In this document: piece after piece, positions 1 through 57,821 of the stretch
How positions within the stretch are numbered: the stretch's first letter is position 1
How the letters are laid out: each line of letters starts with the position of its first letter
Assembly (NCBI GenBank): GCA_903844735.1
Contig: CAIMUX010000074.1
Span: 1-57,821 of the forward strand
Direction: 5' to 3'
DNA from: Candidatus Eiseniibacteriota bacterium
GTDB taxonomy: Bacteria; Eisenbacteria; RBG-16-71-46; CAIMUX01
Length of the DNA: 57,821 nucleotides
Made by a program: the position numbers and the translations under genes
The notes under the pieces: generated by a model
Database searches by the model: none
What the model was told of the DNA's origin: nothing
What the model saw: the letters and a program-made list of their open reading frames with translations, nothing else

Positions 1-64
1 CCCGCCAATAGTCGCCCTGCAGCGCCGCCCGAAGCTCAACCCCTCGCACCGATCCAGTCTTCAT
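1..64 (-). CDS. Partial CDS cut by the left window edge, unknown function
   Basis: An ATG at 64 opens a frame that runs off the left edge for 21 codons and begins MKTGSVRGVELRAALQG. A good Shine-Dalgarno match, AGGAGG, lies at 71-76, six bases upstream, so this looks like a true gene start rather than a chance frame. Too little is present to assign a family. It is divergent from the Fic gene, so the 97 bases between them probably hold both promoters. Confidence 0.45.
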   Translation of the reverse strand, partial: MKTGSVRGVELRAALQGDYWR

Positions 65-161
65 CCCGCACCTCCTCTCGAGGTCGGGATCGTCTCAGTC
101 AACGCGGTCGGGGGCTACATGGGTTGGCCGAGTGGATACACCGCAAGATGCGCGGTGATCC

Positions 162-1280
162 ATGACATATGTTCACGAAAGACCCGGCTGGCCGGAGTTC
201 ACCTGGGATAGCAAGGCCCTCGCGGCGGACCTGGCCGGCGTGCACCACAGGCAAGGCAGGCGCCTCGGGAAGTTGGACGCCCTCGGGTTTGAACTCCGAG
301 CGGAAGCCAGCCTTGCCGCTCTCACGGAAGAGGTGGTCAAGTCCTCGGCGATCGAAGGGGAGCATCTGAATCCTGAAGAGGTTCGCTCGTCGATCGCTCG
401 AAGACTGGGGCTCGAGGTCGCGGGCCTGCCCAGGCCGAGCCGGGAGGTCGAAGGCGTCGTCGAAATGATGCTCGATGCGACGAGAGCGTTCGACGCTCCC
501 CTCACGAAGGAGCGTCTCTTCGCCTGGCACGCCGCCCTGTTTCCGACCGGGCGAAGCGGCATGCACCGGATCACCGTTGGAGCGTGGCGGACGGGAGAGG
601 GTGGACCGATGCGGGTCGTCTCGGGACCCATCGGTCGCGAGCACGTGCACTTCGAGGCTCCCGACGCCGCGCGGCTTGAAGCCGAGATGGAGAGGTTCCT
701 CCGGTGGTTCAATGATTCTTCCGAGGCGGATCCGGTGCTGAAAGCCGGCGTTGCGCACTTCTGGTTCGTCACGATTCACCCGTTCGATGACGGAAATGGC
801 CGGATCGCGCGGGCCATCGCGGAAATGGCACTCTCGCGGGCGGACGGGACGAAGGAACGGTTCTACAGCATGTCTTCGGGGATCGAAGCCTCGCGCGGAG
901 AGTACTACCTTGAGCTCGAATCGGTTCAGCGCGGAGACCTCGACATCACGGGGTGGCTGGCCTGGTTTCTCGGGTGTCTCGATCGCACCATCGAAGCCTC
1001 TGACCAGACTCTTGGCTCGGCACTCCGAAAGGCCAAGCTCTGGCAGCAAGTCAACCGCGGCCCGGTCAATGAACGCCAGCGATACGTCATCAATCGCATG
1101 CTGGACGAATTCAAGGGACACCTCACCACTTCGAAGTACGCCGAGCTGGCCAACTGCTCAGACGACACGGCGCTTCGGGATGTGCGCGAACTGCTGGACC
1201 GGGGCATCCTCGTCAAGAACCCGGGAGGAGGCCGAAGCACGAGCTACCGCCTGGCCGATCCCGACGCCGTGCGTGATTGA
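162..1280 (+). CDS. Fic family protein (probable protein AMPylator)
   Basis: Fic-domain proteins transfer AMP or a related group from a nucleotide onto hydroxyl side chains of target proteins. The canonical active-site motif HPFDDGNGR is intact at about residues 206-214, including the catalytic His and the phosphate-binding GNGR. An N-terminal inhibitory helix motif of the (S/T)xxxE(G/N) type, SSAIEG, sits at 61-66. This makes it a class II Fic protein that should be self-inhibited. Residues from about 300 to the end look like a winged-helix module, common in standalone Fic proteins of this length (372 aa). There is no antitoxin-like small gene beside it, which fits internal inhibition. Start chosen at the first ATG; no strong ribosome binding site is visible. 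Confidence 0.93.
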   Translation: MTYVHERPGWPEFTWDSKALAADLAGVHHRQGRRLGKLDALGFELRAEASLAALTEEVVKSSAIEGEHLNPEEVRSSIARRLGLEVAGLPRPSREVEGVVEMMLDATRAFDAPLTKERLFAWHAALFPTGRSGMHRITVGAWRTGEGGPMRVVSGPIGREHVHFEAPDAARLEAEMERFLRWFNDSSEADPVLKAGVAHFWFVTIHPFDDGNGRIARAIAEMALSRADGTKERFYSMSSGIEASRGEYYLELESVQRGDLDITGWLAWFLGCLDRTIEASDQTLGSALRKAKLWQQVNRGPVNERQRYVINRMLDEFKGHLTTSKYAELANCSDDTALRDVRELLDRGILVKNPGGGRSTSYRLADPDAVRD

Positions 1281-1639
1281 GGCTCCCCCGCTTTCGTGGA
1301 CAACCCAACGGTGCTCTGGACCCGAGCATCAACTGATCCACAGTACCGGCAGGCTCGCGAGGGGGAAGGTGCTCGCTTCGACGTCGCGGATAGGGCGGTC
1401 GAGTTGATCGCCCGTCCCGGGAGCCGGCGCCGCGCCGCTCACCGGCGAGATCGCCCAACAGCGAGCCCATTTTCGCCGCCAACCAGTTCACAGATCTGAA
1501 ATGTGAGATTCCGCCGGGAAAACATCAGGTCACAGCGCCCCACTCCCGACTTCGGCCGTCCGGACCCGGTGCAGAGATCGGAACCGCCCCCTCAACGCCT
1601 TCCATTCCCCTTTCCGCGTCCCTGCTCCTGCCCCGGATC
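1281..1639. other. Intergenic region, no gene seen
   Basis: This space lies between the convergent Fic gene and the secreted-protein gene. Frames on both strands are short, rich in Arg and Pro, and lack a credible ribosome binding site, so I call no gene. No obvious terminator hairpin with a T-run was found. Confidence 0.5.
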
Positions 1640-2263
1640 CTACCGTCGACCGCCGCCTCTGTTGCTCGAGCCCCAACGAACGGGGGCGCGGTCATGGCCG
1701 CGGCCGCCGCGCGAACCGCTGAAGATCGTCGTGAAGGAGCGGCCGCCTTCCCTCGCTCGGATCACCTCCGTCGCGTTCATGCGTCCGTGCTCGGCGACAA
1801 AGCGGAGATTCACGAGGTTCACGATATCCCCGTCCCCGAGCCGCATCTGGCGCCACTGCTTCTTCGGGTGTTGCTTGTAGGCGGCGAAAGCCCGCCCATA
1901 CGGAGACCACCCCGGCACACCGCGAACGGAATTGTAATAGTAGATCTCCGACCCTAATCCAAAGTGCACCGTGATGTCGTACCAGGACATCCCCCGGAGG
2001 CGTAGTTCCACAATCGCCCCCGGCTCCACCCGGGCGCGCTGCGCCAGGAAGAACACGACAGGGAGTTCATCGTCGGGGATGCTGCGCTCCCTCACGACCA
2101 TCACCTGGCGTTCGGGAACGTGGTAGTAATTCCCTATGCCCAGATAGAATCCGCGCAGTCCTTGGTCCCCGATCGAGATACTGGCGCTGACACGGGACTG
2201 GGCTCTGGCGAGCGGACAGACCAGTGCCGCCATGATCACCAGAAACAGGAATGTGCGTCGCAT
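1640..2263 (-). CDS. Hypothetical secreted protein
   Basis: A 207-aa protein of no family I recognise. The first 21 residues form a clear signal peptide: a basic MRRT start, a hydrophobic core and a cleavage-like ARAQ. The mature part has an aromatic region (GIGNYYHV), a segment around residues 85-105 with RLRGMSWYDITVHFG, and a basic Gly/Arg/Ser tail. Segments of the form 'move from Met/Trp through an amphipathic helix' recur in small exported proteins of uncultured bacteria, but I cannot name one. A strong Shine-Dalgarno GGGAGGTGA precedes the ATG by about five bases, which supports this start. It is monocistronic as far as seen. Confidence 0.75.
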   Translation of the reverse strand: MRRTFLFLVIMAALVCPLARAQSRVSASISIGDQGLRGFYLGIGNYYHVPERQVMVVRERSIPDDELPVVFFLAQRARVEPGAIVELRLRGMSWYDITVHFGLGSEIYYYNSVRGVPGWSPYGRAFAAYKQHPKKQWRQMRLGDGDIVNLVNLRFVAEHGRMNATEVIRAREGGRSFTTIFSGSRGGRGHDRAPVRWGSSNRGGGRR

Positions 2264-2975
2264 GATCTCACCTCCCGATGTTCGAGCGATTGTTGTTCAC
2301 ACCGCTCCTTGAAGTGCGTTCTCGTAACTTGCCCGACTCGATGGAGGAGCGTGTTCACCTCCGATCGTCCTGTTCGCTCGCAGGGTCTTGCCGAGCGGAC
2401 GACCGCAGATGAGGCCCGTCTCCTGGATTGCTTGGCTTTCAACCGACAAGATGCGTGCCGCCGCCCCGAGGGGTGTAACCGTCTGGCTATCCACGGACTC
2501 AGCCCGCACGCCCTCCATCAATCTGGACCGGCACCGATCAAATCGATCCGAACAGCTCCTTGCCTCGTGAGCCGCGCCTGGTTCCGTGCTCACGCTCAGT
2601 CCAAGGCCGGTCACCGCGGGTCGCCTGAAGTCGGTGTTTCGAACATCCGCAAACCCGGATCAGCGGATCCCGCGGTCGGCAATGCTGGTCAGGGTGTGGG
2701 AGGAACGTACACGTTTGCCCACGACGCGGCGTCCTCGATGTACGGGGTGTTCGAACTGCGCCGGTCGACCTTCCGCACGCAAAACTCCGCGGCTGAGGGA
2801 CCCGCCCCGGTCAACGGCGAGGTTCTGCTCAAGCTTGGGATCGTCTTCTGAATCGCGCGGGTGGCCGGCTCAGCGGGGCGAATGCGAAGCACCGCCGGCT
2901 GGCGCGGCTCGGGTGAGCTATCATGTCCTCGAGGCGAGCGGCGCGGGTGACGAACCACCGGGGAGGATGAAGGTC
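2264..2975. other. Long intergenic region, no convincing gene
   Basis: About 710 bases lie between the divergent secreted-protein gene and the serpin. Open frames exist on both strands, but they are Arg/Ser/Pro-rich, have no recognisable motif, lack Shine-Dalgarno sequences and overlap one another. The end of the region (2961-2966, GGGAGG) is the serpin ribosome binding site. I see no repeat, tRNA or insertion sequence here. Confidence 0.5.
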
Positions 2976-4571
2976 ATGCAACGTCATGGTTGGGTCCTGC
3001 TCCTATGCATGTTGGCGGCCGCCGTCCCGGACTCGGCGTCGATGGCCGCCACCAACCCGGGTTTGCCGTCGATGTCCGCGGCCGCCGCTGCGGATTCGGC
3101 ATCCATGGCCACCACCGTCAACGCGTTTGGTCTCGACCTCTACCGGAGTCTCGCCGCGGCCCACCCGGGCGAGGCGATCTTCTTCTCGCCCTACTCGATC
3201 GCGACGGCCTTGGGCATGGCGGCCGAAGGCGCGCGCGGAGAGACCGCCGCCGAGATGTACGCCGTCCTTCACCTTCCTGCGGAGGAGGCCGCGCGCCACG
3301 CCGAGTTGGCCGGGTTCAAGCGACGCTTCGGCGAACTCGCCGACACCCTCGCGCCGCGCCGGATTGACGCCACGCTGGATTCCCTGCGGGCCATCGCCTC
3401 GCAGCTCCGGCGACGAGTGAAGGTGGTGAGAGACTCGATGATCATGGCGGTCGGAGGAGTCCGGGATCCCCAGGTTTCGCGGCGGCTCAGGGCCGAGAGC
3501 GAGCGTCTGCCCGCGATGCAGGGTGATATCACCGCCCGGATCAAAGAGCGGCTTAGCCGGCGCGCCCCGACGGAACTGTCCGTGGTGAATGCTCTCTGGG
3601 TGGAACGGACGTATCCCCTCGCGGAGCCGTACGTCCGCTCACTCGATGCCTGCTATGAACCCGGGTCGGCCCGGCCGGCGGATTTCATCGGCGATCCGGA
3701 TGCGGAGCGGATCCGGATCAACCGCTGGGTAGAATGGGCGACGCACGCCCGGATCGCGGACCTCCTGCCCGATGGGGCGGTCTCGGACCTGACCCGGATC
3801 GTGCTGGCCAATGCGATGTATTTCCGGGGGGAGTGGAAACAGCAGTTTGCGCGAGCCCTGACGAAGGAAGCGGACTTCTTCACCGCGGATGGAAGAATCG
3901 TGAGGGTCTCGATGATGGCCGATCCGCATGCCGAGGGCGTGCACTACGCCGCCTTTCATGCCGACGGCTCGCTGTTCGACACTCCGGAGAAGGTCAGGCG
4001 CGGTGAGATTCCGGCCCGGGCCTACCCGGACTCCGGTGGCTTCGCGATGGCGGAGATCCCGTATCGCGAAGGGAAGCTCTCGATGGTCGTGATCGCGCCG
4101 ATCCGTCCCGACGGCCTGGGGGCGATCGAAGCGAGGTGCGATGTCGAAACCCTCTCCCGCTGGATCCAATCGGGCCGAAAGCGACCGGTCGAACTCTATT
4201 TGCCGAGTTTCGGTGCCCGGACCGGGTACAAGTTAAACGAGACGCTGGCGTCGATGGGTATGACCAGCGCGTTTCAGTCGCCGGAAGCGGCGGGCGGCGC
4301 GGACTTCAGCGGCATGAACGGTTCACCGGAGGCGACTCCCGACCTCTTCATCAGCCTCGTTATGCATCAGGCGTTCATTCGGGTCAATGAGGAGGGTACC
4401 GAGGCGGCGGCCGCGACCGCGGTCGACGTGGATAGGCTCGGTTGTACGACCGAGGTTGAGATGATGCCCTTCGTCCCCGTCTTTCGCGCCGACCGGCCGT
4501 TCCTCTACCTCATCCGCGACGTGCGCACCGGCGTGGTGCTGTTTCTTGGGCGGGTCGTGAATCCCGTGTAG
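2976..4571 (+). CDS. Serpin family serine protease inhibitor, secreted
   Basis: Serpins trap serine or cysteine proteases by inserting a cleaved reactive-centre loop into a beta-sheet. The hinge EEGTEAAAATA is present near the C-terminus and has the small residues needed for loop insertion, so an inhibitory rather than ornamental serpin is expected. Counting from the hinge puts P1 at about Leu in DVDRLG, which suggests a chymotrypsin- or elastase-like target. The C-terminal serpin signature (ADRPFLYLIRD, then LFLGRVVNP) is intact. I chose ATG 2976 over 2967 because GGGAGG at 2961-2966 then has proper spacing. The first 20-25 residues form a signal peptide. At 531 aa it is longer than the usual 370-420, partly through a helical insertion at about residues 125-205. 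Confidence 0.92.
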   Translation: MQRHGWVLLLCMLAAAVPDSASMAATNPGLPSMSAAAAADSASMATTVNAFGLDLYRSLAAAHPGEAIFFSPYSIATALGMAAEGARGETAAEMYAVLHLPAEEAARHAELAGFKRRFGELADTLAPRRIDATLDSLRAIASQLRRRVKVVRDSMIMAVGGVRDPQVSRRLRAESERLPAMQGDITARIKERLSRRAPTELSVVNALWVERTYPLAEPYVRSLDACYEPGSARPADFIGDPDAERIRINRWVEWATHARIADLLPDGAVSDLTRIVLANAMYFRGEWKQQFARALTKEADFFTADGRIVRVSMMADPHAEGVHYAAFHADGSLFDTPEKVRRGEIPARAYPDSGGFAMAEIPYREGKLSMVVIAPIRPDGLGAIEARCDVETLSRWIQSGRKRPVELYLPSFGARTGYKLNETLASMGMTSAFQSPEAAGGADFSGMNGSPEATPDLFISLVMHQAFIRVNEEGTEAAAATAVDVDRLGCTTEVEMMPFVPVFRADRPFLYLIRDVRTGVVLFLGRVVNPV

Positions 4572-4628
4572 GTTGCGGCGTGAGGCGCCGGATCCGCGGC
4601 CGTGACTCTCTGGACGCTGTGCCGGGAG

Positions 4629-4892
4629 TCACGTGCCCCGACCCTGCGACTCGAACGTGCGCATGATCCTCCCCAAATCCCGTTCAAATTTGGCGAAGGC
4701 CGGCAACCCGCGGATTGGCCCGTAGTCGTTGACCCGCTCTGCGACCTGATGTACGGCGTGCGACAGGCCCTGCTGGAACTTCTTCAGGTGACGGCCCCGC
4801 AGGTCCGCGGCCAGACACAGGGTGGAACGCAGCCTTTCCTTGGTGTCGGGGATGCTCTCGACTTGGGTCGGTCTTGGCAGATCGAGTGGCAC
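4629..4892 (-). CDS. Small conserved-looking protein downstream of the hsdS portion
   Basis: An 87-aa protein starting at GTG 4892 on the same strand as, and 155 bases beyond, the hsdM/hsdS gene. Its composition is normal for a globular protein, with a central segment LRGRHLKKFQQGLSHAVHQV and a basic C-terminal helix. I cannot assign a family; its place suggests a small partner of the restriction-modification locus. The reading frame stays open and coding-like for at least 25 codons upstream of the GTG (through KPDEAAIRGAAD), but there is no ATG, GTG or TTG there. The start is therefore uncertain and the gene may be 5'-damaged. Confidence 0.5.
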   Translation of the reverse strand: MPLDLPRPTQVESIPDTKERLRSTLCLAADLRGRHLKKFQQGLSHAVHQVAERVNDYGPIRGLPAFAKFERDLGRIMRTFESQGRGT

Positions 4893-5047
4893 AGTGCCTC
4901 GGGGGTTATCGGCTGCTCCTCGAATCGCCGCCTCATCGGGTTTCCTCTGCCTCCTTCGGCCCGCGGGCCGAAAATGTCCGATCTCCCGGTGCCTGCCTCG
5001 CTCACCGATGAGGTGTTGCGGGACCGGTGCTGCAGCGTCGTCGAGGG

Positions 5048-6802
5048 TCAGTTGTTGGCTGTCAGCTCGGCCACGACGGCTTCGAGGAGCCTCGCGCCGG
5101 TGGTGCGGGAAGCGGCAATCTGCGCTTCCAACTCGTCCACGAGGGCCATCAGTTGATCCACCTTGGCCACGATCCGGCGTTGTTCGGCGAGGGGGGGGAT
5201 GGAAACCGTGAATCGATTGATGAGGCGCAGAACGAGATTCTTGTTACCGATACCCTGCGTGTTTTCCGCAGACTGTTGCCTGACAAAGGGAGAGTTGATC
5301 AAGTGCTTCAAGTACTGCCGGCTCAGATTGGACTGGGAGAACTTGAGCAACGCCAGACTGACGAAGATGCTATACGGTCGAGTGTCATCGATGGTGACGG
5401 TAATCCAGGTCGTTCCGACCTTTGTGAGCAAGATATCTCCATGTTCTGGCCGGCACCGTTTGCACAGTTCACGATGTGCGTTCGATGAAATGTATCTGGT
5501 GTTGGAGAAGTCAATGATGCCGCTTGAAACGTCCTTTACGGACAGAAACGGCACCCCAGATGCTTGATACTGTGGGGTGTGATGCGCCCCGTCAGTAATG
5601 AGGAAACACACATCCGCGAGGTACCGCCACTGCCAACTATCCGGAACTCCGAACGGGACGGCATCCTCTTCGATAGGACCGAGGAAGTCCTGCCGCCGAA
5701 TCCTCCTTGCCTTCACCAGTCGCTCGCGATCCGAATCAACCCGTTTGAGTAGCGCCTCCGCAGGTTCGTCATTCGGGTCCTGGGCAGCAAGCATCCCCCG
5801 CACGGCCAGCTCCAGGATGGACTTTCTCAGCTCGCCCGGCGGGATGCTGTACGACTTGTGGAACAGAAGGTTAAGGTTGGCCGGGCTGGGCGCGTCGGCA
5901 AAGCGGGCCAGCGACGCGCGGGCGAGCGCGGCCTGCCGGGTCTTTCGTTCATTCTGCTGCGCCTCCAGCCGATCACACAGCGCCATCAGTTCATCCGAGC
6001 CCCACCACCCCCGCTCCCCCTCGAACTCCTCGATCCGAATCGGCTTGCCCTTGTTGTAGGTCTTGGCTCCCGGCGGATACGGATGCTCGTAGTACCAGAC
6101 CCCAGTCGTCGGCGCCCCCTTCGTGAAGAACAGTAGATTCGTGCGGATCCCGGTGTAGGGATTGAAGACCCCGTTGGGCAGCCGGACGATGGTGTGCAGG
6201 TTGCACTCGGCCAGGAGGGCTTCCTTGATCCGCGTCTTCACGCCTTCACCGAAGAGCGTGCCGTCGGGGAGAACGAGTCCGGCGCGGCCGCCGGGTTTCA
6301 AGATCTTCATCAAGAGCACCAAGAAGAGGTCGGCGGTCTCGCGGGTGCGGAACTCTGAAGGAAGGTTCGCCTGGATGCCGCCCTCTTCCATGCCGCCGAA
6401 CGGCGGATTGGTGACGATGACATCCACGCGTTCCTTAGGCGACCAGTCGCGGAGCGGACGGGAGAGCGTGTTGTCATGGAGGACGTTGGAGGGGGCGTCG
6501 GTGCCGTGCAGGAGAAGGTTCGTCATGCACAGGATGTGCGGCAGGTGCTTTTTCTCGATGCCGGCGAAGCAGGTCTGGATGGTGCGCTCGTCGGCCTCGG
6601 TCTTGGCCTGCCGGTGGAGGTGCTCGATGGTGCAGACGAGGAAGCTGCCGGTGCCGCAGGCTGGGTCGAGGATGGTCTCGCCGAGGCGGGGATGGACCTG
6701 ATCGACGATGAACTGGGTGACGGCGCGCGGGGTGTAGAACTCGCCCGTGTTGCCGGCGGATTGGAGGTCTTTCAGCAGCTTCTCGTAAATGTCGCCGGAC
6801 AT
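5048..6802 (-). pseudogene. Type I R-M methyltransferase fused to half a specificity subunit (hsdM'-'hsdS)
   Basis: Residues 1-265 are an N6-adenine DNA methyltransferase core: AdoMet motif I DPACGTGSF at about 47-55 and catalytic NPPF at about 132-135. The HsdM N-terminal helical domain is missing. Its last part is still encoded upstream of the ATG (VRQVINKVNGIDFN, near 6862-6820), so the ATG at 6802 is internal and has no ribosome binding site. At about residue 268 the HsdM sequence switches in frame to the central conserved helix of an HsdS (DELMALCDRLEAQQ). A linker, a single target-recognition domain (about 384-540) and the C-terminal coiled repeat (PPLAEQRRIVAKVDQLMAL) follow. The HsdM C-terminus and the first recognition domain are therefore lost. 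It could act as a modification enzyme only if expressed from the upstream stub. Confidence 0.8.
5985..6010 (-). other. hsdM/hsdS in-frame fusion point
   Basis: The protein reads KPIRIEEFEGERGWWG, typical of the region after the HsdM catalytic core, and then continues without a stop as DELMALCDRLEAQQ. That is the central conserved helix of an HsdS, normally found after its first recognition domain. The change falls at about residues 266-271. It implies a deletion that removed the HsdM C-terminus and the HsdS N-terminal half while keeping the frame. Confidence 0.65.
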
Positions 6803-6828
6803 GTGGCGGTCATCGGTGGCGTTGAAGT

Positions 6829-7353
6829 CTATGCCGTTGACCTTGTTGATGACTTGGCGGACCCGTCCTCGTAGTAGTCCTGGGTGGTGACGGTCTCTTG
6901 CGCGGCGGTGTAGCCCTCCGCCGCGCGGTAGCGCCGCCAGAGTTCCTCCGGCGTCGGAAACTGGTCGAGCGGGATCTCCCTTTCGACCATGCTGCCGGTC
7001 CCCGTGCGGTCGTGATCGAGGAAGGCGTCGCCGTTGGAGCTGTGGGCGAACGGCAGGTCAAGGATCTCGGCGTACTCCAGCGCTTGCTGCATGCCGGCGC
7101 CGACGGCGTGGTTGTTGTCCTTTGCCTCGATGACCGCCAGCGGGATGTTGAGCTTGTAGTAGAGGATGTAGTCGGCCTTCTTCGCCTCGCCCCGCGTGGT
7201 CGTCTTGCCGCGGACGATGACCCGACCCTTGGTGAAGTAGCGTTCCTCCAATACCTGGGTCAGAAGATTCCATTTGGATCCGCCCTCGCCGGCGATGGCT
7301 GGGGTGATGAACTTGGTGCGGATGTCCGTTTCGGTGAGGGCTTTCTTATCCAT
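6829..7353 (-). pseudogene. Truncated hsdR: N-terminal nuclease domain of a type I restriction subunit
   Basis: The product matches only the N-terminal part of EcoEI-type HsdR: MDKKALTETDIR, then the PD-(D/E)xK nuclease core with ADYILYYK and IEAKDNN (catalytic D...ExK visible). It then runs through ELWRRY to QDYYEDG, which normally leads into the helicase domains. Here the helicase/translocase part is absent: after GSAK the frame enters hsdM sequence out of register and stops at 6829. About 170 of the usual 750-1000 residues remain. I chose ATG 7353 because the family begins at that Met; the longer frame to 7395 adds an unrelated tail. It lies 39 bases after the DUF1016 gene in one apparent operon. 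Confidence 0.85.
6853..6864 (-). other. hsdR/hsdM deletion junction with shared bases
   Basis: On the minus strand GGGTCCGCCAAG can be read both as the HsdR codons for Gly-Ser-Ala-Lys, completing the family motif DGSGK-like, and as HsdM codons spanning VRQV in the other frame. A short sequence that fits both parents is what microhomology-mediated deletion leaves. The HsdM frame is shifted by -1 relative to HsdR. No classical slippery heptamer is present, so programmed frameshifting is not indicated. Confidence 0.6.
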
Positions 7354-7391
7354 GGAGTCCACGACCTTGCATGGCCGTGGCCCCGGGGTCG

Positions 7392-8585
7392 TCACGGCGA
7401 GTCCACTTCGGGGAGAGCCGCCCGCACCACCGCCGCAAGCTGCTTCGCGGACGGGAGCTTGCCCTTGAGTTCAGCCGGCAGTTTCGACTGGAGTTGGTAG
7501 GCGGCCACGCCGATCGGGTTCTTTTTGGTGCGCAGCGCATATTCCACCTCCACGTCGTCCTTCTCCGCACACAGGATAATCCCAATCGACGGCTGGTCGC
7601 CATCGCCGCGTTCTTTGTCATTGAGCAGATTCAGGTAGAAGTCCATCTTTCCCGCGTACTCCGGTTCAAACGGCCCGACTTTTAGTTCGAAAGCCACCAA
7701 CGCCCGCAGGAAGCGATGATAGAAGAGCAGATCAATGAAGTACTCCTTCTGTCCCAAGGCTAGCCGGTGTTGGCGACCGACGAAGCAAAAGCCGTAGCCG
7801 AGCTCGAGAAGAAATGTGTGCAGGCGGGAGATCAGTCGGTTCTCGAGGTCGCGCTCCTTGACCGCGCGGCGCAGGCCGAGGAACTCGAGATTGTAGGAAC
7901 TCTTGAGCATCTCATCCGCCTGCTCGGCCAGATACTCCGGCAGGGCGAGGCGAAAGTTGTGCGTCTTCTTCTCGGTCACGGCCCGTTCATACGTGCCGGC
8001 CTTGATCTGATTGAGCAGGACGTTGCGGGACCAGCCGAATTGGGCGGTGGCACGGAGGTAATAGAGCAATGCCGGCGGGGACTTGATCCTGCCGAGAAGA
8101 AGGACGTGATGACCCCACGGGACAGCCGCCGCCAATTCTCGCACAGCTTGTGCGAGAATCGGGTTCCCCTCGGATGCGAGCCGCCTGACCCTACCTTTGG
8201 GGACAACCTGTCCCCGTAGTGTTGACCCTTTGTGCCGAGGGGGTCGCTCTTCGGATTCTCGCGCAGCCTGTGCGAGAATCGCCTCACTGGAGTAGACCGT
8301 GTGGAGCTGGCGCATCCGCCAGACGTTTGCGAGGGAAAAGCCGCGGATTTCCGGAAACGCGTGCCGTAGGTCAGCCGCCACCATTTCCACCACAGCGTCA
8401 CCCCAGCCCTGTGTCCGCTTTTTCTCCGCGATCCCGCGTCCGATGTCCCAGTAGAGCAGGATCAAGTCGCGGCTCACGGCTCGCGCCGCCGAGAGTCGGG
8501 CGGAAACCACTCGCGCCTTCAGGTCTTCGATGAACTGCCGATAATCCCGCGAGGCGATCACGGTCGGGGCGGCCGCCTTCTTCAT
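7392..8585 (-). CDS. DUF1016 (YhcG-like) PD-(D/E)xK nuclease family protein with in-frame insertion
   Basis: YhcG/DUF1016 proteins pair an N-terminal helical domain with a C-terminal PD-(D/E)xK nuclease domain and often sit inside type I restriction loci, as here. The N-domain shows LLYWDIGRGI and the Ser/Trp-rich NVWRMRQLH. The nuclease core is visible around residues 270-300 as YFIDLLFYHR followed by AFELK (D...ExK). The family motif ILAQAVRE occurs twice, at about residues 103-110 and 143-150. The 40 residues between copies are Arg/Pro-rich and look foreign, and their DNA is full of hairpins. The frame survives because the added unit is 120 bases. Start ATG 8585 overlaps the TGA of an upstream remnant. 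Confidence 0.88.
   Translation of the reverse strand: MKKAAAPTVIASRDYRQFIEDLKARVVSARLSAARAVSRDLILLYWDIGRGIAEKKRTQGWGDAVVEMVAADLRHAFPEIRGFSLANVWRMRQLHTVYSSEAILAQAARESEERPPRHKGSTLRGQVVPKGRVRRLASEGNPILAQAVRELAAAVPWGHHVLLLGRIKSPPALLYYLRATAQFGWSRNVLLNQIKAGTYERAVTEKKTHNFRLALPEYLAEQADEMLKSSYNLEFLGLRRAVKERDLENRLISRLHTFLLELGYGFCFVGRQHRLALGQKEYFIDLLFYHRFLRALVAFELKVGPFEPEYAGKMDFYLNLLNDKERGDGDQPSIGIILCAEKDDVEVEYALRTKKNPIGVAAYQLQSKLPAELKGKLPSAKQLAAVVRAALPEVDSP
8135..8159. repeat. Palindromic repeat, copy 1, inside the DUF1016 gene
   Basis: Perfect inverted repeat with 11-base arms ATTCTCGCACA and TGTGCGAGAAT around GCT. It encodes the ILAQAVRE motif of the DUF1016 protein on the minus strand. A near-identical copy begins exactly 120 bases further on. 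Confidence 0.9.
8199..8215. repeat. Short inverted repeat between the two palindromes
   Basis: Seven-base arms GGGGACA and TGTCCCC flank ACC. It lies inside the 120-base inserted segment of the DUF1016 gene. With the outer palindromes it could form a series of hairpins. Confidence 0.75.
8255..8279. repeat. Palindromic repeat, copy 2, inside the DUF1016 gene
   Basis: Second copy of the palindrome, with one change in the left arm (ATTCTCGCGCA). On the minus strand it encodes ILAQAARE. Sequences outside the two copies do not match each other, so the duplicated piece is essentially the palindrome alone. Confidence 0.88.
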
Positions 8586-8698
8586 TGATCCAGCGTCTCC
8601 AGCATCCTCTGCGGCTCATCCTCCGGCGTCCAGAACTCCACGACCGAGGGCCTGGCGGGAGTGGGTAACCGGCCAACATGGCCTCCATGGTATGGGAT
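8582..8698 (-). pseudogene. C-terminal remnant of a gene upstream of the DUF1016 gene
   Basis: A frame ending in SVVEFWTPEDEPQRMLETLDQ-stop has its TGA overlapping the ATG of the DUF1016 gene (ATGA). This is the usual sign of translational coupling in an operon. Only about 20-39 codons look coding and no start is seen, so most of the gene appears to be missing. I cannot identify the parent gene; another restriction-locus component is the natural guess. Confidence 0.4.
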
Positions 8699-8764
8699 CG
8701 GTCCGGAGACGCGCAATTGCGAGCGCTTCGGCCTCAGCCCGCCGGAAGGCTACCCGAGGAGGGT

Positions 8765-9742
8765 CTAGCCCGGCGGACCCGGATCGATGAACACCTCGAA
8801 GTCGGGCAAGTCATCACGCCGGGCCAGCTGGCAGATGCAGATCCTTTCTCCCGGACGCCGGGTTCCTTGGGTTGTGAGGACCTTCACCTGGCTGCGGCCG
8901 AGCGCGCCATCGAGATAGTGAGGCAGCCAATACCCGAATCGAGACCCTCCGAATCTCGCAGCCTCCCCCCTGTCGACCCTTCCTCGCTGGAGATGGCTGG
9001 TGCCGTAGTAGATCACGGCCTTGAAGTCCGGCCTCTCCCGCAGGATGCCGATCACCCTTTCAAAGAGCAGGGAATCTCTGGTGGTCACGTACCAGTCGGA
9101 GCTCCTCTTCCTCTGCGGTTCCTTCCCTCTAAGCCTCGACGGGGTCAGATCGGCCCACGTGTCCGTTTCCGCTCCCTGAATCTCCAGCTCCGCTCGCTGT
9201 GGCGTCCGAAAAGTCAGCCGGTCGAGGCGCGCAGTGAGCTCCCACAGATCGTTGAAGAACTCCAGGCGATCCGCGGTGAACAGATCGTGCCCTCCGGCCT
9301 TCCCGGAGCTCTCCAGACGCGCTCTGATCCAGGGGCCTGAGTCCCCGTTCGCAAGGAAGGAGTTGAACTCCCGCTGCTCGCCCTCTGCGAATTTCAGAAA
9401 CAGAAGGAGTCTCCTGGGCACGCCGCCGGGCTCGGGCGTCCCTTCGAGGGCGTCAACCCAGGCATTGAGAAAACCGGTGAGCAGCCGGTAGTAGGCGCCG
9501 TTGCCGTGCTTGCCGTTTCCGAGCGCGAGCACGCGACTGTCTGCCAGGCTGGTGCGCATCAGGGAATCCAACGAGCTAACGGGGTGGGTCTTCTCGATCC
9601 GGGGAGAACCCCGGCGCTCACATGAAACGAGTCCGGCGGCGGCGAGCAGGAGGCCGCAGGCGAGCACCAGCCTGGCGCGGCCCTTCTGTGACGGGGTTGT
9701 GGGCAGGAACGTCCGCAGTGTGCGAGTCGTCGAGACGGTCAT
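8765..9742 (-). CDS. Hypothetical lipoprotein
   Basis: A 325-aa protein with an N-terminal hydrophobic segment ending in the lipobox-like GLVSC (Cys at about 40). It is predicted to be lipidated and held at the membrane. The body contains LALGNGKHGNGAYY near residue 75 and a distal VIYYGTSHLQRG. The spacing of these 'GxxHG' and 'YGTSHL' motifs is weakly reminiscent of ChaN/TraB/EreA-type proteins that place a His near a metal or haem. That is a guess from motif shape only. The long N-terminus before the lipobox suggests the real start may be downstream, but there is no alternative Met. No Shine-Dalgarno is obvious. Confidence 0.65.
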   Translation of the reverse strand: MTVSTTRTLRTFLPTTPSQKGRARLVLACGLLLAAAGLVSCERRGSPRIEKTHPVSSLDSLMRTSLADSRVLALGNGKHGNGAYYRLLTGFLNAWVDALEGTPEPGGVPRRLLLFLKFAEGEQREFNSFLANGDSGPWIRARLESSGKAGGHDLFTADRLEFFNDLWELTARLDRLTFRTPQRAELEIQGAETDTWADLTPSRLRGKEPQRKRSSDWYVTTRDSLLFERVIGILRERPDFKAVIYYGTSHLQRGRVDRGEAARFGGSRFGYWLPHYLDGALGRSQVKVLTTQGTRRPGERICICQLARRDDLPDFEVFIDPGPPG

Positions 9743-10319
9743 TGCGGAGGCTTAGCCAGATCGCCGACTTCGGTCATAGGACTCTTTGCACAGCTACTCA
9801 GAAGTCCAGATAGGGGAAGAGCAAACGCGCCGGCAATCTGAGGTGCGTCCTACGGAGGCTGCCCACTTCGAGGGGACGCTGGATCGAAGGCCCCGGTACT
9901 CCTGCATCCCCCGCGTCGTCGCCCTCTTCACGGCCGGAGATGACATCGTCCTCCGGCAACGCAACCCAGACCCCGGCTCACCGTGCCCTCGCAGTGGGAC
10001 GTGCCGCTTGCGGGGACCGGACGCGCCGGGGCCATGGCCGGCGCCGCGAGCTCGCTTCCTTCGGGGCTGTTCGTGGTGAACAAGGCTGATATCCGCTTCC
10101 AGGACGAGTCCCTCCGCATCTGCCTGGATCCCAAGCCTGATCTGCCGCCAGCCCTGCGTCGGCGAGGAACACATTGGCGCCACGACCGCCGGTTGCTCCA
10201 ATTCGCACCGCTGCACGCCTCCGATCTTGCGATCTGGCTTGCGACCGGGGCCCTGAGCGTTCTCTGGTTCGAGGGAAGCAATCTGTGGAAGGCCACCGGG
10301 CGGGGGCGGGAAGCACGGC
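9743..10319. other. Intergenic region, possibly an unrecognised remnant
   Basis: No frame on either strand has both a start signal and recognisable motifs. A plus-strand stretch at about 10070-10170 (reading VVNKADIRFQDESLRICLDP) has somewhat protein-like composition but no start, no Shine-Dalgarno and no neighbour logic. A decayed gene is possible; I cannot identify it. Confidence 0.35.
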
Positions 10320-11864
10320 CTAGCGGGGTATTGCCAGGCGTGTTGTCCCCGGTGCGGCCGTCCGAGCCAGGAGACTCCGCCGCACGGCCGCGAGCACGCC
10401 CCGCGCCTCGCGCAGAATCGGCGCGCGCGGGTGTCCGTGAAACGCGCGACGGACGTCCTGCAGTCCCTCGCGGACCTGGTCGACCGACATTCCCTGTCGC
10501 TTCGCTTCGAGTCGCAACTCTAGGAGCGCGAGGCGCGCCCGCTCGTACGTCTCGCCAAGCCGGCCGAGCAGCGACCGCGCGCTGCGGATCCGGCCGAGTG
10601 CCGTCTCGATGTGTCCTTCCGCCGCATCGCACTCGGCGAACGTCCGCTCGGCCGCGGCGGCTTCGCACATGTCACCGTAGGCCAGCGACAGCGCCTGCGA
10701 CTCCTCCGCCAGCCGGCGCGCCTCGCGCATTCGTCGTTCGGTCAGCGCGAGCTCCGCCTGGGTGCGGAGAATCTCGAAGCAGAGATCGCCGTCTGGGGCG
10801 ATCTCCCGCGCGATGGAGAGCCCGGCGGCCAGGACCAGGTGCGCGCGGCGAAAGCGGCGCAGGTGGATGAACAGCAGCCCCAGAAGGCGGCAGGCCAGGG
10901 CACGGTCACGCGGTACGTTTCCCAGGCGGGCCCGCCTCAGCGCGCCAAGCAACCGGGGGCGGGCGGCGGCGAAGTCGCCGACGCGGATCTCGGCCAGGGC
11001 CAGCCCGAGGTGCACGGTCGACATCCGGCGCTCGTCCCCGGCCCGGGTGCATTGATCCAGCGCCTGCAGCAGCAGCGCGCGACCGCTCGCGAGGTCGCCC
11101 CTCGTGACGCGAAGCACGCCAAGGTTGACCATGCAGGCCAGGGCCTTGTCTAGCTGTCCCATGCGCCGGTAGCGGGAGTTTGCTTCCTCGTAGAGCTTGT
11201 CGGCCTCGTTCCAGCGGCATTCGAGCAGCAGGGTGTTGGCCATGCCGAGCAGCGTGTCGGCAACTCCTTCGTCCGAGTGCAGGCCATCGTACAGGGCGAG
11301 GACATTCCCGTAGAGAGCACGCGCCTCGACGGGCCGCCGCAGCGCCAGCATTGACTGCGCAACGACCGAGGCGATGCGGGCCACGAGGACGCCCGGGGCC
11401 AGGTCCCGCGTTGAGAAGAAGGCACGTCCGAGGCCGACCACGAAGCGATAGCGGCCGGTCCGGTGCAGGACGCGCAGCTGGAGCAGGAACCGCGACAGAT
11501 CGAGGCGATCCCGGCGGGACATCCGGCGTTCGGGTGTGTCGACGGTCCAGCGCGGGAGAATCGCGACTTCGTGCAGGCTGGGGGCAGTGTCCGCGGCGGA
11601 CGGGAGCGGAATTATCACACGGCCGAGCAGGGCGTCGGCTTCCGGCGCCCGGCCGAGACCCAGCATGGCTTCGGCGCGGAGCAGCATCGTCTCCCTGTCC
11701 GATGACTTGGAACCGAGCCCCGAAAGGGCCTCTAGCGCCGCGGCGGGAGCCGAGGCGTCGAGGTAGATGCGGGCAAGCTTCCGGGTGCCGCGACGGGTGA
11801 GGGTCGGCGCGCGGTTGTCGCCGTCGGCCGGAGTCGGATCGTCGGGATGCATCGGCGCCGGCAT
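10320..11864 (-). CDS. Tetratricopeptide-repeat protein
   Basis: A 514-aa soluble protein built almost entirely of helical repeats of TPR type. Recurrent Ala/Leu-rich helices with the TPR spacing are seen from about residue 25 (ARIYLDASAPAAALEAL) to about 450. The central part (about 190-400) resembles the TPR arrays of MalT-like and Rap-like sensors that bind ligands or peptides. There is no signal peptide, no transmembrane segment and no recognisable DNA-binding domain, so it should act in the cytoplasm by binding a partner. It begins 10 bases after a 97-aa ORF with a perfect ribosome binding site and probably shares its transcript. Function is not assigned. Confidence 0.85.
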   Translation of the reverse strand: MPAPMHPDDPTPADGDNRAPTLTRRGTRKLARIYLDASAPAAALEALSGLGSKSSDRETMLLRAEAMLGLGRAPEADALLGRVIIPLPSAADTAPSLHEVAILPRWTVDTPERRMSRRDRLDLSRFLLQLRVLHRTGRYRFVVGLGRAFFSTRDLAPGVLVARIASVVAQSMLALRRPVEARALYGNVLALYDGLHSDEGVADTLLGMANTLLLECRWNEADKLYEEANSRYRRMGQLDKALACMVNLGVLRVTRGDLASGRALLLQALDQCTRAGDERRMSTVHLGLALAEIRVGDFAAARPRLLGALRRARLGNVPRDRALACRLLGLLFIHLRRFRRAHLVLAAGLSIAREIAPDGDLCFEILRTQAELALTERRMREARRLAEESQALSLAYGDMCEAAAAERTFAECDAAEGHIETALGRIRSARSLLGRLGETYERARLALLELRLEAKRQGMSVDQVREGLQDVRRAFHGHPRAPILREARGVLAAVRRSLLARTAAPGTTRLAIPR

Positions 11865-11874
11865 GTCTGGTTCC

Positions 11875-12168
11875 TCAGGCCTGCGGCGATGGCGCGTCGC
11901 CGGCCGAAAGCGTTTCGCCGGGAACGACCGGGGCAGACCGCGTGGACGGGTCGGCGAGCAGCGTGAATCGCGGCCGAAGTCGAACTTTCCCCATTTCAGG
12001 CTCCTCGAACGGAGTGCCGGCGTCGGCCGCGGCCGGGCTCGCGGGGGCGAGGCTCCAGAGAAGTCCGACGCGAGTCGCGTCCTCGTTCACCCGGACCTGG
12101 AACGGGTGCGGGAGCGGCGTCACAACGAGAGGCATCGGTTCGCCGGTGCCGGTCCCGACCTCTGGCAT
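11875..12168 (-). CDS. Small protein encoded directly upstream of the TPR gene
   Basis: A 97-aa ORF beginning MPEVGTGTGEPMP. The start is fixed by AAGGAGA five bases upstream of ATG 12168, one of the best ribosome binding sites in the window; the in-frame extension to 12222 lacks one. The protein is rich in Pro, Ala and Thr, acidic to neutral, with one hydrophobic patch (VGLLWSLAPASPAAA). It has no Cys pair and no signal peptide. I do not recognise it. Because it ends 10 bases before the TPR gene it is probably co-expressed, and the two may interact. Confidence 0.7.
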   Translation of the reverse strand: MPEVGTGTGEPMPLVVTPLPHPFQVRVNEDATRVGLLWSLAPASPAAADAGTPFEEPEMGKVRLRPRFTLLADPSTRSAPVVPGETLSAGDAPSPQA

Positions 12169-12288
12169 GCTGTTCTCCTTCCGATGAGCCTGGCGGTGGC
12201 GGACGGCGCGCGTCATGCGCACGAGACCCGGGATTGCCGGTTCTCGCGGCCCCCGGTTCGATGCGGGGTTCGCACCCTGGAACAGGTG

Positions 12289-12324
12289 CTACAGGTCCCA
12301 GTAGGGATCGTAGCCATACATCAT
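12289..12324 (-). CDS. Tiny ORF (10-11 aa) with strong ribosome binding site
   Basis: Reads MMYGYDPYWDL and stops with TAG. GGAAGGAG precedes it, placing the second Met (ATG 12321) at good spacing. It lies 120 bases upstream of the 97-aa ORF on the same strand. The peptide is very aromatic (three Tyr, one Trp), unlike random GC-rich translation. It could be a leader peptide, a signalling peptide for the TPR protein, or chance. Only the ribosome binding site and the context support it. Confidence 0.4.
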   Translation of the reverse strand: MMYGYDPYWDL

Positions 12325-12847
12325 CTGCTCCTTCCCTGATCTGGCCCGGTGGGCATCGGTCACCACGGTCCGGGCAGCACCCCTGGCGGAACCCACAATA
12401 TCCATGCCGCGGCGGCTTTCCCCGTAACCGTCCGGATTCACGCGCGGTGGGAGCAAGCAGCGGAGAACCCTACTCCCGGACGCGATCAGAATGATGATGG
12501 AGTCAATCAGGACGGAGATGAAGGTGTCGGCGGCTGCGGGCTGCTACGCGGTTACACCCGGAAGGTGGCGGCACACATCTTGTGCCGCGAACCACCGGTG
12601 GAGTCTCGGTCCGCTTGCGGGTCGCGCTCTTCCTTGATTTTGAGCACCTTGCCACCCGTATCCTTGCACAGCCGCATCACCGCACGGGGTGAGCCCAGGC
12701 CTGGTCAACATCGCCTCAGAGCTGCACGGAATGCAGCTCTGAGTGCTAAACTGGGCCGGAGACAACCCGCCGGCGCGGCGGCTCCTTCCCGTGGTGAACG
12801 GGCACCGTGGGAACGAACGGTTGCATCAGGGAGGCCAGGCCAGGACG
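12325..12847. other. Divergent intergenic region containing a strong hairpin
   Basis: About 520 bases lie between the minus-strand small ORFs and the plus-strand dioxygenase. Frames here are short and unlike real proteins. The clearest element is the perfect hairpin at 12715-12743. Promoters for both directions are expected but I could not pick convincing -35/-10 pairs. Confidence 0.5.
12715..12743. repeat. Perfect 12-base inverted repeat (hairpin)
   Basis: Arms CTCAGAGCTGCA and TGCAGCTCTGAG flank the loop CGGAA. There is no T-run on either side, so it is not a classical intrinsic terminator. It lies about 105 bases upstream of the dioxygenase start and could be a regulatory hairpin or a dispersed palindromic unit. 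Confidence 0.8.
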
Positions 12848-13678
12848 ATGCCCGACGCCATGTCCGCCATCATGCCCACCGTCTTCGTCTCGCACGGAGT
12901 GCCCACGCTTTCGCTCGATGAGGGCCCGGCGAGGACATTTCTGCTCGCGCTCGGCTGCCATCTGCCGCGCCCCCGCGCGATCCTCTGCGTCTCGGCGCAT
13001 TGGGACAAAGCGATTCCCGCGGCCACCGGGACACCCCGGCCCGAGACGATCCACGATTTCTTTGGCTTTCCCGAGGCGCTTTACCAGTTGCACTACCCGG
13101 CCCCCGGCTCGCCGGAGCTCGCCGCGCGGGCCATGGTGCTCCTGCGCGACGCGGGGATCGAGGGGGTCGTCGACCCGCTGCGCGGGGTCGATCATGGCGC
13201 CTGGGTGCCGCTTCGCCTCGTCTATCCCGATGCCAAAGTCCCGGTCGTGCAGCTCTCGGTACAGTCGCGTCTGGATGCGCGGCACCACCTGGCGCTTGGC
13301 CGTGCGCTGCGGCCGCTGCGCGCAGAGGGGGTGCTGATCCTCGGCAGCGGAGGCGCCACCCACAATCTCGGCGACTTCGCCGGGCAGCCGGCGGATACGC
13401 CGCCCTACGACTACGCGCGTACGTTCGACGACTGGCTGCACGACACCATCCTCGACGGCCGCGAGGCGGATCTCCTCGACTACCCGCAGCGCGGCCCACA
13501 GGCCCGGCGGAACCACCCCACCGCGGAGCACTTCCTTCCGCTCTTCGTGGCTTTGGGCGCTGCGACGCACGACGACGAACCCCGGGCTCTCTACCGGGGG
13601 ATCGAGTACGGGATGCTGTCCATGGCTGCGTACGGGTGGTTCCCGCCCACAACGGGTGCGCCGGAGAGGAAACCATGA
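12848..13678 (+). CDS. DODA/LigB-type extradiol ring-cleavage dioxygenase (YgiD-like)
   Basis: Members of this family cleave the ring of catechols such as DOPA next to the hydroxyl groups, using Fe(II) or Zn(II) bound by His residues. The expected histidines are present: SHGVPT at about residues 15-20, SAHWD at 49-53, THNLG near 175 and HPTAEHFLPL near 220. The C-terminus carries the family ending GIEYGMLSMAAYG. Start ATG 12848 is preceded by GGGAGGCCAGGCCAGG; two further Met codons follow within ten residues. The stop overlaps the next gene (ATGA), so the trio dioxygenase, GNAT and YciI is translated as one operon. Confidence 0.9.
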   Translation: MPDAMSAIMPTVFVSHGVPTLSLDEGPARTFLLALGCHLPRPRAILCVSAHWDKAIPAATGTPRPETIHDFFGFPEALYQLHYPAPGSPELAARAMVLLRDAGIEGVVDPLRGVDHGAWVPLRLVYPDAKVPVVQLSVQSRLDARHHLALGRALRPLRAEGVLILGSGGATHNLGDFAGQPADTPPYDYARTFDDWLHDTILDGREADLLDYPQRGPQARRNHPTAEHFLPLFVALGAATHDDEPRALYRGIEYGMLSMAAYGWFPPTTGAPERKP

Positions 13679-14427
13679 CGGGCCGACGGCCCGGTGTAGC
13701 GAAAGGTGAAGAAACCGGATCGCGAGTGCCAGGTTCGAACACGGGATCGCGGGTGTCAGGTCCGTCAGGTCCGGCGGCGGGATCGCGATCGTCGGGTTCG
13801 GGCCCGAGATCGCGCGCGTCGAGCCGTAGCGCGGGGCTCGTCTTTCATCCGCTCACGCCCGATCGCTGGACGGATCTCGAGGCTCTCTTCGGCCCGCGCG
13901 GGGCCTGCGGCGGCTGCTGGTGCATGGCGTGGCGGCTCGCCCCGTCGGAGTTCGGGCAGCGCAAGGGGGACGGCAATCGCCGCGCTCTGCGGGTGCTGGT
14001 GACGAAGGGGCAACCCACCGGCATCCTCGCTTACGAAGGGACTGACCCGATCGGCTGGTGCGCCGTCGCCCCGCGTGAGGCGACACCGAGGCTCGAGCGA
14101 TCGAAGGTGCTGGCGCGGCTCGACGCTCTCCCCGTCTGGTCGGTGACGTGCTTCTTCGTGGCCCGCGGGCATCGCAAGCAGGGCGTCACGGTAGCGCTCC
14201 TGCGTGCGGCCGCGGTCAATGCTCGGAAGGCGGGTGCTCGGATCCTCGAGGGATATCCGGTGGAGCCGCGCCAGAGCGAATTGCCCGCCGCCTTTGCCTG
14301 GACCGGTCTGGCTTCGGCGTTCCGTGAAGCGGGGTTTGTCGAGGTTGCGCGCCGGTCGGCGACGCGGCCGATTTTCCGCCTGACCTTGCGCAAAGGTGCG
14401 AGCCCTCGGGCAGCGAGGAGATCCTGA
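13675..14427 (+). CDS. GNAT family N-acetyltransferase with repetitive N-terminal linker
   Basis: The domain begins at about residue 52 (LVFHPLTPDRWTDLEALFG) and includes the subfamily motif GACGGCWCMAWR. The acetyl-CoA-binding strand-turn is visible as CFFVARGHRKQGV. Substrate is unknown. The first 50 residues are a Gly/Ser/Arg linker made of imperfect DNA repeats built on GGATCGCG and CAGGT(T/C)C, which looks like a replication-slippage expansion and is probably disordered. The start overlaps the dioxygenase stop (ATGA); a start nearer the domain cannot be excluded. The long upstream in-frame extension overlaps the dioxygenase gene and is not coding. Confidence 0.87.
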   Translation: MTGRRPGVAKGEETGSRVPGSNTGSRVSGPSGPAAGSRSSGSGPRSRASSRSAGLVFHPLTPDRWTDLEALFGPRGACGGCWCMAWRLAPSEFGQRKGDGNRRALRVLVTKGQPTGILAYEGTDPIGWCAVAPREATPRLERSKVLARLDALPVWSVTCFFVARGHRKQGVTVALLRAAAVNARKAGARILEGYPVEPRQSELPAAFAWTGLASAFREAGFVEVARRSATRPIFRLTLRKGASPRAARRS

Positions 14428-14750
14428 TGCCGCAGTTCCTCTACCGTGTGCAACCGGCGCGGCCGGACATGCTCACCCAAGGCCTGACGCCGCAGGAAGA
14501 GGCGGCCATCGACAAACACTTCCAGTACCTGGTACGGCTGGCCGACGCCGGCGTGATGCTCCTCTTCGGCCGCACTTTGAACACCGACCCGTCCACGTTC
14601 GGTTTGTGCATCTACGAGGCGGCGGATGAAGCGTCCGCGCGTGCCATCATGGAAGACGATCCGGCGGTCCGCTCCGGCGTGATGCGCGCCGAGTTGTTCC
14701 CGTACCGGATTGCCGGCGTGGGACGGGGACTTCGCGATCTGGCGGTGTAG
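14427..14750 (+). CDS. YciI family protein
   Basis: A 107-aa protein with the YCII fold pattern: an N-terminal beta strand FLYRVQPARPDML, a helix EEAAIDKHFQYLVRLADAG, then GRTLNTDPSTFGLCIYEA and DDPAVRSGVMRAELFPYRI. The family is related to muconolactone-isomerase-like ferredoxin folds. A conserved His (HFQYL) and Asp (DDPAV) form its putative active site, but no reaction is established for most members. It overlaps the GNAT stop by one base (TGATG), so it is translationally coupled. Proximity to a ring-cleavage dioxygenase hints at aromatic metabolism, as inference only. Confidence 0.88.
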   Translation: MPQFLYRVQPARPDMLTQGLTPQEEAAIDKHFQYLVRLADAGVMLLFGRTLNTDPSTFGLCIYEAADEASARAIMEDDPAVRSGVMRAELFPYRIAGVGRGLRDLAV

Positions 14751-14896
14751 GATCGGGCATCGGGGCTCCTCGCGCGTTGCAGGTTTTCAGAAGCCGACAA
14801 ACGCCTCCGAGACGATGTTCTCGATCAGGGTCACTGCATCGTCGCTGAGTTTGCTGAAGTCACCCTCCCGGCGCTTCCGATTCCCTTGCATCCAAG

Positions 14897-14912
14897 TGTA
14901 ACGACTGATACA
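14897..14912. promoter_or_regulatory. Operator-like inverted repeat upstream of the TetR gene
   Basis: TGTA-N8-TACA, where the left half continues as TGTAACG. The same TGTAACG half-site starts the perfect repeat in front of the efflux operon at 15640-15655. It lies 40 bases before ATG 14952, a suitable place for TetR autoregulation. Confidence 0.45.
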
Positions 14913-14951
14913 TTGTCTCTTCGCCTCGGTTCCACCAAGGCGAGGCCACGA

Positions 14952-15644
14952 ATGACGCCCCGACCCGGGGATGCGAGGGAATCGATGACGCCACGACGCA
15001 CGGAGACGATCGATGCCGGCGGCGGCCGCGAGCGGCTGCTCGGTGCCGCGGCTCGCCTCTTCGCCTCCAAGGGGTACGCCGCGACCTCAGTGCGAGATAT
15101 CGTGAGCGCGGCCGGGGTCACGGCACCCTCCCTCTATCACCACTTTGGTAACAAGGAAGGGCTCTTCCTCGCCATCATGCGCACGAACCGGTCGCGGGTC
15201 GAGGCGGCCCGACAGGAGGTGCTCGGCAGCGGCGGGTCTGCCGCCGTGCGCCTTCTGCGGTTGAGCCGGACTGAGGTCGTCCTAAGGCGGGAATTCGCCG
15301 ACTTCGCCGGGGCGGTCGTCCGGATCGTCTCGGAGCCGAAGAGAGCGGCACCGAGGTTCGACTTCCGGGCGCTCATGCTCGAGAAGATCCGGCACTTCGA
15401 ACAATTGGTCGAGGAAGGGATGGCGAGCGGCGAGTTCCGCCCCTGCGCTCCGCGCCACGTGGCGTTGACGCTGGTGGGCGCGATTGAGATCGTTTCCCGA
15501 GCCTCCTTGTTTGATTCGGGAGCTGACGGGTCGGACTTGGCGCTCGAAGGGATGGTGGCGGTGGTCCTTTCGGGGATCACCGCGAGCCGCGTCCGAACGA
15601 CCTCGCGGCGCACAGCGGCAGCCGGTCCAACGACGAAGTTGTAA
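14952..15644 (+). CDS. TetR/AcrR family transcriptional regulator
   Basis: The N-terminal helix-turn-helix is textbook: LLGAAARLFASKGYAATSVR, then DIVSAAGVTAPSLYHHFGNK. This marks a TetR repressor whose variable C-terminal half binds an inducer. It lies 28 bases upstream of the efflux operon on the same strand and probably controls it. Candidate operators lie just before this gene and over its stop codon. Two ATG codons (14952 and 14985) have equally placed GAGG sequences; the earlier one is used here. The reading frame is open further upstream to 14886 but that part overlaps the proposed operator. Confidence 0.93.
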   Translation: MTPRPGDARESMTPRRTETIDAGGGRERLLGAAARLFASKGYAATSVRDIVSAAGVTAPSLYHHFGNKEGLFLAIMRTNRSRVEAARQEVLGSGGSAAVRLLRLSRTEVVLRREFADFAGAVVRIVSEPKRAAPRFDFRALMLEKIRHFEQLVEEGMASGEFRPCAPRHVALTLVGAIEIVSRASLFDSGADGSDLALEGMVAVVLSGITASRVRTTSRRTAAAGPTTKL

Positions 15645-15655
15645 CGGGCATTACA
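15640..15655. promoter_or_regulatory. Perfect operator-like repeat before the efflux operon
   Basis: TGTAA-CGGGCA-TTACA, a perfect inverted repeat overlapping the tetR stop codon. It ends 17 bases before the start of the membrane-fusion gene. Its position fits repression or activation by the adjacent TetR protein. Confidence 0.55.
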
Positions 15656-15672
15656 GGGAATGGGAGAGCGCC

Positions 15673-16930
15673 ATGCGCAGTTCTAAGATGACCCTCAGGA
15701 ACTTCTCGATCGGTCTTGCGGTCCTCGGCACGACGCTCGCGGTTGGCTGCAGCAAGCGGGCCGCCGCCCGGCCCCCCGGAAGTGGGCATCGTGACGCTCG
15801 CTCCGGAGCGCGTGGTGCTGACCACCGAGTTGCCCGGCCGCACCGTACCCTACCTGGTCGCGGATGTCCGGCCGCAGGTCAGCGGCCTGCTTCAGCAGCG
15901 CCGCTTCGAGGAGGGCGCGGACGTGCGTGCCGGGGAGCTGCTCTATGAGATCGATCCGGCGCCGTATCGCGCCGCGGTCGATGCGGCCGAAGCGGCCCTG
16001 GCGATGGCGGAAGCCAACCTCCCCGCTGCCCGCTCGCGGGCCGAACGGCTGCGCGGCCTGGCGGCCATCCACGCCGTCGGCGAGCAGGACATCGACGACG
16101 CCGAGGCCGCGTTCCACAGGGCCGAGGCGAGTGTGGCGGCCAGCCGGGCGGCGCTTGAGAGCGCTCGCATCAACCTCGCCTGGACCCCGATCAAGGCGCC
16201 GATCTCCGGGCGTACCGGCCGCTCAACCGTGACCGTTGGCGCCCTGGTCACCGCCTACCAGCCGGCGTCGTTGGTCACCATCCAGCAACTCGACCCGATC
16301 TACGTCGACGTCCAGCAGTCCTCGGCCGATCTGCTGCGTTTGCGCCGGGTGCTGTCGAGCGGCGCCCTGACCCGGGAGGACAACTCGGCGAGCCACGTGC
16401 AGCTTGTGCTCGAGGACGACACTCCCTATCCGTACGCGGGGGCGTTGAAGTTCCAGGACGTCACAGTCGCGCCGACGACCGGTTCGGTGACGTTGCGCAT
16501 GGTCTTCCCGAATCCGGAGGGTGTCCTGCTGCCGGGCATGTTCGTGCGCGCCGTCGTTGAGGAGGGTGTGGACGAGAACGCGATCGTTGTCCCCCAGCAG
16601 GGCGTCTCGCGCGACCCGCGGGGCAATGCCGTTGCCTTCGTGCTCGGCCCGGACGGCACGGTCCAGGACCGCACACTTGAGCTCGGGCGCGCGCTGGGTA
16701 ACCGCTGGCTGGTCATCCGGGGTCTCGCCGCGGGCGACCAGTTGATCGTCGACGGATTGCAACGGGTGCGTCCGGGTGCGAAGGCGCGCGGCGTGCCGGC
16801 CGCGAGCACGGCCGCCGCCGGCCCCGCGCCGGGCAGTGCGCCCGGATCGGTGCCCGGCAGTGCGCCTGGATCGGTGCCCGGCAATACTCCCGGTCCCGCG
16901 ACCGGCAGCACGTCCGGGTCGGCGAAGTAG
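15673..16930 (+). pseudogene. RND efflux periplasmic adaptor (membrane-fusion protein), frameshifted near the N-terminus
   Basis: AcrA/MexA-type adaptors link the RND pump to the outer-membrane channel. The start ATG 15673 gives a lipoprotein signal ending LAVGCSK, but this frame is lost within about ten codons. The mature protein continues in another frame from PPPGPPEVGIVTLAPERV. The change falls in the GC-rich tract at about 15760-15780, which includes a run of six C. After that all expected parts are present: the hairpin (AEAALAMAEANLPAARSRAE), lipoyl (TPIKAPISGRTG) and beta-barrel regions, and a C-terminal Gly/Pro/Ser tail with GSAPGSVP repeats. A single-base error in the assembly would restore it. 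Confidence 0.85.
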
Positions 16931-16939
16931 GGGGCGGCC

Positions 16940-19630
16940 ATGTCTAGGTTCTTCCTTGATCACCCCGTCTTCGCCTGGGTCATTGCCATCGTGATGATGC
17001 TGGGCGGGGCCCTCGCCATCTACAAACTGCCCATCGCGCAGTACCCGCCGGTCGCGCCGCCGTCGATCTCGATCCGGGCCGTGTATCCCGGCGCGTCGGC
17101 GCAGACCATCGAGAACAGCGTCATTCAGATCATCGAGCAGAAGATGACCGGGCTCGACCGGATGATCTACATGGGCTCGACCAGCGACGCCTCGGGTTCC
17201 GCGGCCCTGACGCTGACCTTCGCTCCCGGCACCGATCCGGACCTTGCGTGGGCGAAGGTCCAGAATAAGCTGCGGCTTGCCATACCGATGCTGCCCGAGG
17301 TGGTGCAGCGCACAGGTCTGAGCGTCGGCAAGGCGACCCGCAACTACCTTCTGATCGTCGGGCTCACATCCTCGGATCCGACCTGGACCAACAACGACCT
17401 CAGCGACTATCTGGTCTCGAACGTCCAGAACGCGCTCGTCCGCGTGCCCGGGGTAGGAGAAGTCGAGCCGTTCGGCAGCGGTTACGCGATGCGCGTCTGG
17501 CTCGACACGGACAAGCTGACCAAGTACGGCATGACCATCGCCGATGTAGTCGCCGGGGTAAGGGCCTACAACGTCGAGATCTCCGCCGGGCAGTTCGGCG
17601 GCGCTCCGGCGGTGCCGGGTCAGAGACTCAACGCCTCCATTCTGGTGCAATCGCTGCTCAAGACCCCCGAGGAGTTCGCCGCGGTGCCGTTGCGCACTAA
17701 CCCCGATGGCTCGGTGGTGCGCGTCTCCGACGTCGGCCGCACCGAGCTCGGTTCGGAGCTGAACGACATCTCCGCCAACTACAACGGCCGGCCGACGACC
17801 GCGCTTGCCATCCGCCAGGCCGTCGGAGCCAACGCCCTCGACGTCGCCGACGGGGTCAAGGCGGCGATGAAGGATCTCTCGAAGTACTTCCCCAAGGGGA
17901 TGGAGGTCGTCTATCCATACGACACCACGCCCTTCGTGAAGGTCGCGATCGGGGAGGTGGTCAAGACCCTGATCGAGGCGATCATTCTCGTCTTCCTGGT
18001 CATGTTCCTTTTTCTCGGGAACCTGCGCGCCACCCTGATACCGACGATTGCGGTGCCCGTGGTGCTCCTGGGCACCTTCGCCGTGCTCGGGCTGTTCGGC
18101 TTCTCGATCAACATGCTGACCATGTTCGCGATGGTGCTCTCGATCGGTCTGTTGGTCGATGACGCGATCGTGGTGGTCGAGAACGTCGAGCGGCTTATGA
18201 GCGAGGAAGGGCTGTCGCCGCGCGAGGCCACGGCGAAGTCGATGGACCAGATCCAGAGTGCGCTCGTCGGCATCGGCCTCGTCCTGGCTGCGGTTTTCGG
18301 CCCGATGGCGTTCTTCCCGGGCTCGACCGGCGTTATCTACCGGCAGTTCTCGATCACAGTGGTCGCCTCGATGCTGCTCTCGGTGGTGGTCGCCTTGATC
18401 CTCTCGCCGGTCCTGTGTGCCGGGCTGCTCAAGCCGGTCGAGAAGGGCCACGAGGCGGCCGAGACCGGCTTCCGGGTTCTCAAGCCCTTCTTTCTCTGGT
18501 TTGACCGCCTCTTCTACCGCATGCGCGACGTATACGAACGGGTGGTCGGGCACATCCTCGGCCGCCGCCTCCGCTACGTGGCGGTGTTCGTGGTGATCGT
18601 CGCCGGCCTGGCGGCGCTCTTCTCGCGCATGCCGACCGCCTACCTTCCCGAGGAGGACCAGGGCATTCTGCTCGCCTCGGTCCAGACTCCGGCCGGCTCG
18701 ACGCTCGAGCAGACCGGCCTCGTTGTCAAAGGCGTGCAGAAGCACTTCCTGGAGCAGGAGAAGGATGCGATCGAAGCGAGCATGGGAATGACCGGAATGG
18801 GCTTCGGGGGCCGCAGCCAGAACCAGGGGATGATCTTCCTCAAGCTCAGGGACTGGAAGCTGCGCAATCGTCCGGAGCTGCGGGTCAAGTCGATCGCGGC
18901 CCGGGCGATGCCGGTTCTGGCGGGCATTCGCGAGGCGAGAGGGTTCGTGTTTCCCCCCCGGCGATCCCGGAGCTGGCGTCGGCCACCGGCTTTGACCTCA
19001 TGCTGCAGGACCGGGGCGGGCTGGGCCACGAACAGCTCATGGCCGCGCGCAATCAGCTACTCGGCGCCGCGATGCGTGACCCGCGGCTGGTTCGGGTGCG
19101 ACCCAATGGATTGGAGGACGTGGCCCAGTACAAGGTGGACATCGACTGGGAGAAAGCCGGCGCCCTCGGCGTGCTGCCGAGCGTCGTGCAGAGCTACCTC
19201 TCCGGGGCGTTTGGCAGCGCCTACATCGGCGACTTCGTCCAGGGTGGCCGCGTCAAGCGCGTCTACGCGCAGGCCGACGCGCCGTTTCGGATGCTGCCGT
19301 CCGACCTCGACCGGCTGTATCTGCCCAGCACCCGCGGCGGTCTCGTTCCGCTTTCGGCGATCGCCTCCGGGCGCTGGGTCTACGGATCGCCGCGGCTCGA
19401 GCGTTACAACGCCCAGGCGGCGATCAACATTCAGGGCGAGGCCGCGCCGGGCCACAGCTCCGGGGAGGCGATGCAGGCCATGGAGGAGCACGTTGCGGAG
19501 CTCCCGAAGGGGATCGGCCACGAGTGGACCGGCATCTCCTACCAGGAGCGCATGGCCCAGTCGCAGGCCGGCCTGCTCTACGCGTTTTCGGTGCTCGCCA
19601 TCTTCTTAGTCCTCGCCGCGCTCTCGAACT
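16940..19630 (+). pseudogene. RND efflux pump (HAE1/AcrB type), frameshifted and C-terminally truncated
   Basis: The inner-membrane pump of a tripartite drug or solvent exporter. The first 670 residues are intact and include FFLDHPVFAWVIAI, the proton-relay region LLVDDAIVVVENVER and GPMAFFPG. At 18953-18959 a run of seven C breaks the frame; one more C would restore it. The protein then continues from PAIPELASATGFD through the docking domain to FLVLAALSN near 19630, where AcrB homologues continue ALYESW. The last roughly 150 residues, transmembrane helices 9-12, are gone, and the DNA joins directly to the middle of an outer-membrane factor gene. The pump cannot be functional as read. Confidence 0.88.
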
Positions 19631-20276
19631 GTTGGTGGGCGCACCGCTGCCGGACGAGCTCCTGCCCGAGGATCTGAGCCCGCTGGTGGACTTCCCTGCG
19701 CTCGCGGTCGGGCTACCCTCCGAGGTCCTGCTCTCTCGTCCCGACATTCTCGCGGCCGAGCATCGCCTGCGCGCGGCCAACGCCGATATCGGCGCCGCGC
19801 GCGCCGCCTTCTTCCCGCACATCTCGCTGACCGCGGCCCTGGGCACGCTCTCTCCCGATCTAGAGCATCTGTTCGTCTCCGACACCCATAGCTGGCGCTA
19901 TGCTCCGGTCGTCCAGGTGCCGATCTTCGGGGGCGGTGGCCCGCGGGCGAGTCTGAAGATGACGAAGATCGAGCGCGAGATCGCGGTTGCCGCCTACGAG
20001 AAGACGATTCAGGCGGCGTTCGCGGAGGTCGCCGATGGTCTTACCCTGCGCACGACGCTACTCGAGCAACGCGAGGCCTGGGACCGCCTGTTGGTCGCGC
20101 TCGAGCAGACGCTCCGGCTCTCCGAGGCGCGCTACCAAGCAGGGCTCGATGGTTACCTCGGCGTGCTGGTGGCACAGCGCTCGCTCTTCTCCTCGCAGAG
20201 GACGGGCGTCGCCCTGCGCCTGGCCGAGAAGGCCAATCGGATCGCGCTGTACAAGGCACTTGGCGGGGGGAGCTGA
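19621..20276 (+). pseudogene. Outer-membrane efflux channel (OprM/NodT type), 5' half missing
   Basis: Starting abruptly at ALELLVGAPLPDELLP, this matches the second half of an OprM-type channel. RPDILAAEHRLRAANADIGAARAAFFP is the conserved repeat-2 helix region, split here as RPDILAAEHRLRAAN and then DIGAARAAFFP. It is followed by PIFGGG and the long helix ending ALYKALGGGS. The lipoprotein signal and first repeat (about 250 residues) are missing. The join to the RND gene falls inside the bases GCGCTC, shared by both parents, so a deletion of roughly 1.2-1.3 kb is inferred. Confidence 0.85.
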
Positions 20277-20292
20277 GCGTCGAGCGCCGCCG

Positions 20293-20949
20293 TCACGACG
20301 CTCCATCCGAGGTGGCCCGTCCGCCACTGGCCTTCTCGTCCGAATACTCCAGGACACCCCAGAGCAGCCAGAGCGCGGTCGACAAGGCCAGCCCGGCGTG
20401 GGCGTTCCAGAGCGCAAGCCCCGTCGCCGCGACGTAGACGAAGAAGCCGGCGCGATACGCGCGACGAATCTTGCGCACATGGGACTCCGGCACTCCGGAG
20501 CGCAGGAGCCCACCTCGGGTGGCAGCCTCCCACAGCGCGTTGTAGGCGATACTCACCAGAACGTAGGTTCCGCAATAAAACGCAGCCGCGATGGTCGACG
20601 ACGGGCCGAGCATGTGGCTCGCCAGCACGGCGGTCGGAAAAGGAACGAAGGTCACCGTGAGCAAGAGAAAACCGTTGGCCGCCAGAAACGGTCCGCTCAC
20701 TCGCCGCACCATCCGGAAGATCCCGTGATGGTTCATCCACATGATGAGAATCGCGGCGAAGCTCGTGAGAAACGCCGCGAACGACGGCCAGAGGCGCAGC
20801 AGTGCATTCCCGAGCGCCTGCCCGCTCGTGTTGCGATCAACGGGCGGGACCTTCAGCTCGAGGACGAGCAACGTGATGGCGATCGCGAAGACGCCGTCAC
20901 TGAACGCTTCGACACGTCCGGTCTCGCGCTGTTCGTTCGACAGTTTCAC
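20293..20949 (-). CDS. TMEM175-type (DUF1211) membrane protein, predicted potassium channel
   Basis: A 218-aa protein with about six hydrophobic segments and the family hallmark RVEAFSDGVFAIAITLLVLE in its first helix. The RxxxFSD motif is conserved in bacterial TMEM175 homologues, which form tetrameric K+-leak channels. Bacterial members have one copy of the domain, as here. The C-terminal tail is hydrophilic. It converges with the efflux remnant 17 bases away and stands alone. Start ATG 20949; the purine stretch upstream is weak. Confidence 0.9.
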   Translation of the reverse strand: MKLSNEQRETGRVEAFSDGVFAIAITLLVLELKVPPVDRNTSGQALGNALLRLWPSFAAFLTSFAAILIMWMNHHGIFRMVRRVSGPFLAANGFLLLTVTFVPFPTAVLASHMLGPSSTIAAAFYCGTYVLVSIAYNALWEAATRGGLLRSGVPESHVRKIRRAYRAGFFVYVAATGLALWNAHAGLALSTALWLLWGVLEYSDEKASGGRATSDGAS

Positions 20950-21091
20950 GCCAAACAGCTCCTAGGCTCGTCGTCGCCGATCCGTGAAGCCCATCGCTGC
21001 GTGCGTGCCATCACAGAGCGGCTTGTTGCGGGAGACGGCCCTGGCGTCATGACAAGTCGCTCCGCTCCGAATCTCGGCGGTGACCCAGGCG

Positions 21092-21505
21092 TCACGTAGC
21101 GATGGTCAGTTCGAGAGCGATCTCCAGCTTCAGCACCTTGGAGATTGGGCAGCCGGCCTTGGCTGCGGCCGCCGCTTCCTCGACCTTTGCCTTGTCCGCG
21201 CCGCGCGCCTTGACGGTGGTCTGGAGCACGCTCTTGATCAGCGTCAGGTTCTCGAAGGTGATGGTGCAGGTCGTCTCGATCTCCTCGGCCGTGATACCGT
21301 GCTCTCCGAGCTGCCCGCTGAGGGCCATGCTGAAGCAGCTCGCGTGGGCGGCGGCGATCAGCTCCTCCGGATTGGTCCCGGGAGCATCTTCGAAGCGTGT
21401 GCGAAAGGAAACCTTCTGGCCTTTGATGGCGCCGCTGGCGACGCTGAAAGTCCCTTGGCCATCCTTCAAGCCGCCATTCCAGGTCGCGTTTGCCGTCCGT
21501 TTCAT
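21092..21505 (-). CDS. osmC: OsmC family peroxiredoxin
   Basis: A 137-aa OsmC/Ohr protein, which reduces organic hydroperoxides through two cysteines. Both are present: ASCFSMAL (peroxidatic) at about residue 56 and AGCPISK (resolving) at about 122. The Arg at the family position (RTRFEDAPGTNPEELIAAA) is also in place. The sequence is closer to OsmC than Ohr by its MKRTANATWNGGLKDGQG start. ATG 21505 follows GGAAAGGAG and is better supported than the longer frame to 21631. No OhrR-type regulator is adjacent. Confidence 0.92.
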   Translation of the reverse strand: MKRTANATWNGGLKDGQGTFSVASGAIKGQKVSFRTRFEDAPGTNPEELIAAAHASCFSMALSGQLGEHGITAEEIETTCTITFENLTLIKSVLQTTVKARGADKAKVEEAAAAAKAGCPISKVLKLEIALELTIAT

Positions 21506-21644
21506 GCCAAAACTCCTTTCCTTTCCTCCTGTCTCGTTTCGCCCGGCTCCGCTCAGCATCGATGGAAAGAGTCCGCCTCGGGGACTCGGGAGGCAAGTGC
21601 CAATGTGCCTCGGCGTCGAACCGGCGAACATGACGGCGTTTCAG

Positions 21645-21854
21645 GCAAACTGCACCGATCGTTTCATGAATGCTTCCATCCATCCACCAGCCGGTGATAA
21701 GAAACGCCGTCTCCGGGTGCTTCTCGGCTACCGCGCGGGCGGCAACGAGGACCGGCGCGTAGTGCTCCCAGGTTGGCAGCGCCATCTGGGCAGCCGGGGC
21801 GCGTGCCTGGAAATCCTTCAGCGTGTCGAGATCTAGGCGCACTATCGCGCCCTC
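21645..21854 (-). pseudogene. C-terminal fragment of a second DODA-type dioxygenase
   Basis: A reading frame without start here reads LDLDTLKDFQARAPAAQMAL and then PTWEHYAPVLVAA, followed by FLITGWWMDGS. The pattern 'LLDY..RAP..R..PT.EHF.PL..A.G' and a final 'DGSI..V' is the C-terminus of LigB/YgiD-like dioxygenases. The N-terminal metal-binding part is absent, so this is a remnant. It is different in sequence from the complete copy at 12848-13678. Assignment rests on short motifs. Confidence 0.45.
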
Positions 21855-21954
21855 TGCCCATCCCCACCCAGGGGACGTAGGCCCCGCGATCGAGACCACG
21901 CTTCGGATTGTCGGCGCACGCGATCTTCTTCTTGTAGACATACGTAGAACAGCA

Positions 21955-22149
21955 ATGTATAAAGCTGCATGTATGGACATCGAGAAGGATCTCGTCGCGG
22001 CGAGGTGGGGGAAGTCCGAAACCGGCCAGAAGCGCAAGTACGAACGGATCACCAGACAGGGGAGGACACAGCTTGCGGTCGAGCGGGAGCGCCGGCAGGT
22101 GGTGGACGACACACTGCGCGGCATCTGGATGAAAGCGTCTACGGCATGA
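21955..22149 (+). pseudogene. PadR-family regulator, N-terminus missing
   Basis: The frame contains the second half of a PadR winged-helix regulator: EKDLVAARWGKSETGQKRKY, then ERITRQGRTQLAVERERR and a C-terminal helix. PadR proteins normally begin with about 50 further residues holding the recognition helix; no equivalent lies upstream in any frame. The ATG at 21955 or 21973 has no ribosome binding site. Its stop overlaps the start of the next gene (ATGA), as is usual for PadR/membrane-protein pairs. Confidence 0.7.
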
Positions 22150-23519
22150 CGACCCTCGCCGGTCGGTCACCCATCGAGGATCAGATCGCGCAATGGCGAA
22201 CGTATCTGCGTCGCCGTTCCGCCATCCATGCTCCGGACGTGGAGGAGCTGGAAGGTCACCTGCGCGATCAAGTAACGGCCCTGACGGATGCGGGCTTGGC
22301 GCCGGACGAAGCCTTCCTGATCGCAATCAAGCGCCTGGGCATCCGGGACGCGCTCTCGCGTGAGTTCGCCCGCGAGCACTCGCAGCGATTGTGGAAACAG
22401 ATGGTCATCTCTTCCGACGCCGCCGGCGAGCCGAAGCAGGCGGCACGCACCCAGGCGCTCGTCGTCTTGGGTCTCGCGGTCATCGCTGCGTTGGCCATCA
22501 AGGCGCCCGCGCTCTTCGGCCTTCGGCTCGGCGGCGGCGATGAGTCGTTCTACGCCCGCAACGCCGGCCTGTTCGTGCTGCCGCAGCTCGCCGGCTACTT
22601 CGCCTGGAGGCGCGGACTCGACGTTGTGAGCTGCGTCTGGCTGGCGCTGTCGTTTGTGGCAGCCGGTGTATTCGCCAATGTCTTTCCCTTCGCGGCGCGG
22701 AGCGATACCAGCCTGTTGACCGCGTTGCATCTGCCGGTCGCGCTCTGGCTCGTCGTCGGCATCGCCTACACGGGTGGACGATGGTTTGCGGGCGTGGGGC
22801 GGATGGACTTCGTGCGGTTCTCAGGCGAGCTGTTCATCTACTACGTGCTGATCGCCCTCGGCGGGGGCGTTCTCACGGCCTTTACGGTGATGATGTTCAA
22901 GGCCATCGGGATGAACGCCGAGTCGGTGGCCGGGGGTTGGCTGATCCCGTGTGGCGCGATGGGAGCCGTCATCGTTGGATCGTGGCTGGTGGAGGCAAAG
23001 CAGAGCGTCATCGAGAACATGGCGCCCGTGCTGACGCGGCTGTTCACGCCGCTGTTCACGGTCGTGCTGCTGACGTTTCTGGCGACCATGGCGTGGACCG
23101 GCAGTCCGATCCGCGTCGAGCGGGATGTGCTGATCGGCTTCGATCTGCTGCTGGTGCTGGTCGTCGGTTTCGTGCTCTACGCTGCCTCGGCGCGCGATCC
23201 AGAGGCGCCGAGCGATTTCTTCGACAGGTTGTTGCTGCTGCTGGTGGCTAGCGCGCTTGTTGTCGACTCGGTGGCATTGGCCGCCATCGCGTCGCGTATC
23301 CGGGAGTTCGGCTTCACCCCCAACCGAGTGGCGGCGCTCGGTGAGAATCTCATCTTGCTCGTCAACCTCGCGGGATCGGCCTGGCTCTACACGCAGTTCC
23401 TGCGTGGATGCCGACCGTTCGCCGCCATCGAGAGCTGGCAGACGGCGTATCTCCCTCTCTATTCGGTCTGGGCCGCCTTCGTCGTGATCGTGTTTCCGCC
23501 TCTGTTCGGCTACATCTGA
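22146..23519 (+). CDS. Multipass membrane protein with an N-terminal permease-prefix-like domain
   Basis: A 457-aa protein. The soluble N-terminus (about 1-95) with EDQIAQWRTYLRRRSAIHAP and a helix ending LRDQVTALTDAGLAPDEAF resembles the 'permease prefix' domain found on membrane proteins next to PadR regulators. About twelve hydrophobic segments follow; no transporter signature is recognised, though a DUF4153-like fold is possible. The start overlaps the padR stop, so the pair was built for coupled translation. With padR truncated its control may be lost. It is the intact member of the pair. Confidence 0.8.
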   Translation: MTTLAGRSPIEDQIAQWRTYLRRRSAIHAPDVEELEGHLRDQVTALTDAGLAPDEAFLIAIKRLGIRDALSREFAREHSQRLWKQMVISSDAAGEPKQAARTQALVVLGLAVIAALAIKAPALFGLRLGGGDESFYARNAGLFVLPQLAGYFAWRRGLDVVSCVWLALSFVAAGVFANVFPFAARSDTSLLTALHLPVALWLVVGIAYTGGRWFAGVGRMDFVRFSGELFIYYVLIALGGGVLTAFTVMMFKAIGMNAESVAGGWLIPCGAMGAVIVGSWLVEAKQSVIENMAPVLTRLFTPLFTVVLLTFLATMAWTGSPIRVERDVLIGFDLLLVLVVGFVLYAASARDPEAPSDFFDRLLLLLVASALVVDSVALAAIASRIREFGFTPNRVAALGENLILLVNLAGSAWLYTQFLRGCRPFAAIESWQTAYLPLYSVWAAFVVIVFPPLFGYI

Positions 23520-23528
23520 GTGCCGGCG

Positions 23529-23790
23529 TCAGGGCGAGGCACGCGTAGACGGGTCCGAACGATCCGAACGCCGATAGGCAACCCGTGGTCCGGACAGTGA
23601 TGGTTCAGCGGGAGACCACGCCCGCGTGAATGCCGGCGATGACTCGATCCGTTCCGCGAGATCCACGAACCGCAGACCGGTGGGAGGGCCGACCTCCACA
23701 AGAATGTCCACGTTGCTGGCCTCGCTCTGCTGGCCGGGGGCACGGGGCCGAGCAGGGCGAGCTGAGTCACCTGTGAGTGCCGCGCGAGCC
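23529..23790 (-). pseudogene. MNT-type minimal nucleotidyltransferase, frameshifted remnant
   Basis: One frame holds SQVTQLALLGPV, where intact MntA-like proteins read xRLALFGSVARG. A second frame continues with SNVDILVEVGPPTGLRFVDL and AERIES. The active-site pattern GSxxxxxxSDxD is thus split by a frameshift at about 23720-23740 and slightly altered. The usual C-terminal half follows only weakly. These proteins are antitoxin partners of HEPN toxins, but no HEPN gene is next to it. It is a decayed or mis-assembled copy. Confidence 0.55.
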
Positions 23791-23801
23791 CGCTACGCGG
23801 A

Positions 23802-24386
23802 TCACCGAGCCGACCCTCCCGCCGCCCCCGTCCCACCCGCCTTCTGCTCGATCAATTCCTTGAGCAGCTTGATCTGATCCACCTGGATCGCGATCAGCTC
23901 CTCCCAACGGCGCTCTCGAAGATCGTCAAGCTTCTCGCCGAGAGTCATGATCTCCACTTCGGCCTTTAGATTGATCTCATAGTCATGGTTGGCCTGGATC
24001 CGGTCCTTCACCCCCTGACGGTTCTGCGACATCATGATGACCGGCGCCTGGATCGCGGCCAACATGGAGAGCACAAGATTGAGCAGAATGTACGGGTAGG
24101 GATCGAAGGGATGATGCCCGGTCAACAGAATCAGCGAATTGAGAACGATCCAAGTGAAAAGGACCGCGCCGAAAATGAAGATGAAAGGCCAAGAGCCGCC
24201 GAAGGAGGCGACTCTGTCCGCCACCCGCTGTCCGACCGTCTGCTGCTCGCCCACAGCCTCCCCGACGTGTCGGGTGATCTGCTTGCGTTCGGCGATGTGT
24301 CGCAAGACCTGGTGTTCGCTTTCCGTCAGGTCCGTCGGCTTCTTGCGCAGCCAGCGCTCGGCCAGCTCGCTGATCCTATGTTCCAT
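23802..24386 (-). CDS. DUF1003 membrane protein
   Basis: A 194-aa protein with two transmembrane helices (about residues 68-90 and 105-125) separated by a short loop with FDPYPYILLN. It has the family ending AAIQAPVIMMSQNR, then KDRIQANHDYEINLKAE and a C-terminal coiled segment. This is the DUF1003 family; its role is unknown. Start ATG 24386 follows GGAGG. It overlaps the 3' end of the cytochrome gene by 11 bases, so the two are probably co-translated. Confidence 0.9.
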   Translation of the reverse strand: MEHRISELAERWLRKKPTDLTESEHQVLRHIAERKQITRHVGEAVGEQQTVGQRVADRVASFGGSWPFIFIFGAVLFTWIVLNSLILLTGHHPFDPYPYILLNLVLSMLAAIQAPVIMMSQNRQGVKDRIQANHDYEINLKAEVEIMTLGEKLDDLRERRWEELIAIQVDQIKLLKELIEQKAGGTGAAGGSAR

Positions 24387-24933
24387 GTCTGGCCTCCTGC
24401 GTTGAGCTCGGGGTGGTTTGGCCGGGCACGGCGATCCACGCCTCCTTCGCGGCCGGAGGCAGGTCCGGCATGTGCTTGAGGAAGAGCGTGACCTGCCACA
24501 GCTTCGTCTCCGCCAGCGTCGCTCGGAAGGACGGCATGCCGGTGAGGCGGATACCGTGGCGGACTTTCCAGTAGATCTCACCCTCCTCGTCGTCGTCGAC
24601 GGGATCTTTCGCGAGCTGGGGAGCGCGCTGATACAATCCCTGGGCGATGTTTGACGCCTCGCCGTCGGCAGCACCGTGGCAAACCGCGCAGTTCGCGGCG
24701 TAGATCTTCACGCCAACGGCGAGGTTCGCGTCGTCGGCGGCTACGGGCGGCGAGCCCTTCGGTGCCTGGCGCGCGATCGTCGCGTGTAAGGACTTGCGAG
24801 CGGCCCATTCCTCCAGCCCTGATGGCTTGGCGTCCGCGTTGGCCGGTATGCCGCCGGTCGCGATGAGCAGGTACGCTCCCAGCAATCCGGTTGCGACGAC
24901 CGCAGCGGCCCCGAAAACGAATCCTCTTAGCAT
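24376..24933 (-). CDS. Membrane-anchored mono-haem cytochrome c
   Basis: A 185-aa protein with an N-terminal membrane anchor (FVFGAAAVVATGLLGAYLLI) and one haem-binding site CAVCH at about residues 82-86. The distal Met ligand is plausibly in GIRLTGMPSF. The layout fits a class I cytochrome c domain facing the periplasm, like those that deliver electrons to terminal oxidases or oxidise small donors. It ends inside the start of the DUF1003 gene. Nothing else in the neighbourhood points to a partner oxidase. Confidence 0.92.
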   Translation of the reverse strand: MLRGFVFGAAAVVATGLLGAYLLIATGGIPANADAKPSGLEEWAARKSLHATIARQAPKGSPPVAADDANLAVGVKIYAANCAVCHGAADGEASNIAQGLYQRAPQLAKDPVDDDEEGEIYWKVRHGIRLTGMPSFRATLAETKLWQVTLFLKHMPDLPPAAKEAWIAVPGQTTPSSTQEARHGT

Positions 24934-24963
24934 GATCGCGTTCCTCCCTGAGTCAGCTTTGTC

Positions 24964-25125
24964 TCACCAAGTCCGTCGCCCGGTCGCCCGGTCCAGCGCA
25001 TCGAGGCTCCTCACATAGTCATAGTCGGCACGCTGCAAGAGCCGTCGAGCCTCCGAAAGCGACGTCTCCGCATCAAGAAGACCGAGGTTTGTCGCCGTAC
25101 CCTCGTAGGCGTCGACTTTGAACAT
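24964..25125 (-). pseudogene. C-terminal fragment of a TolC-like outer-membrane factor
   Basis: The frame reads VDAYEGTATNLGLLDAETSL, then SEARRLLQRADYDYVRSLDA and LDRATG, which is the ending of TolC-family channels (GxxTxLdvLdAqxxLxxA). An in-frame TAG at 25138-25140 cuts it off from a preceding hydrophobic stretch (VFVPVLFVLVCGSLAFG) that may be another gene's signal sequence. No other part of a channel gene is nearby. It is one of several truncated genes in this window. Confidence 0.6.
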
Positions 25126-25326
25126 CGACCGGGTCTCCTACCCAAACGCGAGAGAGCCGCAAACCAGAACAAACAGCACCGGAACGAAAACCGTCGCCTT
25201 CCAATCAAACCGCCGTAGTTGGCCATAGAGACTCCTCCGGAATCTATCTCGGCCGTGCAAAGCTCACCCCCTCGCCTCCTTGGAGTTCACACCGTGGCAG
25301 ACCTCCCGTGCCCCTGCCGCAGCTCC
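25126..25326. other. Short region with a membrane-segment remnant only
   Basis: Only the hydrophobic run described with the TolC fragment is protein-like here. No ribosome binding site, repeat or hairpin of note was found. Confidence 0.4.
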
Positions 25327-26925
25327 CTACTTCTGGCGCTTCTTCGCGATCGCCGCTAGAGCCCGGTCGGCGCTGGCGACGTACATAGCCTTGGTTTCGG
25401 CGGACAGGCCTGTCATTCGTTCCAGTTTGCTCTTGGCATCCAGGTACGATGTCTCGGCCTTGTCCAGCTCCCCGGCTGCCAGGTAGGCCTCGCCCAGACT
25501 GTCGGAGGCATTGACGGACTCCGGCAGGATCTCGACACAGAGCGCCAGGATGGCTATGGCGTCCGCGATGCGCCCGGTTCCTAGAAAAGCATAGCCAGCC
25601 TGTATGATGGCGCCCTCAAAGGATGTTGCGACGTCCGGGTGGCTCTTTGCGGCGGTCCGGACCAGTTCCGTGGCGGCCGGCAGACCATTCCTATCGAGAA
25701 CTTCCAGGAAGTCCTCGGGAGTCGGCGGGGCCTGTTCCGCCTTGCGGGTCGAGACGGTGCACACGTTCGCGATTTCGCTGCCCGGTTCCGCCGCGCCCAT
25801 GTCCCGCAAGTGCGTGTCGAGAAACTCCAGCGTCAACGCGCAAACGGCTTCGTAGCCCGCCGTGGCCGCCGACCAGTCCCGGGCTATCCCGTCTCGAGAG
25901 CATCGACGCAAAAGGCTCGACATGGACCCGAAGTCGTGATGCTCCATTCCGGGGACGACGGCCCGAGTCATCTCGGCATACAGGGCCTGATCCAGAAACG
26001 ACTCGTCCGAGGACTCGGGGTTCGCGACGTCAGGGGCGGCGGTGAACACGAGCAGCGGAACCCGAAGCCGCTTTGGTCTGAAGTGAGGGAAGGTCCGTGC
26101 GACCGCAAGGGACTGCTCCTCTCGGAGGGTCCCATCCAGGCTGATGACCGTTCTGACCCGGGCGTGGCGGAGCGCAAAGAGGACGCTGGAGAGGCCGCCC
26201 CAACTGAACCCCGCGGTGCCGATGCGCTCGGAATCGGCTTGCGGCAGGGATTGGACGTATCCGGCGAGAAACTCGAGGTCCCTCGTTTGGGCTTCCAAGC
26301 CAAAAGCGTTCCAGGGCATCCGCCCCGCGTCCGGGCCCGTCGACGGGGCCGCGACCACGATGTAGCCGTGACTGGCCAGATACTCGAACAGCACGGAGTT
26401 GTCGAACGCCGGATACCCCATGCCCGGGGCATAGACGAGGACCGGAAATTTCCCCGGCGCGGGCTTGGCGTCGCGGCGCGCCCACACGCGTTCGCCCATC
26501 AGCCGGTCGATGGATGGCTGGTCCGGTGAACCGGCCTGCGGTGTGACCGTCTGGATGTATTGCAACTCGGCGACCGCGCGCGCCGCCGCGCCCTCCGCTT
26601 CCGGTCCGGTGTCCCAGGCCAGCAAGGGTAGGTAGTCACCGTAGGTCATCGCGAGGCCACTCGTCGCGGACTCGGCCGGTTGCCAGACGGCGATGTGAAT
26701 CGGGCGCCGGCCGTAGCCCGGCCGCGGTCGCCCGAAGAAATCCGTGGGAGCCCGGAGGGTCCGGGTCAGGTCCTCAACCGTCGCGGTGCTGAAGCCTACG
26801 GCGTAGGGGCCGGGGGGCAGCTCCCTCCAGGCAAGAAACGATTGGGCACGGGCGAATGATGTCATGATCGCCAGACCCAGGAGGAGAGAGAAGAAAGCGC
26901 ATCGAGTGAACACAGTGCCTCCCAT
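25327..26925 (-). CDS. Secreted alpha/beta-hydrolase with C-terminal TPR-like repeats
   Basis: A 532-aa protein with a signal peptide ending ARAQ. The middle is an alpha/beta-hydrolase resembling dienelactone hydrolase or platelet-activating-factor acetylhydrolase. It has the oxyanion segment FPVLVYAPGMGYP, the nucleophile elbow GFSWGG and a later acid/His region (VVPGMEHHDFGS). The last 130 residues contain helical TPR-like repeats (FEGAIIQAGYAFLGTGRIAD, then SDSLGEAYLAAGELDKAE). The substrate is unknown. ATG 26925 is the longest start; GTG 26916 is preceded by GGGAGG and is equally plausible. Both leave the signal peptide intact. Confidence 0.85.
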   Translation of the reverse strand: MGGTVFTRCAFFSLLLGLAIMTSFARAQSFLAWRELPPGPYAVGFSTATVEDLTRTLRAPTDFFGRPRPGYGRRPIHIAVWQPAESATSGLAMTYGDYLPLLAWDTGPEAEGAAARAVAELQYIQTVTPQAGSPDQPSIDRLMGERVWARRDAKPAPGKFPVLVYAPGMGYPAFDNSVLFEYLASHGYIVVAAPSTGPDAGRMPWNAFGLEAQTRDLEFLAGYVQSLPQADSERIGTAGFSWGGLSSVLFALRHARVRTVISLDGTLREEQSLAVARTFPHFRPKRLRVPLLVFTAAPDVANPESSDESFLDQALYAEMTRAVVPGMEHHDFGSMSSLLRRCSRDGIARDWSAATAGYEAVCALTLEFLDTHLRDMGAAEPGSEIANVCTVSTRKAEQAPPTPEDFLEVLDRNGLPAATELVRTAAKSHPDVATSFEGAIIQAGYAFLGTGRIADAIAILALCVEILPESVNASDSLGEAYLAAGELDKAETSYLDAKSKLERMTGLSAETKAMYVASADRALAAIAKKRQK

Positions 26926-26939
26926 GAACGATATCGTTC
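26926..26939. promoter_or_regulatory. Perfect 14-base palindrome between divergent genes
   Basis: GAACGAT/ATCGTTC, lying immediately upstream of the hydrolase start and 144 bases before the ABC-F start. Its position between divergent genes suggests a protein-binding site. No regulator is identified. Confidence 0.4.
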
Positions 26940-27082
26940 GGGCGCAGCCGATCGCGCTACGCCGGTTTCAACCCCTCCGATCTCTATCGTATTCGGCGCT
27001 CCCGGATCGGGCAAGCTCGCAGGCAGATGCTCGAATGCGCACGCTCACCGAACCTGCCCCGATCTGCTATCCTCTTCATCCT

Positions 27083-28720
27083 ATGATCGCATTGAACAAC
27101 ATTTCGAAGCAGTACGGTCGCCAGATCCTGTTCCTGGAGGCCTCGATGCAGCTCAACCCCGGCGAGAAGGTAGGCCTGGTAGGGCCGAACGGTGCGGGCA
27201 AGACCACGCTGTTTCGTGTGATCGCGGGGGAAGAGCAGCCCGACGAGGGTGATGTATCGATTCCAAAGCGCACCACGATCGGCTTCTTCCGGCAAGACAC
27301 AGCCGAGATGTCCGGCCGCAGCGTGCTCGATGAGGCGATCGCCGGGAGCGGTCGCCTCGGGGACCTCCACCACGAGCTCACGGATCTCGAGCACTCGCTC
27401 GCCGATCCAGGGCGGACCGATGAGATGGACTCGCTGCTCGATCGCTACGGTGTGGTGCAGGACGAGTACCAGCATCGCGGCGGCTACGATCTCGAGGCCC
27501 GCGCCTACACCGTGCTCCACGGCCTCGGTTTCGAACAGGACCAGATCGACGGTGATGTCGGTGCCCTGAGCGGCGGTTGGAAGACCCGCGTGGCGATGGC
27601 CAAGGTGCTGCTGATGAAGCCCGATGTTCTGCTCTTGGACGAACCGACGAACCACCTCGACATCGAGTCGATCTTGTGGCTCGAGCAATTCCTGAAGAAT
27701 TCGGCGGCGGCGGTGCTCATGACCTGTCACGACCGCGACTTCATGAATCGCACCGTGACACGCATCATCGAGATCGACGGCGGGGACTTGACGAGTTGGG
27801 GCGGAGACTACGACTTCTACGCACGCGAGCGGGTGATCCAGGAGGCCCAGCGCGAGGCGGCCTATGCGCGCCAGCAGGCGATGTTCGCGAAGGAGCGCCG
27901 CTTCATCGAACGCTTCGCCGCGCATGCGGCCAAGGCGGCGCAGGTACAGTCGCGGGTGAAGAAGCTCGACAAGATCGAGGAGATCGAGGAGCCGCGCCGG
28001 CGGGTGGTGGTGAAGTTCGACTTCCGCCAGCCGTCGCGGTCGGGCGACGATGTCCTGATGCTCAAGGGCGTGACCAAGGCCTATGGTCCCCGCAAGATCT
28101 ACGAACGCTTCGACTTTTCGATCCACCGAGGCGAGCGCTGGTGCGTGCTGGGGCGCAACGGTGCCGGGAAATCGACACTCCTGAAAATGGTGGCCGGGGT
28201 GATCGAACCCGACGCCGGGTCGGTGCGCCTCGGGGCGAGCCTCAAGATGGGCTACTTCTCCCAGCAGGCGCTCGATCTCCTCGATCCTGCGCGCACGGTG
28301 TTCGAGCAACTGCAGCACGACCACCACAAAGAGACCCAGGGCGTGCTCCGAAGCTGCCTGGGCGCGTTTCAGTTTTCTGGCAAAGACGTCGACAAGCTGA
28401 TCCGCGTGCTTTCCGGCGGCGAGAAGTCGCGCCTCGTCATGGCGGGGATGCTCATTGATCCTCCGAATTTCCTGGTGCTCGACGAGCCGACGAACCACCT
28501 GGACCTCGAGACCAAGGAGATGCTGGTCGAGGCGTTGGGGCAGTTCCAGGGCACGATGCTGTTTGTCTCGCACGACCGGACGTTTCTGAAGGGGCTGGGG
28601 ACTCGGGTGCTCGAACTGGAGTACGGAACGGATGGCGAGCGGTGGCCGCGCCAGTACCCGGGCAGCTACATCGAGTATGTGCGGAAGACGGGGCACGAGG
28701 CACCGGGGGTGCATGCGTGA
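27083..28720 (+). CDS. ABC-F family ATPase (ribosome-associated type)
   Basis: Two complete ABC domains without membrane segments define the ABC-F family, whose characterised members act on the ribosome. Domain 1 has Walker A GPNGAGKTT, signature LSGGWKTR and Walker B LLLDEPTNHLD. Domain 2 has GRNGAGKST, LSGGEKSR and FLVLDEPTNHLD. The interdomain linker (about residues 225-315) is charged and helical. At 545 aa the size fits YbiT or Uup-like members; the subfamily is not resolved. I chose ATG 27083 because homology starts there; the upstream extension is Arg-rich and overlaps the divergent gene. Confidence 0.93.
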   Translation: MIALNNISKQYGRQILFLEASMQLNPGEKVGLVGPNGAGKTTLFRVIAGEEQPDEGDVSIPKRTTIGFFRQDTAEMSGRSVLDEAIAGSGRLGDLHHELTDLEHSLADPGRTDEMDSLLDRYGVVQDEYQHRGGYDLEARAYTVLHGLGFEQDQIDGDVGALSGGWKTRVAMAKVLLMKPDVLLLDEPTNHLDIESILWLEQFLKNSAAAVLMTCHDRDFMNRTVTRIIEIDGGDLTSWGGDYDFYARERVIQEAQREAAYARQQAMFAKERRFIERFAAHAAKAAQVQSRVKKLDKIEEIEEPRRRVVVKFDFRQPSRSGDDVLMLKGVTKAYGPRKIYERFDFSIHRGERWCVLGRNGAGKSTLLKMVAGVIEPDAGSVRLGASLKMGYFSQQALDLLDPARTVFEQLQHDHHKETQGVLRSCLGAFQFSGKDVDKLIRVLSGGEKSRLVMAGMLIDPPNFLVLDEPTNHLDLETKEMLVEALGQFQGTMLFVSHDRTFLKGLGTRVLELEYGTDGERWPRQYPGSYIEYVRKTGHEAPGVHA

Positions 28721-28809
28721 GCACCCCGGTCATCAAAGACGGGCGTGTTCCAGGACACCACCGGGGCGGACCCATACGAACCGATCACCATTTGAATGCA
28801 GGGAGCACG

Positions 28810-30402
28810 CTACTTGCTGAAATTCCGCACCCGCGACACACCCTGCGCCTTGTCACCGAAATCGCTGAAAAAATACAGAACGTCATCCGCCTCGTCGTAG
28901 ACGAATGAATTCGGCATGTTTGGTCCCTTTGTCCAATCGGTGGAAGACGCCGGGGTCATGGGCAAGCGGGACACTTTCAGGGTTTTCCACGGTTGCCGTC
29001 CGTCAAGGACGGCGGTTACGTTCGTGGCTTCAAAGCCGCCTCCGGTATAGCCGGACGCAGTACATGTGCAGGAAATGATCAGAATGTTCCCATCGGCCAT
29101 CGGATAAGCGCACCCAATGGCGTCCCCTCTTTCCTCCCAGTTGCGCCCACGGGTCCGTGCCGGGACCGGGTTCACCGTGTCCGGCCTTACCCATGTATGC
29201 AGATCGTTGGAAAGCACGATCGATGAAAACGGATCAAACGTATACTCACCCACTCCGACAAAACGGTATCTCTTTCCGCGGAAGGACACTGAATCAAGCA
29301 GGCCGGGAAACCGTCTCACATCGATAATGTCCTGAAGTGCCCCCTTCAATCCGTGCGTATTCAGTCCCAGGCCAGCGACGATGTCCCACTTGACAAATCC
29401 ATCGCTTCCGTCACTCCTAAACCACGGGAAAGACCTAGAACTCATATAGACGCATCCGTCGCCGAACGGGTCGATGAGCAGACAGGGGTCCGATGGGCAC
29501 CATATAGGACTCACCCCGACTTTGTTCCAGTGCAGGACATCGCTGCTCGAATATGTCACACCATTTCTCATGCGCATGTAGAACTTATCATCCTGTGTCC
29601 ATTTCCAGTGCACACCGTTTGCGAAATTCGTCGCCGATGTTCCGTATGCCGCCGGCTTTTCGGGGACAAGAATGGGCGATGTGTAGAATTCCCAGTCGTA
29701 ATTCCAGTTGTCAAGGTTGGGGTCGAATGTCACATCGTCGAATCGCGCGCCGCCGCCGGAGTCCCCTATGAACGGATACCGCGCATCGGGGAGGTTGGCA
29801 AGAGCCCTGAGGCTCTCTTTCAGATACCACGAGGTTTCTCTCTCGGCGTACAAGGATGCGATGCACGCATTGGCAAGCGGAGACCAGAGAACCTCCAGCT
29901 TCGATTTGTCGCCCGCGGAAATCGTGACCTGAATGCTCTTGAGTTCGGTGACGGCGCCCTTCGGACTCCTTGAGCAAATGGACATTGTCTGGGTCGCAAG
30001 GTTCAATACGGCATATACGGCCCCACCATTGGTTGCAACGAAACCTATGCCTGGAACCGAGCCATCGCTATCTCCGACAATCACTGCCGACAACGCCCCC
30101 TGCGATATCCTGCGCCAGCCGGAATCCATACCCTCTGATATACTGCGCAGGTAGGCTGTGGTATAGGAGGCATTCGCCACGGTCTTGCATGCAAGTGATT
30201 TCGATCCGTAAATCGCGTTAGAAGATATCGCAAAGCCCGAGCCTTTCATATCAGTGAGGTTGCCGTCTTCAAAATCGTCCATGAAACCGTTTGCGGGAAC
30301 GCCGAAGCTCCTCGCCAAGCAGACTGAAGAAAGCAGGAACAGCAGTAGTGTCGGTGTTGCCATAGAAATCCCCACACTGCGCCATCTCCCGATGTCTCCC
30401 AT
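28810..30402 (-). CDS. Large secreted protein, beta-propeller-like, of unknown function
   Basis: A 530-aa exported protein with a signal peptide (MATPTLLLFLLSSVCLARS within the first 35 residues). After a FMDDFEDGNL segment it has a concanavalin-like jelly-roll region of about 180 residues, and later stretches rich in Asp/Gly/Trp. Examples are FANGVHWKWTQDDKFYMRMR, YSSSDVLHWNKVG and CLLIDPFGDGCVYM. These recall five-bladed propeller glycosidases (GH43-like), where such blocks frame the active site. The assignment is structural guesswork. AAGGAGG four bases before ATG 30402 fixes the start. The gene has noticeably more A and T in codon third positions than its neighbours, a sign of transfer. 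Confidence 0.7.
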   Translation of the reverse strand: MGDIGRWRSVGISMATPTLLLFLLSSVCLARSFGVPANGFMDDFEDGNLTDMKGSGFAISSNAIYGSKSLACKTVANASYTTAYLRSISEGMDSGWRRISQGALSAVIVGDSDGSVPGIGFVATNGGAVYAVLNLATQTMSICSRSPKGAVTELKSIQVTISAGDKSKLEVLWSPLANACIASLYAERETSWYLKESLRALANLPDARYPFIGDSGGGARFDDVTFDPNLDNWNYDWEFYTSPILVPEKPAAYGTSATNFANGVHWKWTQDDKFYMRMRNGVTYSSSDVLHWNKVGVSPIWCPSDPCLLIDPFGDGCVYMSSRSFPWFRSDGSDGFVKWDIVAGLGLNTHGLKGALQDIIDVRRFPGLLDSVSFRGKRYRFVGVGEYTFDPFSSIVLSNDLHTWVRPDTVNPVPARTRGRNWEERGDAIGCAYPMADGNILIISCTCTASGYTGGGFEATNVTAVLDGRQPWKTLKVSRLPMTPASSTDWTKGPNMPNSFVYDEADDVLYFFSDFGDKAQGVSRVRNFSK

Positions 30403-30628
30403 ACAACCTCCTTATGCGATGATGTATTGAGATTCCCAATTGCCGACAAGCATCATGGGGACGGGCGTCTTCGGGGTCAAGCGCACGCCTCTCGCCCGGA
30501 AGTCGGGAGCTCCCCGGTTCCGGCCCTGGGGGGACCCCGATGATGGCGAGCCGATGCCGGTGGATCGCGGTGCGAAGATGCCTGAAATAGCGGTATTTAC
30601 AGTCCATCGCCGGTCGGCCGGGTTGATT

Positions 30629-31507
30629 TCAGAGCGTGAGGCCCGGATTCAGCCCGGCGCTGACCGAGATCCAAACGCGCCCGAGGTCCGTGAGGAAGTA
30701 CATCTGGTCGCTCGCCGTCGGCCGGCCGCGCTCGACAAGGAATCGCAGATCACGGGCGCTGAGGACCGAGGGCAAAGATTGCTGCACGGCCAACTCGCAC
30801 TCGTTCAACATTCGCTTGAGGCCCCCGGCTATGATGTTCGTGAGCTCGGCGATGGCGTCGCCGAGTTCCGGGTGGTCGAGTGTCATCGAGTATCCGCCGA
30901 AACGCGTGGCTGCCTCTTCGGCTACCGGGCCGTCGAGGCCAAGGGTCAAGTTCCAGTGGACGTCTCCCGAGAGAGTGAACAGACCATAGACAACCGGACC
31001 GGGACCGACGGGTTCCGCCTCGGTTGCCTCCACCAGCTCCAGTTGGCAGACGCGGGAGAAGGCTTGCCGCACCGCCTGGGCGGCGCACTCGCCGTGCGGC
31101 ACGCGCCACGGGCCTTCCTTCATCGGGATCGCTTGGATGATCGGTAGCAGCCCCTTCTTCAGCCGCCCCGCATCGAGAGGCTTGAGGAGCAGGGCATCGA
31201 CCCCGGCGTCGTTGACGACGGAAAGCAGCAGATCTCCGTGCGACTCGGAAGTAACCATCACGACCGGCGGGCCCTGGTGGCGATGCTTGCGCAGTTGGCG
31301 CAGGAACTCGACCCCCCCCATTCGGGGCATGTGCATGTCGACGAAGATCAGGTCGACCCCTTCGCCCAGGGCCGTCTCCAGGGCGTCGACACCGTCACCG
31401 AACTCCGTGAAGCTGAAGTTCGCGAGGCCCGTCTGCGCGAGGGCCTGCAGGATGGTTTTCCGGGCCAGTCCGGAATCGTCGATGATCAGGGCGTGAAGCG
31501 CACGCAT
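30629..31507 (-). CDS. CheY-like receiver fused to a CheX-type domain
   Basis: Residues 1-125 form a response-regulator receiver with the acidic pair (LIIDDS), phospho-accepting Asp (IFVDMHMPRMGG), Thr/Ser (MVTSES) and Lys (LLKPLDAG). Residues 140-292 resemble the CheX/CheC class of CheY-P phosphatases. The helix GDAIAELTNIIAGGLKRML carries the characteristic E..N pair (ELTN). Such fusions can remove phosphate from partner receivers or act as adaptors. No chemotaxis or flagellar gene is nearby. The nearest histidine kinase is at 35-38 kb. Homology starts at ATG 31507, so the longer frame to 31708 is not used. Confidence 0.88.
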   Translation of the reverse strand: MRALHALIIDDSGLARKTILQALAQTGLANFSFTEFGDGVDALETALGEGVDLIFVDMHMPRMGGVEFLRQLRKHRHQGPPVVMVTSESHGDLLLSVVNDAGVDALLLKPLDAGRLKKGLLPIIQAIPMKEGPWRVPHGECAAQAVRQAFSRVCQLELVEATEAEPVGPGPVVYGLFTLSGDVHWNLTLGLDGPVAEEAATRFGGYSMTLDHPELGDAIAELTNIIAGGLKRMLNECELAVQQSLPSVLSARDLRFLVERGRPTASDQMYFLTDLGRVWISVSAGLNPGLTL

Positions 31508-31794
31508 CTGCTGCCCCCCGTGCCACGGTTGCCGGCGGATCCTCGAGTCTCGTCGAGGAGCGCCCTCATTCTGACGCCTGAATTCTGACTTCTGGCTGCC
31601 TGAGTAGTTCAATATGAGTTTCCGGCGGGGCGGGGTCAAGGACGGAGCAATCCTGCGACAATGCTGAGGTGACGGCGGCGGATGTCGCCCCCCGGCGGCG
31701 GAGAGCAAAGCCGGGCGAGAGCCGACGGGCGAACGACGCCGAGTTCACGTCAACGGGCGAGAGCCGAAAAGATATCAGCCGCCGATCGGTCGGG

Positions 31795-31941
31795 TCACGC
31801 TCGGGGCGACTCAGGCTCTTTGCGGGCCGGGTGATCGGTCGCTGCTCGCGCTCGCCGGTCATCATTCCTGATTCGCTGGATGCGTAGGAAGAAGTTGCGG
31901 AGGTCACTTACCTCTCGAACGACCTTCTCGATTCTGGTCAT
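31795..31941 (-). CDS. Small protein overlapping the nucleotidyltransferase gene
   Basis: A 48-aa ORF beginning MTRIEKVVREVSDLRNFFLR. It starts inside the 3' end of the nucleotidyltransferase gene and overlaps it by 38 bases. It is highly charged and helical. Its overlap with the upstream gene, and the fact that nucleotidyltransferases of this type usually come with a small partner, suggest a real co-translated gene. No family is recognised. Confidence 0.5.
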   Translation of the reverse strand: MTRIEKVVREVSDLRNFFLRIQRIRNDDRRARAATDHPARKEPESPRA

Positions 31942-32383
31942 CCTGCAGCCTCCGTATGTCCAATCGGTCCTGATCCGAACCAGGCTGCTCTTTCAACCAG
32001 ATAAGATCCTCGCGGCGGACAACCTTGACCGTGCCGTCTGACCCGACCTGGTTCGTGGCTGCCTCCACGATCTCCCGATGCCGAGCAAGCTCTCCGACCA
32101 GAATGTCCACGACGAGGTGGTCTTCGGCTTCGGTCTTGACGTAACGATGGAGGGTCAGTGGCGTGTTCTGAAAGGTCCAGGGCTCGGTCGCCTCGGTATA
32201 CCCCCTCGCCGTCATGGGCGCGGGAAGGCGAGGGAAATCGTCCGGATGGATCAGGATGTCGATGTCCCGCGTGAAGCGCGGTTCATCATGAAACGCCATG
32301 GCCAAGCCTCCGACCACCGCGTACCGGATTCGCGCCTTGTCCAGCATCTGCGTGATGGCGAAGAACTCGTCGAAGAGATCCAT
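31904..32383 (-). CDS. Nucleotidyltransferase of the AbiEii/DUF6036 type
   Basis: A 159-aa protein with the nucleotidyltransferase pattern VVGGLAMAFHDEPRFTRDID and then IDILIHPDDF: Gly-rich turn, then the D-x-D metal site. Such proteins are often toxin or antitoxin components of phage-defence or plasmid-maintenance pairs, or act on tRNA. The substrate here is unknown. ATG 32383 has GAAGG just upstream; a GTG at 32401 would add six residues. TATAAAG at 32404-32410 may be its -10 region. The small ORF downstream is the likely partner. Confidence 0.82.
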   Translation of the reverse strand: MDLFDEFFAITQMLDKARIRYAVVGGLAMAFHDEPRFTRDIDILIHPDDFPRLPAPMTARGYTEATEPWTFQNTPLTLHRYVKTEAEDHLVVDILVGELARHREIVEAATNQVGSDGTVKVVRREDLIWLKEQPGSDQDRLDIRRLQDDQNREGRSRGK

Positions 32384-32695
32384 GCCTTCACGATACCACA
32401 ACTTTATAGGGCTCGCGGCACCGCGGCACCCGCCGCTGCCCCCTGGCCATCCGCGGGCACGTTCTCGGCGGCGGCGGCCCGGCCCGGTGGGTTCTGGGGC
32501 GAGACTGGCAGGAGCCTCCGGACGTTTCCGACCATCTTCCTCGACAGCCGCGTTGCTTCAGTCAGTGGACCCGCGGTAGGATACCTGGTCAGCCGCCGGA
32601 TCGCATTGGCAAGAGGCGTTCCGGCCCCCGGATCGCCCCGGACACGGCGGGACCGGCAGACAGCAGGCGCAGACGGCAGGCAGCGGGAGGGGACG

Positions 32696-33655
32696 ATGGG
32701 CTGGGACTACAGCGAGAAGACCAAGCAGCTCTTCATGGATGCGGTCCACGGGAAGCCGGGAACGCACATGGGCGAGATCGAGGACCCGGATGGCTTCGGC
32801 GAGCACGGCTCCATCGCCTGCGGCGACGCTCTGCGCTTCACCTTCCGCGTGCGGCGCCATCCCACCGACCCGCTGCAGGACGTCATCACCGAGGCGCGCT
32901 ACCTCACCTTCGGTTGCACCTCGGCCATCGCCGCGTCGGAGGCGCTTTGCCGCCTCATCGAGGAGGGCGGCTTCACGCCGGTTCAGGCGCTTGGGGTCAC
33001 CAACGCCGATATCGTGAAGTACTTGGATGGCCTCCCGGAGCAGAAGATCCACTGCTCCGTGATGGGGGCCGAGGCGTTGGAGGCGGCGGTTTTCAACTGG
33101 GCGACGAAACGGGGCGCGGATCTGGGTGCGCTCGGCCTCGGCGCGCATGCCGACGAAAAGGAAGATGGCCGGATCGTCTGCAACTGTTTCACTCTGAGCG
33201 AGCCGTACATAAAGCGGAAGATCCGCGAGCTCGGCCTGAAGACGATCCCGGAGATCACCGGTGCCATCAAGGCGGGCGGCGCCTGCATGTCGTGCCACCA
33301 CGTGCCGGGCGGCCTGCAAGACCTGCTCGACGAGGCCTGGGGCCGCCGGCCCACGCGTCTGCGGGCCGAACCCGATGCTCCCGCCCCGCGCGAGGGCGGG
33401 ACCGAGACGCCCGTTCCCGTTTCCCCGTTCCTGTTCAGCAAGAAGGTGGAGCGCACCATCGACGAATACATCCGGCCCCTCCTGCAGCGTGATGGCGGCG
33501 ACCTGGAACTCGTCGACATCAAAGACATGCTGGTCTATTGCCGGCTCACCGGCGCCTGTGCCGGGTGCGGCGGCGCCGGCTTCACCATGAAGCTCACGGT
33601 GGAGCAGGTTCTCAAGGACACCATCGACCCACGGATCCGGGTGATCAGCGTCTGA
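32696..33655 (+). CDS. nifU: NifU-type Fe-S cluster scaffold, three-domain
   Basis: Builds and transfers Fe-S clusters with NifS. The N-terminal IscU-like domain (about 1-125) has all three cluster cysteines: SIACGDA, FGCTSA and HCSVMG. The central bacterioferritin-associated [2Fe-2S] domain (about 160-215) has VCNCF and GACMSC. The C-terminal NifU domain (about 245-319) has the CAGCGGAG cluster site. Full three-domain NifU occurs in diazotrophs but also in many non-fixing bacteria as the main system. No nif structural genes are visible. ATG 32696 has GGGAGGGGACG directly upstream. It is 77 bases before nifS in the same direction. Confidence 0.94.
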   Translation: MGWDYSEKTKQLFMDAVHGKPGTHMGEIEDPDGFGEHGSIACGDALRFTFRVRRHPTDPLQDVITEARYLTFGCTSAIAASEALCRLIEEGGFTPVQALGVTNADIVKYLDGLPEQKIHCSVMGAEALEAAVFNWATKRGADLGALGLGAHADEKEDGRIVCNCFTLSEPYIKRKIRELGLKTIPEITGAIKAGGACMSCHHVPGGLQDLLDEAWGRRPTRLRAEPDAPAPREGGTETPVPVSPFLFSKKVERTIDEYIRPLLQRDGGDLELVDIKDMLVYCRLTGACAGCGGAGFTMKLTVEQVLKDTIDPRIRVISV

Positions 33656-33732
33656 ACTGACCGGCCCTGCCCGCGACCCGAGGGCTCGGCTCCATTGTGT
33701 TCCGCCACCGTCCGGATCAAGAGGTCAGAGCG

Positions 33733-34986
33733 ATGAACCCCGAATCCCCGAGCACCATCTACCTCGACAACAACGCCACCACTGCCGTCGCGCCGGAGGT
33801 GCTGGAGGCGATGCTGCCGTTCTTGACAACCGAGTACTTCAACCCCAGCTCGGTCTACGAGCGGGCGAAGCCGGCAGCGCAGGCTGTGCGGCGGGCGCGG
33901 GAGACGGTGGCGGCATTCCTCGGCGGCGCGGCTCTGGAAGAGGTTCTTTTCACCTCCTGCGCTACCGAGAGCGTCAACGCCACGCTCCACGGCGCTGTCC
34001 GCGCGAACCCGGGGCGAAGGCACCTCGTCACGACCGCGGTGGAGCACCCGGCGGTCTATGAGGTCGCGAAAGACCTGGCACGCGGCGGATTCGATGTCGA
34101 GTTCCTGCCGGTGGACCGCGCGGGGCGATGTGATCCCCGGACCCTGGCGCGCGCACTGCGCCCGGGCGAAACGCTTCTCGTGGCGGTGATGCATGCCAAT
34201 AACGAGACCGGCGTGGTCTTTCCGGTGGCGGATCTGGCCCGGCTGACCAAGGAGACCGACCCATCGATCCTCTTCTTCACGGACGCAACCCAGACGGCGG
34301 GGAAAGTGCCGCTCGACATGAACGGTGCGCTGCGGGAGGTCGATCTCCTCGCCTTCTCCGGGCACAAGCTGTACGCACCGAAGGGGGTCGGCGTCCTCTT
34401 CGCGCGGCGTGGTGCACGGCTGCGGCCGTTTCTTGTGGGCGGACACCAGGAGTCAGGCCGTCGCGCGGGCACCGAGAATGTTCCCTACATCGCGGGTCTT
34501 GCGCGCGCCTGCCGGTTGGCGCAAGAAGACCACGATGCGGTCGAGGCGCGGATCCGCCGGCTCCGCGACCGCCTGGAGACCGGATTGCGCGCGGCTATAC
34601 CGTTTGTCGAGGTGAACGGTGAAGGGGCCGAGCGACTGCCCAACACCCTGAACCTCTCGGCGCATTTCATCGAGGGAGAGGGGATGCTTTACGAACTCAA
34701 CGATCACGGTATCTGCGCGTCGAGCGGCTCGGCCTGCACTTCCGGTTCGCTTGAGCCGTCGCATGTCCTACGTGCGATGAGGGTGCCGTTCACAGCCATG
34801 CACGGGTCGATCCGCTTCTCCCTCGGCCGTTACAACACGGAGGCGGAGATCGAGCGCGTCATCGAGGTCTTCCCGGGAATCGTCGCCTCGCTGCGGCGGT
34901 TGTCGCCCTACTGGGATCCGGCACAGAATCGGCCTCGGCCGGAAGCCGAGGCGATGATGCATGCCCCGCCCGACGCCGTCGGCTAG
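33733..34986 (+). CDS. nifS: Cysteine desulfurase (NifS-type)
   Basis: Supplies sulfur from L-cysteine to NifU through a PLP cofactor. It shows IYLDNNATT, the PLP-binding Lys in SGHKLYAPKG, the His of TTAVEHPAV, and the persulfide loop Cys in SSGSACTSGS. The longer loop with CTSG is typical of group I NifS/IscS enzymes. It follows nifU by 77 bases and is surely in its operon. ATG 33733 is preceded by GAGG; the 12 residues before it in the frame are not homologous. Length 417 aa is normal. Confidence 0.94.
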   Translation: MNPESPSTIYLDNNATTAVAPEVLEAMLPFLTTEYFNPSSVYERAKPAAQAVRRARETVAAFLGGAALEEVLFTSCATESVNATLHGAVRANPGRRHLVTTAVEHPAVYEVAKDLARGGFDVEFLPVDRAGRCDPRTLARALRPGETLLVAVMHANNETGVVFPVADLARLTKETDPSILFFTDATQTAGKVPLDMNGALREVDLLAFSGHKLYAPKGVGVLFARRGARLRPFLVGGHQESGRRAGTENVPYIAGLARACRLAQEDHDAVEARIRRLRDRLETGLRAAIPFVEVNGEGAERLPNTLNLSAHFIEGEGMLYELNDHGICASSGSACTSGSLEPSHVLRAMRVPFTAMHGSIRFSLGRYNTEAEIERVIEVFPGIVASLRRLSPYWDPAQNRPRPEAEAMMHAPPDAVG

Positions 34987-34988
34987 GT

Positions 34989-35056
34989 TCTCTGTAGCCG
35001 AGCTGCCGGTTCGACACCGCCGGCTGTAATCTCTGTAGTCGAGCGACCGGCTCGGC
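34989..35056. repeat. Pair of direct repeats in the convergent nifS/kinase gap
   Basis: TCTCTGTAG followed by (C/T)CGAGC(T/G)(G/A)CCGG occurs twice, at 34989 and 35030, 41 bases apart. The second half also folds with CGGCTCGGCTCCGGCCG. It lies between the ends of convergent genes and may help termination. No T-run is present. Confidence 0.4.
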
Positions 35057-35066
35057 TCCGGCCGTG

Positions 35067-38000
35067 TCAGGCGGCCATGTCGCCGTAATGTCCCAGGACA
35101 AACGCTGCGAGATCGTCCAGCCCGATCCGGATCTGGTCCAGGCGCGGCGCCGCTTCCTCGAAACGACCCTGCTTACAGGTCTCCTCGAGAAATCGGCTCG
35201 CTTCGGCGAGGGGACCGGCCCCAATCGAACCCGAGGAACCCTTTAACGTGTGCGCCGCCCGCTGCGCCGTCGCCGCGTCCTTGGCGGCAACAGCTTTCGC
35301 CACATCCTCCACCAGGATCGGCGCGGTGCGCAGGAACTCGCCCAACAGTTCCTTTTCGAACTCCGTGTCCCCGCCTGAGATTTCGTCCAGGCGCTCCAGT
35401 TGCAGCGGTTGCGGCGGTTGCGGAGGCAGCAGCGATTGCGGCGGTCGTGGCGAGCCGTTTCCTTCCATGGTCGGTTCCTCCTTCGTGTGTCTTGTCCATT
35501 TGGCAAGGGCGCGGATCAAGTCGGGTGACCGGACCGGTTTGCCCAGGTGCTCGTCCATGCCCGAGGCCAGGCAGTGCGCTCGGTCTTCGGGAAGGGCATT
35601 TGCGGTCAGTGCAACAATGGGTGTGTGCGTGCCTCGCCGGGCATCGTCCGCACGAATGGCGGCGGTGGCTTGGTATCCGTCCATCTCCGGCATCTGGACG
35701 TCCATGAGGACAAGTTCGAACGCGTGCTCCCGGCAGAGGCGCACCGCCACCTCGCCGCCATCGGCTTCCTCCACGCGGCCGCCGGCCTTTTCGATCATCC
35801 GGCGCACCACCCTCCGGTTCACCGCGTTGTCATCCACGACGAGAACGCGGAATCCGGGGGGCGGAGGAACCGGGTCGCTGGTCGCGGGAAGACCTCGCGC
35901 AGCCACCGCGATGGCATCCGACGCGGGGAGGTCGCTCGCCGTCCTCGGGATCAATAGCCGTCGCAGCTCGGCGAGAAGCCGTGAACGCCGCACCGGCTTG
36001 GCGATGACCCCGGTCACGCCGAGCAGGGTCGCGTCCACCTCGCGCGGGGCTTCACCGGGACCGCAAAGAAGGAAGACCGGTACCCGCCCGGTCGCACCCA
36101 GCCGGTGCTGGATTTCCCCGGCCAGCTCCAGCCCGTCCCGATCGGGCAGGCGGCGATCGACGAGGTAGGCGTCGAATCCCTCGCCCCCCGACGCAAGATT
36201 CGCTAGAGCCTCCGATGCCGAGGCCGCCTCGTGCACAATATGGCCGAAGGAGCGCAGCAGCGCCGTCACCGCGGACCGGCTCCACGCGCTGTCATCGATC
36301 AGTAGTATCCGGAGGCCATCCGCGGACAGGTTCTCGGGAATGGCTGCACCGGCGCACTGCAGCGGAACCGTGAGACGAAACGTACTCCCCCCGCCGGAAA
36401 CGCTCTCGGCCGTCAGTGAGCCGCCCATGAGGATGGCCAGGCGGCGGCTGATGGCCAGTCCCAGCCCGGTGCCACCGAAACGCCGGGTCGTTGACTGGTC
36501 TTCCTGTGTGAACTCATCAAAGATCACCGGGAGCCGATCGGGAGCAATGCCGATCCCGGTGTCGTGCACGGCGAAGCAGAGTACCGGCTCGTGCCCGTCC
36601 GCATGCGTGGCGGTGACCTCTACGGCGACCTCCCCCTTCGCGGTGAACTTGACGGCGTTCCCGACGAGGTTCGTCAGGATCTGCCGCACCCGTGCCGAAT
36701 CGCCCCGCACCTGGGCCGGCAGCGTGGGATCAACGGAGGTGGTGATCTCGATCCCTTTTCTCGACGCGTTCCAGGCCAGAAGCCCCGCGACGTCCTCCAC
36801 CGGCTCTCGCGGGTCGTACGGCTCCTGGTCGAGGATCATCTTCCCTTCGTCGATCTTGGAGAGATCGAGGATGTCGTCCAGGATATGGAGGAGGTTCTCG
36901 GCCCCGCCCTGCAGGACTTGCACATGCTCGCGCTGCTCCTCGGTCAGTTGGGTGTCCAGCAGGAGTCCGGCCATGCCGAGGACGGCGCCCATCGGCGTGC
37001 GGATCTCGTGGCTCATGGTGGAGAGGAAGCGGGACTTCCCCCGCAGGATTTCCTCGGCCTCAGCCTTGGCACGCCGGAGATCCTGCAGCATCCCCTCCTT
37101 ACCGCGGAGTGACGCGTCGAGGGTGCCAACGAGATCGTTGATCGAGCAGGCAAGCCCGGAGATCTCATCGCGTCCGATGGCCGCCACGCCGGTGCCAAAA
37201 TCACCGCTCGCGGCGATCCCCATCACCTCGCGATGAAGCCGGTCCACCCGGGAGAGCACGTCCCTTTCCAACAAGAGTAGGATCATCAAACCGAACAGGC
37301 AGCCGATCACGAGGAAGGTGCCGATGAGCACCCGCACAGCCCGTCGCCCCTCGACAGCCGACTTCCCAAGCAGGTCCGCCCGGATGACCAGGTGTTCGCT
37401 GTTGAAGAAGTCTCCGACCACGGCTGCGCAGGCCACACGCCCGCGCTCGTCGTCGCGCTCGACCCGCTCGGCCAACGAGCGCAGGGCGAAACGCGCCTGG
37501 CCAGAGGCAGAATCCGGCTCCGCTGGACGAGTCGCGGGTGTCCGGAGCAGCGTGTCCCACGTGCCTGCGATGGGCATCAACTGGGCCAGCCGCGTGATGG
37601 AGATCTTCCCGCCATTCGCCCTGTCGGCACCGCTGACCCCATCGTTCGGGACGAACCAGCGGCCGAGCACCAGGGTACCGTGGCCGGGTCCCTCAAGCTG
37701 ACTGGTGAGGATCGGGGCCGTGGCCAGGAGGAGTGTCCCGCCTGGCAGGCTCAGAACCCCCGTGTAGATCGATTCGGTCCGCGCCTGCAGCGAGTAGGCA
37801 GGGAGGGCTCGGAGCACCGAGTCGATCCCGGCGGGCAGCGGCAGGCGCGTCTGCTTCTCCGGATCAAAGCCGGTAGCAAAGACGCGACGCCCGGCAAGAT
37901 CGATGACGACGAACAGATTCAGGCCGAGCGCGGCCAGACCTTCATCGTTGAGGTTTTCCGCCTCGTAGTTCGGCTGCTCCCCCACGGCAAAGCGGTATGT

Positions 38001-38270
38001 CTCATCCCAGCATGCCCAGTCGATGCTGCGGGAGCGGAGCGAGGCCAGTCTCTCGTCGACAGTCCGGAGAACGCGATGGAGTTCGCCCCGCGATCGTTCT
38101 TCATCGATTGCGCGAAACGGGCCCAGCAACATCGTCGATGAGACGTACGAAAGACCCACCACCAGGGTGGCGAGCATGGCCCCGACAGCCAGGAGTGTCC
38201 GTTTGCGTAATGTCACGCTGCCTCGTCGCGGGGCACCGGCAATGGTCCCTTCCTCGATGCGTCCTTGCAT
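35067..38270 (-). CDS. Hybrid sensor histidine kinase (CHASE4-HAMP-HK-REC-REC-Hpt)
   Basis: About 1,067 aa. A transmembrane helix near the N-terminus is followed by a CHASE4-type periplasmic sensor (DWACWDETYRFAVGE, then NLNDEGLAALGLNLFVVID), a second helix and a HAMP domain. The kinase core has the H-box FLSTMSHEIRTPMGAVLGM, N-box NLVGNAVKFTAKG and G-boxes DTGIGIAP and GTGLGLAI. Two receivers follow, with Asp in YLVDRRLPDRDG and LVLMDVQMPEMDG, then an Hpt domain with AAHTLKGSSGS. It is a complete phosphorelay in one protein. Start is uncertain: ATG 38270, GTG 38318 or GTG 38216 all keep the first helix. The stimulus is unknown. Confidence 0.93.
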   Translation of the reverse strand: MQGRIEEGTIAGAPRRGSVTLRKRTLLAVGAMLATLVVGLSYVSSTMLLGPFRAIDEERSRGELHRVLRTVDERLASLRSRSIDWACWDETYRFAVGEQPNYEAENLNDEGLAALGLNLFVVIDLAGRRVFATGFDPEKQTRLPLPAGIDSVLRALPAYSLQARTESIYTGVLSLPGGTLLLATAPILTSQLEGPGHGTLVLGRWFVPNDGVSGADRANGGKISITRLAQLMPIAGTWDTLLRTPATRPAEPDSASGQARFALRSLAERVERDDERGRVACAAVVGDFFNSEHLVIRADLLGKSAVEGRRAVRVLIGTFLVIGCLFGLMILLLLERDVLSRVDRLHREVMGIAASGDFGTGVAAIGRDEISGLACSINDLVGTLDASLRGKEGMLQDLRRAKAEAEEILRGKSRFLSTMSHEIRTPMGAVLGMAGLLLDTQLTEEQREHVQVLQGGAENLLHILDDILDLSKIDEGKMILDQEPYDPREPVEDVAGLLAWNASRKGIEITTSVDPTLPAQVRGDSARVRQILTNLVGNAVKFTAKGEVAVEVTATHADGHEPVLCFAVHDTGIGIAPDRLPVIFDEFTQEDQSTTRRFGGTGLGLAISRRLAILMGGSLTAESVSGGGSTFRLTVPLQCAGAAIPENLSADGLRILLIDDSAWSRSAVTALLRSFGHIVHEAASASEALANLASGGEGFDAYLVDRRLPDRDGLELAGEIQHRLGATGRVPVFLLCGPGEAPREVDATLLGVTGVIAKPVRRSRLLAELRRLLIPRTASDLPASDAIAVAARGLPATSDPVPPPPGFRVLVVDDNAVNRRVVRRMIEKAGGRVEEADGGEVAVRLCREHAFELVLMDVQMPEMDGYQATAAIRADDARRGTHTPIVALTANALPEDRAHCLASGMDEHLGKPVRSPDLIRALAKWTRHTKEEPTMEGNGSPRPPQSLLPPQPPQPLQLERLDEISGGDTEFEKELLGEFLRTAPILVEDVAKAVAAKDAATAQRAAHTLKGSSGSIGAGPLAEASRFLEETCKQGRFEEAAPRLDQIRIGLDDLAAFVLGHYGDMAA

Positions 38271-38434
38271 TGGGCCGGTCAGTGGGCGATGGGGTCCACA
38301 GAGAGGCGCCGTCAACACTGCATCTATCGGCGGGTTGGGACGATTTCCTGAACCTGGAGTGGAGTGGATTGGCCGTTTCGGGGAATCTCCCGGGGGTCGC
38401 CGGGATTCGCGCTATCCTGCCGACCGCGAATCGG

Positions 38435-39562
38435 TTACTGGACCGCAGCGCCCAGGCGGCGAAGAACCTCGTCGATTTCGGCGGAGGTGGTGGTCCGGCC
38501 CAGGCTGAACCGGACCGCGCCCATGCCGATCTCCGGCTCCACGCCCATGGCTTGCAGGACCGGCGACAGTGTCACCGAGCCGGCGTGGCAGGCCGATCCG
38601 GTTGAGGCCGCGACATCGCCGAGAGCGACGAGGATCTCCGATCCAGCGCGACCGTGGAAGTTCATGCTGAGCGTGTTCGGCAGACGTTCGGTGGGGTGTC
38701 CGTTCACCGAGACCAGACCGGCGAAACGGCCGAGGATCTCCTGCTCCAGGTGGTCGCGGAGGGCGCGGATCGCCGGCATCCCGAGGTGCGGGGCGGCAAC
38801 CGCACACGCCCGACCCAGGCCGGCGATCAGCAGGACGTTTTCGGTGCCGGCGCGGCGTCCCGACTCGTGGCCGGCGCCGTGGATCAACGGTTCGAGCACG
38901 AGTCCTTTGCGGAGGAATAGCGCACCGACGCCCTTGGGGCCGTAGAGTTTGTGCGCCGCCACGCTCAACAGATCGACACCGAGGTCGTCCACGCGGATGG
39001 GGATCTTCCCCACCGATTGGGCCGCATCGGTGTGGACGGGAATGCCGCGGGCGTGCGCGAGGGCGGCGATCTCGGCCACCGGTTGGATTGTCCCGACCTC
39101 GTTGTTGGCGTGCATGACGCTGACCAGGACCGTCTCCGGGCACAAGGCCCGGGCCACCGCGTTCGGATCGACCCGGCCGTGGCCATCGACCGGGACCAGC
39201 GTCACCCCGGCGCCGAGTCCCTCCAGGAACCGCAACGGCTCCAGGATCGCGGGGTGTTCCACGGCCGTGGTCACGAAGTGCGGGTTTTCCACCCCCCGCT
39301 GCCGGGCCATGAAGAAGACACCTTTGAGTGCGTGATTGTTCGCCTCGCTGCCACCGCTGGTGAAGATGATCTCGGCGGGGTCACAGCCGAGGAGCGCGGC
39401 CGTGCGGGCGCGGGCGGTGTCGACGACATTCCGAGCGAGACGGCCGGCCCAGTGGTCGCTGGAGGGGTTGCCGAAGGCCGTGTTGAGGAGGGCGCGCATC
39501 TCCTCGGCCACGGCGGGGTCGAGGGGGGTACTGGCGTTGTGGTCGAGGTAGATGAGGGGCAC
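38435..39562 (-). CDS. Second cysteine desulfurase (NifS/IscS family)
   Basis: A 375-aa PLP enzyme related to but distinct from the NifS at 33.7 kb: LIYLDHNASTPLDP, AAHKLYGPKG with the PLP Lys, AVEHPAI, and the active Cys in STGSACHAGS. Homologues supply sulfur for Fe-S clusters or tRNA thiolation. GTG 39562 is chosen because GGAGG lies four bases upstream and the family starts at this point; the frame is open to 39619. It is followed closely by the kinase gene on the same strand (164-base gap) and is separated from nifUS by it. Confidence 0.92.
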   Translation of the reverse strand: MPLIYLDHNASTPLDPAVAEEMRALLNTAFGNPSSDHWAGRLARNVVDTARARTAALLGCDPAEIIFTSGGSEANNHALKGVFFMARQRGVENPHFVTTAVEHPAILEPLRFLEGLGAGVTLVPVDGHGRVDPNAVARALCPETVLVSVMHANNEVGTIQPVAEIAALAHARGIPVHTDAAQSVGKIPIRVDDLGVDLLSVAAHKLYGPKGVGALFLRKGLVLEPLIHGAGHESGRRAGTENVLLIAGLGRACAVAAPHLGMPAIRALRDHLEQEILGRFAGLVSVNGHPTERLPNTLSMNFHGRAGSEILVALGDVAASTGSACHAGSVTLSPVLQAMGVEPEIGMGAVRFSLGRTTTSAEIDEVLRRLGAAVQ

Positions 39563-39821
39563 TTCGCCTCCGGATCGGTCGATGGCCGTCTGCCATCTAC
39601 GGTCCGGTAAGTCTACCACGGTGGGGACGGACCGGTTCGGACCGGCCCCGCAGACGTTCTCTAGTACGACCCCGAGCGGTCTCCCTGACCTTCTCCCGTG
39701 TGCTCTCCCGACGTAGTCGGAGTCCGGGCCTTGTGTTATCCTGCCTGGCGCCTAAGCTCCGTTGCAGATCCGGAACAACAGAGGGAAGCATGGATAGCTC
39801 CGTCATCAAGCTCGCACCTCC

Positions 39822-41006
39822 ATGACCCCACAGCTCTCGATCCATTTCGTGGGACTGAAGGGCGTACCTGCAACCTACGGTGGGGTGGAGCATGTCGTCG
39901 AAGAGATCGGCGCCCGCCTGGCTGCACGCGGTCACCGCGTGGTCGTACACTGCCGTGAGCACTACACCCCGGCGGGACTCACTACCCATCGGGGCGTCTT
40001 TCTACGGCGCGAGGGCAGCATACGGACGAAACACCTCGACACCCTGACCCATACGGTCCGCGCCCTTCTCAGCGCGGTGCGCGAACGTCCCGATGTGATC
40101 GGTCTGCACAACTATCCCAACGGGCCACTGTCCGTGATCGCCCGCGCAGCGCACATACCGGTAGTGCTGCACATGCATGGGTTCGAGTGGGGTCTGGGCA
40201 AGTGGAGTCTTCTCGACAAGGCAATCCTGCGGATGATTCTCATCCCGGCGGCGAGGATCCCAACGGCGCTGACGTCCGTCTCCTCGATGCAAGCCGAGTT
40301 CGTGCGGCACAGGACCGGTCGGTCTATCCTGCACGTGCCCAATGGTGTCTCCGCGCCGGCATGGGTGGAAGGCGGCGGCGATCCGACCGACCGCCTCAGC
40401 CACGTGGGTCTGGAGCGTGGGGGATACATCCTCTGCGTCAGTCGACTCGTGCCCCAGAAGGGTGTCGAGCATCTGATCCGCGCGTATCGAGCGAGCCGGC
40501 TGGTCTTACCCCTTGTGATCGTCGGGGATCACAATCACGCTCCGGAATATGCGACGATGCTGCGGCGCGAGGCAGGCGAGGACAGGCGCATCCGTTTCCT
40601 CGGATATCGGTACGGCGACGAGTTGTGGAGCCTCTATGCCGGCTGTCGCATGTTCGTGCTACCGTCGGAATCGGAGGGGATGCCGTTGGTGCTGCTGGAA
40701 GCGATGGCGGCGCACTGTGCCATTCTGGCTTGTCGCATCCCGGAAATCGAGGACGTCGGCCGCGACTGTGTGGCCTATTTTGCCTTGCGGGACGAACGGG
40801 ATTTGCGGGAAAAACTGGAGGTGCTGGCGGAAGACGGTCCGCGGCTCGATGATCTTCGCAAGGCGGCCGTCGTCCGCGTCCGACGGCACTACCGGTGGGA
40901 GCAGGCCGCCGATGCCTACGAGTCGTTATATGAAGCGTTGGTGGCCGGGCGAGGATCCAACTCCGGCCTCGCCGGGCATGCCGGCGACGAAAGGGTGAAA
41001 TCATGA
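39822..41006 (+). CDS. Glycosyltransferase family 4 (GT-B fold)
   Basis: A 394-aa enzyme with a Gly-rich acceptor loop (GLKGVPATYGGVEHVVEEIG) typical of rhamnosyl- or mannosyltransferases. The donor-binding E-x7-E motif is in ESEGMPLVLLEA, and VSRLVPQKGVEHLIRAY is the start of the C-terminal Rossmann domain. It adds a sugar to a lipid-linked oligosaccharide in the cytoplasm; donor and acceptor are unknown. Its stop overlaps the start of the polysaccharide export gene (ATGA), so it belongs to the polysaccharide cluster. Confidence 0.9.
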   Translation: MTPQLSIHFVGLKGVPATYGGVEHVVEEIGARLAARGHRVVVHCREHYTPAGLTTHRGVFLRREGSIRTKHLDTLTHTVRALLSAVRERPDVIGLHNYPNGPLSVIARAAHIPVVLHMHGFEWGLGKWSLLDKAILRMILIPAARIPTALTSVSSMQAEFVRHRTGRSILHVPNGVSAPAWVEGGGDPTDRLSHVGLERGGYILCVSRLVPQKGVEHLIRAYRASRLVLPLVIVGDHNHAPEYATMLRREAGEDRRIRFLGYRYGDELWSLYAGCRMFVLPSESEGMPLVLLEAMAAHCAILACRIPEIEDVGRDCVAYFALRDERDLREKLEVLAEDGPRLDDLRKAAVVRVRRHYRWEQAADAYESLYEALVAGRGSNSGLAGHAGDERVKS

Positions 41007-42643
41007 GAGCCGGAAACTGGCCATGTGCCCTTCTGACCATGTTGCTTCTGGCGAGTTGGACAGCCGGTGCGCCGGCAGCCTGGTCCCAGGCTCAGGACAC
41101 GCGCCAGATTCCGGCGGATCGCTGGCCCACGCCGTCGACCAACACCGGGGGAGACGCCACCGGCACTGTCCTCCCCATGCCGCTTGCCTCGTCGCCGGGG
41201 AGGCGCCTCGAGGGGCCGGTTGACCGAGCACGTTACCGGCTGGGCCCCGGGGACCTCGTGGATGTACGCATCCGCACCCGGCCGCTCACTGACCGCGTTC
41301 TCCGCGTCTCCCCGGAGGGCTATCTCGTCTTTCCCGAGGCAGCCTCGGTTCCGGTAGCCGGCGTGACCCTGGTACAGGCGGACAGCACGGTGGGTGTCGC
41401 GCTGTCCATGTACTACAAAACCGCGGAGGTGGAGCTTCGCCTTCTGGAGATACGCACCTTCGGCGTGTTCGTGGTAGGCCAAGTCCGGACGTTCGGCATC
41501 GTCGAGGCTTCGCCGACGGAACGCGTGTCCGAGATCATCGCCCGCGCCGGCGGTCTCCTGGAGGGCGCATCATCCCGAGCCATCCTGCTGACCCGGACTT
41601 CCGGCGAGATCGTCCCGGTCGATCTCGGACTCTTCGCTCATGCCGGTTCGCTGACGCATAACCCCGAGGTGGAGGCGGGTGACCGCATCTCGGTACCACC
41701 GATGGCGGCGGTCGCCACCGTGACCGGAGCGGTGCGCCGGACTGGCGATTTCGAGGTTGCCCCCGGAGACTCGGTGGCCACCGCCATCACCCTGGCCTAC
41801 GGTCTTCGGGAAGATGCGCTCCTGGATTCCGCCTACGTTGAGTCGTTCGCCGGTTCGCCGCTTCAGACCACGAGGACCTACCTCGATCTGTCCCGCGGTG
41901 AAGATCGGCGCCGTCCGATCCGGGAGCGCGACTTACTCTTTGTCCGTCCGCGACCCAACTGGACCGACACGCGATCGGTGCAGTTGATCGGCGAGGTCCG
42001 CTACCCGGGTGTGCACGCCCTGCCGGCGGACTCCATTTCCTTGACCAAGCTGATCGCCCTGGCGGGCGGGTTTACAGGGTTCGCCTCGCTGGGCGAGGCG
42101 TTCGTCCTACGCAAGCAGACCGACCTGCCGGCCGACCCGGAGTTCGAGCGGCTGAGCAAACTTCCATCTTCGGAGATGTCCCGCAGCGAATTTGAGTACT
42201 ACACGCTCAAACTGCGCAGTCAGAAACCGGCCCTGTCGGTTGACTTCGTCTCGCTATTTCAGCGCGGAGACAGTCGGTATGACATCAACATCAGCCCCGG
42301 GGACACGGTAAACGTCCCTCGCCGGCAGCCATTCGTCGTGCTTACCGGCGAGATCGCCCGCCCCGGAAGCATCCCCTTTGAGGCGGAGATGGACGTGGAC
42401 ACGTACATTGAGCGCGCCGGTGGCTATACGGTCCGAGCCGACCGCGGACGCGTCGCGGTCATCCGCGCCTTGACCGGGGAGTGGGCAAAGAAGGGCAAGG
42501 TGCGCCGACTCGGCCCGGGAGACACCATTTGGGTGCCGCAAAAACAGCCGACCGACTACTGGAAGCTCACCCTGGGGGCGATTTCCGTGCTGGCGCAGTT
42601 GTCCACCACCTATCTCGTGATCCACAACGCGGTCGGGCCCTGA
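41003..42643 (+). CDS. Polysaccharide export protein with SLBB domains (Wza-like)
   Basis: A 546-aa exported protein with a signal peptide, a poly-export domain starting YRLGPGDLVDVRI at about residue 75, and several SLBB ligand-binding repeats. Examples are FGVFVVGQVRTFGIVEASP, VTGAVRRTGDFEVAPGDS, IGEVRYPGVHALPADS and LTGEIARPGSIPFEAEMD. The C-terminus has a hydrophobic helix (LTLGAISVLAQLSTTYLVIH). The layout resembles Wza-type channels for capsule or exopolysaccharide, though it is longer. A single hydrophobic C-terminal segment could span the outer membrane. It overlaps the GT4 gene (ATGA). Confidence 0.9.
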   Translation: MRAGNWPCALLTMLLLASWTAGAPAAWSQAQDTRQIPADRWPTPSTNTGGDATGTVLPMPLASSPGRRLEGPVDRARYRLGPGDLVDVRIRTRPLTDRVLRVSPEGYLVFPEAASVPVAGVTLVQADSTVGVALSMYYKTAEVELRLLEIRTFGVFVVGQVRTFGIVEASPTERVSEIIARAGGLLEGASSRAILLTRTSGEIVPVDLGLFAHAGSLTHNPEVEAGDRISVPPMAAVATVTGAVRRTGDFEVAPGDSVATAITLAYGLREDALLDSAYVESFAGSPLQTTRTYLDLSRGEDRRRPIRERDLLFVRPRPNWTDTRSVQLIGEVRYPGVHALPADSISLTKLIALAGGFTGFASLGEAFVLRKQTDLPADPEFERLSKLPSSEMSRSEFEYYTLKLRSQKPALSVDFVSLFQRGDSRYDINISPGDTVNVPRRQPFVVLTGEIARPGSIPFEAEMDVDTYIERAGGYTVRADRGRVAVIRALTGEWAKKGKVRRLGPGDTIWVPQKQPTDYWKLTLGAISVLAQLSTTYLVIHNAVGP

Positions 42644-42714
42644 CGACGCCGACTGATCGTCACCCGCCCAGGCACGGTCGGTCGATCGCTCGAAGTGCCT
42701 CTTCCGGAGAAGGC

Positions 42715-43653
42715 TCATGACCTCGGCTCCTCGGGCAAAGCCGGGGGTTGGTCCAGACCCTCGGCTCTCTCCCAGACCTTGAGGGTCTCCAGGAAGGCGT
42801 AGAAGGAAAGCATCAAGCTGGTGGCCATTCCCCATCGCCCTTCTCGGAACCCCCCGCGCCGCAGAAAGGACCAGAAAAAGATCCTCGCGGGGGAAGAGAA
42901 GAGACGCCAGGCGGATGGATGAAGGGCGCTCGATCCTGAACCGGAAATTCCGCGCGATCGGCCGGCGAGGATCGTCGCAACTTCCCGCGACGTGTAGAGG
43001 TCGGTCTTGCGAACGTACTCCGCGACCGTGGGATAGGGAAGGTGATAGATGGGGCATCGGAGGGTTCCGACGGATCCATCCACCACCAGAGACTCATGCA
43101 CGGCATGAAGGGGATAGTGGGCGGACCCCGCACGCACCAGACGAATCAACGAAGTCTCCGCTCCCCAGTAGCCGTGACGCACCCAGCGCCCGAGGATGGC
43201 GGTGCAAAACGGCACCCGGTAGGCGGCCTCTCGACCAACGGTGATGACGCGCCGCACCTCTTCTCCCAGACGCGCGGAGACCCGCTCGTCCGCGTCGATC
43301 TGCAGGATCCACCCTTGCGGGACGAGACGGAACGCTTCGTTCTGATGGGCATGATTCGGGTCGGCCCCCGATTGCGGAGCTCCCGGCAGGATCCACTTCG
43401 TGTACCGCGCGGCCACGGAGACGGTCGCATCCGTGCTTCCGTCATCGATGACCAGAATTCGGTCGACCCAGGAGAGTCGGCTGAGGCAGGCCTCGATGTT
43501 TCTCTCCTCGTTGCGGGCGACTAGGACCGCGGTGACGACGGCCGGCCCGGTCGCCGGTCCCTCGGGCAAAGGAAATCTGGGGTCCAATGGATCGGCCGCC
43601 GGGCGTTCGAGTCCGTTGCCGCCCCTCTCCGTTCCGCTATCTGCTCGAGCCAT
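42715..43653 (-). CDS. Glycosyltransferase family 2 (WaaE-like)
   Basis: A 312-aa GT-A enzyme. It shows TAVLVARNEERNIEACLSRL, DDGSTDATV, and a DxD-type metal site in QIDADERVS. The YWGAETSLIRLVRAGSA segment and later FFWSFLRRGGFREGRWG match LPS-core glycosyltransferases such as WaaE/KdtX. A membrane-associated helix near the C-terminus is possible. It is the last gene of the minus-strand polysaccharide operon, 101 bases after the flippase gene, and converges on the export gene. Confidence 0.88.
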   Translation of the reverse strand: MARADSGTERGGNGLERPAADPLDPRFPLPEGPATGPAVVTAVLVARNEERNIEACLSRLSWVDRILVIDDGSTDATVSVAARYTKWILPGAPQSGADPNHAHQNEAFRLVPQGWILQIDADERVSARLGEEVRRVITVGREAAYRVPFCTAILGRWVRHGYWGAETSLIRLVRAGSAHYPLHAVHESLVVDGSVGTLRCPIYHLPYPTVAEYVRKTDLYTSREVATILAGRSRGISGSGSSALHPSAWRLFSSPARIFFWSFLRRGGFREGRWGMATSLMLSFYAFLETLKVWERAEGLDQPPALPEEPRS

Positions 43654-43754
43654 GCCAACACCTCCAAGACCGAGTCAACCCGCTGCCTCGAGATCGTGCG
43701 TGCCCTAGCCCGGACTACATAGAATCCGGAGATCGCGCATTCCTCATCAGAGAG

Positions 43755-45365
43755 TCAGGCAGCACCGCGCAACTTCCTCTCGATGGCCCTGGCCAGGGGA
43801 TGCCCCCCCAGCCACGCAGCCAGACAGTAGACCGAGAGACCAGCGAGGCCCGAAGCCAGAAGGACGCCCAGGGTCACGCTCCAGTGGTCGGTCGCCGTGG
43901 GGTGGAAGAGAGCTCTCGCCCCCAGCGCAGCGAGGGCGGCGGCGGCACCGGCACCGATCGCGCTCCAGAGCTCCCGGGTGGTCACACCCAGCCGCGCATC
44001 CGGATGCCTCCGCCGCACGATTTGGAAAAGCACCAGGCAGGTCAACCAGGTGCCTGCGACCACCCCCCAAGGAACCCAGACCAGGCCATAACGCAGGGCC
44101 AGGAAGCCATTGACCGCCCCGGTGATCATCAACTGAATCACACCGCCGATCACGAGGGGGCTGGACTTGCCCGAGGTGTACAAGAAGTCGCGCAAGAGTA
44201 GCAGGACCGCACTGGGCAGGACCGCCAAAACCCCCACCCGCAGGAGCGGGATCGTCCCCAGGACATCGTGGTGCACGAACAGCCCCCGCTGGAAGGCCAG
44301 GCTCACCACTTGCGGGGCCAGGATCCAGACTAAGACCGTCACCGGGATCATGAGGAAGACGTCGACCTGGATGCCACGCGACAAGGTCGACGCCCGCTGG
44401 TCCCGGTGCTCCTCCCGGGTTCGGGACATCTGCACGTAGATCGGTAGCGCGATCGATGCCGCCAGCAGGGTTTGGATCGGCGTCAGCAGCTTGCGCGAGT
44501 AGGCCAGCGTGGCGAGGCTGCCCGCGGGCATGTAGGAAAGGACCGCGCGCTCTATGACCCCTGCAATCTGTATCAGGAAAACGCCCAGTGCGACCGGCGC
44601 GACCACTGCCCCCAAGCGACGGAACTCGCTGTGCCACAGAGTACCCGGGCCAAGATGAGCGGGAAGGAAACGTCCGGGGCCGAACCGTGCCAAGCCGATC
44701 CCGGGCGCACCGAGAACAAGAACAGAGGCCTGGAGAAGGGCGGCGCCGTTTACGGCCAGGATCCAGGCCGTCATGGCGTCCGAGGCGGGCAACCCCACCA
44801 GCAGTCCAGCCTGGACTAGGTTCCCGACGAGCAGGATGGCACCCGGCAGGACATAGCGATGGTGCGCGTTGTGGAGGGCGCGGGCGAACTCGGAAATCTC
44901 GGAACAGACCAGAGCCGGGCTGATCCAACGCAGTAACCAGACTCCCCTCTCGACCTGTTCCGGTCGCAGGCCCGGGGCCATGATCCAAAGAAGAAGCCGG
45001 GGCGCCAGCAGTACCACCAAAGAGAGGCAGACCCCGATGAGAACAACACTGCGCAGGGCGGCGGCGGAGAAGGAGGCGGCGCTCTCTGAACCTCGGGTTT
45101 CCAACTCGCGGCCGTAGATCGAGACGAAGATCCCGAAGCACTCGCGCAGGAGGATGATGGTGGGCAGGAACACCAGGATAGCCTCGCCGTAGGCAAGAAG
45201 GTCGGCCGTGCCCCCGGCTCCGAATCGCGCGGCGATCGCCCCGTTCTTGACGAGCACGGCCAGGTTGGTCAGAAAGCTAAGCAGCGCCACCAGCCCGATT
45301 CTCCGCCCCAACACGGAAATCTTTCCCGGCCTGGAACCGGGTGAACCCGTCGCCGCCGGGCTCAC
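43755..45365 (-). CDS. Polysaccharide flippase (MOP superfamily, MurJ/Wzx-like)
   Basis: A 536-aa protein of roughly 13-14 transmembrane helices with MATE/MurJ-like features: FLTNLAVLVKNGAIAARFG, PTIILLRECFGIFVSI and RSVVLIGVCLSLVVLL. It should flip the lipid-linked oligosaccharide across the inner membrane. The short, conserved start with GKISVLGRRIGLVALLSF follows GTG 45365, which overlaps the previous stop as GTGA. The longer frame to 45440 adds a Pro-rich stretch overlapping the GT2 gene and is not used. Among flippases it looks closer to MurJ-like O-antigen types than to classical Wzx. Confidence 0.87.
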   Translation of the reverse strand: MSPAATGSPGSRPGKISVLGRRIGLVALLSFLTNLAVLVKNGAIAARFGAGGTADLLAYGEAILVFLPTIILLRECFGIFVSIYGRELETRGSESAASFSAAALRSVVLIGVCLSLVVLLAPRLLLWIMAPGLRPEQVERGVWLLRWISPALVCSEISEFARALHNAHHRYVLPGAILLVGNLVQAGLLVGLPASDAMTAWILAVNGAALLQASVLVLGAPGIGLARFGPGRFLPAHLGPGTLWHSEFRRLGAVVAPVALGVFLIQIAGVIERAVLSYMPAGSLATLAYSRKLLTPIQTLLAASIALPIYVQMSRTREEHRDQRASTLSRGIQVDVFLMIPVTVLVWILAPQVVSLAFQRGLFVHHDVLGTIPLLRVGVLAVLPSAVLLLLRDFLYTSGKSSPLVIGGVIQLMITGAVNGFLALRYGLVWVPWGVVAGTWLTCLVLFQIVRRRHPDARLGVTTRELWSAIGAGAAAALAALGARALFHPTATDHWSVTLGVLLASGLAGLSVYCLAAWLGGHPLARAIERKLRGAA

Positions 45366-46396
45366 CGTGGACTCCCATCCTGGCGGAGGTCGGACGGCTC
45401 CGCGGTGCTCACACGCAGGACCGCACCCAACATGCGGCATCTCTGGCGTACGGTAAGGGAGGTACGCGGCATGCCGGGAAGGTAGGACAGAAACCCGAGC
45501 AGCAGGCGGGGTACATAGAGGAAGAGCAGGCCCAGTCGGTAGGCCAAGGCACCCGTTCTCCCACCGTACTTGCGGTGATAGAGCAAGGCTCCTCGCAGAC
45601 TCACGGTCTGTCGATGGACGGGGTCCTGAAACGATCCGCCGTGGATATGGCGGGCTCGGGCGGCGGGTTCGAGGACCAGACGGTAGCCCTCATAGACCAG
45701 ACGACGACACAGATCGGCATCTTCGTAGTAGAGAAAGAACCGCGGATCCATTCCTCCCACGCGCAGGATGGCGTCGCGTCGCACGAGAAGACACGCCCCG
45801 GAAAGAAAAGTGAGAGGGGACTCGTCCCGGCCGCGATTCCTCCGCTCGCGTTTGCGCCAAAAGAGACCGCTCAAGGAGAGCAGATCGCCGGCAAGCCCTG
45901 GCCAGTCTGACGGGGACTCGCTCATGTTGCCGTCACCCTCGATAATGACCGCGGGACCGACAGCCGCAATGTCGTCCGCGGCCTCGATCGCCCGCAACAG
46001 CAGGCCCAGCGCTGCCGGCTCCAGCACCAAGTCGGGATTGACGATGAGCACGAAGGCCGTCGAAATCCCCGCGACGGCCAGATTAATAGCCCGACCGAAC
46101 CCCAGGTTGGCCCCCGGCGCCAGCAGCCGGCCTCCGGCCGCCGCGAATCCTGCCGGAAGATCTTCCAGGCGGACCCTCTCCGCCGCCGGGTTGTTGTCCA
46201 CGAGCACGAGGGAAGAGAGGCTCGTCGCCTCCTGAAGGAGCAGGGACGAGACGCAGTTGAACAGGTGCCCGCTGTCGCCGTAGCAAACGATCACGGCGGC
46301 GACGCCCGTCTCCATCTCACTCGCCGTCTTGCTCACCGGTCGGCCCGCTGCCTTCCCCGCCGGCTCACCCTCCGGCTTTCCCACCACCGCGCCCAT
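45362..46396 (-). CDS. Glycosyltransferase family 2 (rhamnosyltransferase-like)
   Basis: A 344-aa GT-A enzyme resembling dTDP-rhamnosyltransferases (WbbL type). It has AAVIVCYGDSGHLFNCVSSL, DNNPAAERV, GANLGFGRAIN, the metal site NPDLVLEP, and the acceptor-side motif FFLYYEDADLCRRL. The C-terminus has a short amphipathic region. It stops four bases into the next gene's start. The first 25 residues before METGVAAVIV are a hydrophilic Gly/Ala/Lys tail that may not be part of the protein. Confidence 0.9.
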   Translation of the reverse strand: MGAVVGKPEGEPAGKAAGRPVSKTASEMETGVAAVIVCYGDSGHLFNCVSSLLLQEATSLSSLVLVDNNPAAERVRLEDLPAGFAAAGGRLLAPGANLGFGRAINLAVAGISTAFVLIVNPDLVLEPAALGLLLRAIEAADDIAAVGPAVIIEGDGNMSESPSDWPGLAGDLLSLSGLFWRKRERRNRGRDESPLTFLSGACLLVRRDAILRVGGMDPRFFLYYEDADLCRRLVYEGYRLVLEPAARARHIHGGSFQDPVHRQTVSLRGALLYHRKYGGRTGALAYRLGLLFLYVPRLLLGFLSYLPGMPRTSLTVRQRCRMLGAVLRVSTAEPSDLRQDGSPR

Positions 46397-46435
46397 CGCC
46401 TTTCACCTCGGTTCACGGGTCGATCCATCGATACC

Positions 46436-47578
46436 TCAACCACGCGACCGGGAGCGGGGGGAGCCGGTCAGAAGCGACTTCAACACGGCCATCTCCCGCG
46501 GAACGACGGCGGCAAATCCAAACCCGGCGGCCGCACGTCCCGCCTCCACTCCCATCCGGCGACACCGGGAGGGATCAGCCAGGAGACTCCTGATCGCTTC
46601 GGCCATCGCCTCGACGTCACCCGGGGAGACGAGCACGCCGTCTTCCCCCGTGCGGATCAGCTCGGAGTTTCCGGGCACGTTCGAGACCACACACGCCGCC
46701 CGGCATGCCATCGCCTCAATGAGTGATTTCGCGTGACCTTCCATGGTCAACGTGGGCAGAACCACGACCGACGCCCGGCACATCCAGGCCAGAACCTCCG
46801 CCTGCGGGATCTTGCCCAGGAACTCCACCGCAGCCAAACCAAGCGCGTCGCGCCGGGCCTCCAGGTCTCGCCGCTCCTCCCCTTCACCGCAAATCACAAG
46901 CCTGGCCCGGGGACGGTGCCACAGCACGCCGACAAAGGACTCGAGCAGGCGGTCAACCCCCTTGCTCCAGTGGAGACGGCCGGCGAAGACGATCAGGTCG
47001 TCTTCACGATCCCACGCCCGGGCGACTTCGTCGATCCGCTCGAGATCAACCCAGTTGGGCAGCAACACCGTCTCCTTCTTGTAGAGAAGCCGCACGCGTT
47101 CCTCCAGCCAGACCGTCGTGACCAGGACCAGATCGGCCGGTCGCAGGGCCATGCGCTCCAGGAACGGGGCCAGCCGGCCCTTCCATCTCCGCCCCTCGTT
47201 CATCCGGGTCTGCCGAGCATAGTCCCATTGATAGGTCACCATCATCGGGCATCGGGAAAGAGCCCGGACCAGGCACAGCGTGGGAATGTTGCTGCCGAAG
47301 ACCTTGATCACCCCTCTCATGCCCGGAGCCTGCCCGATGAGCCAGAGGTAGAAGAACAAATGACGCAGGAAGAACCGGCGGGGTCCGCCAGGCCCCGAGT
47401 GGTGGCGAAGCCCGAGCACGGACGAGTAGTCCGCGGCATCGCTCGAATAGACGTGGACCTCGAACTCCCGCGCGTAGGCCTGCAGCAACTGGCGGTGACG
47501 CTCCAGTAAGCCGACCGACTCCAGCCCTGCCAGGGAGGCATGGGTCGACTGGATCACGGTGAGCACCGGTCGGCTCAT
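46436..47578 (-). CDS. Glycosyltransferase family 4
   Basis: A 380-aa GT-B enzyme. The C-terminal domain shows VFAGRLHWSKGVDRLLESF and the E-x7-E donor site in MEGHAKSLIEAMA; LLPNWVDLERID precedes it. The product probably adds one sugar of the repeat unit. I use ATG 47578 since the upstream in-frame part overlaps the end of the amidotransferase gene. Spacing of 28 bases from that gene and 39 to the next indicates one operon. Confidence 0.9.
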   Translation of the reverse strand: MSRPVLTVIQSTHASLAGLESVGLLERHRQLLQAYAREFEVHVYSSDAADYSSVLGLRHHSGPGGPRRFFLRHLFFYLWLIGQAPGMRGVIKVFGSNIPTLCLVRALSRCPMMVTYQWDYARQTRMNEGRRWKGRLAPFLERMALRPADLVLVTTVWLEERVRLLYKKETVLLPNWVDLERIDEVARAWDREDDLIVFAGRLHWSKGVDRLLESFVGVLWHRPRARLVICGEGEERRDLEARRDALGLAAVEFLGKIPQAEVLAWMCRASVVVLPTLTMEGHAKSLIEAMACRAACVVSNVPGNSELIRTGEDGVLVSPGDVEAMAEAIRSLLADPSRCRRMGVEAGRAAAGFGFAAVVPREMAVLKSLLTGSPRSRSRG

Positions 47579-47606
47579 CGCCGCATTTTCCAGAGACCGG
47601 CCATGC

Positions 47607-49484
47607 TCAGGCCCGCTCGATGTAGGCACGATGCCAGGCATCGAACGTCAGCAGGCACCAAAGAAGCCGTCCGTGATCGCACACACCCAGGCGATGCTCT
47701 TCCAGGATCCGGGTCACCTCGTCCGCGCGGGCGAACTCCCGGAACGCGCGGCTCTCCCGCACGCGGGCTCGAAGTTCGGTTTCGAGGGCACCCCGGAACC
47801 AAGACGAAATGGGAACACCGAACCCTTGCTTCTTCTTGCGCGCGTTGCTCGCCGGCAGGTAGCGGGCAGCCAGATCCCGCAAGAGCGACTTGGTCTCCCA
47901 GCCCTTCAGCTTGTACTTCCAGGGCAACCGCGCGGCAAACTCCACCACCTGATGGTCGAGGAAGGGGCTTCGCATCTCCAGCGAATGGGCCATGCTCATG
48001 CGGTCGACCTTGACCAGCATGTCGTTCACCTGCTGGAAGCGAGTCACGGCGTACTGAGCCTGATCCATGATCCCGGCCCCCGAACCCAGCGGTATCTCGC
48101 CTATCTCGCTGGGCGCTCCCGACAGAGGCAGAAGCAGGCGGTCCACCTCTTCCCGGGGCGTGAGGGAGAACTTGCTCGCGAGCATCTCTTCCAGGTCGAG
48201 GTTGCTGTCGGCAAGCCGCTTGCACCAGGCCTGCGCGGCCCACCGGGACGCGCCGGGCGGCCGGCTGGCGGCAAGCCGCGCGGCCAGCGGCTGGATCACC
48301 CCCCGGCGCAACGCTGGCGGCAGTTTCCGGTAGAACTCCGCAAAGCGCAGGCCCTGGAACAAGGTATATCCGGCGAAGACCTCGTCGGCGCCGTCCCCGC
48401 CCAAGATGACCTTGACCCCCTCCCGGGCCAGCCGGCACAGGTGATAGGTGGGCAGGGCCGAGGAGTCTCCCACCGGCTCATCGGTGTGGCGGACGATGCG
48501 CTCCACATCCGTGAAGAAGGAACCGCGCAGATCCTCCTGGGAGAGAAGCTTCACATGATGCCGCGTGTGAAAGCGGCGGGCCACCCGCGCGGCGGCGGAG
48601 GACTCGTCGAACCCGTCCTCGCTGTAGGCGATGGTGAAGGTCTCGACCGGTTCGCGCTGGACTCTGCTCATCGTAGCCACGATCAGGCTGGAGTCGGGTC
48701 CCCCGCTGAGAAACGCGCCCAGAGGCACCTCCGAGGTCAGCCGGCGGCGAACCGCGCTCTCGATCAGGGCGTCCAGCTCCTCCAGGTACTCCCGGCGCGG
48801 CCGGGGCTTCTCCGGTCGGATCTCCAGGTCCCAGTAGGTCCGAATCGTCGTGTCCTGACCGTCGTACGACAGGATCGAGGCCGGAGGAAGCTTGTACACG
48901 TCCGGATAGATCGTGCGCGGCTCGGGCACGAAGCCGTACCGGAAGTAGAGCCGCACCGCCTCCGGAAAGACCCGGCAAAGCGAGGGATCCGCCAGCAAGA
49001 GAGGCTTGGCCTCGGACCCGAAGAGAAGCCCTCCCGTGGTCCGGGCGTAGTAGAGCGGCTTCTTGCCCATGCGATCGCGGGCCAGGAAGAGACGCCGGCG
49101 CGTGCGATCGTAGAGAGCCACGGCAAACATCCCTTCAAGCGCGGACGGGAAATCGGCACCCCTCTCTTCGTAGAGGTGCACCAGGACCTCGGTGTCCGAC
49201 TGGGTGCGGAACCGATGCCCCTTGGCCGTCAACGTCGTGCGCAGCTCGCGGTAGTTGTAGATCTCTCCGTTTTGCACGACGACGACGCTGCCGTCCTCGT
49301 TCCGGATCGGCTGGTCGCCCCCCTCCAGGTCGATGATGCTGAGCCGCCGCACCCCCAGCCCGACGCCACCCTCGGTGAAACACCCCCGATGATCCGGTCC
49401 CCGATGGACAAGCGTGTCCGCCATCGCGCACACCAGGGCCGGATCCGCCGTGTCTCGACCGTAGACGCCACAGATGCCGCACAT
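47607..49484 (-). CDS. Asparagine synthetase B-like glutamine amidotransferase
   Basis: A 625-aa class II amidotransferase. The catalytic Cys is residue 2 (MCGICG). The glutaminase domain has RRLSIIDLEGGDQPIRN and QNGEIYNY, and the synthetase domain starts near residue 230. The ATP PP-loop reads SGGPDSS instead of the usual SGG(L/V)DSS. Ligands GGDGADEVFAGY and the MRSPFLDHQVVEFA motif are in place. Members encoded inside polysaccharide clusters may amidate uronic acids, so that role is more likely here than asparagine synthesis. Its start overlaps the previous stop by one base. Confidence 0.92.
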   Translation of the reverse strand: MCGICGVYGRDTADPALVCAMADTLVHRGPDHRGCFTEGGVGLGVRRLSIIDLEGGDQPIRNEDGSVVVVQNGEIYNYRELRTTLTAKGHRFRTQSDTEVLVHLYEERGADFPSALEGMFAVALYDRTRRRLFLARDRMGKKPLYYARTTGGLLFGSEAKPLLLADPSLCRVFPEAVRLYFRYGFVPEPRTIYPDVYKLPPASILSYDGQDTTIRTYWDLEIRPEKPRPRREYLEELDALIESAVRRRLTSEVPLGAFLSGGPDSSLIVATMSRVQREPVETFTIAYSEDGFDESSAAARVARRFHTRHHVKLLSQEDLRGSFFTDVERIVRHTDEPVGDSSALPTYHLCRLAREGVKVILGGDGADEVFAGYTLFQGLRFAEFYRKLPPALRRGVIQPLAARLAASRPPGASRWAAQAWCKRLADSNLDLEEMLASKFSLTPREEVDRLLLPLSGAPSEIGEIPLGSGAGIMDQAQYAVTRFQQVNDMLVKVDRMSMAHSLEMRSPFLDHQVVEFAARLPWKYKLKGWETKSLLRDLAARYLPASNARKKKQGFGVPISSWFRGALETELRARVRESRAFREFARADEVTRILEEHRLGVCDHGRLLWCLLTFDAWHRAYIERA

Positions 49485-50671
49485 CAGGAGTTGCTCCCAG
49501 CCGGTCCTGATCGCGGGCGATTGCGGCCCGCCACGGCGTCCTCGTAGAGGCGCGCGATCCGGGCCACCACCTTCCGGCGCTCGAAACGATCCCACGCCAC
49601 GCGCCGGCCGGCCTGGCCCATCTCCCGGCGCGTGCCCGCATCGCCCAGCAGGCGGTCGACCGCCGCGGGGAATTCAACCTCCAGCCGATCGGGATCGACC
49701 AACGTCCCCGTGCGGCCCGACTCCACGACTTCGTCCAAACCCGGGATCCTCGGTCCCACCACGGGGCGTCCCGCCATCATCGCTTCCGCGGCCACGATTC
49801 CGAAAGACTCGCAACGCGAGGCCAGCACCGCGACCTCGCACAGGTCACACAGTTGGGGAACATCTTGCCGCGCCCCGAGCAGATGCACCCGGCCCCGCAG
49901 ACCCAGCCGCTCGACCTCGCGTCCGAGAAAGGCCCCGAGGGATCCCTCCCCGGCGATGAGCAGAACGGCGTCGGGACGCCGCTGGAAGACCGGGAGAAGC
50001 AGGTCGAGAAGCCGGTCAAACCCCTTCTCGTGCTCCAGGCGGCCGACGCTGAGCAGAACCGACGCGCCGGCGGAAAGGCCGAGCGAGCGGGCCAGATCTT
50101 CCCGGGCCCCGTCCGAACGGGGGGCAAAGCGATCGCCGTCCACGACGTTCGGCAGGACGACGATGCGCTCGGCGTGCCCGGGAATGATCCGCAGAAGAGC
50201 CCGCCGCTGCGCTTCAGAAACGGCGATGGTCGTCGACGTGTAGCGCGCGCCCAGGCGGCACCAGAATCGCCGCGTGAAGCTGTATCCCATGAGGAGCAGA
50301 CCGGTGTGCTCCGTGCTGAAAGTGATCCAATCCGGCCTGACCCAGGCCGTGACCGCCCGCGCCCAAGGCGTGGACAGATGATCGTGCACGATGTCGAATT
50401 CGCTTCGCCTGAGCCAGCGGACATACCGCAGAATGCCGCGCAGATCCGCTCCGCCGCTGAGGCCCATTTCCCGGACTGTCACACCGTTGCTTTGCAGGAA
50501 GTCCCCGTACACCCCTCGATGCGAGAAGAAACAGACGGTGAGGGAGAAACGATCCCGGGGAAGGGCCAGGGCAAGGTCAACGACGTGCCGTTCGGCCCCT
50601 CCCATGCCGCCCGACCACAGAAGACAGAGCACCCGTATAGGCCGATCCGGCGCGGGGGAATTGTTACTCAC
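49484..50671 (-). CDS. Glycosyltransferase family 4
   Basis: A 395-aa GT-B enzyme with the acceptor loop WSGGMGGAERHVVDLALAL, the sugar-nucleotide domain SVGRLEHEKGFDRLLDLLLP and the E-x7-E motif ESFGIVAAEAMMAG. It starts with GTG 50671, which overlaps the ligase stop as GTGA, and ends one base into the amidotransferase start. The tight overlaps show that it is translated with its neighbours. Confidence 0.91.
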   Translation of the reverse strand: MSNNSPAPDRPIRVLCLLWSGGMGGAERHVVDLALALPRDRFSLTVCFFSHRGVYGDFLQSNGVTVREMGLSGGADLRGILRYVRWLRRSEFDIVHDHLSTPWARAVTAWVRPDWITFSTEHTGLLLMGYSFTRRFWCRLGARYTSTTIAVSEAQRRALLRIIPGHAERIVVLPNVVDGDRFAPRSDGAREDLARSLGLSAGASVLLSVGRLEHEKGFDRLLDLLLPVFQRRPDAVLLIAGEGSLGAFLGREVERLGLRGRVHLLGARQDVPQLCDLCEVAVLASRCESFGIVAAEAMMAGRPVVGPRIPGLDEVVESGRTGTLVDPDRLEVEFPAAVDRLLGDAGTRREMGQAGRRVAWDRFERRKVVARIARLYEDAVAGRNRPRSGPAGSNS

Positions 50672-52140
50672 TCCGAAAGTCCTTCACCCGATATCCGCCA
50701 GGCGAGGCCACCCAGGCACCAGTAGAGCAAGTTGGTGGGATTGGTGTTCATCGGCGCGTTGGAAAAGTTCATCAAGAGCAGAACGAGGGCCCACACGGTA
50801 CCGATGCGGGCCAGGATCCGGTATTCCCGGCAGCGGGATCGTCCCAGCCGCAGCAAGCCCCACAGCGGCAGGAGATGCAGGAGGAGCACGGCGCCGAGAC
50901 CAATCACGCCGCCCTCCAGGGCCGTCGTCATGTAGTAGTTGTCGGTGGCGATGCCGCCCGTGATCCCCTCCGAGAGCCCCATCCGGTAGTAGAGCCCGGC
51001 GCTGGCCGTGGAGCCCAGACCGTGACCGATCACCGGATCTTGGGCGAACATGGCGACGGCACGACGGTTCTCCTCGATGCGCGCGACCAAAGAAGTCGAC
51101 ACCCCGACTTCCGTGGAAAACGAGGAAACGAAACGATTCTTGAGCAGGGGCCCGAAGTGCAGCCAAGCCAGGCCGGCCACAGCGAGAATGACGGCCAGGA
51201 ACACGGCCAGGAGACGCGGGCTGCGGCGTTTCCAGACCAGGATGAGAACGAACAGCGCGGTTCCGATCATGACGGTCATGTTGTAAGTCAGGATCAGCGA
51301 GTAGGTGCAGAGCGCAAAGACCAGGCCGTAGAGAACCCGTCGGCCGCGCCTCGGGTCGATCTCCAGGAAGAACAGGGAGAGCGCCAAGCCCATCAGGCTG
51401 AACGACGCCAGGGCCACCTGGTCGTCGAGCACCGAGAAGACGCGCTGGAAGAACTTGCCGCTCAGAGGATCCAGGGCTACGTAGGCCAGGCCCCAGGTCT
51501 CCAGATTGACGCCGAGGCGGGTCATCAACTCGATGCCGACCAGCGCTTGGGCCACCGCGCCTGCAGCGACCACGGCGCACGCCAAGAGGATCCCAGTCAG
51601 AAACGAGGTCACCGCCCGAAGATCTCCCACAGCCTCCGCGGCGAGGAACACGAGCGGCGGATAGAGCAGAAGACCGCGGACCGTATCGACCACCAGGAGG
51701 GGATCGATACCGCGGAAGAACGAGACACCCGCCAGAAGACCCAGGAGCCCGGCCGAAGCCAGGAAGCACAGGAATGGAAGACGCACCGTCGCCGGCCAGG
51801 ACCAGCGATCCAGGATTGGAGCCTTGACCAAAGCCCAGAACGGGAGAGCCAGCAGGAAGAACGTCCCCTTGGCCCAGCCCAGGGGAAGCCCCACGACGCG
51901 GGACAGTAGCGGCGCGACCACGGCGAACCCCAGGAAAACCGCCAGAAAGAGCCCGATCCGCCGGAGCAGCAGGAACACCGCCCCGACCAGAACCAGGGCC
52001 AGCAGGAGAACCAAGAGGCCGCCCCACGGCGGCGCCTTGATCATCCCTCCCACGTACAGGAGTCCCGCCAGCAGTCCCGCGGGGACGACCCACGGGAGCC
52101 GGATCCCCGACAGGGCGAAGCCGCGGGATGACGCGCTCAT
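50668..52140 (-). CDS. O-antigen ligase/polymerase family membrane protein (WaaL/Wzy-like)
   Basis: A 490-aa protein with 10-12 predicted transmembrane helices and a large loop near residues 360-410 bearing FAQDPVIGHGLGST and TDNYYMTTALEGGVIGLG. These are the Wzy_C-type signature used by both polymerases and ligases. With a Wzz-like protein and a flippase present, polymerase and ligase are equally likely from sequence alone. ATG 52140 overlaps the GT2 stop (TGATG). The longer frame reading to 53070 is a shadow over that GT2 gene. Confidence 0.87.
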   Translation of the reverse strand: MSASSRGFALSGIRLPWVVPAGLLAGLLYVGGMIKAPPWGGLLVLLLALVLVGAVFLLLRRIGLFLAVFLGFAVVAPLLSRVVGLPLGWAKGTFFLLALPFWALVKAPILDRWSWPATVRLPFLCFLASAGLLGLLAGVSFFRGIDPLLVVDTVRGLLLYPPLVFLAAEAVGDLRAVTSFLTGILLACAVVAAGAVAQALVGIELMTRLGVNLETWGLAYVALDPLSGKFFQRVFSVLDDQVALASFSLMGLALSLFFLEIDPRRGRRVLYGLVFALCTYSLILTYNMTVMIGTALFVLILVWKRRSPRLLAVFLAVILAVAGLAWLHFGPLLKNRFVSSFSTEVGVSTSLVARIEENRRAVAMFAQDPVIGHGLGSTASAGLYYRMGLSEGITGGIATDNYYMTTALEGGVIGLGAVLLLHLLPLWGLLRLGRSRCREYRILARIGTVWALVLLLMNFSNAPMNTNPTNLLYWCLGGLAWRISGEGLSE

Positions 52141-53177
52141 CACCGACCCACACCTCCCTGCGCCGCAGCGTTCGAAACCGGGCGCCGGGCCCGCAGAGCC
52201 GGAACGCAAACGCCCGCCACCATCCCCGCCATCTGAGCCCACTGCTTGGCCGCATGCAGCCACGGAAAGACCAGGAGGTCCGTGCCCCGAACCGCGCGGC
52301 AACCGAGGACCCCGTAGACCAAAGGCACGGCGAGTACCAAACCCGCGGCGGCGAATCCACACCAGGGAACCGGGGGCGTGAGCGCCGCCAGCAGGAGCAA
52401 AGCCGGGAGATAGAGCAACCTGGGAAGGAAGCCCGGATCCGAGAAGAGACGCCCCCGCCGCCCGTACGGCAAGGCGTAGTGCAATCCGTAGCGGAACCAC
52501 TTCCGGAGAACCCCGCGGAATGTCGTGGGATGGAAGTGGTCCACCTGGCAGGCCGGATCGAAGATCAGACTGTACCCCCGTTGGAGAAGGCGGAGATTCA
52601 GATCCGGGTCCTCTCCCATGTACAAGGCAGGGTCGAAGCGGTGCTGCCGGAGCACCTCGCCGCGGAAGAGCACGTTCATGGTGGCCAGAGAACGAACGCG
52701 GCGCCGGGAGGTCCGCGGGCCCAGTCCATAGTGCAACCCGTTCAAGCAACGGGCCACGAGGCCGCCCTGCGGGATTCTCCCCGGGCCGCCCACCGCGCAG
52801 GCCGCCTTTTCCTCCTGAAGCACCCGCAGCGCCTGCGCGGTCCAATCGACCGGCAGCAGACAATCGGCATCGACGAGCGCGATCCAGTCCCCGCGCGCGG
52901 TCTCGATGCCCCGATTTCGCGCGGCGGCCGCGGTGGGCACGCCCTCGGTGAGCAGCCGCACGGGATAGCCGCGCACGATCTCCGGCGTGGAGTCGGTGGA
53001 CGCATTGTCGACCACGATGGTCTCCGTCGTCCCTCCATCGAGGTTCTGCCGCAGGATCGACTCCAGGCACGACCCGATGGTCCGCGCGGCGTTGTACGCC
53101 GGAACAACGAAGCTCACCATGACGCCATCGCTCCCGGCGACGATCGGGCTCCCCGGCTTTGCCTCGGCGTCAGACAC
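52140..53177 (-). CDS. Glycosyltransferase family 2, membrane-anchored
   Basis: A 345-aa protein with a GT-A domain (VSFVVPAYNAARTIGSCLES, DNASTDSTPEIV, LVDADCLLPVDW with the DxD site) and two to three C-terminal hydrophobic helices (ALLLLAALTPPVPWCGFAAA). These would anchor it to the inner membrane. The motif GEDPDLNLRLLQRGYSLIFD is the usual acceptor-binding part. The start is GTG 53177, seven bases after the Wzz-like gene, and the end overlaps the ligase start by one base. Confidence 0.9.
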   Translation of the reverse strand: MSDAEAKPGSPIVAGSDGVMVSFVVPAYNAARTIGSCLESILRQNLDGGTTETIVVDNASTDSTPEIVRGYPVRLLTEGVPTAAAARNRGIETARGDWIALVDADCLLPVDWTAQALRVLQEEKAACAVGGPGRIPQGGLVARCLNGLHYGLGPRTSRRRVRSLATMNVLFRGEVLRQHRFDPALYMGEDPDLNLRLLQRGYSLIFDPACQVDHFHPTTFRGVLRKWFRYGLHYALPYGRRGRLFSDPGFLPRLLYLPALLLLAALTPPVPWCGFAAAGLVLAVPLVYGVLGCRAVRGTDLLVFPWLHAAKQWAQMAGMVAGVCVPALRARRPVSNAAAQGGVGR

Positions 53178-53183
53178 GGCGCA

Positions 53184-54416
53184 CTATGCTTCGCGGCCGC
53201 GTCGGGGCGGTGAACCGACCGTCTCCAGCAGGGCAATGCCGGCGACCGCCGCGATCAAACCGGAGATCGCCCCCGCCACCACCATGATCTTGCGTTTCGG
53301 CGAGGTTCGCTCCTGCGGCGGGATGGCCAGATCGAGAACCTGGATGGTGGGCGCATCCGACGCCTCCTGGATCTTGGCCTGGTAGTACTGCTGGTTGAGG
53401 TACGTTTGCAAGAGAACCTGGGTCCGCAGCTCCCGTTCGAAGCGCGCCATCTGGTACTGCAGATCGGGAATCTCGGCGGCGGCCAGATCCATCCAGGTCT
53501 GGCCGCGCGAGCTCCGCGTGGTGTCGGAAGTCCCCTCGAGGCCGTCCAGCATCCGGCGCAGCTCGTCGGCTTCCTGCTGCAGCCGGATCTGCGTGGGATT
53601 GTCCTTGGTCATGATCTGGGCGGCCACGCCCAACTCTACTTCCTTGGCCAGCAGGCGGCTCTGCAGTTCCGACGCCGTCGTGATCAGGGCCTTGGTCTGG
53701 GCGTCCAGGGCCACCGCCCCGTGCCGGCGCTGGAACTGCGCGAGGTCGTTGCTCAGCTTGCGGATCGACTCTTCGTTCTCCTGGAGTTGGCGTTCGAGGT
53801 ACAGGCGCGTCTGCTTGGCCCGGGAGAGACTCTTCTCCCGGTTGATCCTGTCGAGCTGTTGTACGAACTCGTTCGCCACGTCGGCCGCGCGCTGCCGGGT
53901 GCGTTGATCGCTCTGAGGTCCGGCAAACCAACCGGTGCCGAATCCTACCGTCACCATGAGTATGCCCGCCTGATTGACGGAGAAGCTGCTGGCGCCGCTC
54001 AAGGCCGTCACCGCTCGCTCCATCGCCACCGCGTCGGGAAAGCGACGAAGACGAAACCAATCAAGCAGGTTCTGCGAGGTGATCACGCCCTCCATGACGG
54101 TGCGGCTGCGCAGAATTTGGGCAAAGAGCTTGGCGGTGCTCGCCGACTGGTCCTCCAAGCCGAGAATCCCCAGAGGCGCTGCCATCTCGGAGAGCCCGGG
54201 GATGGACCGGGAGGCCTGCACCGGGGGGAGGAGGGTCGAGCGTGCGTGGTAGACGCGGGGCATCACGAGGGAAAAAAGTACCGTGCCCACGAGAAACGCC
54301 AGCCACACCCAGACGAAGAGACGCCGCCGCCGGCTGGCAACGTCCAGGAGGTCGTCCCATCCCACCGTCTTCGGCCCACCTGTCATGAAATCCGTTCTCC
54401 CGTCTCTTGTCGCCAT
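53184..54416 (-). CDS. Wzz/GNVR-type chain-length determinant protein
   Basis: A 410-aa protein with an N-terminal membrane helix (FVWVWLAFLVGTVLFSLVMP), a large periplasmic coiled-coil region (about 180-330) and a C-terminal membrane helix (IMVVAGAISGLIAAVAGIAL). The Wzz start VYHARSTLLPP and a GNVR-like 'IQVLDLAIPPQERTSPKRK' ending are typical. It lacks the cytoplasmic tyrosine kinase seen in GumC/Wzc proteins. It should set polymer length with the polymerase in the same operon. ATG 54416 or 54386 are both possible. Confidence 0.9.
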   Translation of the reverse strand: MATRDGRTDFMTGGPKTVGWDDLLDVASRRRRLFVWVWLAFLVGTVLFSLVMPRVYHARSTLLPPVQASRSIPGLSEMAAPLGILGLEDQSASTAKLFAQILRSRTVMEGVITSQNLLDWFRLRRFPDAVAMERAVTALSGASSFSVNQAGILMVTVGFGTGWFAGPQSDQRTRQRAADVANEFVQQLDRINREKSLSRAKQTRLYLERQLQENEESIRKLSNDLAQFQRRHGAVALDAQTKALITTASELQSRLLAKEVELGVAAQIMTKDNPTQIRLQQEADELRRMLDGLEGTSDTTRSSRGQTWMDLAAAEIPDLQYQMARFERELRTQVLLQTYLNQQYYQAKIQEASDAPTIQVLDLAIPPQERTSPKRKIMVVAGAISGLIAAVAGIALLETVGSPPRRGREA

Positions 54417-54477
54417 TCAGCAGTGATCCGCATCGCCCCCGAGCTCTTCGGCGCCTGCGCGATGTCTAACCGGCGGA

Positions 54478-54873
54478 CTAGCCGAGGCTGCCCTGCGCCC
54501 CATCGTCCATCCCCCCCCCGCTCCCTCCGCCCTGTTTCTCGTGCCACTCCTCCAGCGCCGCCACGGCGCGACGAAGGTGCGGAACGACGATGCTCCCTCC
54601 CACCACCAGCGCGACGCTGAAAATGTCATAGAGCTCCGGGTCGGTCACCCCCAACTCCTTGCACTGGAGCAGATGGTAAATGATGCAGTCGTCGCAGCGC
54701 AGCACCATCGAGGCGGAAAGCCCGAGCATCTCCTTGGTCTTACGGTCCAAAGCCCCCGTCTCGTAGGTGAGAGTGTCGACTCCGAAGAAGCGCTTTATTG
54801 CACGGTTGTCGGCAGCCAGGATCTTCTCGTTCATCTTCGCCCGAAACTCGTTGAACTCGTCGACTCTTTCCAT
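54478..54873 (-). CDS. Carboxymuconolactone decarboxylase / AhpD-like protein
   Basis: A 131-aa protein of the AhpD-like fold. The redox CxxC motif with following His, LRCDDCIIYHLLQC, is complete, so a peroxidase- or disulfide-type activity is more likely than decarboxylation. SMVLRCDDC is preceded by the conserved helix KTKEMLGLSAS. It starts at ATG 54873 with GGAGG upstream, only 11 bases after the ferredoxin-like gene, and is translated with it. The final 15 residues are Gly-rich. Confidence 0.93.
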   Translation of the reverse strand: MERVDEFNEFRAKMNEKILAADNRAIKRFFGVDTLTYETGALDRKTKEMLGLSASMVLRCDDCIIYHLLQCKELGVTDPELYDIFSVALVVGGSIVVPHLRRAVAALEEWHEKQGGGSGGGMDDGAQGSLG

Positions 54874-54884
54874 CGTCCCTCCGT

Positions 54885-55433
54885 TCAAGTGAGGCGTCCC
54901 ACCATGCGGATGGCGAAGCTCGGGCAGGCCTGGACACACACCCCGCACCCATAGCAGAGATCCCGCACGATCCGAAGCCGCCGTCCATCCAAGAGCCGCG
55001 CGCCAAAGTGGCAGGCCGGCACACAGGCGAGGCAGTCGCCGCAGCGCTTGGGGTCGGTCGCCTCGATGAACGTCCCCTGATCGCACCGCTCCTGTGGGTT
55101 CAGGAAGTACTCGCAGCAATCGTCGCAACAGAAGCAAATCCCCTCCGTGACGCTGCGATCGGTCTGGCCGCGGAAAGGCCGAGGGACAAGCCGCCGCTCC
55201 AACGCCTCGCGCAGGATCTCCGTCACATCGTCGCGGGCGATCTCCCGATGCCCGGCCGGGTCAGCAGCGGTCACCGGGGCGAACTGAAGACAGAGGTCGG
55301 CGCGTGAGCGCTTGCATTCGTCCTTCCGCTTGCGACAACCGCAGATACTCAACCAGAAGCGATCGTGGCCGGCCACGAGGGCGGTCGCCTCTTCGAGGGT
55401 GCAAACGTAGTGCAGCGGGCGTTCGTCAGCCAT
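54885..55433 (-). CDS. Ferredoxin-like protein with two 4Fe-4S clusters and extra cysteines
   Basis: A 182-aa protein. The C-terminus has two classic 4Fe-4S motifs: CGDCLACVPAC (about 132-142) and CYGCGVCVQACP (about 162-173). A middle cysteine cluster (CFCCDDCCEYFLNPQERC) and an N-terminal CGCRKRKDECKRSRADLC suggest further metal sites. It resembles cytoplasmic electron-transfer modules rather than a named enzyme. ATG 55433 has GAGGAG upstream; the TTG at 55436 is an alternative. The AhpD-like gene follows by 11 bases, which hints that the pair passes electrons to a CxxC partner. Confidence 0.9.
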   Translation of the reverse strand: MADERPLHYVCTLEEATALVAGHDRFWLSICGCRKRKDECKRSRADLCLQFAPVTAADPAGHREIARDDVTEILREALERRLVPRPFRGQTDRSVTEGICFCCDDCCEYFLNPQERCDQGTFIEATDPKRCGDCLACVPACHFGARLLDGRRLRIVRDLCYGCGVCVQACPSFAIRMVGRLT

Positions 55434-55442
55434 CAAATCTCC

Positions 55443-55610
55443 TCAAGCTCCGAGAACGATAGCGAAATGGCCGCCCGGCTGCAAGTCGCCCGGACGGAAT
55501 CTGCACGTTTGCGGTACCTCCCGGGCGTGCTCGCTGGTTTCGGTCTCCAGTAGTGCTAGTGGATCAGATTCTGATCCCTCGCGGGTGGTCGTGATCGCGA
55601 GATGCTTCAT
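55443..55610 (-). CDS. Possible small ORF upstream of the ferredoxin-like gene
   Basis: A 55-aa ORF (MKHLAITTTREGSESD...) ending nine bases before the ferredoxin-like gene. Its spacing would suit an operon, but the ribosome binding site is poor and no homology is recognised. The palindrome at 55561-55577 lies inside it, which could equally be a regulatory site. Confidence 0.25.
   Translation of the reverse strand: MKHLAITTTREGSESDPLALLETETSEHAREVPQTCRFRPGDLQPGGHFAIVLGA
55561..55577. promoter_or_regulatory. Perfect inverted repeat upstream of the ferredoxin-like gene
   Basis: GGATCAGA-T-TCTGATCC, eight-base arms around a single base. It lies about 128 bases before the ferredoxin-like start and 200 bases before the divergent ABC gene, so it could be an operator for either. 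Confidence 0.4.
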
Positions 55611-55780
55611 GTCGCCGCGGGTCGAGCACGGGAATCCGGGACCTCCAGGTTTCGACATCTCATGGCGTGTCCCCGTCGGGAGGCACCTGTCGCCGCCCGA
55701 AGCCAGCAAGAACACCAACGCTCGTACCTGAACCGCTTCCCTTGCCGCCTTCGCCGCCCGCCTGCTACGCTCCGCCTCCC

Positions 55781-56704
55781 ATGCTCACCAACCCGGTTCC
55801 CGTCGAGGCCCGCGGCCTCATCAAGCGCTACGGCGACCTCGCCGCCGTGGCCGGCATCGACTTTGAGGTCAGCCTCGGCGAGTGCGTCGGGTTTCTCGGC
55901 CCCAACGGTGCGGGCAAGACGACCACGGTGAAGATGCTCACCTGCTTCACGCCCATCACGGCAGGGACGGCCCGGGTCTTCGGTCTCGACTGCGCCGATC
56001 ATCCACGCGAAGTGAAGCGGCTCCTCGGCATCTGCCCGCAGGAGGACAATCTCGACCCGGATTTCAGCACACGGAAGAACCTTCTCACCTACGCCCGCTA
56101 CTTCGGCATCACCGGGCGGGAGGCGGCGCGGCGGGCGGACGAGCTGCTCGACTTGGTGCAGCTTCGCGACAAGGCGGGCGCCAACATCCGGGAGCTTTCG
56201 GGGGGGATGAAGCGGCGACTCATGCTTGCCCGAGCGCTCCTCAACGAGCCGCGCCTGCTGGTCCTCGACGAGCCGACCACCGGCCTCGACCCCCAGGCCC
56301 GCCACCTCATTTGGCAGCGGGTCCGGGCCCTGCGCGCCGACCAGGGGGTCACAGTTCTCCTGACCACGCACTACATGGAGGAGGCGAGTCAGCTCTGCGA
56401 TCGCGTCATCCTCATGGAAGGCGGCCGCATCCTGCTCGAGGGACACCCGGATGCGTTGGTGGAGAGCGAGGTGGGACGTGAGGTGGTGGAGGCGTGGGAG
56501 GCAGTCCCGGGGTTCGCCGAATTCGTTCGTGCTTCCGGCTGGCGGCATGAAGAGGCGGATGGACGGTTGTACATCCACGATGTCACGGGTGACGTGGTGG
56601 CGGCCGCCATCCAGGGGCAATTCCCCGGCCAGCAACGGCTGATCCGCCGGGCCACTCTCGAGGATGTTTTCCTGCACCGCGCCGGACGGGCGCTGAAGGA
56701 GTGA
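55781..56704 (+). CDS. ABC transporter ATP-binding protein (NodI/DrrA-like)
   Basis: A 307-aa ATPase with Walker A GPNGAGKTT, signature LSGGMKRR, Walker B LLVLDEPTTGLDP, the H-loop in TTHYMEE and a Q-loop in CPQEDNLD. The sequence is of the NodI/DrrA type that powers ABC-2 exporters of polysaccharide, lipid or drug substrates. Start ATG 55781 is used since homology begins there. It overlaps the permease gene (GTGA), and together they make a complete exporter. Confidence 0.93.
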   Translation: MLTNPVPVEARGLIKRYGDLAAVAGIDFEVSLGECVGFLGPNGAGKTTTVKMLTCFTPITAGTARVFGLDCADHPREVKRLLGICPQEDNLDPDFSTRKNLLTYARYFGITGREAARRADELLDLVQLRDKAGANIRELSGGMKRRLMLARALLNEPRLLVLDEPTTGLDPQARHLIWQRVRALRADQGVTVLLTTHYMEEASQLCDRVILMEGGRILLEGHPDALVESEVGREVVEAWEAVPGFAEFVRASGWRHEEADGRLYIHDVTGDVVAAAIQGQFPGQQRLIRRATLEDVFLHRAGRALKE

Positions 56705-57504
56705 CCGCCGTGCCGTGGTGGCAGACGTTCGCCAACATCTCCCCGCGAGCGCTTCGCGTCTGGCAGCGCAACGCGGACGTGTTCCGTGCCACCATACTCG
56801 TAAACTTCCTGCCGCCGATGCTGGAGCCGGTCTTCTACATCGTGGCGTTTGGGTACGGCTTCGGCAGCCTTGTCAAGACGGTCCCCTATCTCGGGAAGGA
56901 GATCTCCTACCTATCCTTCATGGTGCCCGGCGTCATCTCCATCGCCGTGATGTTCCAGGCCTACTTCGAGACGACCTATTCGTCGTTCGTGCGGATGTAC
57001 TACCAGCGGACCTTCGACGCCATCACCGCCACGCCGCTCTTGGTCGAGGATGTCATCACCGGCGAGTGGCTGTGGGGTGCGACCAAGTCGGTGGCAGCCT
57101 CCGTCATCATGCTGGTGATGATCTCGTTCTTCGGGCAGGTGCACTGGCCCGCGGGGCTGATGGTGGTGCCGTTAGCGTTACTGGGCGGACTGCTCTTCTC
57201 CGCTCTCGGCCTCGCCACCACAGCCTTAGTGCCGCAGATCGACAACTTCAACATCTCGACCTTCCTCGTGATCTTCCCGATGTTCCTCTTCAGCGGAACA
57301 TTCTTTCCGCTGGAGATCCTGCCGGGCTGGGCCATGAAGATCGCGCTGATCCTGCCGTTGACGCACATTTCGTCGCTCGTGCGTGGAGCCTGCCTGGCGC
57401 AGGAGTCGCCGTACGCTCTGGCCAGCGTCGCCTACCTGCTGGTTCTCACCGCGGGCGCGTTCGCAGTGGCCTTGCTGTTGATGCGGAAGAGACTCGTGAA
57501 ATAG
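56701..57504 (+). CDS. ABC-2 type transporter permease (NodJ-like)
   Basis: A 267-aa membrane protein with six predicted helices and the ABC-2 pattern, including ILVNFLPPMLEPVFYIVAFG, MVPGVISIAVMFQA and FLVIFPMFLFSGTFFPLEIL (the FSGTFFPLE signature is clear). It starts with GTG 56701, overlapping the ATPase stop. A purine-rich AAGGAG just upstream supports this. The substrate is not known. Confidence 0.93.
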   Translation: MTAVPWWQTFANISPRALRVWQRNADVFRATILVNFLPPMLEPVFYIVAFGYGFGSLVKTVPYLGKEISYLSFMVPGVISIAVMFQAYFETTYSSFVRMYYQRTFDAITATPLLVEDVITGEWLWGATKSVAASVIMLVMISFFGQVHWPAGLMVVPLALLGGLLFSALGLATTALVPQIDNFNISTFLVIFPMFLFSGTFFPLEILPGWAMKIALILPLTHISSLVRGACLAQESPYALASVAYLLVLTAGAFAVALLLMRKRLVK

Positions 57505-57727
57505 GTTGGTAATGGATCGACTTCTGTTGATCAAGACTCGCGGGCGGGCCTGACGGCAGCTTCCGGGACCTGTCTCGGGTGGTCGTTGGCCGGAGTTCGG
57601 GCGATCCTTACGCCCGGGCAGGGGGTGGTGACGTCGGGCGGGACCTGCGGCATGTCTTGCGGGATGGATCTGTGGCGGCTGCCGCGAACATCGGCCCACT
57701 AGGGACGCGGTGCTCTGCGTCGGAGCA

Positions 57728-57821
57728 TCAGAACGCGAAGTGCGCGCTGTTTTCGGTCTGACGATCGCCCATGGCCGCGGTCTTCACCTGCCGCCAGTAG
57801 TACTTCCACCACGATCCGGGC
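57728..57821 (-). CDS. Partial CDS at the right edge (C-terminal 30 residues)
   Basis: Reading inward from the right edge on the minus strand gives PGSWWKYYWRQVKTAAMGDR, then QTENSAHFAF and a stop at 57728. A C-terminal Phe with alternating hydrophobic residues is typical of outer-membrane beta-barrels, but 30 residues do not allow assignment. The 220 bases between this and the ABC permease hold nothing I recognise. Confidence 0.4.
   Translation of the reverse strand, partial: PGSWWKYYWRQVKTAAMGDRQTENSAHFAF

What the first reader, a model, noticed from the sequence alone, without database searches (positions are those of the whole stretch)
5048..7353. Type I restriction locus collapsed to nuclease domain + methyltransferase + single recognition domain (type IIG-like order)
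Seen: an HsdR stub that keeps the PD-(D/E)xK nuclease core and stops before the helicase, an HsdM core with intact DPACGTGSF and NPPF, then half of an HsdS with one recognition domain. Known: type IIG enzymes have the order nuclease-methyltransferase-specificity and lack the translocase. This locus has that order made by two deletions from a type I operon. Only a -1 frame difference at about 6853-6864 separates the stub from the rest. Inference: it is either an intermediate toward a single-chain enzyme or simply a dead locus.
Basis: partly seen in the sequence, partly recalled or inferred. Interest (0 to 1): 0.75.

Follow-up and report, generated by a model that had tools for sequence, protein, structure and literature searches.

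The report
Decayed, deletion-collapsed type I restriction locus
Two internal deletions have shrunk an ordinary three-gene bacterial DNA-defence system (type I restriction-modification) to a nuclease piece, a methylase core and half of a target-recognition protein; it superficially resembles a known compact enzyme type (type IIG), but everything measured points to a broken, decaying gene remnant rather than a new enzyme.

Summary
On the minus strand, residues 1-168 of an EcoAI-family HsdR (nuclease core, no helicase) run into residues ~123-410 of a 491-aa HsdM, which run in frame into the second half of a 513-aa HsdS (numbering of the intact relative L041). In 64 of 65 related loci the same pieces lie in a normal hsdR-hsdM-hsdS arrangement. 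The lost DNA is about 2.24 kb and 0.87 kb. Both joins show short apparent microhomologies (~6 and ~3 bp); the frame break at join 1 is a direct product of that deletion.

The type IIG reading is not supported. The HsdM N-terminal domain (the type IIG spacer equivalent) and the HsdM C-terminus are gone, and the only start codon for the M-S fusion is an internal ATG. The M core has changed 10 of 183 near-invariant residues, against at most 3 in 24 equally isolated relatives. One relative (L085) shows an independent R-M collapse with a stop at the catalytic lysine; 9 of 64 relatives have a broken R or M. An RND pump operon on the same contig is collapsed in a similar way, so contig-level misassembly remains a minor rival. 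Verdict: a dead type I locus, ordinary in kind; interest low.

The parts
7392..8585 (-). Intact YhcG/DUF1016-family PD-(D/E)xK nuclease gene directly upstream of the R stub, same strand; neighbour, not part of the collapse
   Evidence: Pfam YhcG_C 1e-60 and DUF1016_N 1.4e-32; open frame of 397 aa
6862..7353 (-). HsdR stub: residues 1-~164/168 of an EcoAI-family type I R subunit; PD-(D/E)xK core complete, helicase and C-terminus missing; reading frame runs on to a TAG at 6829-6831
   Evidence: NF046051 5e-55, profile 1-157/768; alignment with L041 and L034 R; only R residues 1-168 of 789 found in the genome
6853..6862 (-). Join 1 (R to M): GGGTCCGCCAAGTC; apparent ~6-bp microhomology CAAGTC between R (Gly-Ser-Gly-Lys-Ser codons) and M (Arg-Gln-Val codons) in different phases, hence the frameshift; about 2.24 kb missing relative to L041
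   Evidence: DNA alignments of the window to relatives; flank listing
5999..6861 (-). HsdM catalytic core (L041 residues ~123-410 of 491) with motif X GEFYTP (6745-6728), motif I DPACGTGSF (6667-6641) and motif IV NPPF (6409-6398); N-terminal domain and C-terminal ~81 residues missing; 10 near-invariant residues changed
   Evidence: N6_Mtase 2.5e-62; 3ufb 157-453 of 530; constraint test
5994..6002 (-). Join 2 (M to S), in frame: M ...GWWGS joined to S DELMALCDRLEAQ; apparent ~3-bp microhomology GGA; about 0.87 kb missing relative to L041
5048..5996 (-). Second half of HsdS: central conserved region (~5989-5771), one TRD (~5644-5114) and C-terminal conserved repeat; first TRD missing
   Evidence: Methylase_S 1.1e-07 on P0002 418-594; alignment to L041 S residues ~211-513
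5048..6802 (-). Longest translatable M-halfS frame from the first available start, an ATG internal to the M core (584 aa); no Shine-Dalgarno-like sequence seen upstream
   Evidence: the ORF listing; sequence

Best explanation
A horizontally acquired EcoAI-family (type IB) hsdR-hsdM-hsdS operon has suffered two internal deletions at short microhomologies, and what remains is a non-functional relic. Deletion 1 (about 2.2 kb) fused R codon ~168 to M codon ~123 out of frame. Deletion 2 (about 0.9 kb) fused M codon ~410 to the middle of S in frame. Shown: the pieces, both joins, the absence of the missing R parts elsewhere in the genome, the excess of changes at conserved M residues, and intact relatives with the full arrangement. 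Inferred: that the two deletions happened separately, that the microhomologies mediated them (the true parent sequence is not known), and that no active enzyme is made. The R stub would end at residue 174 (counted from the ATG at 7353) with a frameshifted tail. The M-halfS frame could start only at an ATG inside the catalytic domain, giving a methylase without its N-terminal domain.
For: Profile and structure matches define truncated R, M and S. In 64 of 65 related loci with an R match, R stub and M core are separated by the normal helicase and C-terminal coding length. The frame at join 1 differs because the shared CAAGTC lies in different codon phases in R and M. M core: 10 of 183 near-invariant residues changed versus 0-3 in 24 equally isolated relatives, rank 1 of 68; 61 of 12,023 pooled in the others, Fisher p=9e-8, ignoring relatedness. 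Broken R or M in 9 of 64 relatives; L085 is an independent R-M collapse with a TAG at the catalytic Lys. Loss of the HsdM C-terminus is reported to prevent assembly with HsdS, and ten engineered HsdR-nuclease/HsdM fusions, all with complete HsdM, did not restrict (PMC6158711).
Against: No internal stop codons have accumulated in either fragment, and the R stub's conserved residues are kept (1 of 62 changed, not unusual). The catalytic motifs of both nuclease and methylase are intact. Join 2 is in frame. Two relatives with apparently intact M frames (L087, L091) also have 7 conserved-site changes, so the constraint signal is strong but not unique.
Confidence: 0.75

Rival explanations
1. Assembly or consensus artefact: the organism carries an intact operon (or a strain mixture) and the contig was mis-joined at short repeats.
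For: The same contig holds a second collapsed operon: an RND pump (frame broken at a run of eight C near 18,951-18,958 and cut at residue ~890 of ~1,048) joined out of frame to the second half of an OprM-like gene. Three such joins plus one homopolymer frameshift in 58 kb is a lot. The genome is a fragmented assembly of 142 contigs.
Against: The missing R parts are nowhere else in the 5.4-Mb assembly. Homologies of 3-6 bp are much shorter than assembler overlaps. rpoB, rpoC, uvrA and several other RND pumps in the same genome read as full-length open frames. A mis-joined but functional operon would not explain 10 changed near-invariant residues in M.
Confidence: 0.14
2. Orphan methyltransferase: the M-halfS fusion, started at the internal ATG or by re-initiation after the R-stub stop, methylates a palindromic motif as a homodimer, as engineered M-halfS fusions do.
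For: In-frame M-S join; all catalytic motifs present; engineered M-halfS fusions of another type I system were active methylases (PMC6158711).
Against: The engineered versions kept the whole HsdM, whereas here the N-terminal domain and the C-terminal ~81 residues are lost. No start signal is seen, and the M core has lost constraint.
Confidence: 0.05
3. Nascent single-chain type IIG-like enzyme made through a -1 frameshift during translation at join 1.
For: Nuclease-methylase-single-TRD order; both catalytic cores intact; only one frame break separates them. Bower et al. predicted that nature makes such fusions repeatedly (PMC6158711).
Against: No slippery heptamer at the join (GAC GGG TCC GCC AAG); the type IIG spacer equivalent (HsdM N-terminal domain) is deleted; the M core is losing constraint; no relative has the same fusion in an intact frame.
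Confidence: 0.04

Closest known systems
EcoAI-family (type IB) type I restriction-modification operons, hsdR-hsdM-hsdS, e.g. L041 (Candidatus Methylomirabilis MAG) and L034
   Same: Every piece is homologous and in the same order; M core 85-90% and R stub 66-79% identical to many relatives
   Different: R helicase and C-terminus, M N- and C-terminal domains and the first TRD of S are deleted; frame broken at the R-M join
Type IIG / IIL enzymes (MmeI, BpuSI, Eco57I)
   Same: N-terminal PD-(D/E)xK nuclease, then gamma-class methylase, then a single TRD
   Different: No helical spacer between nuclease and methylase, not one reading frame, and the nuclease and methylase are plainly type I EcoAI-family sequences
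Engineered HsdR-nuclease/HsdM and M-half-HsdS fusions (Bower et al. 2018, PMC6158711)
   Same: Same two kinds of fusion, there made by design
   Different: The engineered versions keep whole HsdM; the nuclease fusions still did not restrict
L085, Verrucomicrobia UBA6176 locus
   Same: HsdR N-terminus joined directly to the HsdM core, helicase lost
   Different: Different breakpoints; in-frame join but a TAG replaces the catalytic Lys; M also ends abruptly at the contig edge

Membership tests
Type I R-M system (functional) | HsdR with nuclease plus SF2 helicase/translocase | tested here: not met
   Only residues 1-168 of 789 present; no other family R part in the genome
Type I R-M system (functional) | Complete HsdM (N-terminal, catalytic and C-terminal domains) | tested here: not met
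   Catalytic core only
Type I R-M system (functional) | HsdS with two TRDs | tested here: not met
   One TRD
Decayed type I R-M locus (EcoAI family) | Recognisable hsd sequences in ancestral order with disrupted frames, and relaxed constraint | tested here: met
Type IIG R-M enzyme | Single polypeptide with N-terminal nuclease, methylase and TRD | tested here: not met
   Frame break at 6853-6862; two frames
Type IIG R-M enzyme | Helical spacer between nuclease and methylase (MmeI 156-300) | tested here: not met
   HsdM N-terminal residues 1-122 deleted; spacer definition from PMC4833311
Type IIG R-M enzyme | Catalytic motifs of PD-(D/E)xK nuclease and gamma-methylase | tested here: met
   D75, E90xK92; GEFYTP, DPACGTGSF, NPPF
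Type IIG R-M enzyme | Cleavage at fixed distance and methylation of one motif | not testable with these tools
   needs biochemistry or methylome data

The most novel reading that the evidence does not exclude
The locus is a natural, recent experiment in which a type I operon is being converted into a motor-less single-chain restriction-modification enzyme, with the R-M-halfS polypeptide produced by occasional -1 frameshifting and the conserved-site changes in M reflecting adaptation rather than decay.
Probability: 0.03. Interest if true: 0.75.

Novelty: new member of a known kind. Interest (0 to 1): 0.2.

Why it matters
If real, it is a natural example of the very deletions proposed to turn type I systems into type IIG enzymes (PMC6158711), and it shows why most attempts would fail: the deletion that brings the nuclease next to the methylase also removes the spacer domain and breaks the frame. 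Beyond that it is an ordinary decayed defence locus; disruptions of hsd loci are described as common (PMC3874165).

Tried and rejected
AlphaFold of the M-halfS frame with a 6-row alignment gave mean pLDDT 36 and is uninformative, so no fold search was run. Junction DNA gave no match in viral contigs and no near-complete match in plasmids. Homopolymer sequencing error as the cause of the R-M frame break was considered and rejected: the break coincides with the deletion joint and follows from the different codon phases of the shared CAAGTC. A known natural R-M-S fusion family was looked for among 80 close loci and not found, apart from the pseudogene-like L085.

Full report
OBSERVATION. The feature is on the minus strand. 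Reading 5'->3': an intact YhcG/DUF1016 nuclease gene (8585-7392); an HsdR stub starting at the ATG at 7353; a join near 6860; an HsdM core; a join near 5998; half an HsdS ending at 5048. The R stub matches the EcoAI/FtnUII-family R model at 5e-55 over model positions 1-157 of 768. Its only solved relative by sequence is the N-terminal nuclease part of a type I R subunit, 3h1t. The M core matches N6_Mtase at 2.5e-62 and residues 157-453 of a 530-residue HsdM. The S part carries one Methylase_S domain.

RELATIVES AND BREAKPOINTS. A scan of 84,980 species genomes returned 80 loci. Among the close ones the M core is 85-90% identical at the protein level and the R stub 66-79%. Of 65 loci with an R match, all but L085 have R and M in the normal arrangement. 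Against L041 (R 789 aa, M 491 aa, S 513 aa) the window keeps R 1-168, M ~123-410 and S ~211-513. The missing DNA is about 2.24 kb at join 1 and 0.87 kb at join 2. In nearly all the relatives aligned, the window's DNA similarity stops and restarts at the same bases: 6859 for M, and about 5999/5996 for M/S. At join 1 the R side of relatives reads ...GGC-TCC-GGC-AAG-TCG and the M side ...CGC-CAA-GTC-ATC. The shared CAAGTC lies in different codon phases, so the frameshift follows from the deletion and is not a later lesion or a homopolymer error. Join 2 shares only about GGA and is in frame. These microhomologies are read from relatives, not from the unknown parent.

FUNCTION. Three lines argue against a working enzyme. 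First, anatomy: the HsdM N-terminal domain and C-terminal ~81 residues are gone. Type IIG/IIL enzymes keep a helical spacer between nuclease and methylase (MmeI residues 156-300; PMC4833311), and loss of the HsdM C-terminus is reported to stop assembly with HsdS (PMC6158711). Second, expression: the frames differ at the join, there is no slippery sequence, and the first start codon for the M-halfS frame is an ATG inside the catalytic domain. Third, constraint: at 183 positions that are at least 98% conserved among 67 close relatives, the window's M core differs at 10. Twenty-four equally isolated relatives differ at 0-3; the pooled rate in the others is 61/12,023 (Fisher p = 9e-8, ignoring shared ancestry), and the window ranks first of 68. 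Private changes fall on conserved and variable positions at equal rates (5.5% and 4.9%), against 0.5% and 1.7% in the others. The R stub shows no such excess (1 of 62).

BASE RATE. Among 64 related loci with R not cut by a contig edge, 9 have a broken R or M frame. L085 is an independent collapse: HsdR cut after ~84 residues joins the M core in frame, but the codon for the catalytic Lys of the nuclease is TAG and motif I reads DPAAGTGGF. In a second sample of 385 genomes, several R matches also have short open frames, some possibly contig edges. A published review calls disruptions of hsd genes common (PMC3874165). The same-family and same-order relatives of the host that are held lack this R family, consistent with horizontal acquisition.

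IS IT REAL DNA? This cannot be settled here. Against misassembly: the missing R parts are absent from the rest of the assembly; the joins share too few bases for assembler overlap (inference); core genes and several other RND pumps elsewhere in the genome are intact; and an intact functional operon would not explain the M-core changes. For it: the same contig has another collapsed operon (RND pump plus OprM-like gene, 16,940-20,276) with a similar joint and a frameshift at a run of eight C. I keep misassembly at about 0.14.

COMPARISON. Bower et al. (PMC6158711) built HsdR-nuclease/HsdM and HsdM-half-HsdS fusions and proposed that nature makes type IIG enzymes this way, with most attempts failing. 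Their nuclease fusions (all with whole HsdM) did not restrict; their M-halfS fusions methylated. The window looks like one of the failures. It is a decayed member of a known family with the domain order, but not the defining features, of a type IIG enzyme.

Noticed in passing
window 16940-20276 (+): RND efflux pump gene broken by a frameshift at a run of eight C (18,951-18,958) and then joined, at about residue 890 of ~1,048, to the second half of an OprM-like outer-membrane gene; a second multi-gene collapse on the same contig.
   Followed up: partly
window 8135-8159 and 8255-8279: Two near-identical 25-bp palindromes ATTCTCGCRCA..TGTGCGAGAAT inside the variable loop of the yhcG gene; found nowhere else in the 5.4-Mb genome at up to 3 mismatches. 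Relatives also have repeated short peptides in this loop.
   Followed up: partly
L024, L028, L032, L036, L037, L069, L076, L084, L088, L092, L094: In related type I loci a yhcG/DUF1016 nuclease gene sits between hsdM and hsdS (or directly after hsdM), whereas in the window it lies upstream of the R stub; a recurrent association that may be functional.
   Followed up: partly
L085 5625-6848: Independent in-frame HsdR-HsdM collapse with TAG in place of the catalytic Lys codon and altered motif I (DPAAGTGGF).
   Followed up: yes
L041 6782-8155: A gene whose translation looks like a reverse transcriptase (YFRYADD motif) overlaps the end of hsdS in an otherwise intact type I operon; judged by eye only.
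   Followed up: no
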